A stretch of DNA of 45,435 nucleotides from Methanimicrococcus sp. OttesenSCG-928-J09 (GTDB lineage: Archaea > Halobacteriota > Methanosarcinia > Methanosarcinales > Methanosarcinaceae): contig JAJDHP010000006.1 in the NCBI GenBank assembly GCA_030266245.1, forward strand, positions 1 to 45,435, read 5' to 3'. The notes beneath the pieces were generated by a model. The model was not told the origin of the DNA, did no database searches, and worked only from the letters and a program-made list of their open reading frames with translations. Shown here piece after piece: positions 1-45,435 of the stretch (positions within the stretch are counted from its first letter, which is position 1; each line of letters opens with the position of its first letter). The position numbers and the translations under genes are program-made.

Positions 1-32
1 ACAAAATTAGATAAGAAAGATAAAGAAAGACT
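1..32 (-). terminator. T-rich end of the rRNA operon
   Basis: Read on the minus strand, the bases just after 5S rRNA form a run of T clusters (TTTCTTTATCTTTC). Archaeal RNA polymerase commonly stops at such tracts. No hairpin is visible and the window edge cuts the region, so this is a likely but unproven terminator. Confidence 0.4.
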
Positions 33-152
33 CATGGCAGCGATCCAGACTTCCCGAAGGCTCGCACACTTCAGTACAATAAGGAACGCTGGCGGGCTTA
101 TCTGCTGTGTTCGGTATGGGTACAGGAGTTGCCCCGCCGCTATGGCCGCCAA
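33..152 (-). rRNA. rrf: 5S ribosomal RNA
   Basis: The minus strand carries an archaeal 5S sequence. The 5' arm GGCGGC (about 150-145) pairs with GCTGCC (41-36) to close helix I, and the conserved CCATACCGAACAC box lies inside. At about 120 nt the length is normal. It is the last gene of the 16S-tRNA-23S-5S operon. The ends are set from helix I and may be off by a few bases. Confidence 0.93.
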
Positions 153-353
153 AAGACTTTCTCTATAGCGTGATTCAATAGTAACGGATAATTCATATTT
201 AACAGTTCCGACACGATTTAGATTTAAGATCAAAATCGGAAACTGAATTCTGCCATGTAACGGTTTACTAAAAATATCAGAGAATAAACTCTCCTCAATT
301 CGATAAACAACTTTTCTAAAATATTCTCAACAATTTGGTTTTACAAACATAAT

Positions 354-376
354 CAGATATCGCCTGAAAAATCAGT
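354..376 (-). other. 23S processing stem, 3' arm
   Basis: CTGAAAAATCAGT at 364-376 is complementary, with two G-U pairs, to the RNA made from 3311-3323. CAGATAT at 354-360 pairs with 3336-3342. Together they close a long stem around 23S, as expected for archaeal pre-23S processing by the bulge-helix-bulge endonuclease. The unpaired bases between the two helices fit a cleavage site, but the exact motif is not assigned. Confidence 0.65.
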
Positions 377-3310
<2,934 letters not shown>

Positions 3311-3312
<2 letters not shown>

Positions 3313-3342
3313 CGATTTTTCAGTTAGCGTCTGATATATCTG
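3311..3342 (-). other. 23S processing stem, 5' arm
   Basis: This is the partner of 354-376. The inner helix covers 3311-3323 (13 bp) and the outer helix 3336-3342 (7 bp). The internal loop on this side is longer than on the 3' side; GCG at 3327-3329 could pair with CGC at 361-363. It lies between tRNA-Ala and 23S in the precursor. Confidence 0.65.
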
Positions 3343-3537
3343 TCCAACTTGTTGATTGTTGTTGTTTATCTTCTTCAACCTTTACATGACATCACACAAA
3401 TACACGGGCTGGCACCCGGATTTATCCGTCCTTCCCCCGCAAAAAATTGCGGAGTGCATTATAAATGTTCATTGCGGAATTGCACCGCGCGCTTTGATAA
3501 AAAAAGCGCTTCTGGATTGTTATTGTTTCCAATAAAA

Positions 3538-3610
3538 TGGACTTGTGGGGAATTGAACTCCAGGCCTCCGCCTTGCAAAGGCGGCGATCTTCCAGCTGAT
3601 CTACAAGCCC
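3538..3610 (-). tRNA. tRNA-Ala (TGC)
   Basis: A 73-nt cloverleaf sits in the 16S-23S spacer on the minus strand. The acceptor arm is GGGCTTG/CAAGTCC, the D arm GATC/GATC, the anticodon stem CCGCC/GGCGG with loop TTTGCAA (anticodon TGC at 3575-3577), and the T arm TGGAG/CCCCA with loop TTCAATT. The CCA end is not encoded. tRNA-Ala(TGC) in this position is typical of Euryarchaeota, and it is probably released from the rRNA precursor. Confidence 0.97.
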
Positions 3611-3724
3611 AAATGATTTTCGGGCGCAGCCCGGAATTTTGGGTCTTGCCCTGCTGACCTTTGAGATCTTTTATTGGTTTTTGTGACCTGATGTTTTTTC
3701 GGCATTCGGCGGTGTTTTATTCTT

Positions 3725-5200
<1,476 letters not shown>

Positions 5201-5994
5201 ATATTTGAATTTGACAAAACAAAAGACGTGAACGCTTTTGAAATGTAATCCTGTACACACTTGATGTTGCTTTTAATAGCTGGTTTTGGAAATACTGCAA
5301 ACACTGCTTAAAGTAAATTGTCGGAAAAAACGTCTCAACCACGAATAAAGCGCTATTCACACTTAGTTCTTAGATTTTAGAGTTGCTTCCTTACAATACA
5401 CAGTTTGATATTCCTGTAAATCTCGTAACGATGATTTACAATTTGATTTGAAAATCACCGCCGAAGTTTACCGAAACATCAGGTCACATATCAGTACGGG
5501 AAAAAGCTCCCGACTTCATTATTAGATGAATGTAAATTCCTGCAAATTTGAACCGCAAAACACGGCAAATCGCGCAGAATGTTATATTAAGCTGACATAG
5601 TATTTAAGAATATTGACAGGAACTTGGCGAAACAGCCAAAGTTCAAAAAAGCACCGGACAAATAAAATCCGTACTCATTTTACTTCTCAATTCTAATTTG
5701 AAAATGTCAAACAGAACCAATCTGACTTGATAACAAGACTCAGATTGAGCGAATCCAAAGAACATACGTTTTGTATATAAAGATTGCGCCAGTGTTTGAA
5801 AAAAATAATCATAAATCATGAAAAATTGAATATGAAATATATGAAAAGAATGAAATCGGACATAACATTTAAACGGGAAAACGATATTCTTACATAAAAA
5901 CCAGCATTCAGAGTTTTATAAAAAGTTCAAAATGATAATTGGTAAAATTAATTTATTCATCAAAATAATTCAATAATTAAGAGAAGGAAAAATT
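5201..5994. promoter_or_regulatory. rRNA and aIF1A divergent control region
   Basis: About 790 bp of AT-rich DNA without a credible gene separates 16S (minus) from aIF1A (plus). On the minus strand, TTTATATA at 5774-5781, preceded by a GC-richer CGCAATC, looks like a strong TATA box for the rRNA operon. A second, weaker candidate, TTAAATAC, lies near 5605-5612. On the plus strand TTTATAAA near 5914-5922 would serve aIF1A, with a start site around 5945. Transcription starts are inferred from spacing only. Confidence 0.6.
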
Positions 5995-6333
5995 ATGGCA
6001 GCTTATAATAATAACAGAAATGGGAGAAGAGGTCCTGCCCCCGCGGAAGGCGAGCAGGTTATCCGCGTCAGAATTCCCAAAAAAGAAGAACGCGAAGTAT
6101 TGGCAATCGTTGAAAGTTTACTCGGCGCAAACCACCTCAAACTCAGATGTATGGACGGCGTTGTTCGCATGGGCCGCATTCCAGGATCTATGAAAAAGAA
6201 AATATGGATTCATGAGGGGGATGTCGTTATTGCAGTCCCGTGGGACTTCCAGGATGAAAAAGCAGATATTATTTGGAAATACACCCGTCCGCAGGTTGAC
6301 TGGCTGGACAAAAAGGGTTACTTGAGAACTTAA
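5995..6333 (+). CDS. eif1A: translation initiation factor aIF1A
   Basis: The protein has 112 residues, normal for archaeal aIF1A. It helps bind initiator tRNA and scan for the start codon in the ribosomal A site. A basic, Gly/Asn/Arg-rich N-terminus is followed by an S1-like OB fold from about residue 22 to 90, with [16 protein letters not shown] and [14 protein letters not shown] as clear family signatures. AGAAGG lies about 8 bases before the ATG. It leads a plus-strand group with Rio1 and the KH protein. Confidence 0.96.
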
Positions 6334-6494
6334 TCGTTCTCAAAAACAAATTCAATTCATTTACAGTAATTTACACCATTTACTGTATCATAATTGAATT
6401 TGTTAACGCGTCTTTTGAAAATAAAATTGCTGATTTCAACATTATTGATTTCAATAGCAATACATCAACTCCATCCGATTTTTAAGGTGCTGTA

Positions 6495-7418
6495 ATGAGT
6501 CAAAAAAAAATAGACAAACAGATGAAGCAAATCGAAGATAAGCGTGCGAAAGGACGCATCTTCAAGAAAGACTCATCTTTTTTGAAAACAGAAGAAAATG
6601 TTTTCGATGTCCCCACTTTAAAATTGCTTTACACCCTTTCCAATAAAGGATTTATTTCAGAACTCGGCGGCTCCATCAGCACAGGAAAAGAAGCAAACGT
6701 ATTTTACGCGACAGGCAACGAAGGCGAAGTCGCCGTAAAAATTTACAGAATCAATTCAAGCACATTTAAAGCGATGGACCCGTACATCCTCAAAGATCCG
6801 AGATTCACACACATTAGACACAGCCGCAAAGACATTGTTTTTGCCTGGACACAAAAAGAATTTCAAAATCTGCTCCGCATCGGCAAAGCAAAAATCAGAG
6901 CACCGAAACCGATTACTTGCGACAGAAATGTTTTGATCATGGAATTTATGGGAAAAGACGGCGCAGCATATCCGTCTTTAAAAGATATAAGAATGGATGA
7001 TGAAGACGCGCGCCGTATTTATGAACAGGTGATTGAAGACATGCGCCGCATGTATGTCAGAGCCTCCCTTGTTCATGCCGATTTGAGCGAATACAACATT
7101 CTAATCGATCCGGAAAATGCGGAAGTTATTATCATCGATGTCGGCCAGGCAGTTACTTTAAACCATCCGAACGCCAGAGATTTTTTGGCGCGCGATATCG
7201 AGAATATTAAACGGTTCTTTAAAAAATATGGCATATCCGAAGAAACGAAAGATATCTTGGAACGGATTAAACAAAAGAAAGAGGAAGATGAAATCATTGA
7301 ACTTGATGAGTTTGATGAAGAACCTGTTGAACCTTCGGAATCAGATGAAGAAGAGGAAGAAGAAGAGATCGGATATGACAATATAGATGACAAGAGACCG
7401 AATAATACAGATAAATAA
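6495..7418 (+). CDS. rio1: RIO1-family serine protein kinase
   Basis: The protein has 307 residues. Rio1 is an atypical kinase or ATPase that acts late in small-subunit maturation. Visible elements are the nucleotide loop STGKEANV (62-69), the conserved Lys in VAVKIYR (82), the catalytic loop HADLSEYN (194-201, with D196 and N201) and the metal-binding Asp in IIDVG (215). After about residue 262 the tail is very acidic, rich in Glu and Asp, and probably unstructured. AAGGTG precedes the ATG. The spacing between aIF1A and the KH gene fits the conserved archaeal neighbourhood. Confidence 0.96.
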   Translation: MSQKKIDKQMKQIEDKRAKGRIFKKDSSFLKTEENVFDVPTLKLLYTLSNKGFISELGGSISTGKEANVFYATGNEGEVAVKIYRINSSTFKAMDPYILKDPRFTHIRHSRKDIVFAWTQKEFQNLLRIGKAKIRAPKPITCDRNVLIMEFMGKDGAAYPSLKDIRMDDEDARRIYEQVIEDMRRMYVRASLVHADLSEYNILIDPENAEVIIIDVGQAVTLNHPNARDFLARDIENIKRFFKKYGISEETKDILERIKQKKEEDEIIELDEFDEEPVEPSESDEEEEEEEIGYDNIDDKRPNNTDK

Positions 7419-7513
7419 ATCAACTAATTAATCACTTAATGAGATTTGAAGTTTTAAGTAAATAATTTAAAAAATAACATTTAAAATTATAATTCATCCA
7501 AAGGAAGAAGAAA

Positions 7514-8077
7514 ATGACCCAGTTTGTAAAAGTCCCAAAAGAGAGAATCGCCGTAATTATCGGCCCGAGCGGCAGCACGAAAAAACAGATTGAAGAGCTT
7601 GCAAAATTGAAGCTTGAAGTGAACAGTGAAGACGGACGCGTTGAAATAAGAGATGAAGAAGATCCCGTTGCCGCCATGCGCGCGATGGAAGTTGTCAAAG
7701 CCATTGCCCGCGGCTTCTCACCCGAAAAAGCCATGGAATTGTTTTATGAAGATTTCCTGACATTAGACATCATCGATTTATCAGAAGCAGCATCAACACC
7801 CAAAGAATTAGCCCGCCTCAAAGGCAGAATTATCGGCCGCGAAGGCAAAACCAGAGAAATCGCCGAAAAACTCATCAACGTCAAAATTTCAGTCTACGGA
7901 AAAACTGTCAGCGTCATCGGGTTCCCGGAACAGACCACAATTATCAGAACTGCTGTTGACATGCTGATTAACGGCGTCAATCACGGCACTGTTTACAGTT
8001 TCCTTGAAAAGAAACATGATGACTTAATCCGCTCACAGCTGGATTCAATCGAATATATCGAACCCGAAGAAGAATAA
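7514..8077 (+). CDS. two-KH-domain RNA-binding protein, archaeal Dim2/Pno1-like
   Basis: The protein has 187 residues and two KH domains. The first has the loop IIGPSGSTKK near residue 16, the second IIGREGKTRE near residue 106. Archaeal Dim2 homologues bind the 3' region of 16S rRNA during small-subunit assembly. Its place right after Rio1 and aIF1A supports that role. AAGGAAG precedes the ATG, and the C-terminus ends in an acidic EPEEE. A T-rich stretch follows the stop. Confidence 0.92.
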   Translation: MTQFVKVPKERIAVIIGPSGSTKKQIEELAKLKLEVNSEDGRVEIRDEEDPVAAMRAMEVVKAIARGFSPEKAMELFYEDFLTLDIIDLSEAASTPKELARLKGRIIGREGKTREIAEKLINVKISVYGKTVSVIGFPEQTTIIRTAVDMLINGVNHGTVYSFLEKKHDDLIRSQLDSIEYIEPEEE

Positions 8078-8090
8078 GCGGCAAACCGCA

Positions 8091-8125
8091 TTTTCTTTTT
8101 TCATTCCTTTTTTACTTTTTTGTTG
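8091..8125 (+). terminator. poly-T terminator after the KH gene
   Basis: Several T runs (TTTTCTTTTTTC, then further T runs) follow the KH-protein stop by about 15 bases. This is the usual archaeal termination signal. No strong hairpin is needed or seen. Confidence 0.55.
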
Positions 8126-8159
8126 ATATATTTATTTTGTTTACTTCTCATGTCGCTTT

Positions 8160-8193
8160 CGCGCGTGAGCTGCATCAATTTTTAAAAATAACA
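8160..8193 (+). repeat. solo cassette end motif
   Basis: CGCGCGTGAGCTGCATCAATTTTT resembles the right end of the mosaic cassettes, a CG-alternating block followed by GAGC, GCA and an AT run, but has no repeat array attached. Similar solo copies lie near 16170, 19319 and 33630. It may be a remnant or an independent copy of the end module. Confidence 0.5.
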
Positions 8194-8220
8194 AAAAACG
8201 GGCGCTTTTTTACCTTTTAG

Positions 8221-8470
8221 TATATGCACCTGCCAAACGCGTGCCATAGCATTGCTACCTTACTGATGCCGTTACAGATTGCTACCTTACTGTTGCCGTT
8301 ACAGATTGCTACCTTACTGTTACCGTTACAGATTGTTACCTTACTGTTGCCGTTACAGATTGCTACCTTACCGATGCCGTTTCCGGTGGAAAGCTGTGTT
8401 TAAAAAATCGCTTACGCGATTTTTGCTGACGCTGCCCGTCGCGCGCGAGCCGCTCAAATTTTTACAAAAA
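8221..8470 (+). repeat. mosaic repeat cassette A (27-bp units)
   Basis: The left end is ATGCACCTGCCAAACGCGTG at about 8224-8243. Four full 27-bp units follow (8254-8361) and one partial unit; each holds the core TACCTTACTGTTGCCGTT plus a linker ACAGATTGC. A hairpin AAAATCGC-TTAC-GCGATTTT sits at about 8404-8423. The right end, CGCGCGCGAGCCGCTCAAATTT, is at about 8440-8461. The cassette lies between the convergent KH-protein and dihydroorotase genes. The unit length of 27 keeps reading frames open, but I see no sign of a real protein. Confidence 0.85.
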
Positions 8471-8518
8471 AATCAGTAAAACGAAAGAGCGATTTTACAA
8501 AAAAAGAAACGAAGAAAA

Positions 8519-9937
8519 TTACTCATCGTCTTCGTCGTCATCAAATTCTAAAATAATTCTGCCGTCTTCGTCCGTTTTCATACCGGCGCCCGGCATAAAC
8601 TGACCGCACCCTTTTTTAGCGATTATCTGATGACCGTCCCAAATTGTATTGCCGCGGGAAAGCGTCATTCCGGGGAAAATGCCGTCCATACCTTCATAGG
8701 GCGTCCAATCGCATTGCGTATGCAGATTTTTAGATTTAATCGGAACAACGCTTTTCGGATCAAACAAAAGCAAATCGGCATCACAGCCTTCAGCCATTGA
8801 ACCCTTTCCGAGGCGGTCCAAACCGAAAATGTAAGCCGGATTTCGGCTGGTCACTTGAATGACGCGTTCTAAAGAAATCAAATTTTTACGAACCGCCGCA
8901 AGCATCAGCGGCATTAAAGTTTCGACACCGGGAACGCCGGACGGCGCAGAACGCATCGGCACATCTTTTTCATAATGCATATGAGGCGCGTGATCAGATG
9001 CGACCGCATTAATCAAACCCGAATTCAGAGCCTGCATCATGTAAGCTGCATCTTCGGAAGAGCGCAGCGGCGGATTCATTTTCCCGAGCGTCCCTAATTT
9101 ATTGTAATCTTTGGTTGATAAAAACAAATGATGCGGCGCAACTTCGCAGCTGATTTTTCCCGCATTTCCGAGAGCTGAAAATTCTTTTTGCGCATTCCCG
9201 ATCAGCTTTACCGCTTCAGGCGTGCTGGTGTGACAGAAATGAAGACGTGCAGGAGATGAAGCCTCCTTATTAATTTTTAAACAGTCACGAACAGCAACTT
9301 CTTCGCACTCATTCGGACGAACGCGAGAATGAATATCAATTCCGCTGTCATTTTTAAGAAGTTCCTCATTTTCCAGCCGTATCGCTTCATCTTCGGCATG
9401 AATACAAGCAAGAGCATCGAGCTGACCGATTGCAGATAAAGCAGACCCGAGCGTTTCTTTACTGATGTTCAAACCACCCGTTGATTCAGCCATAAAAATT
9501 TCACCAAAAACACTGACACCGAGACGCCACAATTCTTTCAGCTGATCGACATTATTTGTAACGCCGCCGTTAATACCGAAATCAATAACAGACTTCTTTT
9601 TAGCATGTTTTAATTTGAGAGAGAATCCGTTTTTATCTGCCACAGGCGGAATTGTATTCGGATGCTCCAAAACTGCAGTGATGCCGCCGGCAGCTGCCGA
9701 GCAGGACCCCGAATACCAATCTTCTTTGTAAGTCAGACCGGGATCTCTGAAATGAACGTGACCATCAATACCGGCAGGAATCGTAACCATGTTGCCGGCA
9801 TTAATAATTTCATCATACGCAGAAATTCTAAATTCCTTAGAAATTCCTTTAATTTTGCCGTCCTCAATTAAAATTTCAGCCGGAACAAGCCGACCATCTT
9901 CAAGAACGCGAGTGTTTTTTATCAGAACATCAGACAT
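8519..9937 (-). CDS. pyrC: dihydroorotase
   Basis: A 472-residue amidohydrolase. It closes carbamoyl-aspartate to dihydroorotate in pyrimidine synthesis. Metal ligands are visible: HVH in GHVHFRDPG (60-62), HAEDE (180-184), FCHTST (His236) and SDHAPH (314-319, Asp315). A short acidic tail (LEFDDDEDDE) closes the protein, as in other proteins of this window. It lies about 100 bp downstream of polB on the same strand. No clear ribosome-binding site is visible, so the start rests on the conserved N-terminal strand. Confidence 0.94.
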   Translation of the reverse strand: MSDVLIKNTRVLEDGRLVPAEILIEDGKIKGISKEFRISAYDEIINAGNMVTIPAGIDGHVHFRDPGLTYKEDWYSGSCSAAAGGITAVLEHPNTIPPVADKNGFSLKLKHAKKKSVIDFGINGGVTNNVDQLKELWRLGVSVFGEIFMAESTGGLNISKETLGSALSAIGQLDALACIHAEDEAIRLENEELLKNDSGIDIHSRVRPNECEEVAVRDCLKINKEASSPARLHFCHTSTPEAVKLIGNAQKEFSALGNAGKISCEVAPHHLFLSTKDYNKLGTLGKMNPPLRSSEDAAYMMQALNSGLINAVASDHAPHMHYEKDVPMRSAPSGVPGVETLMPLMLAAVRKNLISLERVIQVTSRNPAYIFGLDRLGKGSMAEGCDADLLLFDPKSVVPIKSKNLHTQCDWTPYEGMDGIFPGMTLSRGNTIWDGHQIIAKKGCGQFMPGAGMKTDEDGRIILEFDDDEDDE

Positions 9938-10037
9938 AAAACAGAATTGTCATTCAAGTTAAATAAATTCACCCGCGATGAAACTAAAAATGAAGAAAAA
10001 AAGAGAGAATTGTTCAATTAAAAATCAAAAAAAAGAT

Positions 10038-13000
10038 TTAAAAATCGAACAAAGATTTTTGCGGCTTCTTTGAATCGCCTTTCGGTTCGGATTTAACAGA
10101 TTCGGAAATAGAATTTTCTGCGGCTGCCGGTTCACCTGCTGCTTCAGACTTACTCTGAGCGGAATCAGAATCGGCAACAGACTCAACCGGAACGGAATCG
10201 GAATCAGCAACAGACTCGGCAGGAACGGAATCAGAATCGGCAACAGATTCAACAGGAACAGAATCGATATCGGAAACATCCTCATTGGATGAATCGTCTG
10301 AAGAATCATCTGAAGAATCATCGGAGAAATCAGCAGACAAATCGTCGGCAAAATTTTCGACAAAGGTATCAGGAATATCTTCAGCCGCTTCTTCTTTGTA
10401 AACCGGCGCCTTAGACGGCCCAAAATCTTCAAAAGCAGACAATCCGGATGTTGACGAAGATGCAGAGGCGGAAGACGAATCAATTTTGTTGGAAACAACA
10501 TCTGAAACCGAACGCTGTGCCGGTTCTTTTTTTGCGGCAGGTTCCGCATCGGCGAAATCGAATAATCCTTTCTGCTGATACTTGTCCAGTGAACCGGCAT
10601 CGACACCGAATACTTCTAAAATACGTTCGACCGGTGGCAGAATCTGTTTCTTAATATAGTATTCCGTATCCAGAGGAACGTTGTGCTTTAATACGAAGTC
10701 GGGGTCTTCGGCGCGCTCGACGAATAATCCTTTTCCGGAAATAATAACGAATGGGACACGCGTTCCGATCGGCGTTGAGATTCCCGTACGGGCTTTGATT
10801 TTTTCAACAACAGTTAAGTGCGGCTGTTTATTCCTGTAATTATCCGCATTCTTAGAATAATTCTTTGTGAGAATTAATTTATTGATAAATTCAGGATTTT
10901 CCTGCAAATTCAAATTGCGAAGCTCGCTTGTAGCGGAACGGACATATCGAACAGCTTCGTCGACATTACCTTCCATTAAAACCAATTCCAAAACGCGCGA
11001 AAGCGTGATGGAAGTCAGTTCACACCAATCACGGCGAACGGTTTCCATTCCTTTGACTTTGATTTTATCAGACCAGCTGGAGCCGCTTCTTTCAAACAGC
11101 CACTGAGCATAGCGCTTCTTTGCGATTAAAACAGCGCGTCGGGCAACAGCTTCAAATTCAAGTTCCATCGGCGCAGGAAGCGAAGCAGTAACAATTGCCG
11201 CAGTTCTGGAACCGACCAGTGCGGCATCTTCTAAAGTAAACTGTTCCGGCGTAAATTCTTCGCCCGATTCAGCGAAACAATGCATGAAAACGCTGTCGGT
11301 ATCACCATAGACAACAGACAGCATAACAATTTTAACAGTGCCGTCAATGACAGCGGAATCCAAATCAGAAATTTGGCCGGAATCGAAATCAGCTTCAACG
11401 GTCTTTCCTTTGGATTGGAATTCTTCTTTAATTTCGTTTTCAAGCCACGCTTTATTTTCATAAAGATAGATTTTGCCGATGACTTGAGTGATAATTCGTT
11501 CCGTGTTAATAATATTTTCACGGCCGATACTGGTAACGGAACTTGCCATAACCATACTGTACAGGCGCGCGCGCGCGTAGCCGGTATAGCCGTAATAACT
11601 GTTCAGCAGAATTTTAAGCGCCATCTGTGTCGCATCAAGTGCCAGGATTTCCTGCTCATCCTGCGTCTGCTTCATCAGCTTTTTAGTTTCCATTCTGCGG
11701 TTGAGCAGATCTTCTAAAATAGACGGAACAATTCCTTTGACAATATTCTGTTTAACAAAAATGCCGCCCGTCGGCGTGATGTCAACATCATTTTCTGTCA
11801 AACCGAGAGATTCCAAATCGCGCATATCTTTGATAATCGTGGTGTAACACAGATTGTGCGCCATCATAATTGTCGGGTAAAGCGATTTGTAGTCGAGAAT
11901 AATGACATTTTCATGAAGACCGCGAACCGGATCTAAAACGGCGCCGCCTTTTAATTCTTCTTCACTGTCGCGCTCTTCATACATTTCGCCATCGGGCTTG
12001 ACCGGCATGACACGATTATGTTTGCCGTATTCCTTGAGCATGACCTGCTCTACCATTGACGTCTGACCGCCGTCAAGCGTTTCTTGAACAACGGAATTTG
12101 TAATGCGCGCCAAAGCGACATATTTGTCTAAAATTTTCAAATGAAGCAGCAACTCAATCGCCAATTCCGAGTCGCGGCGGGAATAATTGATAAATTTCGC
12201 CAGTTTTTCACCGCTGTCAAACCAATGACTTTCCATTTCAGCCGGCGACACATCAAGTTTTTCGCGGCCGAGCAATTCTTTGGCGGCATTTCGAAGCGTG
12301 TACTGTTTTAAGCTGAAATTGCGGCGAATCAGCGGCAGAACATCTGATACGATGCGGCCGGTAATTTCTGTTTTAACGGTAATGCCGAATTTTTTAGAAA
12401 AGATCGGACTGTTATCGCGGGCAATTCCGGTTCGGATTGCAGCGCCTTTCTTTTTCAAAACGTCGGCGCGGCGGGTTAAATAAGGAATATCGAAATCGGA
12501 AATATTGTAGCCGGTAATGAAATCGGGATCGAATTGATTGATGACTTCAAACGTTTTGGCCACCAGTTCGTTTTCGTTTTCAAGCCAAATGGTATCGCCG
12601 TCGGCATCATTTGTTTCATAATCAAAACCTTCAGGCTTCGACTTTCCGACATAAACAAGCGTTTTCTTGCCGTTCCATGCCGGCTCAAACGCGAAACTGA
12701 CTAAAATAACGGGTGACTTTTCGGGCGTCGGCATGTTGCCGCCGTCGGGCAGACACTCAATATCAAAAGAAAGGTAACGCAGCGGCGCATTTGAAATGCG
12801 GTCCAGCGGTGTTACAGATTTGGCGCAGATGATTGTATCTGCTTTGACGGGAACTTCTTTCATCAAATGTTCACGGTCAAGAGAAGGGTCTTCTTCGGCG
12901 GAAATCCATTGAAAACCGCCTAAATTCATATCCACTAAAAAGCGGTTCCTGAAAAGAATATCGCTTTCAAAAAGCGCAGTAACGCCGTTTAATTTGGCGA

Positions 13001-13307
13001 CATCGTCACGGATTTCGGGAACATTTTTCGGTGCCTTTACGATAATTTTCAGGTACGGCGACATTTTTGTCTGATAGCCGACCGGTCCGAATCGTTCGAC
13101 AATCTCAACGCGGACGACCTGCGGAAACTTCTCAAGCAATTCTTTTTGAGTCGTTTCGGGGTCTGTGCTTTCGGCGTAGAAAAAGGGTTCAAACCCGGGG
13201 ATGAGACAGCATATGCTTTTGCCGTCTTCGCCTCTGCCGAAAAGCCGAATCACCGGCTCGTCTTCGCCGATGAGTTTGTAATCTGCGTCAAGAATCTGAA
13301 AATTCAT
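10038..13307 (-). CDS. polB: family B DNA polymerase with long acidic C-terminal tail
   Basis: A 1089-residue replicative-type polymerase. Exonuclease motifs are FDIECLPDG (Asp182, Glu184), GYNISDFDIPYL (266-277) and YSRRD (375-379). Polymerase motifs are DYKSLYPTIM (472-481), KILLNSYYGYTG (565-576) and YGDTDS (667-672). The normal fold ends near residue 912-918 with QKGLFDF, a PCNA-binding-like peptide. Then come about 165 residues of Ser/Asp/Glu-rich, probably disordered sequence with repeats of SDSVPVESVAD, ending in a second peptide, QKSLFDF (1083-1089). TATA-like GAATATATC at 13334-13342 suggests a very short leader. Confidence 0.97.
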   Translation of the reverse strand: MNFQILDADYKLIGEDEPVIRLFGRGEDGKSICCLIPGFEPFFYAESTDPETTQKELLEKFPQVVRVEIVERFGPVGYQTKMSPYLKIIVKAPKNVPEIRDDVAKLNGVTALFESDILFRNRFLVDMNLGGFQWISAEEDPSLDREHLMKEVPVKADTIICAKSVTPLDRISNAPLRYLSFDIECLPDGGNMPTPEKSPVILVSFAFEPAWNGKKTLVYVGKSKPEGFDYETNDADGDTIWLENENELVAKTFEVINQFDPDFITGYNISDFDIPYLTRRADVLKKKGAAIRTGIARDNSPIFSKKFGITVKTEITGRIVSDVLPLIRRNFSLKQYTLRNAAKELLGREKLDVSPAEMESHWFDSGEKLAKFINYSRRDSELAIELLLHLKILDKYVALARITNSVVQETLDGGQTSMVEQVMLKEYGKHNRVMPVKPDGEMYEERDSEEELKGGAVLDPVRGLHENVIILDYKSLYPTIMMAHNLCYTTIIKDMRDLESLGLTENDVDITPTGGIFVKQNIVKGIVPSILEDLLNRRMETKKLMKQTQDEQEILALDATQMALKILLNSYYGYTGYARARLYSMVMASSVTSIGRENIINTERIITQVIGKIYLYENKAWLENEIKEEFQSKGKTVEADFDSGQISDLDSAVIDGTVKIVMLSVVYGDTDSVFMHCFAESGEEFTPEQFTLEDAALVGSRTAAIVTASLPAPMELEFEAVARRAVLIAKKRYAQWLFERSGSSWSDKIKVKGMETVRRDWCELTSITLSRVLELVLMEGNVDEAVRYVRSATSELRNLNLQENPEFINKLILTKNYSKNADNYRNKQPHLTVVEKIKARTGISTPIGTRVPFVIISGKGLFVERAEDPDFVLKHNVPLDTEYYIKKQILPPVERILEVFGVDAGSLDKYQQKGLFDFADAEPAAKKEPAQRSVSDVVSNKIDSSSASASSSTSGLSAFEDFGPSKAPVYKEEAAEDIPDTFVENFADDLSADFSDDSSDDSSDDSSNEDVSDIDSVPVESVADSDSVPAESVADSDSVPVESVADSDSAQSKSEAAGEPAAAENSISESVKSEPKGDSKKPQKSLFDF

Positions 13308-13578
13308 ATCGGCATATTAACTCGTTTAACTTGATATATTCTTTTTGGATTGGGAAAAAAGAAAAAGTTTAAAACAATTTTCGATTTTTGGACAAACGGA
13401 AACATCCGTTTTTTTAACATTTCAAACCCAAACGCCCTTTTCCCAAAACTCAAAAAAACAAATTTCATCGAAAAAACGGCGTTTCATTTTTTTGTTTTTT
13501 TAATGAAAAAATGATGTTTCGTTAATAAGAGAATAGTATTATGATCCGTTGGCTGGTGTTTTTATTAACTTGTACAAT
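13308..13578. other. AT-rich spacer before polB
   Basis: No gene is seen here. The stretch is rich in A and T runs (for example TTTTTTTGTTTTTTTAATG). Apart from the polB TATA box near 13338, I find nothing specific. Confidence 0.4.
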
Positions 13579-13692
13579 AATATGCACCTGCCGAACGCGT
13601 GCTACTTACAGCTATCTTACTGTTGCCGTAAAAGCTGCTGCTTTACCGTGACTGCCGTCACGCGCGCGAGCTGCACAAATTTTTCAAATCAA
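13579..13692 (+). repeat. mosaic repeat cassette B (degenerate interior)
   Basis: The left end ATGCACCTGCCGAACGCGTG (about 13582-13601) and right end CGCGCGCGAGCTGCACAAATTT (about 13660-13682) are intact. Only one decayed unit (TATCTTACTGTTGCCGTA) and a second remnant (GCTTTACCGTGACTGCCG) lie between them. The cassette lies upstream of polB and downstream of the DUF169 gene. It may show what remains after an array contracts. Confidence 0.75.
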
Positions 13693-13744
13693 TCGATAAA
13701 AACATCCCGCGTTTTTAGAAAATAAAAAAGAGAAGAGCCGGGAA

Positions 13745-14464
13745 TTACAATCTCTTCTTAATTCCTTTCCAAATCGGCGCAATAAAGAAGCATTCGTCGG
13801 CATCCGAAAGCATACTTTTAAAAGCCGCCCCGGGAACTGTGATAAAAACGGTTTCTTTGGGGAAATGCGGTCTTGAAAAAATATCCATGTTGCCGATAAC
13901 CGCGCGCGGTTTTTCCCGCTCAAGTTCTCCGAACGGAATACGGAAAAGGGAAGCGCAGCCGGAAAGCATCGGCGCGATAACATTGTCGTAATCAATACTC
14001 CGATAACTGAAAAGCGTCACGAGTGCCGCTAACTGATCGGGATTGATCAAGAATGAAACAATGTCGGGCTCGTCGCCGTCTTCATACGGTTTGATTTCAA
14101 TGAATTCATTTCCGTTTAAAACATTCATCGGCTGATTGAGAAGCATCTGTTCACCGATCTCAGGCGTTGCTTTGATGCGCTCACCGGCCGGAAATCCTTC
14201 ACCGCGGCCGCAAGATAAAAACCAGCCGACTCCGCCGGGAGTGGGCGGCAATTCGTCATCAAACCCGAAACCCCGATTACCGCCGCGGCAGGAAGTTGTT
14301 TTCGCCGATAAAACGATTGTTTCGCCGTCGTTTAGAACTTTATTCAAACCGCGCAGCGTACATCCCGCTTTAACAGGATCAGCGGCTTCGACGGTGTTTT
14401 TTCTTGTGATTGCTAAGATGTGAGTTTGCAGATTCAGCTCTTGCAGAAGCTCTTTATGATTCAT
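13745..14464 (-). CDS. DUF169 family protein
   Basis: The protein has 239 residues from the start MNHKELLQEL. This ATG is chosen because GGGGGG lies six bases ahead of it (14470-14475), although the frame stays open upstream. The sequence AGCTLRGL near the N-terminus, conserved Cys residues and a central GNEFIEIKPYEDGDEPDIVSFLINPDQ fit the DUF169 family, which is common in methanogens and has no firm function. No membrane segment is evident, so it is probably cytosolic. Family assignment is from memory of the pattern and moderately sure. Confidence 0.72.
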   Translation of the reverse strand: MNHKELLQELNLQTHILAITRKNTVEAADPVKAGCTLRGLNKVLNDGETIVLSAKTTSCRGGNRGFGFDDELPPTPGGVGWFLSCGRGEGFPAGERIKATPEIGEQMLLNQPMNVLNGNEFIEIKPYEDGDEPDIVSFLINPDQLAALVTLFSYRSIDYDNVIAPMLSGCASLFRIPFGELEREKPRAVIGNMDIFSRPHFPKETVFITVPGAAFKSMLSDADECFFIAPIWKGIKKRL

Positions 14465-14566
14465 AAAATCCCCCCGAAATGAAAGCAAAATTGTGATTAT
14501 TTGATTATTTTAAGAATATGATTTGTTTTAATCTTTTCTTTTTGTCGGCAGCAAAAAATCAATTTT

Positions 14567-14971
14567 TCAATTGGTTCCCGAAAGAAAATGGAAAAAACCT
14601 AAAATGATGAAGCCGATTGCTAAAAGGAAACAGAAAGCGTTCAAATCGACATTTTTTGTTCTGACGCCTGCTAAAAATCCGGAAAATAATCCAATAAAGG
14701 ACTGGATGATGTGATACCAAAAGATTCGCTGAATTTCAGCGGACCCGCTGTCAAAATAAACAAGAATCAAAAAGATGACGGGAAAAAGGAAACCCAAAAA
14801 ACCTGCTTTAACCGGAGCTTTTGAAAAGAAACCGTAAAAGAAACTGCCGAATAACAAAAGTACAGCAGCTATGAGTTCAAAAAAACTGGCGAGCAGAAGT
14901 GAGAAAGTGAATACTGCTAAAAGACAAAAGAAAATAAATGTGCTTTTTAGTTCTTTTTGATCAGAAAACAT
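14567..14971 (-). CDS. small integral membrane protein, unknown function
   Basis: The protein has 134 residues, nearly all in four or five hydrophobic segments, with short polar loops such as FSKAPVK and RTKNVD. I do not recognise a family. It lies about 100 bp upstream of the DUF169 gene on the same strand and may be transcribed with it. The ATG has no obvious Shine-Dalgarno sequence. Confidence 0.6.
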   Translation of the reverse strand: MFSDQKELKSTFIFFCLLAVFTFSLLLASFFELIAAVLLLFGSFFYGFFSKAPVKAGFLGFLFPVIFLILVYFDSGSAEIQRIFWYHIIQSFIGLFSGFLAGVRTKNVDLNAFCFLLAIGFIILGFFHFLSGTN

Positions 14972-15314
14972 TGTTATCGATGGATTTAGTCATTTGATAA
15001 TATAAATAAGATATGACATTTCGGTTTTGAGATTTCGAGTATTAAACAATCAAATAAAGCAGCAGATAATGAAAATCAAAATATTTCCAAATTTTATTAC
15101 AATCAATTTTACCGGATCTATTCAATCAATTTTACCAGATTCAATCAATTTTACTATTAATACATCAATTTTTATTAGAACTAATTTTATTGCAGCCAAT
15201 TTTAGATATTCAAAAGAAATTAAAAAAGTTTAATATAACAATATCAATTTGTATTCATAGACCTTTGCGATTCGTTTAATTCGATAATTACAGGATGGAG
15301 AGATAATTATAAGA
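14972..15314. other. AT-rich spacer with short direct repeats
   Basis: Three near-copies of AATCAATTTTACC occur at 15101, 15124 and 15143, with looser copies after them. An ORF runs through them but its sequence is low-complexity and lacks a ribosome-binding site. GGATGGAG at 15294-15301 precedes the next gene. The stretch probably holds promoters for both flanking genes. Confidence 0.45.
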
Positions 15315-15623
15315 TTGGATGAAACGACAAAACAGGCAATTTCAAAAAATCATGCATGTTTTATAATTATTATATCGGGCATGATTTATTGTACGTTGCT
15401 GTTTTTAGGTATGGTCGCAATTGATCTGACGATCTTGAAAATTTTAGAATGGATTAGTATGCAGAATTATTTGCTGTATAAAGTATTCAGACTTGTACTC
15501 AGTATTACAAGCTCAGTAGTCATCATCGTATTTTATGGATTTAACACATATCATGGAATTCAAGATATACGCAAAGAGTACGGCAATGAGATCAGCAGTA
15601 AAGTATCATGTATCAGCATTTAA
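15315..15623 (+). CDS. small membrane protein, unknown function
   Basis: The protein has 102 residues with two strong hydrophobic segments (about 14-36 and 60-78) and a charged end, IQDIRKEYGNE. The first codon is TTG; no in-frame ATG lies near, and a GGAG lies about 13 bases upstream. I do not recognise it. It is probably in one unit with the next membrane protein 60 bp downstream. Confidence 0.5.
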   Translation: MDETTKQAISKNHACFIIIISGMIYCTLLFLGMVAIDLTILKILEWISMQNYLLYKVFRLVLSITSSVVIIVFYGFNTYHGIQDIRKEYGNEISSKVSCISI

Positions 15624-15682
15624 ATCTTTAAATTCTCAGATATTTAAGAAAAATCAATTAAATTGACTATTGGAGCGGAAAA

Positions 15683-16072
15683 ATGAAAGAAGAATACACT
15701 TTAAAGAGTTTCATTTATGATTCGTTATTTATTCTCGGGTATCTCTTCACAGTATCTTTAATGAGTTTTGTAATTTCATTCGCATTGATTGCTGCTGTAA
15801 TTAATTTCACAGAAATTACAGATACAGAACCGGTAATGATAGTAATATTAGCAGCAACAGCATTCGCATACAGTGTATTTGAATTTTCAAGAATATATAA
15901 AGAAAAATGGACGCCTGCGATATTTATTATCAGTATATTTGTGTTTGCTTCGGATGTCATTCAATCCAATCAATCCGGTAAAAATAAAGTAGAATATAAT
16001 ATTGAGCCGGCATTTCAATCTGCCAAATTCAAAAATGTTTTGTCAAATTGGCAGAGAGCAAGAATTCATTAA
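15683..16072 (+). CDS. small membrane protein, unknown function
   Basis: The protein has 129 residues and three hydrophobic segments (about 12-40, 48-64 and 75-92), followed by a polar tail ending in NWQRARIH. GGAGCGG lies about 7 bases before the ATG. No family is recognised. Base composition and spacing suggest a pair with the gene just upstream. Confidence 0.55.
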   Translation: MKEEYTLKSFIYDSLFILGYLFTVSLMSFVISFALIAAVINFTEITDTEPVMIVILAATAFAYSVFEFSRIYKEKWTPAIFIISIFVFASDVIQSNQSGKNKVEYNIEPAFQSAKFKNVLSNWQRARIH

Positions 16073-16078
16073 AAACAT

Positions 16079-16120
16079 TAAGAAGAAAGTTAACCCTTCT
16101 TTACTTTTTCATTTTTTATA
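16079..16120 (+). terminator. hairpin and T-run terminator
   Basis: AAGAAG and CTTCTT form a short stem, followed by TTTACTTTTTCATTTTTT. It lies right after the stop of the 129-residue membrane protein. Confidence 0.5.
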
Positions 16121-16167
16121 ATTTTTATTGATGAATACAGATTCTTATCAATTCTATTTTCTGTTTG

Positions 16168-16206
16168 CATGCTGCCAACGCGCGCGAATTGCTGCATTTT
16201 CAAAAC
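16168..16206 (+). repeat. solo cassette end motif
   Basis: CTGCCAACGCGCGCGAATTGC followed by TGCATTTTC combines a left-end-like CTGCCAACGCG with a right-end-like CG block. It looks like a minimal or collapsed cassette between a plus-strand gene and the minus-strand tRNA. Confidence 0.45.
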
Positions 16207-16322
16207 TCAAAAACGAGATAGGATTTTATGAAAACTAAAGAAGACAGAAAAAGTAAAACATTTAAAAAATGAAAAATAAATAAAAAAAGGCAGCCCAAGT
16301 ATAGACTTGAACTGCCAATTAG

Positions 16323-16443
16323 TGCCCGGAGCGTGACTCGAACACGCGACCTCCAGATGTCTCAGGAATTTTGAAATTCCAACAAGACGCCGTCATTTAT
16401 TTCCCTATGAGTCTGGCGCCCCAACCGACTAGGCTATCCGGGC
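16323..16443 (-). tRNA. tRNA-Met (CAT) with intron
   Basis: The exons form a cloverleaf: acceptor GCCCGGA/TCCGGGC, anticodon stem CCAGA/TCTGG, anticodon CAT, T arm GCGTG/CACGC with loop TTCGAGT, discriminator A. A 47-nt intron (16359-16405) sits after position 37, the usual archaeal site. The intron holds two small hairpins, GAC-GGC-GTC and GGAAT/ATTCC. An elongator tRNA-Met is most likely. A tRNA-Ile whose C34 is modified would also read CAT and cannot be excluded. Confidence 0.9.
16359..16405 (-). other. tRNA intron (47 nt)
   Basis: The intron interrupts the anticodon loop between CTCATA and the closing A of the loop. It begins GGGAAAT and ends GAGAC on the RNA. Its position fits removal by the archaeal splicing endonuclease; exact boundaries could shift by one or two bases. 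Confidence 0.8.
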
Positions 16444-16632
16444 AGTCGAATGACTTAGAATAGACATTTTGATATTAAAAGATATTGATTGAAAAGGCGT
16501 TTTTTCAATAAGGATTTGAAGAAGGGTTTAAAGATTGGAGAAAATAAAGATATAAATAAAATCCAAGCTTGATAGGATTGAGTTATTAAAAACGGAAAAA
16601 CACGAACAAAAAGACAGACAGAGAGGGAAAAA
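16444..16632. promoter_or_regulatory. promoter region of the flavoprotein gene
   Basis: No gene is present. AAAGATATAAATAAAATCC at about 16546-16564 gives a plausible plus-strand TATA box for the flavoprotein gene. The start site would lie near 16580, about 50 bases before the ATG. Confidence 0.45.
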
Positions 16633-17172
16633 ATGACAAAAATAATCGGCTTTTGCGGCAGCCCCCGCAAGAACGGCAACACGGACATTTTAGTGCAGAC
16701 AGTTTTAAAAAGCGCGGCAGAGAAAGGATTTGATACAGAATACGCGGCTTTGAACAAAGCGAATATTAAATTCTGCCAAGCTTGTGATGCCTGTCGAAAA
16801 AAAGAAGGCGGCTGCGTTCAGAAGGATGATATGCAGGCGTTGGAAGAGAAAATGAAGGAAGCCGACGTTTGGGTTCTCGGAACCCCGGTTTATTGGTGGG
16901 GACCGACCGCGCAGATGAAAGTATTCGTTGACAGATGGTACGGTTTCTCACGCGAGACATTCCAAAATAAAAAAGTCATTTTGGTTATTCCGATGGAAGA
17001 TACGGAAGAAAAAACAGCGGCAAATGTTGTCGGAATGTTTAAAGACAGTTTTGAGTACATCGGCATTGAAATCGCTGATATTATTATCGCCAAAGGCGTT
17101 CACGAAGCCGGTGCGGTTGAATCTAAGCCGGAAATTATGAAGCAGGCGGAAAACGCCGTCAGCAAACTTTAA
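16633..17172 (+). CDS. iron-sulfur flavoprotein (NADPH-dependent FMN reductase fold)
   Basis: The protein has 179 residues. SPRKNGNTD (10-18) is the FMN phosphate loop. The compact cluster C48-x2-C51-x2-C54-x6-C61 matches the cysteine spacing of Methanosarcina Isf proteins, which bind a 4Fe-4S cluster and FMN and move electrons, often linked to oxygen or peroxide defence. GTPVYWWGPTAQMKVFVDR is the second flavin contact. GAGGG precedes the ATG. The nitroreductase follows after 31 bp, probably in one operon. Confidence 0.88.
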   Translation: MTKIIGFCGSPRKNGNTDILVQTVLKSAAEKGFDTEYAALNKANIKFCQACDACRKKEGGCVQKDDMQALEEKMKEADVWVLGTPVYWWGPTAQMKVFVDRWYGFSRETFQNKKVILVIPMEDTEEKTAANVVGMFKDSFEYIGIEIADIIIAKGVHEAGAVESKPEIMKQAENAVSKL

Positions 17173-17203
17173 TCAAATTCACAAAACGAGAAGAAGGAAT
17201 GGA

Positions 17204-17788
17204 ATGAAACTTGACAAAAACTCCATGGACGTCATCTTCGATGAAGCCCGAACCCACAAATATTTTGAGAAAACGGATATTTCCGATGATTTACTGATTC
17301 AGATTTACGACGAATTGAAAACGGCGCCGACCTGGGCAAATTGCCAAGCCGGTCGTTTTCTTTTTTTAAGAAGCGATGAAGCAAAACAAAGACTGATCCC
17401 GCATTTGGACCCGAGCAATGTTAAAAAAGTAGAAGAAGCGTCCGTTACCGTCATCATCGCCTATGACACAAAATTTTATGAATTCATGCCCCGCCTTTAT
17501 CCCCACGGTGATTATTTGGAATTCTTCTCTCAAAACAAAGAATTTGCCGACAAAGCCATGACTTTAAGCGGTGATTTGCAAGGCGCCTACCTAATCATTG
17601 CAGCACGCGCACTCGGACTGGATTGCGGACCGATGGGCGGCTTTGACAATGCCGGTGTTGACAAAGAATTTTTCCCCGACAGGCGATGGAAATCCAATTT
17701 CTTATGCAACCTCGGAATCGGCGATAAAAGCAAACTGCATCCGCGCGATGACCGTTTTGATTTTGATGAAGCTTGCCGGATTCTTTAA
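17204..17788 (+). CDS. nitroreductase family protein (RutE/HadB-like)
   Basis: The protein has 194 residues. The nitroreductase pattern is visible in RTHKYF near residue 17, APTWANCQAGRF (about 43-54) and the C-terminal GLDCGPMGGFDNAGVDKEFF. Within the family it looks most like the malonic-semialdehyde-reductase type. It should bind FMN and reduce small substrates with NAD(P)H; the substrate is unknown. GAAGGAATGG lies just ahead of the ATG. It shares an operon with the iron-sulfur flavoprotein. Confidence 0.82.
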   Translation: MKLDKNSMDVIFDEARTHKYFEKTDISDDLLIQIYDELKTAPTWANCQAGRFLFLRSDEAKQRLIPHLDPSNVKKVEEASVTVIIAYDTKFYEFMPRLYPHGDYLEFFSQNKEFADKAMTLSGDLQGAYLIIAARALGLDCGPMGGFDNAGVDKEFFPDRRWKSNFLCNLGIGDKSKLHPRDDRFDFDEACRIL

Positions 17789-17790
17789 TT

Positions 17791-17836
17791 AAAAAAGCGG
17801 ATGAGAGAAAAATCCCATCCGTTTAAATTCTATTTT
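17791..17836. terminator. bidirectional terminator
   Basis: CGGATG (17798-17803) pairs with CATCCG (17816-17821). An A run on the left serves as a T-run for the minus-strand lipoprotein gene, and TTTAAATTCTATTTTT on the right serves the plus-strand nitroreductase gene. Confidence 0.65.
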
Positions 17837-18486
17837 TAATAACCTGTAGCTGTTGCCAGCGACTCCAGTACTGATTCGTCAACAACGCCGGTCACTGTAA
17901 CAAACATGTTGTCGCCGAGTGTCCAAGCAATCATGTACCTGCCGTACTGAGGCACTTCATCGGTTGCTGCTTCAAATAATGTTGCGTCGTGACCATTGAT
18001 TTGAATGGTAGAGATTTTGCTGTCACTGCCATATTGTTTAGCATGATTGTCTTTCATCATCTGTATGTAATCTTCAGATGTTTTTGTTGTATTCGCAATC
18101 GCGACATCATAATATGTTAAAAATACAGATGTTTCATTTTCGCCGTAGTGATAAATGCCCTGGTAACCGTAAAGCGCATCAGTAACGCCGATGTGCTGGC
18201 CGTGAGATTTAACGGTTGTTGTTGACAAAAAAGTAAATCCTGCGGGAATGGGGTCAACCAAAGTTAAATTAGCATCAAATGTCGGAATAGGTTTGGATTC
18301 ACCGGAATTACCGGAATCGGATCCGTTAGTTGAATTATTTGTAGAATTATCAGTAGAATTGTTCGTTGAGTTATTGGTTGAATTATTCGTTGTGTTATTG
18401 GCATCATCATCGCCGCCCAAACAGCCGGAAATACCAACTGCTAAAACAGCTGCCAGAAGCAGAATAACAAGAATGTTTTTTTTCAT
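17836..18486 (-). CDS. secreted lipoprotein, paralog 1 of 4
   Basis: The protein has 216 residues from MKKNILVILL; this ATG has AGGAACC ahead of it and gives a proper signal, so the longer frame is not used. The lipobox is ISGCLGG near residue 21. Next comes a linker of NNST repeats with many N-glycosylation sequons, then a domain of about 140 residues with PIPAGFTFL, GVTDALYGYQG, INGHDATLF and RYMIAWT. Those blocks recur in three genes downstream. The family is not recognised. It is probably lipid-anchored outside the membrane, under the S-layer. Confidence 0.82.
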   Translation of the reverse strand: MKKNILVILLLAAVLAVGISGCLGGDDDANNTTNNSTNNSTNNSTDNSTNNSTNGSDSGNSGESKPIPTFDANLTLVDPIPAGFTFLSTTTVKSHGQHIGVTDALYGYQGIYHYGENETSVFLTYYDVAIANTTKTSEDYIQMMKDNHAKQYGSDSKISTIQINGHDATLFEAATDEVPQYGRYMIAWTLGDNMFVTVTGVVDESVLESLATATGY

Positions 18487-18596
18487 TTGCGGTTCCTCAC
18501 AGTAATTGTTTTTGAGAGCGGCCGGCATTTGAAAACCGACTGAATCAAAGAAAAAAATAAAAATAAAATCAAATTAAATTTAAAATTTAATATGAA

Positions 18597-19220
18597 TCAG
18601 AGATTGGAAGCTTCAGCAAGTTCTTTGATAACGGAATAATTGGTTTGTCCGTAAACGACAACCAAATAACTGTCGTCATATACATCACCGGTCCAGTTTG
18701 TCCAAGCCAGCATGTATCTGCCTTCCTGCGGCGTTTCTTGAACTGTCGCTTCAAATCGGGTTGCATCGTGACCGTTAATCTGAACGGTCGAAATGGTGCT
18801 GTCGCCGCCGTACTTAGCAGCATGAGACGCTATCATTTCCTGAATGTAATCGTCCGCAGTTTTATTTCCACTGCATTTGAAAACGGAAAGATAGACATTG
18901 CTGTTGTCATAAGTCAGCATATTTCTGTAGCCGATAATCGGATCAGAAATGCCGATTTTTTCACTGTTTGCATTAACGGAACGGGTTGCCAAATGGGTGA
19001 AACCGTTCGGAAGAGGACTGACCGTAACAACGCTGCCGTTGAAAGTTGTAATAATTGTTGCATTCGATTGATTCGAAGAATTGTTTGTTTCGCTCACAGG
19101 CGGTTCTGAAATAATTGTAGAATTATTATCAGAGTCTGCATCGTCACCGCCCAAGCAGCCGGAAACACCGACCAAAACAGCAGCGACAAGAATAATCAAA
19201 AATAAAAACGATTTTTTCAT
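18597..19220 (-). CDS. secreted lipoprotein, paralog 2 of 4
   Basis: The protein has 207 residues. The signal peptide ends in the lipobox VSGCLGG near residue 22, followed by a Ser/Asn/Asp linker. The domain repeats the family blocks: PLPNGFTHL, GISDPIIGYRN, VYLSVFKC, STVQINGHDATRF and GRYMLAWT. GCGAGGA lies just before the ATG. It lies about 110 bp upstream of paralog 1. Of the four, it shares most with paralogs 1 and 4. Function unknown. Confidence 0.82.
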   Translation of the reverse strand: MKKSFLFLIILVAAVLVGVSGCLGGDDADSDNNSTIISEPPVSETNNSSNQSNATIITTFNGSVVTVSPLPNGFTHLATRSVNANSEKIGISDPIIGYRNMLTYDNSNVYLSVFKCSGNKTADDYIQEMIASHAAKYGGDSTISTVQINGHDATRFEATVQETPQEGRYMLAWTNWTGDVYDDSYLVVVYGQTNYSVIKELAEASNL

Positions 19221-19314
19221 AAATATCCTCGCAATTATTGAATCATAAATTAATACTCAATCATAATATAAAAGATTTTGAAACAGGAACAGACAAAAAC
19301 GAGGGATTTTAGCT

Positions 19315-19352
19315 CCTGCCTGCTGCGCGCGCGAACTGCAGCATTTTTTTAA
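19315..19352 (+). repeat. solo cassette end motif
   Basis: CTGCTGCGCGCGCGAACTGCAGC followed by ATTTTTTT is a right-end-like module without units, placed about 50 bp before cassette C. Confidence 0.5.
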
Positions 19353-19397
19353 ATAATTAGAATCCGGTGTTGACTTTTCATTTTTATTTTTAATTAC

Positions 19398-19640
19398 ATG
19401 CACCTGCCAATGCGAAACTAATTTGCCGCTTGGAGTCAGGCTGCAGTTTCCATAGCGGAGTCAGGTGCTGTTACCATTTGGAGTCAGTTTTCAGTTTGCA
19501 GGGGGAGGGCGGTGTTTACTTAAAAATCGCTTCGCAATTTTTAGCGGCTGCCGTCGCTGTAATGTTATCGATTACAGGAAAACAATTCAGTCCGACCGCT
19601 TGCGCGCGTGAGCCGCACAGATTTAAGAAGTTTTAATAAA
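19398..19640 (+). repeat. mosaic repeat cassette C (different interior unit)
   Basis: The left end ATGCACCTGCCAATGCG is at about 19400-19416 and the right end GCGCGCGTGAGCCGCACAGATTT at about 19601-19623. The interior does not use the common unit; it has three copies of GGAGTCAG at 19433, 19457 and 19481, spaced 24 bp apart. A hairpin-like AAAATCGC-TTC-GCAATTTT follows near 19523. The ends match the family while the interior differs, so ends and interior appear to evolve separately. Confidence 0.65.
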
Positions 19641-19721
19641 AACAACCGACCGCTTTTGGAAAAAGAAAATAAAAAAGAGAAATGAATTCTCTAAAAACAA
19701 AATTAAAAGAATTAAAAGAGA

Positions 19722-20318
19722 TTAAAGACCGGAAGCAACGGCGAGTGACTCAATTGTTGCATAATCCGTTTCGCCTTTGACTTGTCCTTTCACGACAAAG
19801 ATTAAATTACTGCGTGTCCAGGCAATCATATTCGGACCGGATGCGCTTTCGTCTTCTGAAACAGTTACGAATTTTGTTGCACTGTGACCGTTTAAGGTTA
19901 TGGATGAAACATTCGCCGTTGAATAATCGGATTCATAAGAATCTTTCATTTGCTGATAATATTTGGCGGCGTCATCGGTTGAATTTGTTTTAAAGCAATA
20001 GAAATAAACGGTTGCATTGTTGACGCTGTCGTTTGAAAATTTATAGTACCCTCTGTAACCGTACAGAACATCTGTGATCCCAAGCCCTTCACCGTGTGAT
20101 TTGACACTTTGCGTAGATAAAAATTCATATCCTGCGGGAAGATCGCGGACTGTAACGATATTGGTGCTGTAATTTAAGTCATCATCAGAACCGGTTGAAT
20201 TGTTTGATGAATTGTTGTCTGTCGAATTGTCTGTATTGCCATCGCCGCCCAAGCAGCCGGAAACGCCGACCGCGATAAAAACGGCAAGAAGGAGTAAGAG
20301 TATTGTCATTTTCTTCAT
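19722..20318 (-). CDS. secreted lipoprotein, paralog 3 of 4
   Basis: The protein has 198 residues from MKKMTILLLL; GGTGGGG lies about 9 bases before this ATG, so the start five codons upstream is rejected. The lipobox is VSGCLGG. An Asn/Ser/Asp linker follows, then the family domain with DLPAGYEFL, GITDVLYGYRG, ITLNGHSATKF and MIAWTRS. It is the most diverged copy. Cassette C separates it from paralog 2. Confidence 0.82.
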   Translation of the reverse strand: MKKMTILLLLLAVFIAVGVSGCLGGDGNTDNSTDNNSSNNSTGSDDDLNYSTNIVTVRDLPAGYEFLSTQSVKSHGEGLGITDVLYGYRGYYKFSNDSVNNATVYFYCFKTNSTDDAAKYYQQMKDSYESDYSTANVSSITLNGHSATKFVTVSEDESASGPNMIAWTRSNLIFVVKGQVKGETDYATIESLAVASGL

Positions 20319-20444
20319 AAGTAACCCCACCATAATTAAAAACGATTGACCTGCATATCAAAATCAATCAAAAGAATACTGTGGTTATTATATATTAACC
20401 GAATGTCCAAGACAAACTTTAGACAAGTTGAAAAAGAGCTATAT

Positions 20445-20675
20445 TCAGAATGAACAGCAGTCACACGGTTTAGCAGGGCGGAGAATTCCAACGGCACAAT
20501 TTTTGCATGACTTGACGCAATCAAAACAGTTTACAGGACACACTTCCGGTTGAATCAAAACAGGTACAGATTCGGATTCTGATATGTCTAAATTCTCCAT
20601 AGTACAAGAGAGAATGCAAGTGCCGCAATGCAGACATTTTTCGGATGAAAAGATAGGATACCAATGTTTTGCCAT
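20445..20675 (-). CDS. small ferredoxin-like iron-sulfur protein
   Basis: The protein has 76 residues from MAKHWYPIF, with 12 cysteines. C14-x2-C17-x2-C20-x3-C24 is a standard 4Fe-4S half-site, and C46-x3-C50-x2-C53-x3-C57 is a second one with an altered first gap. The end, PCDCCSF, is cysteine-rich. It belongs to the small archaeal two-cluster ferredoxins and should carry electrons in the cytosol. The partner is unknown; it sits alone between lipoprotein paralogs 3 and 4. A GTG start three codons earlier is possible. Confidence 0.8.
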   Translation of the reverse strand: MAKHWYPIFSSEKCLHCGTCILSCTMENLDISESESVPVLIQPEVCPVNCFDCVKSCKNCAVGILRPAKPCDCCSF

Positions 20676-20714
20676 AAAAATCACAATGAATGAAAAGAAA
20701 CGGGAAAAAAGAAA

Positions 20715-20743
20715 TAAAAAAAGAAAAGAGGAGAAAACTCCTC
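20715..20743 (-). terminator. hairpin and T-run terminator after lipoprotein 4
   Basis: On the RNA, GAGGAG-TTTT-CTCCTC (20728-20743) forms a perfect hairpin followed by TTTTCTTTTTTT. It lies directly after lipoprotein paralog 4. Confidence 0.75.
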
Positions 20744-20766
20744 AGATCTGAGTTAAATTAAATTAA

Positions 20767-21333
20767 TTAAAGTTTAGATGCTTCGGCAATTGTTTTGATT
20801 TCGCCGTAAGTTGCCGGACCGTTAAGGACAACAAGGTTGCTGCCGTTTGCCCATGCAAGTGTATATCTTTCAACAGTAGATCCGCCGGCGGTTGTTGTTT
20901 CAGTAATCAATGTTGCATCGTGACCGTTGATTGTAACGGTTGTAACATTGTTGCTCTGCGGGTATTTTTCTTTATGAGCATCAATCATTGATTGAACATA
21001 TCCTTCAGCGGACTTGTTGCTTTCAGTCTGGAAAACAGAAAGATAAACATTGGATGAACCTTTGGCGTAGTAACCAACGAAGCCAATGAGTGCGTCATTG
21101 ATTCCGTCAATATTTTCAGAATCTGCAGTCACATTTTTAACAGCGAGAAGTTCATATCCTGCCGGAACCGGATCAATGGTTACAATACTGCCGTTAAAAG
21201 ACGGGGCGGGTGTTGAATTGTTGGTTGTGTTGTTGTCAGTTGAATTGTCATCGCCGCTGTTCAAACAGCCGGAAACACCGACTGCGATAGCGAGGAAAGC
21301 AACCAACAAAACGATTAAAATGCTTTTTTTCAT
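20767..21333 (-). CDS. secreted lipoprotein, paralog 4 of 4
   Basis: The protein has 188 residues. A signal peptide with VSGCLNSG as lipobox is followed by a short Asn/Thr/Ser linker. The domain shows PVPAGYELL, GINDALIGFVG, VYLSVFQT, VTINGHDATLI and RYTLAWANG. It is the shortest copy and the first of the four in transcription order. A strong hairpin terminator separates it from the ferredoxin gene, so the four copies are not a single simple operon. Confidence 0.82.
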   Translation of the reverse strand: MKKSILIVLLVAFLAIAVGVSGCLNSGDDNSTDNNTTNNSTPAPSFNGSIVTIDPVPAGYELLAVKNVTADSENIDGINDALIGFVGYYAKGSSNVYLSVFQTESNKSAEGYVQSMIDAHKEKYPQSNNVTTVTINGHDATLITETTTAGGSTVERYTLAWANGSNLVVLNGPATYGEIKTIAEASKL

Positions 21334-21416
21334 TTTGTATCACTTGTTTGTTTTGTTTTAATTTTTTAAAGGTTTAAATTATATTAGTAGAAAATATTTG
21401 AATTTTTTGAAAACCA

Positions 21417-21674
21417 TCATCGGCTTTCATTTCCCGAATAGGGTTGAAGTGCTGAAAACATACTCGTCCACCGATCGGGGTTGTTTTGCAGAAGATATCC
21501 TTCTGCTTCATCATCTTCAACATTAGAATCGGATGATGTTGATTCGATTGTTTTTGCATTTAAATATTCTTGACTTGTAAAATTTTCGCCGGCCTGTTTA
21601 TTTTCAAGCGCCATTGCAGTTGCAATGAGCAGGAAAATACAAACGGCTGCAATAAGAAGTCCATTTTTGCTCAA
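21417..21674 (-). CDS. small secreted protein with signal peptide
   Basis: The protein has 85 residues. The start is TTG at 21674, chosen because GGGGGG lies six bases ahead. A signal peptide (GLLIAAVCIFLLIATAMA) leaves about 60 polar, acidic residues with two possible N-glycosylation sites (NFT, NES). No family is recognised. It is notable because its upstream region shares a long element with the main S-layer gene, so it may be a co-regulated envelope component. Confidence 0.65.
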   Translation of the reverse strand: MSKNGLLIAAVCIFLLIATAMALENKQAGENFTSQEYLNAKTIESTSSDSNVEDDEAEGYLLQNNPDRWTSMFSALQPYSGNESR

Positions 21675-21833
21675 ACAAATCCCCCCTTTATATTCCTGAA
21701 TCCGTCAAGCACGGAACCTTCCAGATATGATTTGTTTGAAAAATCAATCAAACAAAACGAATCACTGAAAAATTAAATAACCACCATTACCGTGCTTGGT
21801 ATAAGTGCAAATCACGAGAAACCCTTTATTAAG

Positions 21834-21908
21834 TTTTGCGGTCATAAATTTTAAAAAACGCAATCTGTTACACGATATAACGATAAAACAGTCGATAATT
21901 GACGACAA
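21834..21908 (-). promoter_or_regulatory. upstream element shared with the S-layer gene
   Basis: On the minus strand the block reads TTGTCGTCAATTATCGAC (dyad at 21891-21903, one mismatch), then 46 bases with AT-rich TATA-like DNA, then TGACCGCAAAA (21844-21834) and TTAATAA. The same parts in the same order and nearly the same spacing occur at 27450-27525. It lies 159 bases ahead of the TTG start of the small secreted protein. Confidence 0.65.
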
Positions 21909-21910
21909 CT

Positions 21911-21955
21911 AAAATTAAAAAAGGAAAGGAAAAAGAGTAAAGCCCTTTCCTTTAA
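21911..21955 (-). terminator. hairpin and T-run terminator after S-layer gene 2
   Basis: On the RNA, AAAGGAAAGG pairs with CCTTTCCTTT across a 15-base loop and is followed by a T run. It lies about 45 bases after the stop of the 865-residue S-layer protein. Confidence 0.72.
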
Positions 21956-21996
21956 AACATTCTTAGACATTTTTAGTTACATTCTTAGCTGCATCC

Positions 21997-24594
21997 TTAG
22001 TTAAGACCTGATTTCTTTTTTCGAGATCTGTACCTCAGATAGAGGAGGCAAAGAATAATTAAAAGCAGCAGGAAGAAGAAATACACAGACAATGCACTCA
22101 TTCCAAATGGAAGCGGCTTTTTCGGAACTTCATTATCAGGATTAATGATAGTACCGCTGCCACTGCCATTGCTGCCGCTGTTGCCGCCGTTATTATTTCC
22201 GTCGCCATTGCTGCCGTCAATGTTACCAGTGCCGTTAACATCGTTTCCATTATTATTTCCGCCGTTATCGGAAGATAAGTTTCCGATTTCTCTTGTGACA
22301 TAGAAATAATATTTGAAGCCGCTTGTGTCTTCATTCGTTACATGCAGACCGGGTGTTGGAATGGGATTCGGTATGGGATTGATCTCATATGCTTTCAGAG
22401 ACATACTGTTTGCAATAGCAACATCCATCTCGTCGGTCATTGCTAAATTGTTTTTCAGGAAGAAAACAAGAATACTTTCAGAATTGGGCATTTCCAAATT
22501 AGAATAACTCCTGCGGGAAGGAATAATGTTAGCAAGAGGGAGCGAACCATTATATTCCAGCAAACCGACTTCATCGCCTGCTGTTAATTCGGTTGTATTT
22601 TTGAAATCGGTCAGCCAAACGGCATCAATTTCAACAAGGTTTGTTTTTCCGCCGTTGAACACGTCTTTGACATGAACTCTCATCAGCTGAACATCTTTAA
22701 CATTCAGAACCGTATCTTTATAGATCCAGTTTCCGGAACCGCCGCCTGATGATGTTGTGATAATAGAAGACGTGATGAGTACGTTATCTTTGTAAAGTGC
22801 AAGATCCGCCTTATTTCCTTTGATATCAATTTGAGTGACATGGAGTGAATAGCCGTTTCCGAGTTCAAGAGAACCACCGGCAGTAAGAGTGTATTTTGTG
22901 TCATCGTCTGTTACCAAAGGCGCGAATTTTTCAAGTTTCGTGCGGTCATGCCTGTGGAAACCTTCTGAATCAACAACATTCAGCGGAACATATTTTTCAC
23001 CGAAATAACCCATGATATCATAACCGGAGTCCCATGAATCAATGAAATTATCATTCTCATCCAATCCTGCGCCGGGAACATATTCGTAATCCGTGTGCGC
23101 AGTGGTTGTCAGATACATAAATGAAGGGCTTTCTTTTAAGAAGGATTGGCTGCCGCCATAATTAGATTGGGGAATGGCAATTAACACTTCGGTTGACAAA
23201 TCCGTATCAATATCATAATAGAAAGCAGCGAAATTGCGGTATGTATAAACCCCGTCGGGAAGGAAAAAAACACGCTCGACAGGACTGGGAAGAGGGGGAA
23301 CATCATAGTCGGAAAGGTCCTGACCGATATAAGGATTGGAAATAACTACGAAATCATTATCGATCGGAGAACTGACATATTGAGGAGTATCGACAGATTT
23401 GGAAATTGAACTTCTGATATCATATTTGCCGGGCTCAGTATATTCTTTGAAAAGGTAGAATCTGTTGTTGAGCTCGGGTAATCTGTAAGCGAGATCCATT
23501 TTGATTTCAGGAGAGTTATCGATCCTCTTGATTTCATCGATTTTCTGAGGTTCGTTGAGTTTGTTGACGTTAGGAACTTCAAAACCGTCTTGGACACGAA
23601 TGTTCCAATCTTTACCCAACGGAATTACAGAACCGCTGCTCAGTGCGACATCTTCTGCAATATAAGCAAGAGATTCTGACGAAATGTGTGCGGCTTCCCA
23701 TTTTCCGTAATCAACATCTGATTTGACTTCAAAGGCATTCAAATAATCAACAAACCAAAGTCCGTCGATTGTAACCAAGTCATCTTTGGTTCCCCTGAAA
23801 ACGCTGTCGACGTGAACGCGTAAAACTTGTCTGTCTTTGTCACCTAAGACGGTTGTTTTAAGAATCCAGTCTTTTGAGGTTTGTGTATTGACAATATTTT
23901 TCTTCAGCTGCTGACCGTCTTTCATGAGAATCAAATGGACTTCGTTTCCTTCGACATCAATTTGTTCGATGAAAAGTGAATACTCGTTTCCGAGATCAAG
24001 AGTAGTGCCGGCCTTAGAAGTAAATTTTGAATCGTCGTTTGCAACAAGCGGCGCGATTTTATTTGCTTTATAATCATCATATCCTTCGACAAAGAATGAA
24101 TACTCATCTGCATGATAGCCTGTAATCTGATCATCGCTGAGCGCAACATACGGCTCGCCGAAGAAACCGATGACGGCAAATCCTGCAGGAACAGAAACCT
24201 TTTGGGTGTCATATTCCATAGACTCAAGATTTAAAAAGGGTTTATCAATTAAAATAGACCAATCATACTCAAATTTCTGAAAAGCAGGAATCGTTAAGTA
24301 AACAATCCCGACATGACCCGGAGCCAACGGCGCATCTTTATCAAAAAAAGGTCCGTCGTCCCATTCAACTTCACAATCAGCGAGATAAAGTTCCTCGGTG
24401 TGAGCATTGTTTTTGACATCATAATATAATGCGGCCCAAGTATTCGGAGAGATATAATCTCCAAACCCGAAGGAATATTCTAAAACTTCACTGCGGATTT
24501 CAACAGATTCCGCTGCGCATGTCATACCTGCTAATGAAAGCAGGACAAGCAGTGCACTTAATGCAACAAATAAAGATTTGGTTTTAATTTTCAT
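21997..24594 (-). CDS. S-layer protein with two tandem domains, divergent copy
   Basis: The protein has 865 residues from MKIKTKSLFV; GGGAG lies seven bases before this ATG. A signal peptide ends near TCAAE. Two S-layer duplication domains (PF07752/DUF1608 type) follow: the first about residues 30-300, with GFAVIGFFGEPYVALS and LDLGNEYSLFIEQIDVEGNEV, the second about 430-700, with GYFGEKYVPLN and LELGNGYSLHVTQIDIKGNKA. A Gly/Asn-rich linker, one membrane helix and a basic tail (RYRSRKKKSGLN) end it. It is a second, more diverged copy of the protein encoded upstream and should sit on the cell surface. Confidence 0.9.
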   Translation of the reverse strand: MKIKTKSLFVALSALLVLLSLAGMTCAAESVEIRSEVLEYSFGFGDYISPNTWAALYYDVKNNAHTEELYLADCEVEWDDGPFFDKDAPLAPGHVGIVYLTIPAFQKFEYDWSILIDKPFLNLESMEYDTQKVSVPAGFAVIGFFGEPYVALSDDQITGYHADEYSFFVEGYDDYKANKIAPLVANDDSKFTSKAGTTLDLGNEYSLFIEQIDVEGNEVHLILMKDGQQLKKNIVNTQTSKDWILKTTVLGDKDRQVLRVHVDSVFRGTKDDLVTIDGLWFVDYLNAFEVKSDVDYGKWEAAHISSESLAYIAEDVALSSGSVIPLGKDWNIRVQDGFEVPNVNKLNEPQKIDEIKRIDNSPEIKMDLAYRLPELNNRFYLFKEYTEPGKYDIRSSISKSVDTPQYVSSPIDNDFVVISNPYIGQDLSDYDVPPLPSPVERVFFLPDGVYTYRNFAAFYYDIDTDLSTEVLIAIPQSNYGGSQSFLKESPSFMYLTTTAHTDYEYVPGAGLDENDNFIDSWDSGYDIMGYFGEKYVPLNVVDSEGFHRHDRTKLEKFAPLVTDDDTKYTLTAGGSLELGNGYSLHVTQIDIKGNKADLALYKDNVLITSSIITTSSGGGSGNWIYKDTVLNVKDVQLMRVHVKDVFNGGKTNLVEIDAVWLTDFKNTTELTAGDEVGLLEYNGSLPLANIIPSRRSYSNLEMPNSESILVFFLKNNLAMTDEMDVAIANSMSLKAYEINPIPNPIPTPGLHVTNEDTSGFKYYFYVTREIGNLSSDNGGNNNGNDVNGTGNIDGSNGDGNNNGGNSGSNGSGSGTIINPDNEVPKKPLPFGMSALSVYFFFLLLLIILCLLYLRYRSRKKKSGLN

Positions 24595-25104
24595 TTTTAA
24601 ACTCCCGTAACACACCCGATTTAATTATCGTTTATATTCGGCAATTCAATCTCCAATACTGTTTTTAGACAAATTACCCGATAATTAAAGGTATAAAATT
24701 ATGCAATGATTGTTAGAAACAACGATGCATAATACAAATTCGAAAAAAACTATTCGAATTATAAAACAAAAAAAGAGTTAAACAATATAAACGTGTCGAC
24801 GCATAGCGAAAATATAAAACCAATACAATATAATCCCAAAACATTGATTTTAAAAAATAATTTTGAGGATAATAGAACAGACGAAATAAAAACAGGATAT
24901 AGAATCAAAACGACGACAATCGAAGGAAATACAAGAAAATAACTAAGATATAACACAAGAAAAAACAAGAAACAAAAACAAGAAACAAAAACGAGACCAA
25001 GAAACGAAAGCTATCGCTATTCAATTTTTAAATTTTAAAAAAAAAGAAGATAAGTAGAGGATTCGAAAATCCTCAACTTAATTGTTTAAATCGTTCTAAC
25101 TCAC
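24595..25104. other. spacer between the two S-layer genes
   Basis: The stretch holds the terminator of S-layer gene 1 (25038-25075), simple A-rich repeats of the form AAGAAACAAAAAC (about 24955-25010) and, nearer gene 2, TTTTATACC around 24695 as a possible minus-strand TATA box. One ORF in it is hydrophobic but has no ribosome-binding site and is not credible. Confidence 0.45.
25038..25075 (-). terminator. strong hairpin terminator after S-layer gene 1
   Basis: On the RNA, GAGGATT-TTCG-AATCCTC is a perfect 7-bp stem with a UUCG loop. Nine T residues follow about 11 bases later. It fits a heavily transcribed gene. Confidence 0.8.
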
Positions 25105-27249
25105 TTATGCCTGCTTCTTGTAGACCATGAAGTAGTATGCTGCACCTGCGATGATGATGATCAACACAATTGCACCAATGATGTACCACATGTATTTGGA
25201 CCAGAAGGACTCCGGGGGTTCCGGGGTGGGCTCGGGTTCAGTGGGTGTGGGTTCAGTGGGTGTAGGTTCAGTGGGTGTGGGTTCGGGTGTGGGTTCGGTG
25301 GGTGTCGGGTCAACCGGGGGTTGGGATCCGTCGCCTTCGATTTCCATTGCAACATAGAAGTACATGTTCTTGCCAAGTGCATCAGTGTTGTCAGCTGCCT
25401 TCAAGTACATGTTGTTGGCAATCTGTTTGTCCATGTCGGCCTGGATAGTAAATGAACCGTCAGATTCGAAGTCCAACTGGGTACCACCGGACTTGAATTC
25501 AAGAAGACCGTATTTGTCATCGGTCTTGAGTTCTTTTGCATTCTGGTAGTCCATGAGCCAAATACCTTCGAATTCAACAAGGCTGCTTTCAGTTCCCTGG
25601 AAGACGTCCTTAACATGGAGTCTGAGAACCTGAGTGTTGTTTTCATTCAAGACATTGAGTCTAAAAATCCAGTCGCCGCCGACGTTACCGCTGGTTGTGA
25701 CAATGCTGGAGTTAATTTCCTTGCCGTCTTTCATTAATTTGACGTAAGCTTTGTTACCGTCAACATCAATCTGGTCAACAATGACTGAATAGCCTTCACC
25801 GAGTTCAAGAGTTGCACCGGTCTTCAATGTGTACTTGTCATCATTATCCATGATGAGTTTTGCCATCTTTTCGGCTTTGTTCATTGCAGCGTTTTTACCG
25901 TCAGCATCAACTTTGTTCAACGGAACGTATTTTTCACCAAAGAGACCCATAACAAAGTACTTTTGGCCATTCCAGTTGTTAGAATCGTAGTCATATCCAA
26001 CCTGTTCAGGTTTTGTAGTATATGTTAATTCTTTATCTTTGACAAGTCCATCAGCGGCGCTTTTGATTGTCATTGTTTCAGTAAAAACATTTGCATCAAT
26101 GTCGTAGTAGAAAGCTGCGAAGTTTTCATAGGTGAACTTACCTGTAAGAAGACCAGCACCATCTAAACCAGCATCATAGTTAACAACACTGCTGCGAACT
26201 TCATAGACGCCAGGTTCTGTATATTCTTTGAAGAGATAGAATTTATCTTTATCAGCACCAGGAACGTGACCAGCTGCCGAGAATTCTTTCTCAGTCTTCA
26301 AGTAGATACCGCGACCAAGATCAGTTGACAAATCAGAAGACAAGGAAATGCCTGTTGCTTCGTAGGTCAATTTGTCGGTGCCGACACCTGCTTCTTCGAA
26401 TTTACCGTAGTCAACATCGGATTTAACTTCGAATGCGTTTAAGTAGTCAATAAGCCAAAGACCTTCGATTTCAACAAGGCTGTCTTGTGTACCTTGGAAA
26501 ACGTCTTTAACGTGAACTCTCATAACCTGAGAGTTGTTTTCATTCAAAACGTTTAATTCAAAGATCCAGTCGCCGCCAACGTTACCGCTGGTTGTGACAA
26601 TGCTGGAGTTGAGTTCCTTACCATCTTTCATGAGTTTGATGTATGCTTTGTTACCGTCAACATCGATCTGGTCAACGATAAGTGAGTAACCTTCGCCCAT
26701 TTCAAGGGTTGCACCTGTCTTTAAGGTGTATTTTTCATCGGTATCAAGAATAAGTTTTGCAATCTTGTTTGCTTTAACACCGGGAACAGGATCGGGGATA
26801 GCCGCACCGACTTGACGTGCAAGGTCTTTCTTGCCGATAGCAACATACGGTTCAGCGAAGAAACCGATGATTGCGTAACCATTGACAAAGGTGTTAACGC
26901 CCTCTGCATAGGTCCAGTTGTAGTCATAATCTTTGAAAGCGGGAGCGGTCTGGTATTTAATATCAACGCCAGTGCCGTTCGTTTTAATTGCGATTTTTTC
27001 AGTTTTTTGGTTGTTGTCAAGGTCGTAGTAAAGACCTGCCCATGTGGACGCATCGATTAACCATGCATCACCTGGTGCTGCTGCAGCAAAAGTAGCATAG
27101 TTAATTGTTTTAGAAGTTGCGTCGCCATAGTGGATGATTGCGCTTCTAATCTCAACGGTGCTAACTTTTGCAGTGTTATCGGCTGCAACAGCTGTTCCGA
27201 CGAGAGCAAGAAGAACAAGTAATGCCACTAATAAGTGTTTCATTTGCAT
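25105..27249 (-). CDS. main S-layer protein with two tandem domains
   Basis: The protein has 714 residues. GGAGG lies 8 bases before the first ATG. A signal peptide ends near AVAADN. Two S-layer duplication domains (PF07752 type) cover about 32-300 and 345-620, sharing long blocks such as KLMKDGKE, SSIVTTSGNVGGDWIF and RVHVKDVFQGT; the DNA is nearly identical there too. A Pro/Thr/Glu-rich stalk follows, then one membrane helix and the tail FMVYKKQA. This matches the Methanosarcina major S-layer design. The strong terminator, good ribosome-binding site and a more regular codon style suggest high expression. Confidence 0.95.
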   Translation of the reverse strand: MQMKHLLVALLVLLALVGTAVAADNTAKVSTVEIRSAIIHYGDATSKTINYATFAAAAPGDAWLIDASTWAGLYYDLDNNQKTEKIAIKTNGTGVDIKYQTAPAFKDYDYNWTYAEGVNTFVNGYAIIGFFAEPYVAIGKKDLARQVGAAIPDPVPGVKANKIAKLILDTDEKYTLKTGATLEMGEGYSLIVDQIDVDGNKAYIKLMKDGKELNSSIVTTSGNVGGDWIFELNVLNENNSQVMRVHVKDVFQGTQDSLVEIEGLWLIDYLNAFEVKSDVDYGKFEEAGVGTDKLTYEATGISLSSDLSTDLGRGIYLKTEKEFSAAGHVPGADKDKFYLFKEYTEPGVYEVRSSVVNYDAGLDGAGLLTGKFTYENFAAFYYDIDANVFTETMTIKSAADGLVKDKELTYTTKPEQVGYDYDSNNWNGQKYFVMGLFGEKYVPLNKVDADGKNAAMNKAEKMAKLIMDNDDKYTLKTGATLELGEGYSVIVDQIDVDGNKAYVKLMKDGKEINSSIVTTSGNVGGDWIFRLNVLNENNTQVLRLHVKDVFQGTESSLVEFEGIWLMDYQNAKELKTDDKYGLLEFKSGGTQLDFESDGSFTIQADMDKQIANNMYLKAADNTDALGKNMYFYVAMEIEGDGSQPPVDPTPTEPTPEPTPTEPTPTEPTPTEPEPTPEPPESFWSKYMWYIIGAIVLIIIIAGAAYYFMVYKKQA

Positions 27250-27759
27250 TTATTTTTCCTCCATATTATAATGGTAAACACGGGCTTTGCATTCGAAAAG
27301 AACGAAATTTGACGAATTGTCGAAATGTGTTCGAAAATCATTAGAATATCCGAAATTATTCGAAAATTTGAATAATTTTAGCGGATTCAATGATAGTCAC
27401 GAATACCCGAGCTTATACAGAGGATAAAACTGACAAAAGGGTTATTAAACTTTTGCGGTCACTTAAATAAAAATAGGGGTAGAATTTCACTTTAAAACGA
27501 TTGATAAGTCGATAATCGACGACAAGGATTTTTGAGTGCGGTCAAACTTCCGACTGAATTGAAGCTTTCGACTGCTTTTGATTTTAGAGTGAAATTGAGT
27601 GAATAAGAACGAAATTTGACCAAAATTTCGACATTTTTTGTTATGAATTTGAAAAATGACGTAAAGTCATTTAATTGTGTCGATGAAATTGTTTTGGATT
27701 GGTTAAGAGGAAATTGAAGAAAATTGAGGGAAATTGAAGAAAAAGAAAAAGAATTGAGA
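27250..27759 (-). promoter_or_regulatory. S-layer leader and upstream spacer
   Basis: About 510 bases without a gene. The leader, roughly 27250-27440, is dotted with TTCGAAA-like words (27292, 27330, 27358 area). The shared promoter element lies at 27450-27525. Beyond it, to 27759, is AT-rich DNA with purine-rich repeats GAAATTGAAGAAAATTGAGG near the end of the GNAT gene. The long leader could influence mRNA stability; this is an inference. Confidence 0.5.
27450..27525 (-). promoter_or_regulatory. shared upstream element of the main S-layer gene
   Basis: On the minus strand: TTGTCGTCGATTATCGAC, with a perfect dyad GTCGAT-A-ATCGAC at 27508-27520; then 47 bases ending in TTTTTATTTAAG, a TATA-like box; then TGACCGCAAAA (27460-27450) and TTAATAA. 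The copy at 21834-21908 keeps dyad, spacing and TGACCGCAAAA. A start site near 27440 would give a leader of about 190 bases. Confidence 0.68.
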
Positions 27760-28527
27760 TTAATGGACTTGGCGAACCATTGTAATTAATTTTTTAGAAC
27801 CCTTCATATCTTTTTTCCCGGATTTCGATCTCAAAGGAAGAATTCTAAATCCGTGCCTTTCATAAAATTTTATGAGATTTTTATTATCTGAGCAATCCAC
27901 ACGAATAACGTTAATACCAATAATTTTGTTGGCTTTTTCAATCAAAGCAAAAATACGCGGAAAAATTGAATCGCCTGACAACTCTGCATCATACCCGTCA
28001 TGGAAATTTTTTGATAGGTGTCCGACAAGATATGTTTCAACAAACTCAAGACGATGAGAAGAAAACTTCACCAATCTGCTTAATTTCTTTTGAGATTCCG
28101 GAGAATTAATCAAATTCGTAGATTTACCGGCAATTGAAAAGTAACCCAATACCTTATGTCGATCCGTTTTCAGTTTAAAAGTACAGCACTTATTACAATT
28201 TTCAAAATCGAACTCACAGATTTTACATTTAGTATTTTCGATCGGTTCGGAAGAAAGAATGAAATAATTACGACAATAATGTTTTCGTTCAAAATCGATA
28301 AATTTTCCACTGAGAATATAATCTTCCAGATCCCTATCCATTGATTTGAAATGAGAAAGCTGAGAACATATCTCAGCTTTAAACATTTCCCAAAATACAC
28401 TTTTAGATGTGCAGAGTTCATGATGGTATGCGTCATTCAATCGGGTTTCTATAAAAGAATCCAGACTGAGAACTAAATAAGAAGAATCACATGAGTTCAT
28501 TACATTTTCTGATTTCCTCAAAAACAT
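27760..28527 (-). CDS. GNAT-fold protein with cysteine cluster, possible toxin of a two-gene module
   Basis: The protein has 255 residues. The C-terminal half looks like a GNAT acetyltransferase: VLGYFSIAG (127-134), VETYLVGHLS (163-172), a helix GDSIFPRIFALIEKA, then VIRVDCSDNKNLIKFYERHGFRIL (about 207-230), the usual last strand-helix. Between the N-terminal part and the fold is C101-x2-C104-x6-C111-x2-C114, a likely zinc site. The start MFLRKSENV overlaps the 49-residue ORF by 41 bases. The same overlap occurs at 30211-30251. A toxin-antitoxin role is inferred from this layout only; a plain acetyltransferase is also possible. Confidence 0.68.
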   Translation of the reverse strand: MFLRKSENVMNSCDSSYLVLSLDSFIETRLNDAYHHELCTSKSVFWEMFKAEICSQLSHFKSMDRDLEDYILSGKFIDFERKHYCRNYFILSSEPIENTKCKICEFDFENCNKCCTFKLKTDRHKVLGYFSIAGKSTNLINSPESQKKLSRLVKFSSHRLEFVETYLVGHLSKNFHDGYDAELSGDSIFPRIFALIEKANKIIGINVIRVDCSDNKNLIKFYERHGFRILPLRSKSGKKDMKGSKKLITMVRQVH

Positions 28528-28636
28528 CCACCTTCACATCTTTGTGTGATTTTGGCGTATTCATAACTTCTTTTAATACCTTGATTGCTTTCTTGTTTTT
28601 AATGACAAGGGGTTCTGTATAAGATGATGTCGCCAT
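28487..28636 (-). CDS. 49-residue protein upstream of GNAT gene, possible antitoxin
   Basis: The ORF starts MATSSYTEPLVIKNKK and ends EEIRKCNELM. A strong GGAGGTG lies six bases before the ATG. A paralog at 30211-30363 shares MATSS, VLxKKA-like and DVFEEIR blocks, so both are real genes. A TATA-like CATTTATAAAC lies near 28703-28712, giving a leader of about 45 bases. It is lysine-rich and charged, with no recognised DNA-binding fold. Its overlap with the GNAT gene suggests translational coupling. Confidence 0.7.
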   Translation of the reverse strand: MATSSYTEPLVIKNKKAIKVLKEVMNTPKSHKDVKVDVFEEIRKCNELM

Positions 28637-28848
28637 TTTTTCACCTCCTGATGCTTAATGTTAATGCTTGTTATAGGCTTCGAAATTTTCAAATTGCAAA
28701 TGTTTATAAATGTGATTAGAGAAGCAATTCCATTTTTAAACTTATTATATATAGAGTTATGTCTGATAAGAAATATTTTATCAGTGGTCCTGAGATTTGT
28801 ACAAATAAATAAGAAGAAACCACGAATTTCGAATAAATTGATAAAGTA

Positions 28849-28860
28849 AATATAATAAAA
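28849..28860 (+). promoter_or_regulatory. TATA box of candidate ncRNA
   Basis: AATATAATAAAA lies about 25 bases ahead of the first stem of the candidate RNA, the normal archaeal spacing between TATA box and start site. Confidence 0.5.
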
Positions 28861-28871
28861 GATTGTATTTG

Positions 28872-29055
28872 AAGTCAGCTGTAGATTCAACAGCGGGAAG
28901 GAGATCTATTCTATTCGCCGCCATCCGGAAGGCGGTTGTAATAAAATAGAACGGACCCAAATATCCCCAGCTTTCCGACAGCTGGTGACAAAAATTAGTC
29001 GGATGCGAAATAGTGAATAGATTCCTTCCAACTTTTGACTTTATTATGTTTTTTT
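28872..29055 (+). ncRNA. candidate structured ncRNA with pseudoknot
   Basis: About 180 nt on the plus strand fold into nested stems: AAGTCA (28872-28877) with TGACTT (29036-29041); hairpin GCTGT/ACAGC (28878-28894); a 15-bp stem with one bulge, 28896-28911 with 29015-29029; TTCGC/GCGAA (28914-28918 with 29005-29009); hairpin CCGCC/GGCGG (28918-28935); hairpin CCAGCT/AGCTGG (28967-28985). The last loop holds TCCGAC, which is complementary to GTCGGA at 28998-29003, a 6-bp pseudoknot. Seven T residues (29049-29055) end it. A TATA box lies upstream. I match it to no known family. It could also be a leader of something not seen. Confidence 0.6.
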
Positions 29056-29068
29056 CAAATTAACGATA

Positions 29069-29974
29069 TCAAGAGGTTTTAGGAAAATCAGGCAACCTCT
29101 GCTTGTGTTCTGCTCCCCTGATTCTTGAAAGTATCGACTCGTATTCATTTTTTGTTAAGCCGGTCTTTTTTAAAATAACTTCAAGATTTGTTGACTCCAA
29201 AAAAGAAAAATTGTTTTGATAGGTATTCAGCTCATACAACAATACATCCAGCTGCTCATACGAAATCCCGAGATCGTCTTCATCCGACTGCCCGCTCCAG
29301 AAACCGGCTGACGGTACTTTTTTCAAAATAGATTCAGGCAATTCCATATATTTAGAAAGCAATCGAACTTCGGTTTTGTACAAATCTGCAATAGGATCGA
29401 GATCAACACCGCCATCACCATATTTTGTATAATATCCAGTCAAGCGCTCCGTTTTGTTTTTCGTGCCGATAACAAGCAGATGATTGCGGTTGGCATAATA
29501 ATAGAGCAAAGACATACGGAGTCTTGATTTCAAGTTCCCGAATGAAATTAAATCATCGGGTTTCATATCAGAAAATGATACGGATACGGATTCGTTTGAG
29601 CCATTTGAATTTGTATCAAAAGAAGATTGAGCGGCAGAAAATAAAGAGAACATATTTATTTTTTGAAGCGTCAGCCCGAGATTGCTGCAAAGAAGAACAG
29701 CATCCTGCAAATCTTCAGAGTCAAATTCGTCTGCATTCAAATTATCAGTGTAGAAAAAAACAGGATGCACATTTTCGACCCCCAGCGCTTTTACAGAAAG
29801 CGCAGCGACAAGCGCAGAGTCAATTCCGCCGGAAAGACCGAGAACAACACCGGTTGAACCGGATTCTTTGACGGTTTTTTGAATAAAATCAATGATAATT
29901 TTTTCGGCGGCAGCAGGATTAAAATTTTGGAAAGGTTTTGGAACGGAATTGAAGAGAGGATCGGATGAAGTCAT
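29069..29974 (-). CDS. nadE: NH3-dependent NAD+ synthetase
   Basis: The protein has 301 residues. It turns deamido-NAD into NAD with ATP and ammonia. The ATP loop SGGIDS is at 48-53, and GTKNKTERLTGYYTKYGDGGVD with DLYKTEVR are family marks. There is no glutaminase domain, so it uses free ammonia. It is longer than the usual 250-275 residues because of a Ser/Asn-rich insert (SFDTNSNGSNESVSVSF) near residue 115-135. It sits between the two copies of the small-ORF/GNAT module. Confidence 0.95.
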   Translation of the reverse strand: MTSSDPLFNSVPKPFQNFNPAAAEKIIIDFIQKTVKESGSTGVVLGLSGGIDSALVAALSVKALGVENVHPVFFYTDNLNADEFDSEDLQDAVLLCSNLGLTLQKINMFSLFSAAQSSFDTNSNGSNESVSVSFSDMKPDDLISFGNLKSRLRMSLLYYYANRNHLLVIGTKNKTERLTGYYTKYGDGGVDLDPIADLYKTEVRLLSKYMELPESILKKVPSAGFWSGQSDEDDLGISYEQLDVLLYELNTYQNNFSFLESTNLEVILKKTGLTKNEYESILSRIRGAEHKQRLPDFPKTS

Positions 29975-29999
29975 AAAAGTAAATTCAATGAACGGTATC

Positions 30000-30251
30000 T
30001 TAAAACTTTTGATGACGGCAGATTTTAAAAATAAGCGGCAGGAACAAAATTGAAAATGAAAAATATGAAAATGAAAAATCTGAAAAGTAAATCATCTCAG
30101 CTTCAAATTGCTGCCGAAACACACGTTTTGATGAATCAGGGTTTTGAAGGTGCCAAAGATTGAATTTTTCATTAACTATACTTCGAAAACGAATAATAAT
30201 ATAATCAGATTCAGATAAGCTCTTCACCTCTTCGGATTTCTTCAAAAACAT
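30000..30251 (-). pseudogene. truncated second GNAT-module gene
   Basis: The reading frame starts MFLKKSEEVKSL and follows the N-terminus of the GNAT protein at 27760-28527 for about 58 residues (compare VFRQQFEAEMIYFSDF with VFWEMFKAEICSQLSHF). It then turns into low-complexity FSFSYFSFS and stops at 83 residues. The cysteine cluster and the whole GNAT fold are missing. It is best read as a decayed copy. The 41-base overlap with the small ORF is kept. Confidence 0.7.
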
Positions 30252-30363
30252 CGATATCACCAAAATCATCTACGTGAGTCATCGGCGAATTCATAATTTT
30301 TCTTAACTTTTTTGAAGCCTTTTTATCAAGGACGACAGGATAAAGAATTGATGAAGTTGCCAT
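30211..30363 (-). CDS. 50-residue protein, paralog of the possible antitoxin
   Basis: The ORF starts MATSSILYPVVLDKKASK and ends EEIRRGEELI. It matches the ORF at 28487-28636 along its length. GAGGT lies about 9 bases ahead of the ATG, and a TATA-like GTATATAAATATG lies near 30434-30446. The gene is intact although its GNAT partner is truncated, which would fit an orphan antitoxin kept after loss of the toxin, if the module is one. Confidence 0.65.
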   Translation of the reverse strand: MATSSILYPVVLDKKASKKLRKIMNSPMTHVDDFGDIDVFEEIRRGEELI

Positions 30364-30684
30364 AATTTATTACCTCTTTAGAGTGAAATAGGTTCAATCA
30401 GTGTTATTCATTTCGATTTTGAGAAAATGTGACATATTTATATACGATGCCAATGTGCTGCAAACCTTTGAGTTCATCCTATTTAAAATTTTAGAACAGT
30501 GCAGATTGAAGAAGTATAAAATGGCAGTAGAGAGAATGATAGAGAATATATAGAAGAATAAAAATGAATAAAGAACACAACAAATAAATTATAGCAACCG
30601 CATTATAGAGACATTTAATCACATATTGCCGCAGCAAAAGAAATAAAAACCGAATCTGACGACAAAATTAAAGCGGGAAACTCT
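30364..30684. promoter_or_regulatory. divergent spacer before cdc48
   Basis: About 320 AT-rich bases. TATA-like sequence at 30434-30446 suits the small minus-strand ORF. GAATATATAGAAG near 30543 is a possible plus-strand TATA box for cdc48. Nothing else specific is seen. Confidence 0.4.
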
Positions 30685-33150
30685 ATGAAAAAAGAAATTA
30701 TTATCGAATCCGATTTGCCTGAACAAGTACCGGCCGTTTCTAAAAAGCCTAAAGTCGATGAACTGCTGATGGAAGTCGAAAAAGTTTATCCGACAGATGA
30801 CTTCGGTAAAGGAATCATTCCGCTGACATCGGAAGTCATGGAAATGCTGGGACTTTCGGTCGGCGAGCCCGTTGAGATAGAGGGAGAAAGAAAGACAGTC
30901 GCCCGCGTTTGGAAAGCAAACATTTTAGACGGATCAACAGACGATACCGTTCGGATTGATACATTTATCAGATATAATGCAAAAGTGACAGTCGGCGACA
31001 AAGTTACGATTCGAAAAGCAAAAGTGGTTCCCGCCAAAAAGATCACGGTCGCGCCGCTGGAAGAAGAAAAACTGACAGTAAACAGCGAAATTGAAGAACG
31101 GATTCGCTATAATTTAAGAGAGCGCTACTTAGTCAAAGAAGATATTGTCCCCGTCAGAAAAGACATGATCGGCTTAAATGATGTTTCCCAGCCGGAAATG
31201 AAAAAGCAGACGGTTGAATTCATGGTAACACAAGTGACACCGTCAAAATCAATGGTCGTCATTACAGATGACACTCAGATTTCATTTGAGAAAAGCGCGG
31301 AGGGTTACCGCAAAAAACATATTTCATATGAAGATATCGGCGGCCTCGGCGATAAATTAACGGAAATTCGTGAAGCGGTTGAACTTCCGATGAAACAGCC
31401 GCGCCTTTTTAAAAGATTAAAAATCAGTCCGCCGAAAGGCTTAATCCTTCACGGCATTCCCGGAACAGGAAAAACAATAATCGCGCGCGCAGTTGCCGAC
31501 GAAATCGGCGCCAACTTTTATTACATCGCCGGACCTGAAATTATGCGCAGCGGTTACGGCCAGAGTGAAGAAAAAATCAGAGAACTCTTCGCGGAAGCCG
31601 CAAAGAATGCACCGTCTATTATTTTTATTGATGAAATTGACTCCATTGCCCCGAAACGAGAACAATCAGGAGAAGTGGAAAGAAGAATCGTGTCCCAAAT
31701 TTTAACCGTCATGGACGGCATAATGGATACAACACAAGTATTCGTGATCGGCACAACCAACAGAATTAATTCAATCGATCCCGCACTGCGCCGCCCGGGC
31801 AGATTTGACAGAGAAATTGAGATCGGCGCGCCGGACGCTGCCGGCAGAGAAGAAATCATAAGAATTCATGCCCGCGCTATGCCGCTTGAAGGTTATCCGA
31901 AAATCAGAATAATTGAATCCGCGCTCAGAAAAGCTAAAGAAACAGCGAAATACAATGCAGACAACGGACTCGCCGATGATAAAACAAAAGCGACAGACAA
32001 AGCCGCCATTTATGATCTGACGAAAAAGCTGGCAGCTGCCAAAGACCAATATGAAATGAATGCCAAGTCACTGTTTAGAGAGATGGCAGCGCAAACACAA
32101 GGTTATGTCGGCGCCGATTTAGCCGCCCTCTGCCGTGAAGCGGCACTTAATGCGGTTAAAAGAATTGCACCAACGGTTGACATGGATGAGAATTTAAGCG
32201 ACGAAGTTTTAGAAACGCTTGTCGTCACCAACAAAGACTTTGAACGCGCATTGAAAAACAGCGAACCGTCGGCACTTCGAGAGATTTATGTTGAAATTCC
32301 TGAAATAACATGGAACGACATCGGCGGTTTGGATCTTGTAAAACAGCAGATCATTGAAACTTTGGAATGGCCGCTGAAATATCCTGAAAAATTCGAACAA
32401 TTCGGCATTGAGCCGCCGAAAGGCATTTTGCTTTACGGCCCGCCCGGAACAGGAAAAACAATGCTCGCCCAGGCTGTTGCCAACGAATGTGAAACAAGTT
32501 TCATCAGCATCAAAAGCACAGAACTTTTATTGAAATGGGTCGGCGAATCTGAAAAAGCGATGAAGGAAATTTTCAGAAAAGCAAAACAAGCATCACCGAC
32601 AATTATTTTCTTCGATGAAATCGACGCCTTTGCAACCGCTCGCGAAAGCAGCTCTATTGGAACACGATCGGTCGCGGAAAGCACGCTCAACCAAATGCTT
32701 GTTGAAATGGACGGCATTGAGCGTTTGAAAGATGTGTTTGTCGTTGCCGCAACCAACCGCCCCGATACGCTGGACCCGGCATTGATTCGCCCCGGCCGTT
32801 TGGACAGAATGGTTTATGTCGGCGTCCCCGACTTGCCCGGCAGAAAAGCAATCTTTGAAATATATCTGAAAAAGACACCGCTCGCCGAAGATGTGATCAT
32901 TGACACCCTGGCTGAGCAAACGAGAGGCTACACCGGTGCGGACATTGAAGCCGTCTGCCGTGAAGCTGTGATGACGGCGCTGCGCCGAAGCATGGATTCA
33001 AAAGTCGTTGACGCCGCTGATTTCGATGCCGCGCTTGGAGTCATCAAACCGTCTGTCGGCGAAGAACTCAACGAGAAATATGAAAAGATGGAAGACTTCA
33101 TAAAGCACAAAGACGAGCCGGACAGCGATTATTTCGCCGCTTACAATTAA
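30685..33150 (+). CDS. cdc48: Cdc48/VCP-type AAA+ unfoldase with insertion in D1
   Basis: The protein has 821 residues. It unfolds proteins and feeds the archaeal proteasome as a hexamer. The N domain covers about 22-200. D1 has Walker A GIPGTGKT (257-264) and Walker [10 protein letters not shown] (312-320); D2 has GPPGTGKT (585-592) and IIFFDEIDA (640-648). About 58 extra residues, Lys/Ala-rich and helix-prone, lie between [10 protein letters not shown] and [17 protein letters not shown] (about 404-462), where other archaeal Cdc48 proteins have a short link. This explains the length over the usual 740-770. The ribosome-binding site is weak. Confidence 0.96.
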
Positions 33151-33276
33151 TAAAACAGCGGAAACAAAAAATAGTCCGCGGAAATGAAAATGTATATAAA
33201 ATAAAAGTGAATTTAGTAATGCAAAGAATTTATTTTAAATTCAAAATTTTTCACACAATTCAAAGAGGAAATGACA

Positions 33277-33540
33277 ATGAAATATTACGCAAAGCGTCTT
33301 CTTGACAACAAAAAAATTATGTCCACCGACGCTAAAGAACTTGGAATACTTGAAGATATTCACATTAATGCCAAAACCGGATCTATTATGGATTTGGTTG
33401 TCAGCCCGGCCGAAGGTTTAGACCTTGCCAAATACCAAAAAGAAGAAGATTATATCTTAATTCCGTTCAGCGCCGTCAGCGCCGTCAAAGACTATATCAT
33501 TGTCGACAAAGACAAAGCAAAAGCTTTCATGTTGAGATAA
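33277..33540 (+). CDS. PRC-barrel domain protein
   Basis: The protein has 87 residues from MKYYAKRLLD. The second of two nearby ATGs is preferred, because GAGG lies eight bases before it but only two before the first at 33271. The small beta-barrel pattern KRLLDNKKIMSTDAKELG, then IHINAKTGSIMDLVV and DYILIPFSAVSAVKDYIIVD, is typical of archaeal PRC-barrel proteins of unknown role, possibly in RNA handling. A terminator follows. Confidence 0.85.
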   Translation: MKYYAKRLLDNKKIMSTDAKELGILEDIHINAKTGSIMDLVVSPAEGLDLAKYQKEEDYILIPFSAVSAVKDYIIVDKDKAKAFMLR

Positions 33541-33546
33541 TAGTAA

Positions 33547-33600
33547 AAGAGTTCACTCTTATCTCTTCTTTTCTCTTTTTACATTTACTTTATATCAGTC
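33547..33600 (+). terminator. hairpin and T-rich terminator
   Basis: AAGAG-TTCA-CTCTT (33547-33560) is followed by ATCTCTTCTTTTCTCTTTTT. It ends the PRC-barrel transcript. Confidence 0.65.
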
Positions 33601-33627
33601 TTTTTTATCGGTCTTTTTACATTTTAT

Positions 33628-33668
33628 TCTGTTGCCGCCGCGCGCGCGTCCTGCACCATTTTTTACAA
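33628..33668 (+). repeat. solo cassette end motif
   Basis: TTGCCGCCGCGCGCGCGTCC followed by TGCACCATTTTTTAC is a right-end-like module without units, about 180 bp before cassette D. Confidence 0.5.
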
Positions 33669-33842
33669 ATTTGAAAAAACATCGATCCTTTTTTGTAAAA
33701 ATGCCTTTCAGCCCCACCCATCCTCAATTTTTAGAAAAATCGAAACACCTGTTTTTCATAACTTTTCAAAACAAAACGCCTCTTTTTTAATTTGCTGCAA
33801 TTCAAGCCGCTGCTGTAATTTTAATTCATATTTATTTTAAAT

Positions 33843-34225
33843 TATATGCACCTGCCGAACGCGTGTCGAGCACAGCTACCTTACTGTTGCCGTTACAGTT
33901 TGCTACCTTACTGTTGCCGTTACAGTTTGCTACCTTACTGTTGCCGTTACAGTTTGCTACCTTACTGTTGCCGTTACAGATTGCTATCTTACTATTGCCG
34001 TTACAGATTGTTACCTTACTGTTGCCGTTACAGTTTGCTACCTTACTGTTGCCGTTACAGTTTGCTACCTTACTGTTGCCGTTACAGTTTGCTACCTTAC
34101 TGTTGCCGTTACAGTTTGCTACCTTACTGTTGCCGTTACAGTTTGCTACCTTACCGTTGGCCGTTTACTGCTGCTGCCTGCGCAAGCAGCCGCCGCGCGC
34201 GTACACGACAATTTTAAAAAATAAA
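33843..34225 (+). repeat. mosaic repeat cassette D (largest array)
   Basis: The left end ATGCACCTGCCGAACGCGTG is at 33846-33865. Ten full 27-bp units run from 33875 to 34144, followed by a partial unit. Most are exact copies with the core TACCTTACTGTTGCCGTT and linker ACAGTTTGC; units 4 and 5 carry the ACAGATT linker seen in cassette A. The right end has GCCGCGCGCGTACACGACAATTTT at about 34191-34214. It lies between the convergent PRC-barrel and phosphatase genes. Two frames stay open only because 27 is a multiple of three. Confidence 0.92.
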
Positions 34226-34281
34226 ACGAGATCGTCCCTCATTTTTCAGAAATAAAATAAGGAAAACGAGCTCACAATTTT

Positions 34282-35007
34282 TTACAAAACATAAAAATCG
34301 CGCTGTTCTTCTTCCAATTCAATCATATCATTCTGAAGAAGATAATCAACCATTTCCGCGAAACCATCGCCGAAACTGTTTTTTAAAACAACATCCGCCT
34401 CTTTTTTAACATCATCCGTTGCGTTGGCAACGGCAAATGAGAAGCCGGATTCATGGAACAAATCAATATCATTGTTGGAGTCACCGATTGCGATAAAATC
34501 TTTGGATTTTAAACCCATCATTTCAGCAATTCTTCGGAGCCCGTCGCCTTTACAGATATTTTTATCCGTTAAATGATACGCATATTCGGCATCAACGAAA
34601 TGAATATTCGGAAAATCAGTGAGGTAAGGAATAACTTCGTTTTTATCCACTGTTTTGGCAAAAGAAATATCTGTCACCCGGTCGCGGGAATCAAAAACAG
34701 TCAAATCAAAATGCTCCAAAAGGAGCTGGAGCGCAGCATTTAATTCATCCGTGCAGGGCTCAACCATAATCGGATCAGCATCGTAAGACGGCAGAAGCAG
34801 ACCGCCATTTTCGGCAATCAAGGGAGAACGCGTCCCCATCATTTTAGAAATCGCGCGCGTAAAACAAAGCGTGTTGCCGGAAGCCAAAACAACAGGAATC
34901 CTTCCAGAAAGCATATGCGCCGCCTTGAGAGCTTCAACCGACAAGCGCCGATCATTATGCGTAACAGTCCCGTCGATGTCGGAAACAATTCCTGAAAATT
35001 GAGCCAT
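34282..35007 (-). CDS. phosphoglycolate phosphatase, archaeal type
   Basis: A 241-residue HAD hydrolase. DIDGTVT (10-16) gives the nucleophile Asp10 and the acid Asp12; LASGN near residue 43 is motif II; IAIGDSNNDIDLF near residue 172 is motif IV. The C2 cap lies between, as in the archaeal Ta0175 type. It would remove phosphate from 2-phosphoglycolate; related sugar phosphates cannot be excluded. No ribosome-binding site is seen, and a possible TATA box lies close to the ATG, so the mRNA may be leaderless. Confidence 0.88.
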   Translation of the reverse strand: MAQFSGIVSDIDGTVTHNDRRLSVEALKAAHMLSGRIPVVLASGNTLCFTRAISKMMGTRSPLIAENGGLLLPSYDADPIMVEPCTDELNAALQLLLEHFDLTVFDSRDRVTDISFAKTVDKNEVIPYLTDFPNIHFVDAEYAYHLTDKNICKGDGLRRIAEMMGLKSKDFIAIGDSNNDIDLFHESGFSFAVANATDDVKKEADVVLKNSFGDGFAEMVDYLLQNDMIELEEEQRDFYVL

Positions 35008-35203
35008 GGTAGAAAAAAGGAATCATCCGATAAAGAAGTTATGTCAAAACAAAAGAAAAATAAAAGCAGAAAGAGAAAAGAGTTTTAAAGCGGATTGGAT
35101 TTAAACGGTTACGATTTTCGATGGGCGCTGTTAAAAAAACAATTAAAATGAACCGCACGAACAGATTAATATATGTTAAAATCCAATTCAATATCAGATT
35201 GCC

Positions 35204-36811
35204 ATGAGCCGGAGTCCGTTAAAAAAACATATTCAGAGCTTCCAAGGTTGTCTGCACGGGGGATTAATTAAAGAAAGCGCCGAAAAATACGGTCTTTCCG
35301 AAAGCGACATTTTAGATTTCAGCGCCAATCTCAATCCGTATATGACGCCTTTTGATCATTCCGAATACGGTTTAGACTATATGAAATTCGCCGCTGAAGC
35401 TTATACTGAAGCCTACAATTATCCCGATAACAGATATGTTGAGTTAAGGGAAGCAGCAGCATACTTTTTGAACACGGGAATTCCTTCCGAAGTTCGTCTG
35501 ACAAAAGAAAACATAATCCCGGGAAACGGATCAACCGAAATTATCCGTCTGTTCTGCCAATGCGTTTTAGACGACGGCGACAAAGTAATCATTCCGTACC
35601 CGACTTTTGGAGAATACGAAATACAGTGCCGGCTTCAAAATGCCGAAATCATTTCGATTCCGCAGGAAAAACTTGAAACAATTACCGTCGACGAATTAAA
35701 AGAAATCGGCGCTAAGATATTATTTGTCTGCAATCCGAATAATCCGACTGCTGTCCTCAGAACACGCGAGGAACTCATCCTGCTGGCGGAAAAATGTGAG
35801 CAGGCAGAAACTGTTCTTTATATGGACGAAGCTTTTATCGAATTAGCCGACCCGAAACAATCCGTCTGCGACCTTGTCGCCGACCACAAATTCGTTTTTG
35901 TCATGCGGTCCTTAACCAAATGTTTTGCAATTCCCGGAATCCGCCTCGGATTCGGAGCAGCACATCCCGAAATTGCAGCAGCGCTGAACACGGCGCGCTT
36001 GTCCTGGAATCTCAGTCAGCTTCAAGAAAAAGTAGGCGCTGCGCTGATGAACATGGAAGGCGGCGTTAACAGCGACTATCTCCAAAAATCAAGAGAATTG
36101 ATTTTAAAAGAAGCGAATTTCCTTAAAACAGAACTCTCCAAAATTTGGGGATTCAAACCCGGACCTGCAACAACCAATTTTTTGATTATCGACATCAGTG
36201 AAAGAACCGTTAAATCCACAGAACTCGTCGAACGTTTTGCGAAAAACGGCATCCTGATACGAAATTGCATTTCATTTAAAGGATTAGATGAAAATTATAT
36301 TAGAATCGCTGTCAGAACCCGCCCCGAAAACGAGAGATTTATCAAAACCGTTTCTGTCGTTTTTGACGAATGGGCGAAAGACTTTGCCGACAAAGAATTA
36401 AAATCAGCACTGACAACACACAAACATGGTCTTCAGCAGAATAAAAGAGAGACATGCGAATACTATCCGTGCCACTTTGAAGGACAAGACTGCACTTTCT
36501 GCTACTGCCCGTTCTATCCGTGTGAAGACGAAAGAGGCGGCGGCAAATACATCCAAAGCTCTAAAGGCGGACAAGTCTGGAGCTGTGTCGACTGCTACGT
36601 TCCGCACATTCCCGTAGTTGTTGAAAGAATGCTGGAAGGCTTAATGGAAGAAGACGATACGGAAAATATTCTTAAAACCGAATGGAACGAGATCATTTTA
36701 CCGATAATGGAAGAGCGGGATGAAGAACACGTTTTGGCGCTCTGCCGGAAAATCAAAGAAGAGAATGATAAAAATCCTCCCGCCAAAAAGGGAAAAGGAA
36801 CAAAACTGTAA
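35204..36811 (+). CDS. cobD: CobD: L-threonine-phosphate decarboxylase with cysteine-rich tail
   Basis: The protein has 535 residues. The first 395 form a PLP aminotransferase-like domain with NPNNPT (177-182), YMDEAF (Asp208) and SLTK (Lys239, the PLP lysine). The tail has eight cysteines (418, 423, 430, 433, 435, 440, 461, 464) of the cysteine-rich small-domain type. The Methanosarcina mazei CobD with this layout has been reported to both phosphorylate threonine and decarboxylate the product, with metal centres in the tail. It makes aminopropanol phosphate for cobamides. ATTAATATATG about 34 bases before the ATG suggests a nearly leaderless mRNA. Confidence 0.92.
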   Translation: MSRSPLKKHIQSFQGCLHGGLIKESAEKYGLSESDILDFSANLNPYMTPFDHSEYGLDYMKFAAEAYTEAYNYPDNRYVELREAAAYFLNTGIPSEVRLTKENIIPGNGSTEIIRLFCQCVLDDGDKVIIPYPTFGEYEIQCRLQNAEIISIPQEKLETITVDELKEIGAKILFVCNPNNPTAVLRTREELILLAEKCEQAETVLYMDEAFIELADPKQSVCDLVADHKFVFVMRSLTKCFAIPGIRLGFGAAHPEIAAALNTARLSWNLSQLQEKVGAALMNMEGGVNSDYLQKSRELILKEANFLKTELSKIWGFKPGPATTNFLIIDISERTVKSTELVERFAKNGILIRNCISFKGLDENYIRIAVRTRPENERFIKTVSVVFDEWAKDFADKELKSALTTHKHGLQQNKRETCEYYPCHFEGQDCTFCYCPFYPCEDERGGGKYIQSSKGGQVWSCVDCYVPHIPVVVERMLEGLMEEDDTENILKTEWNEIILPIMEERDEEHVLALCRKIKEENDKNPPAKKGKGTKL

Positions 36812-36983
36812 TCGAACTCTATTCCGTTTGTGTGTAACGGAGATTATTAGTTTTAAAACTAAAATTCAGATTAAAAATTGAATTTAGCTTAATAAATTAA
36901 AACTTAAATTTAGAATAAAACTTAGATTTAAATTTAGAGTAAAACTTAGATTTAAACTTAAATTTTGAACCGGAGTTTAGGAC
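36812..36983. other. AT-rich spacer with direct repeat
   Basis: The stretch carries two near-copies of TAAAACTTAGATTTAAA at about 36914 and 36940, within otherwise A/T-only DNA. CGGAG lies before cbiB. Any promoter for cbiB would be here, but no single TATA box stands out. Confidence 0.4.
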
Positions 36984-38033
36984 ATGGTTTTAGAATTATC
37001 CGCGGCGTTTGCTTCCCTTTATCAGTTCCTTGCCGATGCGTTTGTTTATACGCCGACAGAATTGATTTTAATTTTGCTGCTTGCCGTTTTCATTGATTTG
37101 ATATTCGGCGAACCGCCTGCGGCTGTCCATCCGGTTGTTTGGATCGGAAAGCTGATCGGCTTCTTAAAATCCAAAGCACCTCAAAATCATAGAAAACTTT
37201 ACGGAACGGCAATGGCGCTCACCGTTATTTTGTTCGCGGTGCTTATTGCAGTTCTGGTTGTTGTTATTTCTCATTTGGAATTCATGCCGCTTGCTGTCGG
37301 CATTTTGATTCAGGCTGCCTTTTTAAAAGCAACATTCGCAATCAAATGTATGGTTCAGCCGGCAAAGGAAATTCAAAAGAAACTGGATAATGATATTGAA
37401 ACTGTACGGCAGGAACTCATTACATATGTCAGCCGCGACACAACAAAACTGAGCCGAAGTCAAATCATATCAGCTGTAATCGAATCTATTTCAGAGAATT
37501 ATGTTGATGCGATGCTGACGCCTGTCTTTTTCTTTGTTGTGTTCGGTCCGCTCGGTTTGCCTGCCGCCTACCTGTTTAAAGCAGCCAGCACACTGGATTC
37601 CATGGTCGGCTACAAGAATGAAAAATATATCCACCTCGGCTGGTTTTCCGCGAAATTCGATGATGTTTTGAATTGGATTCCGGCAAGAATTTCACCGACT
37701 TTTATCGCTGTCGGCGCAGGATTTTCAAATTATTTCAGAAACGGCTTGGAAGCATTCAAACCGATTGACGGATTTAAGCTGGCGCTAAAAGAAAATAAAA
37801 CGACACCGTCACCGAATTCCGGCTGGCCGATGGCTGCCGCTGCCGGCGCGCTCCAAATCAGATTCGAAAAACCTGACACATACATCATCGGAAACGAATA
37901 CAGAGAACCGGAAGCAGAAGACATTTCAAGAGTTGCGATTCTCATCATAATTACATCAATCATTACGGCAATTGCCGCCTGTTTGTTAATCGGTCTGATC
38001 GGATACATCGTCCCGCTTATATCCTTTATTTGA
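36984..38033 (+). CDS. cbiB: CbiB: adenosylcobinamide-phosphate synthase
   Basis: A 349-residue membrane protein. It couples aminopropanol phosphate to adenosylcobyric acid. DLIFGEPPAAVHPVVWIGKLIGF (near 38-60) and AASTLDSMVGYKNEKY with GWFSAKFDDVLNWIPARIS (near 198-235) are family signatures. Several hydrophobic segments flank them, including one at the very C-terminus. CGGAG lies ahead of the ATG. It follows cobD in the same direction and acts directly on its product. Confidence 0.94.
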   Translation: MVLELSAAFASLYQFLADAFVYTPTELILILLLAVFIDLIFGEPPAAVHPVVWIGKLIGFLKSKAPQNHRKLYGTAMALTVILFAVLIAVLVVVISHLEFMPLAVGILIQAAFLKATFAIKCMVQPAKEIQKKLDNDIETVRQELITYVSRDTTKLSRSQIISAVIESISENYVDAMLTPVFFFVVFGPLGLPAAYLFKAASTLDSMVGYKNEKYIHLGWFSAKFDDVLNWIPARISPTFIAVGAGFSNYFRNGLEAFKPIDGFKLALKENKTTPSPNSGWPMAAAAGALQIRFEKPDTYIIGNEYREPEAEDISRVAILIIITSIITAIAACLLIGLIGYIVPLISFI

Positions 38034-38096
38034 AAGAATCGATATTATTTGAAAATCAGATCTTATTTGAAGATATGATTTGAGAATCAATTATTA

Positions 38097-38226
38097 AAGA
38101 GACATTAAAATAGAAATAAAGAAGGGAAAGAAAAAACGAAAGAAGGGAAAAATAAAAGAAAAACGGGATTAAAATAAGAAGAGAGACATAAAAAGAGAAA
38201 CAAAAGAGAGAGAAGAGGGGAGAAAT
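38097..38226 (+). other. purine-rich tract before cobZ
   Basis: About 130 bases made almost only of A and G on the plus strand (for example GAAGGGAAAGAAAAAACGAAAG). It ends in GAGAGAAGAGGGGAG, which also supplies the cobZ ribosome-binding site. No gene or clear TATA box is present. Other purine-rich spacers lie near 41640-41795. Confidence 0.6.
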
Positions 38227-38769
38227 TTGAAATTATCAAATATTGATGACGGCTTTAAAAAGAACCAGCCGGACATTATTGAGGAAGAAGCCGCCCGAAA
38301 TATTATTGAATATTTGGAAGAAGTCGGGGTTGCTTACGCCGATTTGGAAAATACGGCAATGGAGTTTTATGTACCGCATCCCGGCATTGAAACGGTTGAA
38401 AAAGCCAAAGCCGTTTTCAGACGCGAATTTGAATTCGCCGTCAGTGATTCAAACCTTCAGCTTTTGATTTATACTGCGATTCTGCTTGAAAAAGAAGGGC
38501 AGAAAGGCAAACTCCCGGGTCTCAGTAAAAAATCGTTTGAGCAGGATCTCTCTTTTATCGTTGCCGACGAAATTCTCGGCGAAGCTGTCGCAGAATATAT
38601 CGGCGGCAGCAAAGGCAGATTCGAATTTGTCAGATTCGATAAAAACAAGCCCGGCATTTTAAAGGACCTCGGCATGTTTATGGACGACATTATCGGCGGT
38701 CTGCTCGGCGGCGTTTCTGCAAATATGTATTCACGCGCCATATTTGAAGCAGAGGAGGAAAAGAAATGA
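38227..38769 (+). CDS. cobZ: CobZ: alpha-ribazole-5'-phosphate phosphatase
   Basis: The protein has 180 residues. The start is TTG with GAGGGGAG just upstream. FYVPHPGIETVEKA and IVADEILGEAVAEYIGGSKGRFEFVRFDKNKPGIL match the archaeal CobZ family, which replaces bacterial CobC by removing the phosphate at the end of the nucleotide loop. DDIIGGLLGGVSANMYSR is a hydrophobic C-terminal stretch. It overlaps cobS by four bases (ATGA), so the two are translationally coupled. Confidence 0.9.
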   Translation: MKLSNIDDGFKKNQPDIIEEEAARNIIEYLEEVGVAYADLENTAMEFYVPHPGIETVEKAKAVFRREFEFAVSDSNLQLLIYTAILLEKEGQKGKLPGLSKKSFEQDLSFIVADEILGEAVAEYIGGSKGRFEFVRFDKNKPGILKDLGMFMDDIIGGLLGGVSANMYSRAIFEAEEEKK

Positions 38770-39653
38770 CAATATGGGAAGCATTCAAAGCGGGCTTCGG
38801 ATTCTTGTCCGTCATTCCTGTCGGCATTACAATGGAAGGAATCGACGCTTTAATGAAACGCCTGTACATGTATCCGATTGTCGGATTCTGCCTCGGCATC
38901 TTAATCGGAATGATTACATTCGCTGCGGAAATTGTCCTCCCGACACCCCTGACAATTATTGCAATTATGCTTGCCGTTTACGGAATCATTTGGTTCAATC
39001 ATTTAGACGGCGTTTCCGACCTCGGTGACGGCATGACCGCGCACGGATCCCTTGAAAAGAAAAGAAAAGCGCTCAAAGACATGGCGCTCGGCATCGGCGG
39101 CGTTGCTTTTGCCGCGCTCCTTATGCTGTTCTTTTATTCATCACTGACTGCACTTGAAAATATAGCAAGGGCGGGAATAGGAATCGGCATAAATCCAATC
39201 ATAACCGGCATAACAGGATTAATCGTTTCAAGCCTTGCAGATGCCGGCATATCATTTGCTTGGGGATTGTTGCCGGCGTTTTTTATTGCTTTGACGATGA
39301 TTGCTGCCGAAACAAATGGTAAACAAGCTATGCTGACAATTGCGACATTCGGTAAATCCTTCAGCGAAGGACTCGGCTCAATGACGATTGCAGGCGGCAC
39401 CCGCAAGAATTTCACAATCGGATTTATTTTCACGGCGATTGTTTCATTCCTGCTGCTCGGCTTAATTGGTCTGGCCGCGCTCATTGTGTCAACGCTTTCG
39501 GCATTCATTATATTAAAAATCAGCAACCGTCACTTTGAAGGACTCAACGGTGACGGAATCGGAACGGCAAATGAAGTCGGCCGCATTGTTACAATCGCCG
39601 CAGTTGCCGTAATCCTTTCTTGGTTATACGGAGGGATGATTTGGACGCTTTAA
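38766..39653 (+). CDS. cobS: CobS: adenosylcobinamide-GDP ribazoletransferase
   Basis: A 295-residue membrane enzyme joining adenosylcobinamide-GDP with alpha-ribazole or its phosphate. The key motif is HLDGVSDLGDGMTAHGSLEKKRKALKD (79-105), whose aspartates bind metal. At least six hydrophobic segments are visible. It is longer than the usual 240-260 residues, with extra Gly/Ile-rich sequence around 130-150 (GIGIGINPIITG). GAGGAGG precedes the ATG. Confidence 0.94.
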   Translation: MTIWEAFKAGFGFLSVIPVGITMEGIDALMKRLYMYPIVGFCLGILIGMITFAAEIVLPTPLTIIAIMLAVYGIIWFNHLDGVSDLGDGMTAHGSLEKKRKALKDMALGIGGVAFAALLMLFFYSSLTALENIARAGIGIGINPIITGITGLIVSSLADAGISFAWGLLPAFFIALTMIAAETNGKQAMLTIATFGKSFSEGLGSMTIAGGTRKNFTIGFIFTAIVSFLLLGLIGLAALIVSTLSAFIILKISNRHFEGLNGDGIGTANEVGRIVTIAAVAVILSWLYGGMIWTL

Positions 39654-40252
39654 TTATGGCCGGCGGACTCGCGCAGCGAATGGGCTGCGGTGAAAAGTCC
39701 TGCATTGATTTAAACGGCAAACCTTTGATTTCATATATTATCGATGCGCTTCGCGGTGCGGATGGAATCGGTGAGATTTATGTGTCTGTTACGCAGGCAA
39801 CGCCTGAAACGAAGACGCTGATTAGAAATGAATATTCCGACCTTCATTTGATTGAAGCTGCCGAAGGCAGTTATGTCGGCGACATGATTTATTCGATCAA
39901 AGCCGCCGGGATAATCGGTCCTGTGATGGTTGTTATGTGCGATTTACCGCTTGTCCGATCAGATGTCATTGACGAAGTGCTTGCCAAATACGAAACATGT
40001 GAAGAGCCGGCACTTTCCGTTTATGTGCCGATTGCGCTGTGCAAAAAAATCGGAATACGCCCGGATACGGTTTTCCATAAAAATACGAAATTGATTGTGC
40101 CGACCGGCATCAATATTTTAGATGCTTCCGACATAAATAACGAGCAGCCGGATTACAATTATATTGTTGATGACCCGCGGCTGGCAATGAATGTCAATAC
40201 GCAGGAAGATCTGGAAAAATGCAGGCAGATGATTGAAGAAGGATTCGAATAA
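39641..40252 (+). CDS. cobY: CobY: GTP:adenosylcobinamide-phosphate guanylyltransferase
   Basis: The protein has 203 residues from a TTG codon (MDALIMAGGLAQRMG). This start fits the family and has GGAGGG six bases ahead; the frame is open a further seven codons upstream but that start is unlikely. LIMAGGxxxRMG is the nucleotide loop, and VMCDLPLVR near residue 100 holds the metal-binding aspartate. It is the archaeal replacement for CobU and has no kinase activity. It overlaps the end of cobS by 13 bases. Confidence 0.92.
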   Translation: MDALIMAGGLAQRMGCGEKSCIDLNGKPLISYIIDALRGADGIGEIYVSVTQATPETKTLIRNEYSDLHLIEAAEGSYVGDMIYSIKAAGIIGPVMVVMCDLPLVRSDVIDEVLAKYETCEEPALSVYVPIALCKKIGIRPDTVFHKNTKLIVPTGINILDASDINNEQPDYNYIVDDPRLAMNVNTQEDLEKCRQMIEEGFE

Positions 40253-40411
40253 ACAAACTTCAATTCCCTGTGTTTTAAAAAACAGATATTGAAAAACAAG
40301 AAATATAGAATGAGAAACGGAAAGCAGCTAATGAAAAGAAGATAAAAACAGCTGGTTTTAATTTACATTTAATTTAAAAAACGATAAAATAAATGATGTT
40401 AAAGAGAAATC

Positions 40412-41224
40412 TCAGTCTTTAACATCTGTTTCAATTCTTTTGCCGTTTTTAGAAAGGTCTTCGCAAAGTTCGATTCCCCAGTTTCGTGCGCGATCTCCGC
40501 TGCTCAAGATATATCTGGAGTCGAATCTGTTATCGCTGTCAAAAAGACCGAGAAGAGCGATTTCATTCGTCACGGAAATTTCCGTTATGCCGAGACCATC
40601 CGGGATGACAAAGAATTTTGCTTTTTTCCAGTCAAGGAATTTTACATCATCTTTTTCGGATGTGCCGTCGTAAACATATTCTGAGAGAATGCGTTCAAAA
40701 ACGGACTGGGAATAAATGAGTGTCAGGTCGCAGCCGTTCTTAATCATATTGTTGTACATTTTATTGTACTGCGGCTGGAAGAAGTTAGACAGCGTAATGC
40801 AGAATGATGCTGACTGCATTGCTTCGACCACTTCTTTATTGGCGTCAAAAACGTGTGCTAAGTCGGACTCCAGCAATTTTGCGGGACCGAGTTCACCGAT
40901 TCTGTCCAGCAAATGTGCCGGAATGCCGGAAAGGTCATGTGTCGCCCAATATTTTTGGTTGTTTTCATAAACGCAAAGAATATTGAGAAGACGTTTAGAA
41001 TTATTCGCGATTGCGCGTCCCATATCTGTCAGATAATAGACACGATCTTTACTGGTAATGAGATCCCATTCCTCTAACTTTTTAATCTGCGGAATCATTG
41101 CGCCCCAGTTGACATTTAACTTATCTTTGATATCGTCAGATGTCTGAGGCCCCTCAAGCAGAAGAAGGAGCAGATTCTTTCGTTTATCGGAAAGGAAAAT
41201 TGTATCAATTAAACACGATTTCAT
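40412..41224 (-). CDS. winged-helix regulator with DUF1724-type domain
   Basis: The protein has 270 residues. The N-terminal winged helix covers about 10-75 (NLLLLLLEGPQTSDDIKDKLNVN, then LTDMGRAIA). A domain of about 150 residues follows, with SDLAHVFDANKEVVEAM, ISVTNEIALLGLFDSDNRFDSRYILSSGDRARNWGIELCEDL, matching the DUF1724 regulators that are abundant in Methanosarcina; some of those respond to methyl-compound use. GGAGG lies nine bases ahead of the ATG. Targets are unknown. Its upstream region carries candidate operators. Confidence 0.88.
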   Translation of the reverse strand: MKSCLIDTIFLSDKRKNLLLLLLEGPQTSDDIKDKLNVNWGAMIPQIKKLEEWDLITSKDRVYYLTDMGRAIANNSKRLLNILCVYENNQKYWATHDLSGIPAHLLDRIGELGPAKLLESDLAHVFDANKEVVEAMQSASFCITLSNFFQPQYNKMYNNMIKNGCDLTLIYSQSVFERILSEYVYDGTSEKDDVKFLDWKKAKFFVIPDGLGITEISVTNEIALLGLFDSDNRFDSRYILSSGDRARNWGIELCEDLSKNGKRIETDVKD

Positions 41225-41794
41225 ATTGATGTAACCTCCATAACATCAAAAGTAACGGTTTTGGAAAACTGAGAATAACCCGAAATCCGTAAGCTGGTCT
41301 TAAATCCCGTAAGCCGAAAATCCCCATTTCGACCGGTTTAGCGGAACAACAGTATCCCAATCAGGATATAAATACAATCGGTATCACGGGTTTGCCGGAA
41401 TATATTCCATATACATTCCTGTAAGTTCCACATTGTATAATTAGAGGGTATTAGATTTTAATGTTTCGATTATAAAATTGAAAATAGAATATGATTTCAA
41501 TGACCTGACAGAAATTACAACGCCATTGGAAAACGTTTTTACAAAAGAGATACGGTGTTCTAAAAGCACACCTATGTTATGAAGGTTTCGGTAAATTACA
41601 AGCAATTAAGTAAATGATGATGCAATAAAAATCAAAAAAGAGAGAATGAAATATCAGAGAGATTGTGACCAAAGAAAAAATAAAGAAAAATTAGAAATGG
41701 AAATTAAGAAAACTTGGAAATGAAAATTAAAAGTGAAAATTAAAAGTGAAAATTAAAGACGGAAATAAGGTAAAATTAAAATTAGAAATGAAAA
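41225..41794. promoter_or_regulatory. regulator upstream region with candidate operators
   Basis: About 570 bases without a gene. A minus-strand TATA box TATTTATAT lies at 41366-41374. Against it is the dyad TATCC-N6-GGATA (41353-41368). Two CCGTAAGC copies lie downstream at 41287-41294 and 41307-41314, exactly 20 bp apart. A 12-bp palindrome GGAATATATTCC is at 41397-41408. From about 41640 on, purine-rich DNA with GAAAATTAAAAGT repeats follows the DUF5591 gene. Confidence 0.5.
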
Positions 41795-42511
41795 TTAAAG
41801 TTCATACCATTCTATGTCTTCCGTGCCTTCCGGATCTTCAATCTCTTCCACTATTCCGCTGATAACAACATCATTTTTGCATGAAATTCCTGTTTCTTTC
41901 ATCGCTTTGACAATAGCGTTTGAAAAGTCGGATAAATAATCAGAACACGAAAGGCTGTTGTAAATGAATTTCTTATTCGGCTGAAGGTTTTTTTCAATCG
42001 TTTCTTCTTTTGGAATAATATCAACAGGAATGCCGGTTTTTTCGGCCGCGCGCATCATCGCTTCTCTGAAATCACCGATGCAGTAAGCGATTCTGTAATC
42101 GTAATTGTCTTTGGTTCGTTCCAAATATTCTGAAATTCTTTGGGTTTCTGTTTTCAAAAAATCGCGTTTGACTTTCGCGACATTGCATTGTCCCATCATG
42201 AATGAATAATTCATAAACGGATATTCGACATCCAATTCTCTCGGAACGACGCCGCAGGTTCCGAAAGTCACAATATGAACATCATTTTCTTCAAGCATGG
42301 AATAAATGATTTCATCGAATTTTTTATGAGACGGACTCTCATGATAAGGTTTCTTTTTAGAGCACGGAACAAAAATACAAATTTTGCGCTGCGGGATTTC
42401 GTATTCGGTTACAATCCATTCATTAGCGCGTTCCATATCCGGATGGTGGATGATGTTTTCCGTATCCAGCGGTTCGTTTGAACGCTCACCTTCGGGAATA
42501 ATGCGGGTCAT
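41795..42511 (-). CDS. DUF5591 protein, archaeosine-synthase-like domain
   Basis: The protein has 238 residues from MTRIIPEGER. The frame stays open far upstream, but that part runs through a repeat cassette and is not credible. VPCSKKKPYHESPSH (48-62) is the motif of the domain that in archaeosine synthase ArcS adds lysine to preQ0-tRNA. No TGT or PUA domain is present, so this is a stand-alone version of unknown partner. The acidic end (EEIEDPEGTEDIEWYEL) is probably flexible. The start is the first ATG after the repeat. Confidence 0.78.
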   Translation of the reverse strand: MTRIIPEGERSNEPLDTENIIHHPDMERANEWIVTEYEIPQRKICIFVPCSKKKPYHESPSHKKFDEIIYSMLEENDVHIVTFGTCGVVPRELDVEYPFMNYSFMMGQCNVAKVKRDFLKTETQRISEYLERTKDNYDYRIAYCIGDFREAMMRAAEKTGIPVDIIPKEETIEKNLQPNKKFIYNSLSCSDYLSDFSNAIVKAMKETGISCKNDVVISGIVEEIEDPEGTEDIEWYEL

Positions 42512-42628
42512 AAAAGCTCTAACAGTCTTTCTTCTATTAAAAATGTGGTTCGGTTTTTCAATAAAATGCGATTTGATTAGTTTATAAAAATATGGAAGCA
42601 GGGTTCGGTTTTCAAATATTTGAAGAAA

Positions 42629-42801
42629 AGCGGAGCAGTACGCGCGCGGCGGCAGCCGTGCGAACGGAATTTGGTAAGGTAACAGCGGCAACAGAAACAG
42701 TAAGGTAGCCGTACAAACGGAAAATTGCAGATACATATGGAAAACGGAATCGGTAAGGTAGCCGTGCCAATTAGTTTTGTATTGGCAGGTACATATAATA
42801 A
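42629..42801 (-). repeat. mosaic repeat cassette E (inverted)
   Basis: Read on the minus strand it starts TATATGTACCTGCCAATAC (about 42800) and ends GCCGCCGCGCGCGTAC (about 42655-42638). Inside are three diverged units with the core TACCTTAC and CCGTT but with spacers of different length. It is the only cassette in this orientation and the only one between divergent genes (DUF5591 and RNase HII), where it may lie in promoter DNA. Confidence 0.75.
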
Positions 42802-42962
42802 ACAAAAAATAAACAAAAAAGAAGGCAGCAGTAAATGGAATGAGCAGAAAAATATGGCAGCAAAGATATGATTGCTGTAAATAGAAACTGAAGACAGACT
42901 GCAAAAATAAAAGAAAGGCTAAATAAAAAGACAATATAAATAGCAGGGATTGGAGGAGAAAG

Positions 42963-43649
42963 ATGCCGGATATTAGATTAGGAATTGATGAAGCAGGAAA
43001 GGGACCCGTTATCGGCCCGATGTGCATTGCCGGTGTTTGCGCAACGGCGGAGCAGGAAAATAAGCTCAGAATTTTAGGTGTCGCCGATTCTAAAAAATTA
43101 ACAGCCAAAAAGAGAGAACAATTGGCGATTTCAATTAAAAAATACGCGGCTTCGTGGTACGTTTATGAAGTGTCGCCGAAACAGATTGATGATTTGCGTA
43201 AAATCATGACGATGAATGAAATCATGGTTCTCTGTTTTTCAAAAGTGATGGAAGAACTGACAGAAATGGCTGAAAAAACGAAAGCAGAGTCATTTCAGAT
43301 TGTTTATTTAGATGCCGCTGATGTTTCAGAGTCGCGGTTCGCAAATCGCGTTCATGACGAATATGCCAAAAAATACAGCGAACGCGCTGATTTGGTTGAA
43401 TATGTTTCAAAACATAAAGCCGATGCGATCAGTCCGGTTGTCTCAGCGGCTTCAATTTTGGCGAAAACCCGCCGTGATGAATTGATTGAAGAAATCAAAA
43501 AGGCGGAAAACGTTGATTTCGGAAGCGGTTATCCGTCAGACCCGAAAACGAAATCGTTTTTGGAAAGTTATGTAAAAGACCACGGCGATTTGCCCGATTA
43601 TGTCAGAAAATCGTGGAAAACGGCTGAAAATCTGTTTCAAAAAGAATGA
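42963..43649 (+). CDS. rnhB: ribonuclease HII
   Basis: The protein has 228 residues. It cuts RNA in RNA-DNA hybrids and removes primers and misplaced ribonucleotides. GIDEAGKGP gives Asp9 and Glu10; YLDAADVS (near 116-123) and VVSAASILAKTRRD (near 160-173) supply the further active-site residues and the basic patch. GGAGG lies six bases before the ATG. The length is normal for archaeal RNase HII. Confidence 0.95.
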   Translation: MPDIRLGIDEAGKGPVIGPMCIAGVCATAEQENKLRILGVADSKKLTAKKREQLAISIKKYAASWYVYEVSPKQIDDLRKIMTMNEIMVLCFSKVMEELTEMAEKTKAESFQIVYLDAADVSESRFANRVHDEYAKKYSERADLVEYVSKHKADAISPVVSAASILAKTRRDELIEEIKKAENVDFGSGYPSDPKTKSFLESYVKDHGDLPDYVRKSWKTAENLFQKE

Positions 43650-43732
43650 TTTTTAATAATTGTTGAACTGATTTTCATTTATTCTATTTTTTGTTATCGT
43701 TATTGTTACGGTTTTATCTCTATTTTTTCATT

Positions 43733-43962
43733 ATATTTACCTGCCGAACGCGTGCTGCCATATGCACCTTACCGATTCCGTTTGCCATATGTACCTTACT
43801 GGTTCCGTTTGCCATATGTACCTTACCGATACCGTTTGCCATATGTACCTTACCGATACCGTTTGCCATATGTACCTTACCGATACCGTTTGCCATATGC
43901 ACCTTACCGATTCCGTTCGCACGGCTGCCGCCGCGCGCGAGCCGCACAAATTTCAAAAAATG
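43733..43962 (+). repeat. mosaic repeat cassette F (variant linker)
   Basis: The left end ACCTGCCGAACGCGTG is at about 43739-43754. Six 27-bp units run from 43757 to 43918; the core TACCTTACCGATACCGTT matches cassettes A and D, but the linker is TGCCATATG in place of ACAGTTTGC. The right end CGCGCGAGCCGCACAAATTT is at about 43934-43954. Five frames on both strands are open across it, an effect of the 27-base period. It lies between convergent genes. Confidence 0.9.
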
Positions 43963-44023
43963 AAAAAAACCGAGAGCGGTTTTTCAAAAAACAAACAAAA
44001 CGGAAACAGAAAAACAAAAAAAA

Positions 44024-45238
44024 TTAAATTGATCTCAGAGCGTCAACCGGATTCATATCTGCTGCCCGCTTCGCCGGATAAGCGCCGGCGATCACGCCGA
44101 TGAGAATCGAAACGAAAATTGCGCCAAGAATCGCGCCGTACGATAAAGACATGCTGATGCCCAATAACGAAGAGCCGATGTAAGAAATGATTAAGCCAAG
44201 AACCGTTCCGATCGCGCCGCCGATAAAGCTGATGACAATGGATTCAATGATGAAAAGAATCAAAACATCAGAAGAGGTGTAGCCGAGCGCTTTTAAGGTT
44301 CCGATTTCCTTGGTTCTCTCCGTCACCGTCACAATCATAATATTCATGATGCCGACCGATCCGACAACCAAAGAAATGCCGCCGATTGCAATTAAGAAAA
44401 GCTGCATCGTTTGAGTCATTGAACTGACCTGCTCCAAAATTTCAACCTGATTCATCGTCATAAAAGGAATCAAATCATCGTTATCCAAATTCCTCTCGGA
44501 AACACCCAAATTTCGAGCAAGGTTTTTTTCAATTTCAGCATCCGTTTCCTTGACCGTTTCATTCGATTCCGTCATTGCAAACATGCTCGGATAATCATCG
44601 CGGCCCGAAAGATCTTTTAAAACCGAAAGCGGCACATAGATGGCAGAATTTGAATCGGCACCCGTCACAATACTTGTATTTTCAGAACCGGAAACGCCCT
44701 TGACACGGAAAGTTTGCGTGACATACTCCTTTGTGTCATTGTTATAAACAGTAATTTCAACAGAACTGCGTGTCGTGATTTGATTTTTATATTCTTCCTG
44801 AGCGATTTTTTTACCGATAACGACAGCGGAAGTATCCTGATCACTGATAAAAACGCCGTCATACATCGGAATGACACCGATTTCCTCGTAATCCTCCAGC
44901 ACGCCTATCACTCGAAAATCGTGCGATTCCCCCATAAAAGTCACATTGCCGTCAACGCCCAGAATCGGAGAAACAGCAACAACGCCGCGTGTATTGCGGA
45001 CAATGTCAACCTGCTGGTCAAAAAATAAATTTTCCTTTGTCGACATAATCATTACATAATTAGATCCGCTGGAGCTGATTTGCTCTGAAAAGAATGCCCC
45101 GAAGCTGGCGCCGAGCGTAAAAGTAGCAATAACAGCGGCAATGCCGATAATAATACCGAGCGCCGTCAGTCCCGAACGCAGTTTAGAACTTTTTAAACTT
45201 TCGACCGCCATTTTAGCGCTGTGAGAAATACTGATCAT
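44024..45238 (-). CDS. ABC transporter permease, MacB type
   Basis: The protein has 404 residues. The N-terminal helix (SGLTALGIIIGIAAVIATFTLGASFG, about 22-48) is followed by an outer domain of some 220 residues. Three membrane helices (about 280-310, 325-355, 370-390) end in YPAKRAADMNPVDALRSI, the classic MacB/FtsX permease ending. It probably works with an ATPase encoded outside the window, exporting a lipoprotein-like or peptide substrate or moving force across the membrane. GGGGC lies ahead of the ATG. Confidence 0.92.
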   Translation of the reverse strand: MISISHSAKMAVESLKSSKLRSGLTALGIIIGIAAVIATFTLGASFGAFFSEQISSSGSNYVMIMSTKENLFFDQQVDIVRNTRGVVAVSPILGVDGNVTFMGESHDFRVIGVLEDYEEIGVIPMYDGVFISDQDTSAVVIGKKIAQEEYKNQITTRSSVEITVYNNDTKEYVTQTFRVKGVSGSENTSIVTGADSNSAIYVPLSVLKDLSGRDDYPSMFAMTESNETVKETDAEIEKNLARNLGVSERNLDNDDLIPFMTMNQVEILEQVSSMTQTMQLFLIAIGGISLVVGSVGIMNIMIVTVTERTKEIGTLKALGYTSSDVLILFIIESIVISFIGGAIGTVLGLIISYIGSSLLGISMSLSYGAILGAIFVSILIGVIAGAYPAKRAADMNPVDALRSI

Positions 45239-45330
45239 TGCTTATCGCCCCTATTTTCCCAAATATCTTCAAAACTCCCCAATATCCTCAAACTCATCAG
45301 ATCCCCAATATCCTCAAATTCATCAAATCC
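45239..45330. repeat. short direct repeats between permease genes
   Basis: CCCCAATATCCTCAAA occurs at about 45277 and 45303, with looser copies (CCTCAAATATCCCTCAAA) after it. They lie in the spacer between two permease genes and may reflect slippage. Confidence 0.5.
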
Positions 45331-45435
45331 TCAAATATCCCTCAAAGCTTCAACAGGATTCATTTTTGCGGCGCGGTAAGACGGCTGCGCCCCCGCCAAA
45401 ACACCGACTGCAATAGATAAGCCGACACCGATTAA
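45331..45435 (-). CDS. second ABC permease, C-terminal end only
   Basis: Only the last 34 codons are in the window: GVGLSIAVGVLAGAQPSYRAAKMNPVEALRDI then stop. This is again the MacB/FtsX ending and resembles the permease just downstream (YPAKRAADMNPVDALRSI). The two genes are therefore tandem permease paralogs, transcribed leftward, probably as one unit. The gene continues past the window edge. Confidence 0.85.
   Translation of the reverse strand, partial: LIGVGLSIAVGVLAGAQPSYRAAKMNPVEALRDI

Follow-up and report, generated by a model that had tools for sequence, protein, structure and literature searches.

The spacer between nadE and a GNAT-like gene in the methanogen Methanimicrococcus sp. 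OttesenSCG-928-J09 raises the question of what kind of RNA it may encode, and of why that RNA should stand where it does. The DNA that we analysed (hereafter the window) is a stretch of 45,435 nucleotides of contig JAJDHP010000006.1, and an earlier note, made from its letters alone, had described a compact pseudoknotted RNA of no known class in this spacer, with a promoter and a terminator of its own. The gene order around it is S-layer / GNAT / small ORF / RNA / nadE / VAT-type ATPase, where the S-layer, nadE and VAT names were assigned by reading the translations. Both flanking genes, nadE and the GNAT gene, are encoded on the strand opposite to the RNA, which lies in neither leader, and the stop codon of nadE comes only 39 nt after its closing stem. 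On the other side, the minus strand of 27760-28642 carries a GNAT-like ORF (27760-28527) after an ORF of about 49 amino acids (about 28490-28636) whose ribosome site is good. This arrangement resembles a type II toxin-antitoxin pair, although the Pfam match of the GNAT is just marginal, and the GNAT family is represented by at least seven copies across four genomes of the genus. We found no evidence of a functional link between the RNA and this adjoining small-ORF/GNAT pair.

The structural elements of the RNA are collected in Table 1. The earlier note had located the one-bulge closing stem, the second hairpin with its loop pseudoknot, the TATA element and the terminal T run correctly, and its opinion that such pairing exceeds chance is borne out. 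The fold energy is -55.1 kcal/mol, as compared with -39.0 +/- 4.0 kcal/mol in dinucleotide shuffles (z = -4.04, with 0 of 200 shuffles as good), and in 400 such shuffles neither the best pseudoknot nor the best pair of pseudoknots was equalled. What had been missed is that the first hairpin also forms a pseudoknot, between TCCG in its loop and CGGA at 28952-28955. The partial self-complementarity of the loop ATCCGGAA, which had been taken as a possible mediator of dimers, is better accounted for by this pairing, and dimerisation is unnecessary. In a complete CptIN locus a terminator is expected between antitoxin and toxin. A Rho-independent criterion cannot judge archaeal terminators, the T run of the window included, and the terminator is given here as a prediction.

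Table 1. Elements of the RNA gene in the window, in order of position.
Feature	Position	Strand	Remarks
TATA-like element TAAATATA, predicted archaeal promoter	28847..28854	+	about 25 nt before position 28872 (first base of the interval)
Closing stem P1, 5′ arm	28896..28911	+	15 bp; 28896-28902 and 28904-28911 pair with 29015-29029; single bulged G at 28903
Pseudoknot repeat 1	28917..28955	+	S1 GCCGCC/GGCGGT, S2 TCCG/CGGA, A-rich L2 (pseudoknot scan)
AAAT between the repeats, putative toxin cleavage/processing site	28959..28962	+	position matches the (C/G)AAAT repeat boundaries of most bacterial CptN loci
Pseudoknot repeat 2	28967..29003	+	S1 CCAGCT (28967-28972)/AGCTGG (28980-28985), L1 T, S2 loop TCCGAC (28974-28979)/GTCGGA (28998-29003), L2 TGACAAAAATTA
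AAAT after repeat 2, putative processing site	29008..29011	+	context GCGAAAT; common to other Methanimicrococcus CptI RNAs and bacterial repeats
Closing stem P1, 3′ arm	29015..29029	+	15/15 bases identical across three species
T7 run, predicted archaeal transcription terminator	29049..29055	+	seen directly; homologues T-rich, not identical

When we searched 60 related genomes at the nucleotide level, we found two real homologues, both in Methanimicrococcus. One, in M. blatticola DSM 13328, is 84% identical and occupies the same nadE-linked site, while the other, in a genome that we denote G002, is 81% identical, lies at a different genomic site and is toxin-less, its neighbours being a TRM5/TYW2-type methyltransferase and a distant GNAT. 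A whole-RNA model (R2) run on the relatives gave these three known copies as the only convincing matches. The parts that are paired are those that are kept, amid a diverging leader and flanks: identities to M. blatticola and G002, respectively, are 94 and 88% in the 5′ arm of P1, 100 and 100% in its 3′ arm and 95 and 89% in repeat 2, as against 66 and 46% in the leader and 57 and 35% in the upstream flank; they are 89 and 72% in the TATA region and 77 and 58% in the tail. The TATA-like element itself is identical in the three homologues, though the G002 copy occupies a different genomic site. Both pseudoknots can be folded in all three copies, so that the retention of pairing by which the earlier note proposed to judge the RNA is observed; in the S2 helix of repeat 1, the four pairs of the window correspond to five in M. 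blatticola (TCCGG/CCGGA) and to CCGG/CCGG in G002. The AAAT that precedes repeat 1 in M. blatticola and G002 reads AGAT in the window, where the two remaining AAAT motifs are 49 nt apart. The description as a compact pseudoknotted non-coding RNA with its own predicted promoter thus stands, since structure, TATA element and core are all kept in two other species of the genus.

The homologue at the same site in M. blatticola answers the question of class. There the gene order is S-layer / RNA / cptN / nadE / VAT-type ATPase, and a full cptN gene (a 164-amino-acid ORF) follows the RNA on the same strand at a distance of about 120 nt. The encoded protein scores 189 bits against NCBIfam CptIN (cut-off 90, E 3.7e-56) and matches the solved CptN toxin (PDB 4RMO) with an E-value of 5.5e-22, while its score against Pfam ToxN_toxin, 14 bits, is under the 25-bit cut-off. 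The opinion that the RNA belongs to no known class is accordingly not upheld, as the RNA is homologous to CptI upstream of CptN and shares its repeat layout with the CptI of Clostridia. Judged by sequence, the class is a known one, that of the CptI-type antitoxins of type III CptIN systems.

We examined this assignment against a sample of 50 CptN loci, mostly from Clostridia MAGs together with the archaeal ones, by scanning 260 nt upstream of each toxin gene. A best pseudoknot of -18 kcal/mol or lower was present upstream of 78% of the loci, versus 10% in the downstream control, and nearly all of the 50 loci have pseudoknots like those of the window, most with two units in tandem between (C/G)AAAT motifs and some with one or three. 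The CptI_Er repeat of Eubacterium rectale, taken from the primer in the published work and put through the same scan, gave S1 TACCAC/GTGGTA and S2 CCGAT/GTCGG and folds like repeat 2 of the window. The features by which a CptI RNA can be recognised are tandem H-type pseudoknot repeats of about 45-50 nt, a fold with a short L1, an S2 formed within the S1 loop and an A-rich L2, and A-rich processing sites; the window RNA has the first two, and its AAAT motifs at 28959 and 29008 would serve as the third. In other Methanimicrococcus CptI RNAs the motif after the repeat is GATGCGAAATG.

Compensatory changes in the pseudoknot helix, which the earlier note had named as support for the RNA, are indeed found. 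In a plain MAFFT alignment of 25 repeats, three of which come from the nadE-type RNA with the window included, S2 shows them at all five pairs with 95% of cells paired, and S1 at four of its six. None of 500 shuffles reached the covariation score, and sliding the partner by a single column at least halved it. A model built from 19 bacterial repeats only, with S1 as its sole structure (R3), matched G002 at repeat 2 (E 4.4e-5) and, with E 0.1, at repeat 1 (L003 1588-1648). In the window the R3 match is weak (16.4 bits, E 0.2), yet it is the best on both strands of the 45 kb and falls at 28959-29011. Because of this weakness, membership rests on a chain that leads from the window to G002 and M. 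blatticola and from there to bacterial CptI. No Rfam family reached its gathering threshold at the window RNA, and one chance match was obtained nearby (E 9.5).

Two further observations count against a CptI reading. In the window, repeat 1 shows some degeneration (an S2 of 4 bp, and AGAT in place of AAAT), and the closing stem is no known feature of CptI. Among the loci tested, strong enclosing pairing was found only in the three nadE-type RNAs. We also considered the closing stem as a general feature of CptI, on account of strong duplex energies in four bacterial loci, and discarded the idea when inspection revealed no clear enclosing stem in them. In the nadE-type RNAs, the 15-bp stem would probably protect or present the precursor, or aid termination.

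In M. blatticola the cptN gene lies directly downstream of the RNA on the same strand, while in the window no such gene is found. Neither a whole-genome family search nor a tblastn of the window recovered a CptN relic at the locus. Since cptN is missing beside it, we class the window RNA as an orphan CptI RNA only, and not as a CptIN locus. As RNA and toxin are coupled at nearly all other loci, we infer that the toxin was lost in the window rather than gained in M. blatticola. Taken together, these results make it very probable that the RNA of this stretch is a CptI-type antitoxin of the type III CptIN kind, and that the CptN gene once present at the locus has been lost.

Such orphans recur in the genus. 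Using the 25-repeat model, we searched six Methanimicrococcus genomes and found two further toxin-less arrays, which with those of the window and G002 makes at least four. One is in the window's own genome (G000:C11, 9399-9493, L169 2900-2994, minus strand), where it is flanked by genes for a CorA-like transporter and a TRM5-type methyltransferase, and consists of two near-perfect repeats after a TATTTATA element and before a T-run; elements of this type occupy the equivalent relative position in other Methanimicrococcus CptIN loci. The other two-repeat array (G003:C34:31378-31477, L170 2879-2978, minus strand) lies upstream of a pyridoxamine-oxidase-like ORF. Full CptN genes number four in the genus (G005:C4 and G005:C5 in M. 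blatticola, G003:C67, and G000:C19 in the window's genome), and in two of the four M. blatticola CptN genes the reading frame is broken by stop codons, TAG and TAA (G005:C3, L049; G005:C1, L050 and L051), while their upstream RNAs persist. By eye, the RNAs upstream of CptN at G000:C19:3975-4433 (L046) and G005:C3:209896-210351 (L049) appear to have a different pseudoknot layout, with S1 CTCCG/CGGAG and a longer loop. Across 17 bacterial genomes that hold CptN, the repeat matches at E <= 0.001 number 32, of which 31 immediately precede a CptN gene of the same orientation and one belongs to a degenerate, toxin-less, CptI-like two-repeat array in a Clostridiales MAG (G065:C335, L173 1620-1750). 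The contrast between archaeal and bacterial orphans is suggestive only, the bacterial genomes having been chosen for CptN and the sample being biased to the toxin.

Whether the orphan still has a use is a separate matter. That it is a decaying remnant of a recent toxin loss, with no present function, is a special case of the CptI reading and quite possible, if somewhat short of probable. Toxin genes are eroding in the genus, as the in-frame stops in half of the M. blatticola CptN genes indicate, a degenerate orphan array is known in the Clostridiales genome mentioned above, and the shortened S2 of repeat 1, together with the mutation of the 5′ AAAT, favours some decay. Against simple erosion, the two toxin-less homologues, for all the divergence of their leader and flanks, retain an intact S1 stem in each repeat as well as an intact repeat 2, closing stem and TATA element, and the other toxin-less array of the same genome is near-perfect. 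A function in trans on a CptN from another locus of this genome, for which the single full CptN at C19 would be the candidate, we consider unlikely, since that toxin seems to own a differently shaped upstream pseudoknot RNA (by eye, scan recovery not being clean) and toxin specificity has been reported for CptI RNAs (PMC5086642).

The remaining explanations leave CptI aside. The GNAT gene might be a toxin of which the RNA is the antitoxin, in a new kind of RNA-GNAT pair, and a homologous GNAT (34% identity) does lie near the toxin-less G002 RNA. The orientation differs, though, being divergent in the window and in G002 on the same strand with the GNAT upstream of the RNA; the other members of this gene family have, by our search, no copy of the RNA beside them; and a small ORF immediately precedes the window GNAT, much as a type II pair is arranged, all of which make this reading very improbable. 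Slightly less credible still is that the RNA controls nadE or the GNAT gene as an unrelated riboswitch or other riboregulator, as the position between the two might suggest, given that both are on the opposite strand with the RNA outside either leader, that the G002 copy has different neighbours and that the RNA is homologous to one linked to CptN. A MITE-like mobile element in place of an RNA gene, with the inverted repeat as its ends, is the least plausible of all. Terminal inverted repeats and the different location of the G002 homologue would fit one; each genome nevertheless has a single copy, the nucleotide search of relatives gave no further ones, conservation reaches past the inverted repeats as far as the TATA element, and the internal pseudoknots fit the CptI layout and covary.

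For a CptI-type RNA, the mode of action can be drawn by analogy with the E. rectale system. The precursor would be cut by CptN at the A-rich sites into single pseudoknots, and these would bind CptN head-to-tail, joining two monomers in a heterotetramer and occluding the RNase active sites. The window RNA, apparently an orphan without cptN at its locus, may neutralise a matching CptN coming from outside (anti-addiction), or may be a recent remnant. We tentatively raise the broader idea, more doubtful than the remnant, that the genus keeps stand-alone CptI RNAs, several of them near-perfect, as anti-addiction or immunity against incoming CptIN, and that the closing stem of the nadE type allows persistence in the absence of the toxin. 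The locus is unusual in its archaeal setting, in its closing stem and in lacking a toxin that M. blatticola still has at the corresponding site. A single site seen with and without its toxin makes the fate of an RNA antitoxin after toxin loss, and anti-addiction by RNA, directly testable, in a methanogen genus where several CptIN loci exist alongside four or more CptI RNA genes that lack a toxin.

Type III systems have been described almost wholly from bacteria, archaeal matches being mentioned in passing (PMC5086642). The pseudo-ToxI of phage PhiTE escape mutants is similar to the window RNA in being a toxin-less, antitoxin-like RNA, and is able to neutralise a type III toxin (PMC5086642), but it is a phage-borne counter-defence whereas ours is a chromosomal RNA; an exact 24-base pattern scan of viral contigs gave no viral copy of the latter. 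In ToxIN and AbiQ (antiQ), too, the RNA antitoxin consists of pseudoknot repeats and is encoded ahead of a ToxN-fold RNase, with the difference that their repeats are 34-36 nt long and form triplex-rich pseudoknots (PMC5086642), and that the M. blatticola toxin falls below the ToxN_toxin cut-off of Pfam and well above that of CptIN. The closest known system is the CptIN of Eubacterium rectale (PDB 4RMO; PMC4627078), in which two repeats are processed into 45-nt H-type pseudoknots with a short L1 and a long A-rich L2, and in which a cloned single CptI_Er repeat was given flanking GA/AAG to permit processing (PMC4627078). The window RNA differs in having no toxin at its locus, a predicted archaeal promoter, a 15-bp stem around both repeats and two repeats that are unlike each other in sequence. 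What they have in common is a two-repeat RNA gene of H-type pseudoknots with the same short L1 and long A-rich L2, an S2 of the CCGAU/GUCGG type, an A-rich processing site, putative in the window, a few bases past S2 and, beside the M. blatticola copy, a homologue of the toxin.
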